DNA of 12,722 nt from Actinomycetota bacterium (GTDB lineage Bacteria > Actinomycetota > Actinomycetes > Nanopelagicales > Nanopelagicaceae), in contig CANIAV010000013.1 in the NCBI GenBank assembly GCA_947465365.1, positions 1 through 12,722 on the forward strand, in the 5' to 3' direction. The position numbers and the translations under genes are program-made. A model generated the notes under the pieces. The model worked only from the letters and a program-made list of their open reading frames with translations, was not told the DNA's origin and did no database searches. Below, one piece after another: positions 1 to 12,722 of the stretch (position 1 is its first letter; each line of letters opens with the position of its first letter).

Positions 1-17
1 CATGGAGCAGTTGGTAA

Positions 18-1121
18 TTAACCCCAAAGCTCTTTGATTTCAACAACGCGACCTTCGTTGATGCTCTTATGAGCAGCAAGGCCGGTAACAACGCTAGTTA
101 CTCCATCTAGCAAAGTTACTTCTGCTGGAGTTGAATTAAGAATGGCATCACGGAATTTCACATGTTCAATATATGAAGCGCCATAGTGATGCCCCATGTA
201 CTTAACATCGTAGTTATGGACAATTTTTACTTCGCTTCCCCGCGCGCGGCTGGCACCTTGAGACCAGTTGGAAAGATCGCCAATTGAATCGCGCCGTGAT
301 GCCTTAACTGTTTGAGATGGCAAGAATGACTCTATCTTTCCCTTATCGCCAACTATCGTCAGGATTTCCTTATCGAAAGATCCCTCGGCAAACATACAGA
401 GATCGAGCATGCCACGCGCACCGCTGGCGTATTCCAGAATTACATAGGCGTTATCAAGCATATTTGCTTGACGCCCATCATATTTTTCATTTATGTGATT
501 AACGCTCTGACCGCCGGATGCGAAGACTCGGATTGGCTGTTCGCCCAAAACTAAATCCATCAAATTAAAATAGTGACAACACTTCTCAACTAAAGTTCCA
601 CCCGTGCGTTCGGTAAATCGATTCCAGTTATCAACTTTCGGATAAAAAGGTTCTCGATGTTCGCGAATCGATATTTGATGAATCTTGCCGGCGTCGCCTT
701 CTTTAGCTCTTGCGATTGCTTCAGTGACTGGTGGCATAAATCGATATTCCAAACCCATCCACGTAATTGCACTTCGCTTGGCATCGCAATCGAGGATAGA
801 TTTTAAATCTGCGATAGTTGTTGCCAGCGGCTTTTCAACAAAGACAGCCAAATTGGTAGCGAGAGCATCTTTCAAGATGGCCGCATGTGTGTCATTTGGG
901 GTAGCGATGATTACGGCATCGATTAACCCCGAATCTAAAAGATCGCGATGGTCGCTAAAGGCCTTAGCCCCCGGCGCCATTTCAAGAGCCGCCGCAATCG
1001 ATGGGCTGTGCGAGTCACTGATCGCCGTGACGGTTGCGCCCCCCATCACCTTGATATTGGAAATATGCTCGCGCCCCATGCTTCCAACGCCGATCACGCC
1101 GTAACGAAGCTCGCTCTTCAT
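18..1121 (-). CDS. Gfo/Idh/MocA-family NAD(P)-dependent oxidoreductase, substrate unknown
   Basis: A 367-residue protein, a normal length for the family. Seen: an N-terminal Rossmann nucleotide-binding fold with GVGSMG at about residues 11-16, the family EKP motif at 96-98 (K97 is the expected catalytic lysine), and a C-terminal substrate domain with E179-x3-H183 (in LVEKCCHYFN) where relatives usually have D-x3-H. The ATG at 1121 is chosen; an in-frame GTG at 1127 would add two residues, and neither has a strong ribosome binding site. It is divergent from the sulfolactate operon and shares with it an intergenic region bearing paired operator-like sites, so co-regulation is likely. Most members oxidise sugars or polyols at one carbon; some instead hydrolyse glycosides by a transient NAD oxidation, including recently described NAD-dependent sulfoquinovosidases. 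A link to sulfosugars would suit the neighbours but is inference. Family assignment is firm, substrate is not. Confidence 0.85.
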   Translation of the reverse strand: MKSELRYGVIGVGSMGREHISNIKVMGGATVTAISDSHSPSIAAALEMAPGAKAFSDHRDLLDSGLIDAVIIATPNDTHAAILKDALATNLAVFVEKPLATTIADLKSILDCDAKRSAITWMGLEYRFMPPVTEAIARAKEGDAGKIHQISIREHREPFYPKVDNWNRFTERTGGTLVEKCCHYFNLMDLVLGEQPIRVFASGGQSVNHINEKYDGRQANMLDNAYVILEYASGARGMLDLCMFAEGSFDKEILTIVGDKGKIESFLPSQTVKASRRDSIGDLSNWSQGASRARGSEVKIVHNYDVKYMGHHYGASYIEHVKFRDAILNSTPAEVTLLDGVTSVVTGLAAHKSINEGRVVEIKELWG

Positions 1122-1127
1122 AGCCAC

Positions 1128-1140
1128 AGGTTAGACCACT
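1128..1140. promoter_or_regulatory. Putative GntR/FadR-type operator, site 1
   Basis: AGGTTAGACCACT lies immediately upstream of the leftward oxidoreductase start. It matches the second site at 1201-1213 at 12 of 13 positions. The core GGTTAGACC is an imperfect inverted repeat (one half-site GACC, the other GGTT). It resembles TGGTCNGACCA, the operator pattern of FadR-subfamily GntR regulators. No regulator gene is present in the window, so the binding protein is inferred. Confidence 0.45.
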
Positions 1141-1162
1141 GAGGATTATTTGGGCAGAGCCC

Positions 1163-1192
1163 TAGACGAAACACGCTCACCTATCCTAGACT
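1163..1192 (+). promoter_or_regulatory. Possible promoter of the sulfolactate operon
   Basis: TAGACG (1163-1168) and TAGACT (1187-1192) are separated by 18 bp and each match 4 of 6 bases of the -35 and -10 consensus. Transcription would start near 1199, placing the operator-like site at 1201-1213 on the start point, a usual position for repression. The match is weak and is offered mainly because its placement agrees with the operator and the ribosome binding site. Confidence 0.25.
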
Positions 1193-1200
1193 CCTGCAAG

Positions 1201-1213
1201 AGGTCAGACCACT
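1201..1213. promoter_or_regulatory. Putative GntR/FadR-type operator, site 2
   Basis: AGGTCAGACCACT contains the inverted repeat GGTC-A-GACC and matches TGGTCNGACCA at all but the first base. It sits 32 bases upstream of the suyA start codon and repeats site 1 with one substitution 73 bp away. The combination of symmetry, duplication and position in a divergent promoter region supports a transcription factor site controlling both directions. Confidence 0.55.
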
Positions 1214-1245
1214 ACCCCTAATTATGCGAGAGAGGAACGTCAGAT

Positions 1246-1548
1246 ATGGCAATTACCCCACCGCAGTATCTGCTTCATCATGATGGCGATAACGTGGCCG
1301 TTGCGATGATGGATATGCAGCCAGGAACTCTTCACGGTCGATCCGTGAAAGAAGGAACAGAGAGCACCGCGGTTTTAAATCACGCGATTCCGCTCGGCCA
1401 CAAATTTGCCCTAACAGATATTGCAAGCGGCGAAGCGATCATTAAATACGGAATCAAGGTTGGACTTGCTTCAGCTGCGATCAAAAAAGGCGATTACATT
1501 CACACACACAATATGAGGAGTTATCGATGGGAAGCAAGCCGCGCTTAA
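1246..1548 (+). CDS. suyA: (R)-3-sulfolactate sulfo-lyase, small (alpha) subunit SuyA
   Basis: A 100-residue SAF-domain protein, the small subunit of a two-subunit UxaA-superfamily lyase. With SuyB it cleaves (R)-3-sulfolactate to pyruvate and sulfite in the cytoplasm. Seen: an N-terminal segment with HHDGDNVAVAM, the central IPLGHKFALTDI and VIKYG segments typical of the SAF fold, and the closing YIHTHNMRSYRW, which resembles the HVHN-K-RW ending of known SuyA proteins as I remember them. A good ribosome binding site, GAGAGAGG at 1228-1235, precedes the ATG. Its last 22 bases overlap suyB, which points to coupled translation of the two subunits. Small subunits of altronate or galactarate dehydratases share this fold; the identity rests largely on SuyB and the neighbouring genes. 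Confidence 0.85.
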   Translation: MAITPPQYLLHHDGDNVAVAMMDMQPGTLHGRSVKEGTESTAVLNHAIPLGHKFALTDIASGEAIIKYGIKVGLASAAIKKGDYIHTHNMRSYRWEASRA

Positions 1549-2693
1549 TGGGATACCGCCGCGAAAACGGCGCTATGGGTATCCGCAATCACGTAATTAT
1601 TCTGCCCCTTGATGACCTATCAAATGCTGCCGCAGAAGCTGTAGCAAAAGTCATTCCAGGCACTCTCGCATTGCCGCATGCATTCGGACGCCTGCAATTT
1701 GGTGAAGATCTAGAGCTGACTTTCAATACTTTAATTGGTACTGGCGTAAACGCCAACGTTGCCGCCGTCGTTGTGATCGGCATTGAACCAAAATGGACAC
1801 AACGCGTAGCTGATGGAATTGCAAAGACAGGCAAACCTGTTGCAGCATTTTCAATCGAAGGCAAAGGCGACCTTAAAGTAATTCAAGAAGCAAGTCGCGT
1901 AGCAGCGATGTTCCTACAAGATGCATCTGGCCTGGAACGTGAAGCAGCCGAAATGGGCGACATGATTATGTCGATCAAATGTGGCGAGTCAGATACAACT
2001 TCAGGACTTGGTTCTTGCCCGACTACGTCACAAGCAGTCGATCGCTGGGTAGCCGCCGGTGGAACGGTCTTCTTTGGCGAAACATCTGAGCTAACTGGTG
2101 GCGAACACTTAATCGCTGACCGTTGCATCGACGATGCTTGCCGCGATCTATTCCAACTCACTTACGACAATTACATAAAGGTAATTGAAGCAACGGGTGC
2201 AAATCTTCTAGGTTCACAGCCAACACAAGGAAATATTGCTGGCGGACTTACAACTATTGAAGAGAAGGCCCTTGGAAATATCGCTAAGACTGGTTCGGTT
2301 CCAGTTGTTGGAGTTCTAAAGCCAGCAGAAGCGCCAGACCCAAAGAAAAAAGGCCTTTACTTTATGGATTCTTCTTCGGCAGCAGCAGAGTGCGTAACTC
2401 TGATGGCAGCAGGTGGCGCAGTTATTCACTTATTCCCAACGGGACAAGGCAATGTGATTGGTAATCCAATTATCCCTGTCCTGAAGTTAACAGCGAATAT
2501 CAAGACTGCTAACTCAATGACTGAACACATCGATCTCGATGTTTCTGGACTATTGCGTTATGAATATGACTTAACCAAGGCTGGCGACATGATGATGGAT
2601 GTCATTAATCAAACTGTTAACGGACGCCTCTGCAAGGCGGAAGTTATGGGCCATCGTGAATTCACCTTCACAAAGTTGTATATCTCCGCATAA
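1527..2693 (+). CDS. suyB: (R)-3-sulfolactate sulfo-lyase, large (beta) subunit SuyB
   Basis: A 388-residue catalytic subunit of the UxaA/GarD superfamily that eliminates sulfite from (R)-3-sulfolactate, leaving pyruvate. Seen: an N-terminal GYRRENGAMGIRNHVIILP segment, IGIEPKWTQRV near residues 90-100, KCGESDTTSG near 151-160 (likely metal and substrate residues), FGETSELTGGEHL, GGLTTIEEKALGNI, MDSSSAAAE and FPTGQGNVIGNP. These agree with SuyB sequences I recall and differ from altronate dehydratases, which are about 100 residues longer and carry the SAF domain on the same chain. Start ATG at 1527 is preceded by GAGGAG at 1515-1520, inside suyA. The stop TAA shares a base with the next start. 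Sulfo-lyase is strongly preferred over sugar-acid dehydratase because of the downstream slcC-comC-exporter genes. Confidence 0.9.
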   Translation: MGSKPRLMGYRRENGAMGIRNHVIILPLDDLSNAAAEAVAKVIPGTLALPHAFGRLQFGEDLELTFNTLIGTGVNANVAAVVVIGIEPKWTQRVADGIAKTGKPVAAFSIEGKGDLKVIQEASRVAAMFLQDASGLEREAAEMGDMIMSIKCGESDTTSGLGSCPTTSQAVDRWVAAGGTVFFGETSELTGGEHLIADRCIDDACRDLFQLTYDNYIKVIEATGANLLGSQPTQGNIAGGLTTIEEKALGNIAKTGSVPVVGVLKPAEAPDPKKKGLYFMDSSSAAAECVTLMAAGGAVIHLFPTGQGNVIGNPIIPVLKLTANIKTANSMTEHIDLDVSGLLRYEYDLTKAGDMMMDVINQTVNGRLCKAEVMGHREFTFTKLYISA

Positions 2694-3631
2694 TGATTCT
2701 CATCTCTGAGGATGTCTGGGGAACTCCCTTCCAAAAACTGGAGGGGAGTTTTCCCATTGTCAGAAGCGACGACTTGTGGAAGAACCCAGATGAATTAAAG
2801 AATTTAATAAAGGATGTAACCGCCTTGGTTGTGCGAAATAGAACCAAAGTAACTGCAGATGTTATTGCGGCCGCTCCAAATTTAAAGGTGATCGCTCGCG
2901 CCGGAGTTGGTCTAGACAATATTGATATCAAAGCCGCTGATGCAGCAGGCGTTGTAGTCGTTGCCGGCCTGGGTGCAAACGCTGTAAGTGTTGGCGAATT
3001 AACTTTAGGTTTGGCGCTATCTCTTTTAAGAAATATTCCAGGACATGATTCAGTTACTCGTGACGGAAACTGGATCCGCACTCCGGGTCGCGAATTGTCA
3101 GGCCTAACCTGGGGGCTACTTGGATGCGGAGCAACTGGTTTAGCAACCGCGAAGTTACTTCAGGGATTTGGTTGCACAATTATCGGATATGACCCGTATG
3201 CCAAGGATTTGCAGGGAATCGAGCAAACGACTTTTGAAAAAGTTTTAAAGCAGAGCGATGTTGTAAGTATTCATATGCCATCGACTACTGAAACAAATGG
3301 TTCCATAAATTCCGAGACTCTCAAATTGATGAAGCCTGATGCGGTCATAGTAAATGTTGGACGTGGCGAAGTTATAAATGAAGCAGATTTAATGAGCGCT
3401 TTGCAGGCAAAGGTAATTGCTGGTGCTGCCCTAGATGTCCGTGCGCAGGAACCTCCGGTAAAAGGCGAAATGGAAATTATTCCAAACCTAATTTTGACAC
3501 CGCATGTCGCTGGTATAACCAAAGAAAGCCAACTGCGAATAAATGAAATCCTTGCCTCTAACATCTGGAAAGTTTTAAAGGATGAATCTGCTACCCATGC
3601 CGTTGGCGCCTTAAAAGTAAGCAGCAACTAA
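2693..3631 (+). CDS. slcC: D-2-hydroxyacid dehydrogenase, probable (S)-sulfolactate dehydrogenase SlcC
   Basis: A 312-residue NAD-dependent enzyme of the D-isomer 2-hydroxyacid dehydrogenase family (phosphoglycerate dehydrogenase-like). Expected reaction: (S)-3-sulfolactate to 3-sulfopyruvate. Seen: the ARAGVGLDNID segment at about 69-78, a Rossmann GLLGCGATG at 141-149 with D167 as the NAD-ribose acidic residue, and the catalytic trio R224 (NVGRGEVI), E253 (AQEPP) and H271 (TPHVAG). There is no C-terminal regulatory ACT domain, so it is not a full serine-biosynthesis SerA. The ATG overlaps the suyB stop by one base. In known sulfolactate clusters SlcC works with ComC to convert the S to the R enantiomer used by SuyAB. 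Family is certain; the substrate is inferred from context. Confidence 0.78.
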   Translation: MILISEDVWGTPFQKLEGSFPIVRSDDLWKNPDELKNLIKDVTALVVRNRTKVTADVIAAAPNLKVIARAGVGLDNIDIKAADAAGVVVVAGLGANAVSVGELTLGLALSLLRNIPGHDSVTRDGNWIRTPGRELSGLTWGLLGCGATGLATAKLLQGFGCTIIGYDPYAKDLQGIEQTTFEKVLKQSDVVSIHMPSTTETNGSINSETLKLMKPDAVIVNVGRGEVINEADLMSALQAKVIAGAALDVRAQEPPVKGEMEIIPNLILTPHVAGITKESQLRINEILASNIWKVLKDESATHAVGALKVSSN

Positions 3632-4638
3632 TGGCGCAACTCACCGTTGGCTCAGCAATCGAACAAGCAAAATCCTTACTGATTTCTAGTGGAGTTCCTG
3701 TGCAAGAGGCTGAAACCACAGCACGTTGCATCGTTGCAAGTGATCGTTGGGGAATAGGAAGCCATGGGTTAATGCGACTTCCTTTCTATCTGGCACGTTT
3801 ACAAGCTGGCGGTATCAAGGCAGATGCAAAGTTTAAAATAGTTACTGATCTACCAAGCTTGGTGGTCTTTGATGGTGACGATGGGCTTGGCCATTGGCAG
3901 TTACAGAAAGCCGCCGAAACTGCTGCAGAACGTGCTCAAAAAAATGGAATTGCAGCTGTTGGTATTGGCCGCTCCAACCATTGTGGCGCTTTGGGAATCT
4001 ATGTTTGGCCGATGATTAATAAAGGTTTAGTTGGAATTGCATTCAGTACCGGCCCAGCAGTAATGCCTCCTTGGGGCGGAAGTTCAGCGCTGCTCTCAAC
4101 TTCACCTATTGCCGCCGGAATTCCCACAAATCCTCCAACAGTTATAGACCTTGCAACAAGTGCGGTAGCAAGAGGGAAAATTCAAGCAAAGGCGCAAGCT
4201 GGAGCTGAACTTGAGCCAGGTTGGGCATTTACCAAAGAAGGTGCGCCAACAACTGATGCCAAAGAAGCGCTAGCAGGAATGTTGGCACCGCTGGGTGGAG
4301 TAAAGGGTTACGCGATTGCGGTATTGGTCGAATCTCTAACAGGAATGTTGATTGGGCCATCCTTGGCAAAAAATATCCCAGATATGTTCTCGGCGGATCA
4401 AGATGCAAAGCCACAGGAGATTTCACATTTTATAATTGCAATAGATTCTGCAAAGTTATCGGTAGATGGTGAGAATTCAAGAACTTCTGATTTTCTAACT
4501 GCCATCACTGATGCTGGAGGACGTCTACCTGGATCAAATCGTGTTAATCCGGAGAATCTAGATATGGCAGAAAGCATCACAATCACAGATCAGGTAGCAG
4601 ATCAGCTATCGCAGTGGTCGGCTAAGTTGGGAATTTAA
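3631..4638 (+). CDS. comC: Ldh2/MDH2-family dehydrogenase, probable (R)-sulfolactate dehydrogenase ComC
   Basis: A 335-residue NAD(P)H-dependent malate/L-lactate/sulfolactate dehydrogenase, a family without a classical Rossmann fold. Expected reaction: reversible sulfopyruvate to (R)-3-sulfolactate. Seen: DRWGIGSHGLMRLP with H45, GRSNHCGALG with H117 (probable catalytic region), RGKI at 181-184, GWAF at 197-200, and the KGYAIAVLVESLTG cofactor/dimer segment from K225. The start overlaps the slcC stop (TAATG). With SlcC it would racemise sulfolactate through sulfopyruvate, feeding the R form to SuyAB. Malate or ureidoglycolate dehydrogenase activities belong to the same family, but the operon makes sulfolactate the best choice. 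Confidence 0.8.
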   Translation: MAQLTVGSAIEQAKSLLISSGVPVQEAETTARCIVASDRWGIGSHGLMRLPFYLARLQAGGIKADAKFKIVTDLPSLVVFDGDDGLGHWQLQKAAETAAERAQKNGIAAVGIGRSNHCGALGIYVWPMINKGLVGIAFSTGPAVMPPWGGSSALLSTSPIAAGIPTNPPTVIDLATSAVARGKIQAKAQAGAELEPGWAFTKEGAPTTDAKEALAGMLAPLGGVKGYAIAVLVESLTGMLIGPSLAKNIPDMFSADQDAKPQEISHFIIAIDSAKLSVDGENSRTSDFLTAITDAGGRLPGSNRVNPENLDMAESITITDQVADQLSQWSAKLGI

Positions 4639-5652
4639 ATGATCAAGACCGCCCCCGGACTTGGGCTTATTGGAGCAGTTGTAGCCATCGCTTTTCAAAT
4701 CCATAATTTCCAACCTGCGATTAGCCCGTTGGCGCTCTGTGTTGCCTTTGGGTTCGCAATTGCAAACTTTGCGGCGTGGCCAACATTTGCAACTGCAGGG
4801 ACAACCCTTGCGAGTAAGAAATTGATGCGGATCGGTGTAGCGCTACTTGGAGCACAAGTGAGCGTACTTTCTCTTAAAGCAATTGGCGTCAAGGGAGTTA
4901 TTACCGTAATTCTCGTTGTTACTTTTACGATCGTTGGAATATTGACGCTCTCCAAAATATTTAATATGAGTGGTGAACTTGGCCTGCTTATTGGCGTCGG
5001 TTTCGGTGTATGTGGAGCAACTGCCGTTGCCGCAATCCGTCCACAAACTCGGGCGACAGAAGAAGAAACTTCTTATGCAATCGCTTTGATATCTCTCTGT
5101 GGCACACTGTCAATTTTTATTCTGCCATTTCTTGGCCATCTACTCGGATTATCTGATCAAACTTTTGGCTCTTGGGCTGGTGCTGCAGTACACGATGTTG
5201 GTCAAGTAATTGCGACCGCATCTGTCTGGAGTGATGATGCAGTCAAATCTGCAGTAGTAATTAAATTAGCTCGCGTCTGCTTACTGGCCCCAATAGTTTT
5301 AATTCTTTCCATACGTCACCGCCGCTACCTAACTTCAATTGCACATAAGAACGATCTAACAACGGATCAAGCAAATCAAAAAAATAGCAAGGTGCCGCTA
5401 ATTCCATTCTTTGTAATAGGTTTTATTGCTGTAGCTATAATTCAAAATACGTTAGATATTCCAACAGGTCTTCATGATGCGATTGTTCTAATCAGCAAAA
5501 TTCTTTTAGGTGCGGGTCTTGTAGCGCTGGGGTCAAGCGTTCGGTGGAGATCAATCCGTGCAATCGGACCAAGACCATTGGTTATGGGAATGATCGCCTG
5601 GGTAATTGTTGCTGGAGTGGCTCTTGTTGCAGTACAAATCACTGGACTCTGA
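4639..5652 (+). CDS. suyZ: YeiH/SuyZ-family putative sulfite/sulfate exporter
   Basis: A 337-residue polytopic membrane protein of the conserved hypothetical 698 family, with around ten hydrophobic helices. Seen: the family signatures GVGFGVCGATAVAA near residues 117-130 and the later AVHDVGQVIATASVWSDD followed by AVVIKLARVCLLAP, both in the places expected of discontinuous helices lining the transport path. The start codon directly follows the comC stop, so it is the fifth gene of the same transcription unit. SuyZ in Paracoccus was proposed to export the sulfur oxyanion freed by SuyAB. No sulfite-oxidising enzyme is present in the window, so either sulfite is exported directly or oxidation is encoded elsewhere. 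A polar loop of about 30 residues (HRRYLTSIAHKND and following) interrupts the helices near residues 227-255. Confidence 0.82.
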   Translation: MIKTAPGLGLIGAVVAIAFQIHNFQPAISPLALCVAFGFAIANFAAWPTFATAGTTLASKKLMRIGVALLGAQVSVLSLKAIGVKGVITVILVVTFTIVGILTLSKIFNMSGELGLLIGVGFGVCGATAVAAIRPQTRATEEETSYAIALISLCGTLSIFILPFLGHLLGLSDQTFGSWAGAAVHDVGQVIATASVWSDDAVKSAVVIKLARVCLLAPIVLILSIRHRRYLTSIAHKNDLTTDQANQKNSKVPLIPFFVIGFIAVAIIQNTLDIPTGLHDAIVLISKILLGAGLVALGSSVRWRSIRAIGPRPLVMGMIAWVIVAGVALVAVQITGL

Positions 5653-5700
5653 GAGTAATTAATATCCAATCATCGTCAGTAAGCGCCAAACGTTCGCAAG

Positions 5701-5729
5701 TAGACAGTACTGGACTCTTTTAATAGCCT
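5701..5729 (+). promoter_or_regulatory. Possible promoter for the ABC transporter operon
   Basis: TAGACA (5701-5706) and TAGCCT (5724-5729) are spaced by 17 bp in the 113-bp gap after suyZ, the largest rightward gap in the window. The -35 matches 5 of 6 consensus bases but the -10 is poor. The gap itself suggests a new transcription unit begins here. No convincing terminator hairpin was seen between 5653 and 5765. Confidence 0.25.
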
Positions 5730-5765
5730 TTGCGAGTATTGCTAACTCCACGAAAGGGAGACAAC

Positions 5766-6611
5766 GTGCAAAAACCTAAATCGCTAATTTTCGCAGTAAC
5801 AATTGCTCTTGCATTTGGTTTAACTGCTTGCTCAAAGTCAGAGTCGACCGACGTTGCTTCAGCATCTTGCGCAAAAGCTGATCTTGCGACTGTTACTTCT
5901 GGCAAACTTACAATCGCAACGGGGGAGCCTGCTTACTATCCTTGGGTAATCGATGACAAGCCAGAGACCGGTGAAGGTTTTGAAGGAGCTGTTGCATACG
6001 CAGTTGCCAAACAACTGGGCTACACAAATGATGAAGTTGTCTGGGTTCGTACCACATTTGATGGCGCAGTCACGCCAGGTGAGAAGAATTTTGACTTCAA
6101 TTTGCAGCAATTCTCAATCACTGCGGATCGTTCAAAGGTAGTTGATTTCTCATCACCTTATTACACCGCTCCACAAGCAATCGTCTCTTACAAGGGCAGC
6201 AAGATTGCCGGCAAGACTTCTATTGCAGATCTGAAGAGTGCCAAGCTTGGCGCCGCAGTTGGCACAACTTCACTTGATGCAATCGAAAAACAAATCGGTA
6301 TCAAGCCACAGGTATTTAATGACAACGCTTCTGGAGTTACCGCACTTAAGAATGGTCAGATCGATGGTCTAGTAGTAGACCTTCCAACTGCCTTCTATCT
6401 CTCAGGAGTTGAAGTAAAAGATGGTCTAATTGTTGGTCAGCTTCCATCAACTGGTGCTGGCGATCAATTTGGTCTCTTGCTGTCAAAGGGAAGCAAGCTA
6501 ACAAAATGCGTTACTGGCGCAGTTGATGCAATTACTGCCGATGGCACTCTGGCTGCAATTACTGATAAGTGGTTAGCCACTGATGCAGGCGCACCAGTTT
6601 TAAAGCCATAA
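5766..6611 (+). CDS. ABC transporter substrate-binding lipoprotein, polar amino acid family
   Basis: A 281-residue extracytoplasmic solute-binding protein of the bacterial family 3 (SBP_bac_3) type. The GTG at 5766 is chosen because AAAGGGAG at 5753-5760 is a strong ribosome binding site and because translation then opens with a lipoprotein signal peptide: MQKPK, a hydrophobic stretch, then lipobox LTAC with C22 as the lipidated cysteine. An upstream in-frame TTG at 5730 would spoil this. The mature protein has GEGFEGAVAYAVAKQLGY, FDFNLQQFSITADRSKVVDFSSPYY and AAVGTTSLDAI, the normal family landmarks. Two further cysteines occur (C35 region and C-terminal KCVTG), which may form a disulfide. 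It should deliver ligand to the permease and ATPase encoded next. Ligand unknown; amino acids, cysteate-like sulfonates or opine-like compounds are possible. Confidence 0.88.
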   Translation: MQKPKSLIFAVTIALAFGLTACSKSESTDVASASCAKADLATVTSGKLTIATGEPAYYPWVIDDKPETGEGFEGAVAYAVAKQLGYTNDEVVWVRTTFDGAVTPGEKNFDFNLQQFSITADRSKVVDFSSPYYTAPQAIVSYKGSKIAGKTSIADLKSAKLGAAVGTTSLDAIEKQIGIKPQVFNDNASGVTALKNGQIDGLVVDLPTAFYLSGVEVKDGLIVGQLPSTGAGDQFGLLLSKGSKLTKCVTGAVDAITADGTLAAITDKWLATDAGAPVLKP

Positions 6612-6655
6612 GCAACTTGCTGTAAAAGTTAGATAAACGCGGTAGTTTGGCGACC

Positions 6656-7522
6656 ATGTCAGAGCGAAATCACTCTGCTTGGTCGCCAAGCTCACGCGAA
6701 TTACAACGTCGCGCACTTCGTCGTAAATTGAGTCGCAAGCAAGCTTTAATTGCTGCTGTTTCATCAATACTGGTTTTAGGCACGCTCACGACAATTTTGG
6801 TTACATCCCCAGGGTGGGAAGTCGTAAAGGCAACATTCTTTGACATTCAATACGGAAAAGAAGTATTTCCTACCGTCCTTAAAGGTCTCTGGATAAATCT
6901 GCAGTTAACTTTCTTTGGCGGAGTAGCAATTGGAATTATCGCTATGGGGCTTGCGCTCATGCGAACTACCAAGTCTCCGGCGCTTACGCCATTTAGATTT
7001 TTAGCTACGGCTTACGTTGATATCTTCCGAGGCGCACCGCTGATCTTGATCATCTTGTTAGTTGGCTTCGGAGTTCCAGCCCTTCGCCTGCAAGGGGTAT
7101 CCAGCAATGTGATTGTTCTCGGAACAATTGCGGTTGTACTTACCTATTCTGCATATGTGGCAGAAGTTATTCGCTCGGGAATTCTATCCATTCATCCCAG
7201 CCAGAGAGCTGCTGCTAGATCACTTGGCTTAACTTCTGGCCAAACAATGCGCTTTGTTGTATTACCTCAGGCGCTACGCCGAGTTGTACCGCCGCTGCTA
7301 AATGACTTTGTATCTCTATTAAAAGATACCGGCCTAGTTTCAATTCTTGGAGTTACAGATGCAGTACGTGCAGCACAGATAAATGCCAGTCGAACCTTTA
7401 ACTACACACCTTATGTAGTTGCCGCAATCCTCTTTTTACTTATAACTATTCCAATGACGCGCTATACCGATCGTGCCATCCGCCATCGGACACAAGCGCA
7501 AAATTCGGAAGGGGCGATTTGA
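6656..7522 (+). CDS. ABC transporter permease, polar amino acid (HisM/GlnP) family
   Basis: A 288-residue inner-membrane permease. Seen: a positively charged N-terminus (RRALRRKLSRKQ), a first helix near residues 31-52, the FPTVLKGLWINLQLTFFGG opening of the conserved permease domain, and the cytoplasmic coupling loop SIHPSQRAAARSLGL followed by LPQALRRVVPPLLNDFVSLLKDT, which docks on the ATPase. The single permease gene suggests a homodimer. The ATG at 6656 is preferred; an in-frame TTG at 6647 would add three residues. No strong ribosome binding site is visible before either. The gene begins 44 bases after the binding-protein gene and ends in TGATG, overlapping the ATPase start. Confidence 0.9.
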   Translation: MSERNHSAWSPSSRELQRRALRRKLSRKQALIAAVSSILVLGTLTTILVTSPGWEVVKATFFDIQYGKEVFPTVLKGLWINLQLTFFGGVAIGIIAMGLALMRTTKSPALTPFRFLATAYVDIFRGAPLILIILLVGFGVPALRLQGVSSNVIVLGTIAVVLTYSAYVAEVIRSGILSIHPSQRAAARSLGLTSGQTMRFVVLPQALRRVVPPLLNDFVSLLKDTGLVSILGVTDAVRAAQINASRTFNYTPYVVAAILFLLITIPMTRYTDRAIRHRTQAQNSEGAI

Positions 7523-8268
7523 TGGCTAACGTCCTTGAGCTACAGAACGTCCGTAAAGCATTTGGATCTGAAGTTGTCTTGAATAATCTCTCATTACAAG
7601 TTCCTGAGCACACCGCCACTGTTCTAATTGGAGCATCTGGATCTGGAAAGTCCACGCTGCTGCGATGCATTAATTTGCTAGAAACGATCGATGATGGGCA
7701 GATATTTTTGGATGGTCAGGAAATCACCGACCCTTCAATTAAAGTTGACGATGTTCGCCGTAAATTAGGAATGGTCTTTCAATCCTTTAATCTCTTTCCT
7801 CATAAAACCGTTCTGGAAAATATCACCCTCGCTCCAGTTAAAGTCCAAGACAAGAGCGAAGATGAAGCGTATGAGATTGCAACAAAACTCCTATCCCGGT
7901 TTGATCTGGCAGATAAAGCAGATCAATACCCAGATCGTTTAAGCGGGGGACAGCAACAACGCGTTGCAATTATTAGATCGTTAGCGGTTAATCCGCGACT
8001 ACTTTTATTAGATGAAATTACTTCAGCCCTTGATCCAGTTCTTGTAAATGAAGTCTTAAGTATTGTGCGTGATCTTAAACTGGATGGTATGACGATGGTT
8101 CTGGCTACCCATGAGATGGGATTTGCCACACAAGTAGCCGATGAAGTCTGTTTCTTGGAATCTGGAAATATTCTGGAACGAGGAAGTGCTGAGCAAGTAC
8201 TTAAAAACCCGACAGATCCAAAAACTCAAGAATTCCTAAAGCGAGTACACCAAGCAGGCCGGCTTTAG
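7522..8268 (+). CDS. ABC transporter ATP-binding protein, polar amino acid (GlnQ/HisP) family
   Basis: A 248-residue cytoplasmic ATPase, the usual length. Seen in order: Walker A GASGSGKST at 37-45, Q-loop Q87 (VFQSFNLFPH), signature LSGGQQQR at 140-147, Walker B LLLLDEITSALD with D164 and catalytic E165, and the switch histidine H197 (ATHEMG). All residues for ATP hydrolysis are intact. The ATG at 7522 overlaps the permease stop by one base and has GGAAGGGG upstream at 7507-7514. It powers import through the preceding permease and lipoprotein. It is the last gene of the three-gene transporter set; a 50-base gap follows before mtnA. Confidence 0.93.
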   Translation: MANVLELQNVRKAFGSEVVLNNLSLQVPEHTATVLIGASGSGKSTLLRCINLLETIDDGQIFLDGQEITDPSIKVDDVRRKLGMVFQSFNLFPHKTVLENITLAPVKVQDKSEDEAYEIATKLLSRFDLADKADQYPDRLSGGQQQRVAIIRSLAVNPRLLLLDEITSALDPVLVNEVLSIVRDLKLDGMTMVLATHEMGFATQVADEVCFLESGNILERGSAEQVLKNPTDPKTQEFLKRVHQAGRL

Positions 8269-8318
8269 ATTTAATTTTTTAGGTGATAAGTTCAAGGCCT
8301 TAACTAGGGAGTATTTGG

Positions 8319-9332
8319 ATGTCTAGCGTGATCGAGGCAATTGTCTGGAAAGACAACAGGATTGTCTTACTTGATCAAACCCAAATTCCCATCTCTGAAA
8401 ATTACATTTCATATGACGAGCTAGCCCCATATATCGACGCCATTCAACGCTTGGTCGTTAGAGGAGCTCCCGCTCTCGGTGTTGCAGGTGCTTACGGAGT
8501 AGTCCTTGCAATAGATGAGGCAGCGCGAAAAGGACATAACGCCAACGAGTTAGAGCACAAAATTGATTTGCTTCGTGATGCTCGCCCAACTGCCGTTAAT
8601 CTGGCATGGGCGGTTGAGAAGATACGCAAACATTTACCGGAAGGCCGTGACGCTGTCCTTGCTGCGGCGCACCAATTGGCGAGAGAAGATAAGCAATCGA
8701 GCACCGATATGGGAAATATTGGCGCTGATTGGTTAATAAACAAATTAGGCTCAAAACCTTTAACACTTTTGACACATTGCAATACTGGTTCGTTAGCAAC
8801 TACCGGTACAGGTACTGCATTAGGCGTAATCAAAGAGTTGCATAAGCGCGGAAATGTAAAAGAAGTTTATGCAGATGAGACTCGTCCGTTGCTGCAAGGT
8901 TCAAGACTTACAGCTTGGGAACTTATGAAATCTGAGATCCCTTATCGAATCGAACCAGATGGCGCTGCTGCGATGGCGATATTAAGCGGACGTATTGATG
9001 CTGCTCTGATTGGCGCGGATCGAATCGCAAAGAACGGTGATTCAGCGAATAAAATTGGTTCACTCAGTGTGGCTCTGGCTTGTCACGCCGCAGGAATTCC
9101 TTTCTTGGTAGTTGCGCCTGAATCAACGGTTGATCGGTCAATTGCAACTGGCGGCGATATTCATATCGAGATTCGTGGAGATGAAGAGCTAACGCAATTT
9201 AAAGGTATTCAAGTGGCGCCACTTGGTGCAAAGACATTTAATCCAGCATTTGATGTAACGCCAGCAAAGTACATAAGCGCAGTTATCACTGAAAAACAAT
9301 CCTATGAAATAGCAGAGGGCCAAACGTTATGA
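8319..9332 (+). CDS. mtnA: S-methyl-5-thioribose-1-phosphate isomerase family protein (MtnA-type)
   Basis: A 337-residue member of the eIF2B-related aldose-1-phosphate isomerase family. MtnA converts 5-methylthioribose-1-phosphate to 5-methylthioribulose-1-phosphate; some members also act on 5-deoxyribose-1-phosphate. Seen: the VRGAPALGVAGAYG phosphate-binding segment at 47-60, catalytic C154 in THCNTGSLATTG, the ADETRPLLQGSRLTAWEL signature starting near 185, and catalytic D234 in IGADRIAKNGDSANKIG. The ATG at 8319 follows AGGGAG at 8306-8311. The gene overlaps the aldolase fusion by four bases (ATGA), so its product probably feeds that enzyme. Ribose-1,5-bisphosphate isomerase is a related alternative but the signatures and length fit MtnA better. 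No MtnK kinase or MtnP phosphorylase is present in the window. Confidence 0.87.
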   Translation: MSSVIEAIVWKDNRIVLLDQTQIPISENYISYDELAPYIDAIQRLVVRGAPALGVAGAYGVVLAIDEAARKGHNANELEHKIDLLRDARPTAVNLAWAVEKIRKHLPEGRDAVLAAAHQLAREDKQSSTDMGNIGADWLINKLGSKPLTLLTHCNTGSLATTGTGTALGVIKELHKRGNVKEVYADETRPLLQGSRLTAWELMKSEIPYRIEPDGAAAMAILSGRIDAALIGADRIAKNGDSANKIGSLSVALACHAAGIPFLVVAPESTVDRSIATGGDIHIEIRGDEELTQFKGIQVAPLGAKTFNPAFDVTPAKYISAVITEKQSYEIAEGQTL

Positions 9333-11299
9333 GTGAATTAAAACCGCTACATGATCTAGTCGCACGTTCTCAGAAGATCGGTGCTGACCAGTCAATGGTT
9401 GTTTACGGTGGCGGTAATACCTCAAGTAAAGGAGAGATTAAAGATCACCTCGGTCGCCTGAAGAAAGTTTTATGGGTTAAGGGCTCTGGCGCAGATATGC
9501 AATATGCCATCGATCGCGATTATCCCGCGCTATATCTAGAAGATTTATTAGCGCTACGGGATTTTGATGCGTTAGATGATGACACGATGGTTGATTATGT
9601 GACTCGTGCATTGGTTGATCCAACTTCACGCAGACCTTCTATCGAAACTCTTTTACACGGCTTCTTGCCTGCTAAACACATTGACCACGTGCACGCAGAT
9701 GCTATTTGTGCGCTGACGAATCATCCGCAAGGCGAAAAGGCTGTGCGTGAAGCCCTCGGTGAAAATTTTGCATACGTTGATTGGCTTCGCCCTGGATTTA
9801 ATCTCTCAAAGATAGTTGGCGGCCTCGGAGATTATGCCGGTGTCGTACTTGCACATCATGGACTAGTTGTTTGGGATGAAGATTCAGATCGTTGTTATCA
9901 AAAGACGCTAGATACAGTCGCTCTGGCAGATAAGTATTTAGATTCGCTAAATAAGCGCCCTGCGGCAAACTTCCAGCACCAGGATCTACCTGATGAAGAG
10001 CTAAAAGATTTACTACTTAAATTACGTGGAACAATTGGCAAGAAGCAGTTACTACGCACCGATAAACGTTTGGCAGAGATTGCATCTCGTCCGGATCTAA
10101 AGAAGATTCTCGCCCTTGGCGCATCGAGTGCCGATCACATGCTGCGGATTCGTCCCAAGTCAGCAACCGTAACTTTGGAAGATACCGAGACTGGCATAAA
10201 GGAATTTCGTGAGAATTACGCCGCCTACTTTGAAGCGAATAAATCATTGCTTCCGGCCGGTTATGTCAGCCATGGCAATGATCCTAAAGTCATCATCGTT
10301 CCTGGAGTCGGCGCAGTAACAGCTGCAACCACAATTAAAGAGAACACGATGTTGGCAGATATTGCCTCCCACACTCATAAAGTTGCCGCACGGGTTGTAG
10401 ATGTCTTTGGCGATGGTGACACTATTTCTGACGCCGAGATTTTCGGCTTTGATTACTGGCCGATGGAGTTATTTAAGTTAAAGAATAAGCCGGCACCTGC
10501 TCAACTAGATGGCCACATCATTATCGTAACTGGCGCCGGCAGCGGCATCGGTCGTGGGGTTGCGTTAGAACTTGCTAAACGTGGAGCGCACTTAGTGCTT
10601 GCTGATATTGAAGAAGCCGGGCTAATTGAAGTTGAAAAGGAATTTGCTGAAAATAAGTGCAATCCTCCTTTATTGATTTTGGGAGATCAGTCCAAGGAAG
10701 CAGATGTTCAGGCAACTGTTACAAAAACTATTAAGCACTTTGGCGGCTTAGATGGTGTAGTTATCAACGCCGGCATTGGAATTAGCGACAAGCTAGAAGA
10801 TCTAGATGTTGAGAAATGGCGCCGTGGTTTAGATATCAACTTATCTAGCGCTTTTATGTTGACTAAAGAAGCAATGAAGGTGATGCGCAAGCAGAAGATG
10901 GGCGGATCGCTGGTTTATATAGCGAGCAAGAACGCATTTTCACCAGGTGCTGGCTTCGGCGGTTATTCAGTGAGCAAGGCAGGAATGCTGCAGTTGATGC
11001 GTATTGCATCTCTGGAAGGTGGAAGCGCCGGAATTCGCTGTAATGGAATTAACCCTGATGCCGTATTTGATAACAGCAAATTGTGGGAAGGCGGTATTCG
11101 CGAACAACGTGCAGCTGCACATGGCGTGAAACCAGAAGAGCTTGAAGATTTCTATGCCTCTCGCAATCTTCTTAACGCGCGAGTTAGAAGCCTTGATGTA
11201 GCCCGAGCTGCTGCCTTCTTCTTAAGCGATGAATCATCGCGTACTACTGGTAGCGTCATCGCAGTAGATGGTGGCGTTGCTGCCGCATTCCCAAGGTAG
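9329..11299 (+). CDS. Bifunctional class II aldolase / short-chain dehydrogenase fusion
   Basis: A 656-residue two-domain protein like the rhamnulose-1-phosphate aldolase/alcohol dehydrogenase family. Aldolase half: GGGNTSSK at 27-34 and KGSG at 51-54 (phosphate binding), E106 (SIETLLH, likely catalytic), zinc ligands H120 and H122 (DHVHAD), and AHHG at 175-178 with the third metal histidine. SDR half: TGAGSGIG at 401-408, NAG at 480-482, and catalytic S533, Y546 and K550 (YSVSK). All key residues of both halves appear intact. It starts within the mtnA stop, so the likely aldolase substrate is a 5-substituted ribulose-1-phosphate, giving dihydroxyacetone phosphate and an aldehyde that the SDR half could reduce or oxidise. 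L-rhamnulose-1-phosphate is the textbook substrate for the fold, but no rhamnose isomerase or kinase is nearby. Confidence 0.85.
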   Translation: MSELKPLHDLVARSQKIGADQSMVVYGGGNTSSKGEIKDHLGRLKKVLWVKGSGADMQYAIDRDYPALYLEDLLALRDFDALDDDTMVDYVTRALVDPTSRRPSIETLLHGFLPAKHIDHVHADAICALTNHPQGEKAVREALGENFAYVDWLRPGFNLSKIVGGLGDYAGVVLAHHGLVVWDEDSDRCYQKTLDTVALADKYLDSLNKRPAANFQHQDLPDEELKDLLLKLRGTIGKKQLLRTDKRLAEIASRPDLKKILALGASSADHMLRIRPKSATVTLEDTETGIKEFRENYAAYFEANKSLLPAGYVSHGNDPKVIIVPGVGAVTAATTIKENTMLADIASHTHKVAARVVDVFGDGDTISDAEIFGFDYWPMELFKLKNKPAPAQLDGHIIIVTGAGSGIGRGVALELAKRGAHLVLADIEEAGLIEVEKEFAENKCNPPLLILGDQSKEADVQATVTKTIKHFGGLDGVVINAGIGISDKLEDLDVEKWRRGLDINLSSAFMLTKEAMKVMRKQKMGGSLVYIASKNAFSPGAGFGGYSVSKAGMLQLMRIASLEGGSAGIRCNGINPDAVFDNSKLWEGGIREQRAAAHGVKPEELEDFYASRNLLNARVRSLDVARAAAFFLSDESSRTTGSVIAVDGGVAAAFPR

Positions 11300-11314
11300 A
11301 AACAGTCCTATAAC

Positions 11315-11322
11315 AAAGGTGG
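11315..11322 (+). promoter_or_regulatory. Ribosome binding site of the RuBisCO-like gene
   Basis: AAAGGTGG lies 10 bases before the ATG at 11333. It fixes the start and shows that this gene, unlike its coupled neighbours, has its own initiation signal. The following AAGCGCTT (11323-11330) is a perfect 8-bp palindrome between this site and the start codon. Confidence 0.6.
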
Positions 11323-11332
11323 AAGCGCTTTA

Positions 11333-12430
11333 ATGGATCGTATTTACGTAACTTACGCATTTGTAGGTGAAAACCCAGCTGCTATCGCCGATGTAATTAG
11401 GGTAGAACAAACGATTGAATTTCCATACGAGCTTGCGCCAAGTTGGATTCAAGAAGAAATTGTTGGAAAGATAGAAGAGATTTCATCGCAAGATAAAACC
11501 AATCATTTGATCACTATCTCCTATAACCCTGATGTGGCCGGGGGAGAGCTAAATCAATTATTGAACGTACTTTGGGGCAATGTCTCACTATTTCCTGGGG
11601 TGAAGATGGTTGATCTCAAATTGCCTATGCAACTTTTACAGAAATTTGCTGGGCCTCGTTTTGGAATTAGTGGATTACGTAAATTATTTAACGCACCGAC
11701 CCGTCCTTTAGTTGCAACAGCGCTTAAACCTATGGGATCAGATGCCAAAACGTTGGCAGAAGTTGCGCGCACCTTAGCGCTGGCGGGTTTTGACCTAATA
11801 AAAGATGATCACAGTTTGGCAAATCAACCTTGGGCAACTTGGAAAGATCGAGTAACTTTAATTTCGCAAGCAGTCAATGAAGCAAATGCGACCACTGGTG
11901 GCAGCTCTGTTTATGCCCCAAGTTTAAATCTACCTTTTGATCAAATTAGCGATGCGGCACACACTGCGAAAGAGTTAGGAGCTGGTGCTTTATTGGTTAT
12001 TCCAGGAATCACTGGTTTTGATTCTCTCCGTAAAATTGCATCAGATAATTCGATCGCACTTCCAGTTCTGGGTCACCCGGCGATGTTGGGTTCATTAGTG
12101 ATATCTAAAGATGAGGGAATCTCACACGGAATCGCATTGGGAACCTTTATGCGCCTTGCTGGTGCTGATATTTCAATCTTCCCAAATATTGGGGGACGCT
12201 TCTCATTTACTTCCGCCCAATGTTTAGAGATTGCAGATCGCTCACGTGAAAACTTAGGGAAGTTAAAACCAATAATGGTCGCCCCAGCAGGTGGCATGAC
12301 TTTGGAGCGAATCCCAGAAATGATCGAGATGTATGGCAAAGATGCTGCTCTATTGATCGGTGGCGCTCTCTCTCGCGGACACTTGGCAGATAACGCTGCT
12401 CGCATGTGCGAAATGGTGCGCGCCTACTAA
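11333..12430 (+). CDS. RuBisCO-like protein (form IV), reaction unassigned
   Basis: A 365-residue protein with the RuBisCO large-subunit fold, shorter than true RuBisCO (about 460-475). By my alignment to spinach numbering: K175 is kept as K132 (LKPMG), K177 becomes M134, the carbamylated K201 is kept as K157 and D203 as D159 (IKDDH), E204 becomes H160, H294 is kept as H248, H327 becomes I282, K334 becomes R289 (GGRF), and S379 becomes A319 (APAGGM). The phosphate-binding glycines G320-G321 and G343-G344 remain. It therefore cannot be a normal carboxylase but should still bind a metal and a phosphorylated, enolisable sugar. Known form IV roles include enolase (MtnW), isomerase in the MTA-isoprenoid shunt, and decarboxylase/transcarboxylase in apionate catabolism. 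Its place 33 bases after the aldolase fusion suggests a related phosphosugar substrate. Confidence 0.88.
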   Translation: MDRIYVTYAFVGENPAAIADVIRVEQTIEFPYELAPSWIQEEIVGKIEEISSQDKTNHLITISYNPDVAGGELNQLLNVLWGNVSLFPGVKMVDLKLPMQLLQKFAGPRFGISGLRKLFNAPTRPLVATALKPMGSDAKTLAEVARTLALAGFDLIKDDHSLANQPWATWKDRVTLISQAVNEANATTGGSSVYAPSLNLPFDQISDAAHTAKELGAGALLVIPGITGFDSLRKIASDNSIALPVLGHPAMLGSLVISKDEGISHGIALGTFMRLAGADISIFPNIGGRFSFTSAQCLEIADRSRENLGKLKPIMVAPAGGMTLERIPEMIEMYGKDAALLIGGALSRGHLADNAARMCEMVRAY

Positions 12431-12443
12431 ACTTAGCCACATC

Positions 12444-12722
12444 ATGTGGAAGAAGATAAAGAAGTTATTCGCTGACCGTCGCGTCTGGGTGCGTCAAATT
12501 ATTGTGGCTGGCTTAGCTGGGGCTGTCTCCTGGCAAGTAGGTGATTTACTAATTAAAGATGGTGGCGTTGTCGCCGCAATTGTTTGTACTTTATCAATCC
12601 GTATTTCGCTCCATAAATCAGTGCGCGAGGGCTTTGGCCAAATCGTTGGTACTGCCATAGGTGCATCCGTTGCTCTCTTGAATGTATCGATCTTTGATGT
12701 TGGATTTATAGCCGTCGGCCTC
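12444..12722 (+). CDS. FUSC/aromatic acid exporter-like membrane protein, 3' end outside window
   Basis: The first 93 codons are open to the window edge. The product opens with a basic stretch (MWKKIKKLFADRRVWVRQ), followed by a helix IIVAGLAGAVSWQVGDLL, a segment VVAAIVCTLSIRISLHKSVREGFGQIVGTAIGASVALL, and the start of another helix. This alternation and the REG-x-Q-x2-GT-x-IG-A motif are typical of the N-terminal half of FUSC/ArAE-type (DUF939-like) proteins. The gene begins 13 bases after the RuBisCO-like gene with no clear ribosome binding site, so it may be cotranscribed. Substrate unknown; a role in the upstream pathway cannot be shown. Confidence 0.65.
   Translation, partial: MWKKIKKLFADRRVWVRQIIVAGLAGAVSWQVGDLLIKDGGVVAAIVCTLSIRISLHKSVREGFGQIVGTAIGASVALLNVSIFDVGFIAVGL

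Follow-up and report, generated by a model that had tools for sequence, protein, structure and literature searches.

Within a stretch of DNA of 12,722 nucleotides (hereafter the window), an mtnA gene, a gene for a class II aldolase fused to a short-chain dehydrogenase (SDR) and a gene for a RuBisCO-like protein (RLP) follow one another, which raises the question of whether they belong to an undescribed phosphopentose pathway, as a first-pass annotation had proposed, or to a known one. The window corresponds to contig C13 in a 948-kb genome (G000, 57.75% complete) of the genus Planktophila, which belongs to an abundant freshwater lineage that is not known to assimilate sulfate. We consider it probable that the trio forms the central part of a salvage pathway for 5'-methylthioadenosine, possibly also for other 5'-deoxynucleosides, in which the MTA-isoprenoid shunt would be combined with a DHAP-shunt branch.

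The three genes of the window

Table 1. Features of the window discussed in the text.
Feature	Position	Strand	Length	Assignment
mtnA	8319-9332	+	337 aa	5-methylthioribose-1-phosphate isomerase (MTR-1-P -> MTRu-1-P)
Aldolase/SDR fusion	9329-11299	+	656 aa	class II aldolase and short-chain dehydrogenase; substrate putative
RuBisCO-like protein (RLP)	11333-12430	+	365 aa	predicted 5-methylthioribulose-1-phosphate 1,3-isomerase, DeepYkr type
ABC importer	5730-8268	+		polar-amino-acid type; membership in the system uncertain
Importer, binding protein	5730-6611	+		Pfam SBP_bac_3
Importer, permease	6647-7522	+
Importer, ATPase	7519-8268	+

The three genes are contiguous, as first described, and the four-base overlap of mtnA with the fusion gene (9329-9332) was likewise correct, while the gap before the RLP gene (11300-11332) comprises 33 bases rather than 32. 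It also holds that mtnB, mtnX, mtnD, mtnK and mtnP are absent among the window proteins identified, and neither Rfam matches nor tRNAs were found within the window. The same ABC importer lies directly upstream of mtnA in L016, L020, L021, L022, L049 and L057 and behind mtnK in L050, and it is not upstream of mtnA in L018 or L055. Among named records, IMCC26103 comes closest: the RLP on its complete chromosome, CP015604.1, is 98% identical to that of the window, and the RLP of Candidatus Planktophila lacus is 82% identical. In the protein search, which gave 2184 matches, all of the 120 listed were at least 79% identical.

MtnA passes the NCBIfam model TIGR00512 (392 bits, cut-off 279), matches the PDB entry 1t9k (3e-72) and carries the motifs HCN at 153 and GAD at 232, which we take to hold the catalytic Cys and Asp, respectively. 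The fusion protein, which consists of the Pfam domains Aldolase_II (11-200) and adh_short (397-579) and bears the motifs HVH, LAHHG, TGAGSGIG and YSVSK, falls below the cut-off of all NCBIfam models among the best 25 of 224 matches, with 554 bits for PRK08324.1-4 (cut-off 1014) and 518 bits for RhaD_aldol-ADH (cut-off 568). Copies that are 74-99% identical stand behind mtnA in relatives, both with and without an RLP gene (without in L050 and L051), and the copy in L021 (genome G001) reads as two open reading frames in one frame. According to the cited passages on Rhodopseudomonas palustris, an aldolase and an RLP act in parallel on the same substrate (PMC5893883). Such parallel arms, together with the position of the fusion behind mtnA whether or not an RLP follows, suggest that it is most simply read as a DHAP-shunt aldolase with a built-in dehydrogenase, with a putative substrate and a putative role for the SDR half.

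The RLP belongs to Pfam PF00016, and its best NCBIfam model is that of MtnW, at 212 bits far under the cut-off of 409; the model of the acid-sugar enzyme OiaX gives 75 bits (cut-off 700). Its best PDB chain is 3qfw (250 bits), which we take to be RLP1 of R. palustris, followed by 4nas (156 bits) and the MtnW chain 2oek (135 bits), and 3qfw is the only PDB chain matched by the Terrarubrum RLP at 1e-40. In a tree of 24 RLP and RuBisCO rows, from which the RLP of Rhodospirillum rubrum itself was left out, the window RLP falls into a clade of 18 rows (support 99/96) with 3qfw, the Terrarubrum RLP and transketolase-linked RLPs, and MtnW stands outside; a warning of long branches that meet applies to the stretch of the tree from this clade to MtnW, and to the rows of form I, OiaX, Vibrio and Ponticoccus as well. 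The tree gives no order for the five branches of the clade. One of them is an actinobacterial branch (100/99) that contains the window RLP and whose other old members are transketolase-linked, as are all four actinobacterial RLPs outside the window subgroup (L026, L052, L053 and L054); the subgroup itself has a support of 93/96, not starred, and the forks below it are without support. Within the clade, the window RLP groups with transketolase-linked actinobacterial RLPs and not with the cupin-linked pair, which counts against the MTA-isoprenoid shunt; in Terrarubrum a cupin gene lies directly downstream of the RLP gene.

The metal-site motif KDDH at 157 and the motif GGRF at 287 are common to the window RLP, 3qfw and the Terrarubrum RLP. 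At the metal site, Ponticoccus has KEDH and Vibrio KEDD, and MtnW, 4nas, OiaX and RuBisCO all have KDDE. In the passages cited, the DeepYkr enzymes Rru_A1998 of R. rubrum (PMC4958253) and RLP1 of R. palustris (PMC5893883) isomerise 5-methylthioribulose-1-P to 1-methylthioxylulose-5-P. Each genome holds one RLP at an E value of 1e-10, two matches in G057 looking like fragments of one. The dN/dS values of the RLP, which were computable in nine of 13 pairs and are rough, with synonymous sites near saturation in seven of the nine, range from 0.044 to 0.141 and point to purifying selection; the RLP evolves faster than mtnA and the fusion. Three roles for the RLP were rejected, namely an MtnW-type role (score under the cut-off, tree position outside MtnW), an acid-sugar role (OiaX score, separate clade) and that of sole DXP source, DXS being over its cut-off in 19 of 19 genomes.

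Partner genes on other contigs

Contig C4 of the same genome carries, in this order, genes for a BMP-type binding protein, two putative permeases (assigned by size and place), an ATPase, a phosphorylase, a deaminase and an SDR. The importer fits best to putative B6-transporter models, below cut-off. The phosphorylase passes the methylthioinosine-phosphorylase model (249 bits, cut-off 223) and stays below the cut-off of the MTAP model (247 bits, cut-off 275); the deaminase is below the cut-off of all models among the 25 listed and reaches 262 bits with the 5'-deoxyadenosine deaminase model (cut-off 522). Phosphorylase and deaminase genes of this kind directly follow the RLP gene in L026 and L053. 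The phosphorylase of contig C4 is of a kind with an open frame of 245-254 aa, which was found in 10 of 11 genomes with an RLP and in none of seven without, among the 18 genomes searched. It occurs besides or instead of the common one, which lies in a 277-aa frame, and the RLP genome G114 has two phosphorylases that are both of another kind.

A homologue of the cupin that adjoins the Terrarubrum RLP was present in nine of 19 genomes tried, all nine with an RLP. In G000 it lies on contig C41 and has as its best PDB chain 3jzv, named Rru_A2000 (3e-42), which the cited part of the literature describes as the sulfurylase of methylthioxylulose-5-P (MTXu-5P) (PMC4958253). Beside it stands an O-acetylhomoserine sulfhydrylase (TIGR01326, 596 bits, cut-off 495), and the two are divergent neighbours in all five genomes looked at. 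A search for mtnK found none in G000 or in the complete G105, and none of the 21 genomes searched for MtnD (PF03079) had it, with five of 14 control genomes giving a match, two of them over the cut-off.

Among 135 Planktophila genomes, mtnA and the phosphorylase were each found in 19, the RLP in 16, the cupin in 11, a close tktC in five and mtnK in four. The RLP shares 15 genomes with mtnA, so that their grouping is more than chance, 15 with the phosphorylase and 10 with the cupin, and mtnA and the phosphorylase share 18; since all these genomes are of one genus, some of the co-occurrence is due to common ancestry, which the p-values do not take into account. Of the 44 high-quality genomes, which are at least 90% complete, the same seven (G001, G101, G102, G103, G105, G111 and G158) have RLP, phosphorylase and cupin, and mtnA occurs in these and in G139. 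The cupin was not found in six of the 16 RLP genomes, all incomplete: G048, G108 and G114 (52-85%), which have the transketolase, and G047, G057 and G134 (74-81%). As well, G107 (81% complete) has cupin and phosphorylase, with RLP and mtnA not found, and G006 and G171 have mtnA and phosphorylase, with RLP and cupin not found, the completeness of these three genomes being 64-81%.

Gene identities, the clade and motif of the RLP, and the presence and co-occurrence of the partners are what can be read from the sequences, and from these the following scheme is proposed. An imported nucleoside would be deaminated and phosphorolysed by the products of the C4 genes to 5-methylthioribose-1-P, which MtnA would convert to 5-methylthioribulose-1-P, where two arms would part. 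In the RLP arm, the ketone would be moved along the chain to give 1-methylthioxylulose-5-P, from which the cupin would release methanethiol and DXP for isoprenoids, and the O-acetylhomoserine sulfhydrylase could turn the methanethiol into methionine. The aldolase arm would cleave 5-methylthioribulose-1-P to DHAP and 2-(methylthio)acetaldehyde, and the SDR half may oxidise or reduce the aldehyde. A branch point at a 5-substituted ribulose-1-P, with one arm by the aldolase and one by the RLP, was among the options first put forward, and the data support it. They give no such support to an undescribed pathway in this organism, because the partner genes elsewhere in the genome match the published MTA-isoprenoid shunt, even if its parts are not in one operon; in relatives that keep the transketolase, an undescribed route is possible.

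Gene order in relatives and the split transketolase

The trio is conserved in relatives, and the question of whether it had come together by chance was decided in favour of grouping. Fusion and RLP genes are directly adjacent in the window and in L016, L017, L018, L019, L021, L022 and L057, while other genes lie between them elsewhere: mtnK in L020, mtnK-tktN-tktC in L023, tktN-tktC in L052, and importer-mtnK-tkt in L024 and L054, with tktN in pieces in L024. In L053 and L040, the stretches seen contain the RLP and no fusion gene, genome G139 has mtnA-aldolase/SDR-mtnK and no RLP, and in G171 the RLP is absent at the same place. The adjacency of fusion and RLP therefore looks like a remnant after the loss of mtnK and split-transketolase genes between them, and as such it is no argument for a linear route from aldolase and SDR to the RLP. 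The simplest reading is that a lineage which already possessed the cupin, or acquired it, lost the transketolase. The cupin and a close tktC occur together in G029, and the nine other genomes with cupin and RLP are without a close tktC; with 11, five and one of 135 genomes for cupin, close tktC and both, the counts do not establish mutual exclusion.

The 19 tktC matches behind these counts were sorted into five close and 12 ordinary ones, and those of G013 and G137 (41-42% identity) were dropped. A plasmid search gave, among 40 of 361 matches listed, 24 plasmids with an RLP of the window kind (at least 34.8% identity), of which 11, picked by hand and including two already annotated with transketolase, were examined. 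In 10 of the 11, tktN-tktC stand directly before the RLP; nine of these plasmids carry mtnA, eight together with mtnK and one alone. The aldolase/SDR fusion lies at the edge of the stretch in seven of the 11, and a cupin in one. At an E value of 1e-15, a cupin was found in two plasmids (Terrarubrum and one Thiodictyon), and none on any of the 10 transketolase-bearing plasmids, the search covering plasmids only.

Compared with E. coli TktA, all 15 TktN sequences, a set without L024 (in pieces) and L061, keep H66, D155 and N185, whereas H26, H100, H261 and G154 are replaced by Tyr, Met, Leu and Ser, respectively. All 17 TktC sequences keep E411, R358, R520 and H473, 16 of them also S385, and in all 17 H461 is replaced by Phe and D469 by Gly. 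Both sets include L056, whose contig stops short of any RLP. The catalytic Glu of the split transketolase is conserved, as are most of its residues for cofactor and phosphate. Two ordinary Planktophila split transketolases keep H26, H66, H100 and H261 and likewise deviate at 461 and 469, which leaves the TktN changes as the distinctive ones. The ordinary enzyme, which is accompanied by an RLP in eight of the 12 genomes that have it, was rejected as the RLP partner: it retains those four histidines (two copies aligned), and in L046 it lies beside glycerol-kinase-like and rhamnose-isomerase-like genes.

In E. coli TktA, H100 presumably touches the C1 hydroxyl of the donor and H461 its phosphate. 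Met at 100 would suit a donor whose C1 bears H or CH3S, as expected of the RLP product, and the loss of H461 would count against an unchanged phosphate site; the changes at H26 and H100 of TktN suggest another fate for the RLP product. We put forward tentatively, as a real possibility, that in relatives the split transketolase and not the cupin consumes 1-X-xylulose-5-P (X = CH3S or H), which, like xylulose-5-P, would yield glyceraldehyde-3-P and X-acetyl-ThDP. With CH3S as X, loss of the thiolate as methanethiol could yield acetyl-ThDP, much as phosphoketolase forms it. MtnK, MtnA, TktN, TktC and RLP might then make up an undescribed pathway that uses methylthioribose or 5-deoxyribose, and in Planktophila the cupin may have taken the place of the transketolase. 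No paper on an RLP-transketolase route was found by title among the matches listed in the open-licence PMC literature.

Alternative readings and known systems

The true substrate might instead be 5'-deoxyadenosine, from which MtnA would form 5-deoxyribulose-1-P, the RLP directly 1-deoxyxylulose-5-P with no sulfur step, and the aldolase DHAP and acetaldehyde. Consistent with this are the match of the C4 deaminase to the 5'-deoxyadenosine deaminase model and, in the part of the literature cited, kinase-isomerase-aldolase clusters reported for 5-deoxyribose (PMC6079011). However, the sulfurylase-like cupin, present in 10 of the 16 RLP genomes and in all seven high-quality ones, would have no job, and we regard this reading as unlikely; both methylthio and 5'-deoxy substrates may be used. 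It is also improbable that the RLP merely survives from an ancestral RLP-transketolase module, with little function left to it and the aldolase arm alone at work: its dN/dS is low with the motifs kept, and the cupin tracks it, even though the four actinobacterial RLPs outside its subgroup are all transketolase-linked, it changes faster than its neighbours, and G171 lacks it.

We hold it highly improbable that the aldolase/SDR product passes to the RLP in an undescribed linear route, the other option of the first-pass annotation. The short gap in the window and the adjacency in seven relatives' loci would suit such a route, but mtnK or tktN-tktC intervene in L020, L023, L024, L052 and L054, each of the two genes occurs without the other (the RLP in the stretches of L053 and L040, the fusion in L050 and L051), and the RLP bears the motif of enzymes whose substrate is the MtnA product itself. 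Almost certainly the locus does not encode ordinary methionine salvage of the MtnBWXD type beside an unrelated aldolase gene. Such salvage would share mtnA, and MtnW is the best NCBIfam model of the RLP, yet the RLP is far under the MtnW cut-off and each genome has only this one. Of the signs of ordinary salvage that the first annotation had named, the RLP stands outside the MtnW clade, and among mtnBCD the gene searched for, mtnD, was found in none of the 21 genomes.

If 5'-methylthioadenosine salvage with two arms is the true function, oxygen-independent MTA recycling that releases methanethiol and DXP would extend from purple bacteria to freshwater actinobacteria, and a protein annotated as 'RuBisCO large subunit' would become an isomerase open to assay. 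A lead worth following is the RLP-transketolase module of relatives, a possible sign of an undescribed form of the route, and its clusters offer a concrete, assayable candidate for the further fate of the RLP product in culturable Rhizobiaceae.

Like the MTA-isoprenoid shunt of R. rubrum and R. palustris, the window genome has homologues of the phosphorylase, MtnA, a DeepYkr-type RLP, the cupin sulfurylase and the O-acetylhomoserine sulfhydrylase. Unlike in that shunt, the host is actinobacterial, the RLP and cupin genes lie on different contigs and not side by side, a deaminase beside the phosphorylase suggests that methylthioinosine is made first, and the RLP lies on a different branch from 3qfw and from the RLP of Terrarubrum with its adjacent cupin gene. 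The DHAP shunt (MtnK or MtnP, MtnA and the class II aldolase Ald2) has a parallel in MtnA adjoining a class II aldolase and in the RLP-free order of G139, whereas the window aldolase is fused to an SDR and mtnK is confined to four of the 135 genomes. Universal methionine salvage (MtnABWXD / MtnC) has MtnA in common, with a different RLP and an MtnD not found here, and the acid-sugar RLPs (OiaX) share the RuBisCO family and form a separate clade. The rhamnulose-1-P aldolase/lactaldehyde dehydrogenase fusion has the same domain order as the window fusion, which misses the cut-off of its model and has no rhamnose genes among its window neighbours. By this comparison the pathway would be a known one, and what is new is its host, its arrangement and the fused branch enzyme.

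Sulfolactate-like cluster and other genes upstream of mtnA

The genes at the start of the window look like a sulfolactate breakdown cluster (SuyAB, SlcC, and ComC; see the table). The top model for the Ldh_2 dehydrogenase among them was L-sulfolactate dehydrogenase, at 200 bits, under the cut-off of 500. The cluster is also carried by the related stretches L016/L078 and L057. In four other relatives (L018, L022, L049, and L058), its position is occupied by rhodanese, Gfo/Idh, apionate-lactonase-like, and SDR genes, of which the apionate-lactonase-like gene reached 263 bits, under its cut-off of 750.

Gene arrangements in the window and related stretches
Stretch	Positions	Genes
Window	1246-5652	SAF-domain protein, GD_AH-type dehydratase, 2-hydroxyacid dehydrogenase, Ldh_2 dehydrogenase, YeiH exporter
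L018; also L022, L049, L058	2499-6927	rhodanese, Gfo/Idh, apionate-lactonase-like, SDR; upstream of mtnA
L050 (genome G139)	5679-10724	pentose kinase gene mtnK, then polar-amino-acid-type ABC importer and YeiH-type sulfate/sulfite exporter
L051 (G171)	1296-5478	mtnA-aldolase/SDR, directly followed by FUSC gene
L021 (G001)	7999-9969	aldolase/SDR fusion
L046; also L047, L048	7745-11976	second, ordinary split transketolase
L042, Vibrio nigripulchritudo plasmid	6994-12629	transketolase pair and RLP with FGGY kinase
L040, Ponticoccus plasmid	2611-11134	phosphorylase-amidohydrolase-mtnA-molybdopterin oxidoreductase-tktN-tktC-RLP

RLP and the aldolase/SDR fusion in relatives

Neither RLP nor suyAB was present within the 16 kb seen of L050, and the usual RLP place in L051 is without RLP. 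The fusion in L021 is split into two ORFs in one frame, with the break, real or an assembly error, in the SDR half. Planktophila-like genes, including RLPs 81-82% identical to that of the window, also occur in two records labelled Bifidobacterium breve and Streptomycetaceae (L020 and L025, respectively); these MAG names look wrong.

Transketolases and plasmid arrangements

The ordinary split transketolase of L046 lies together with glycerol-kinase-like and rhamnose-isomerase-like genes, and RLP is also present in 8 of the 12 genomes having that transketolase. As for the plasmids, mtnA was not found within the Vibrio nigripulchritudo stretch, and the RLP encoded there carries the motif KEDD instead of KDDH, which suggests that it likely acts on a different substrate.
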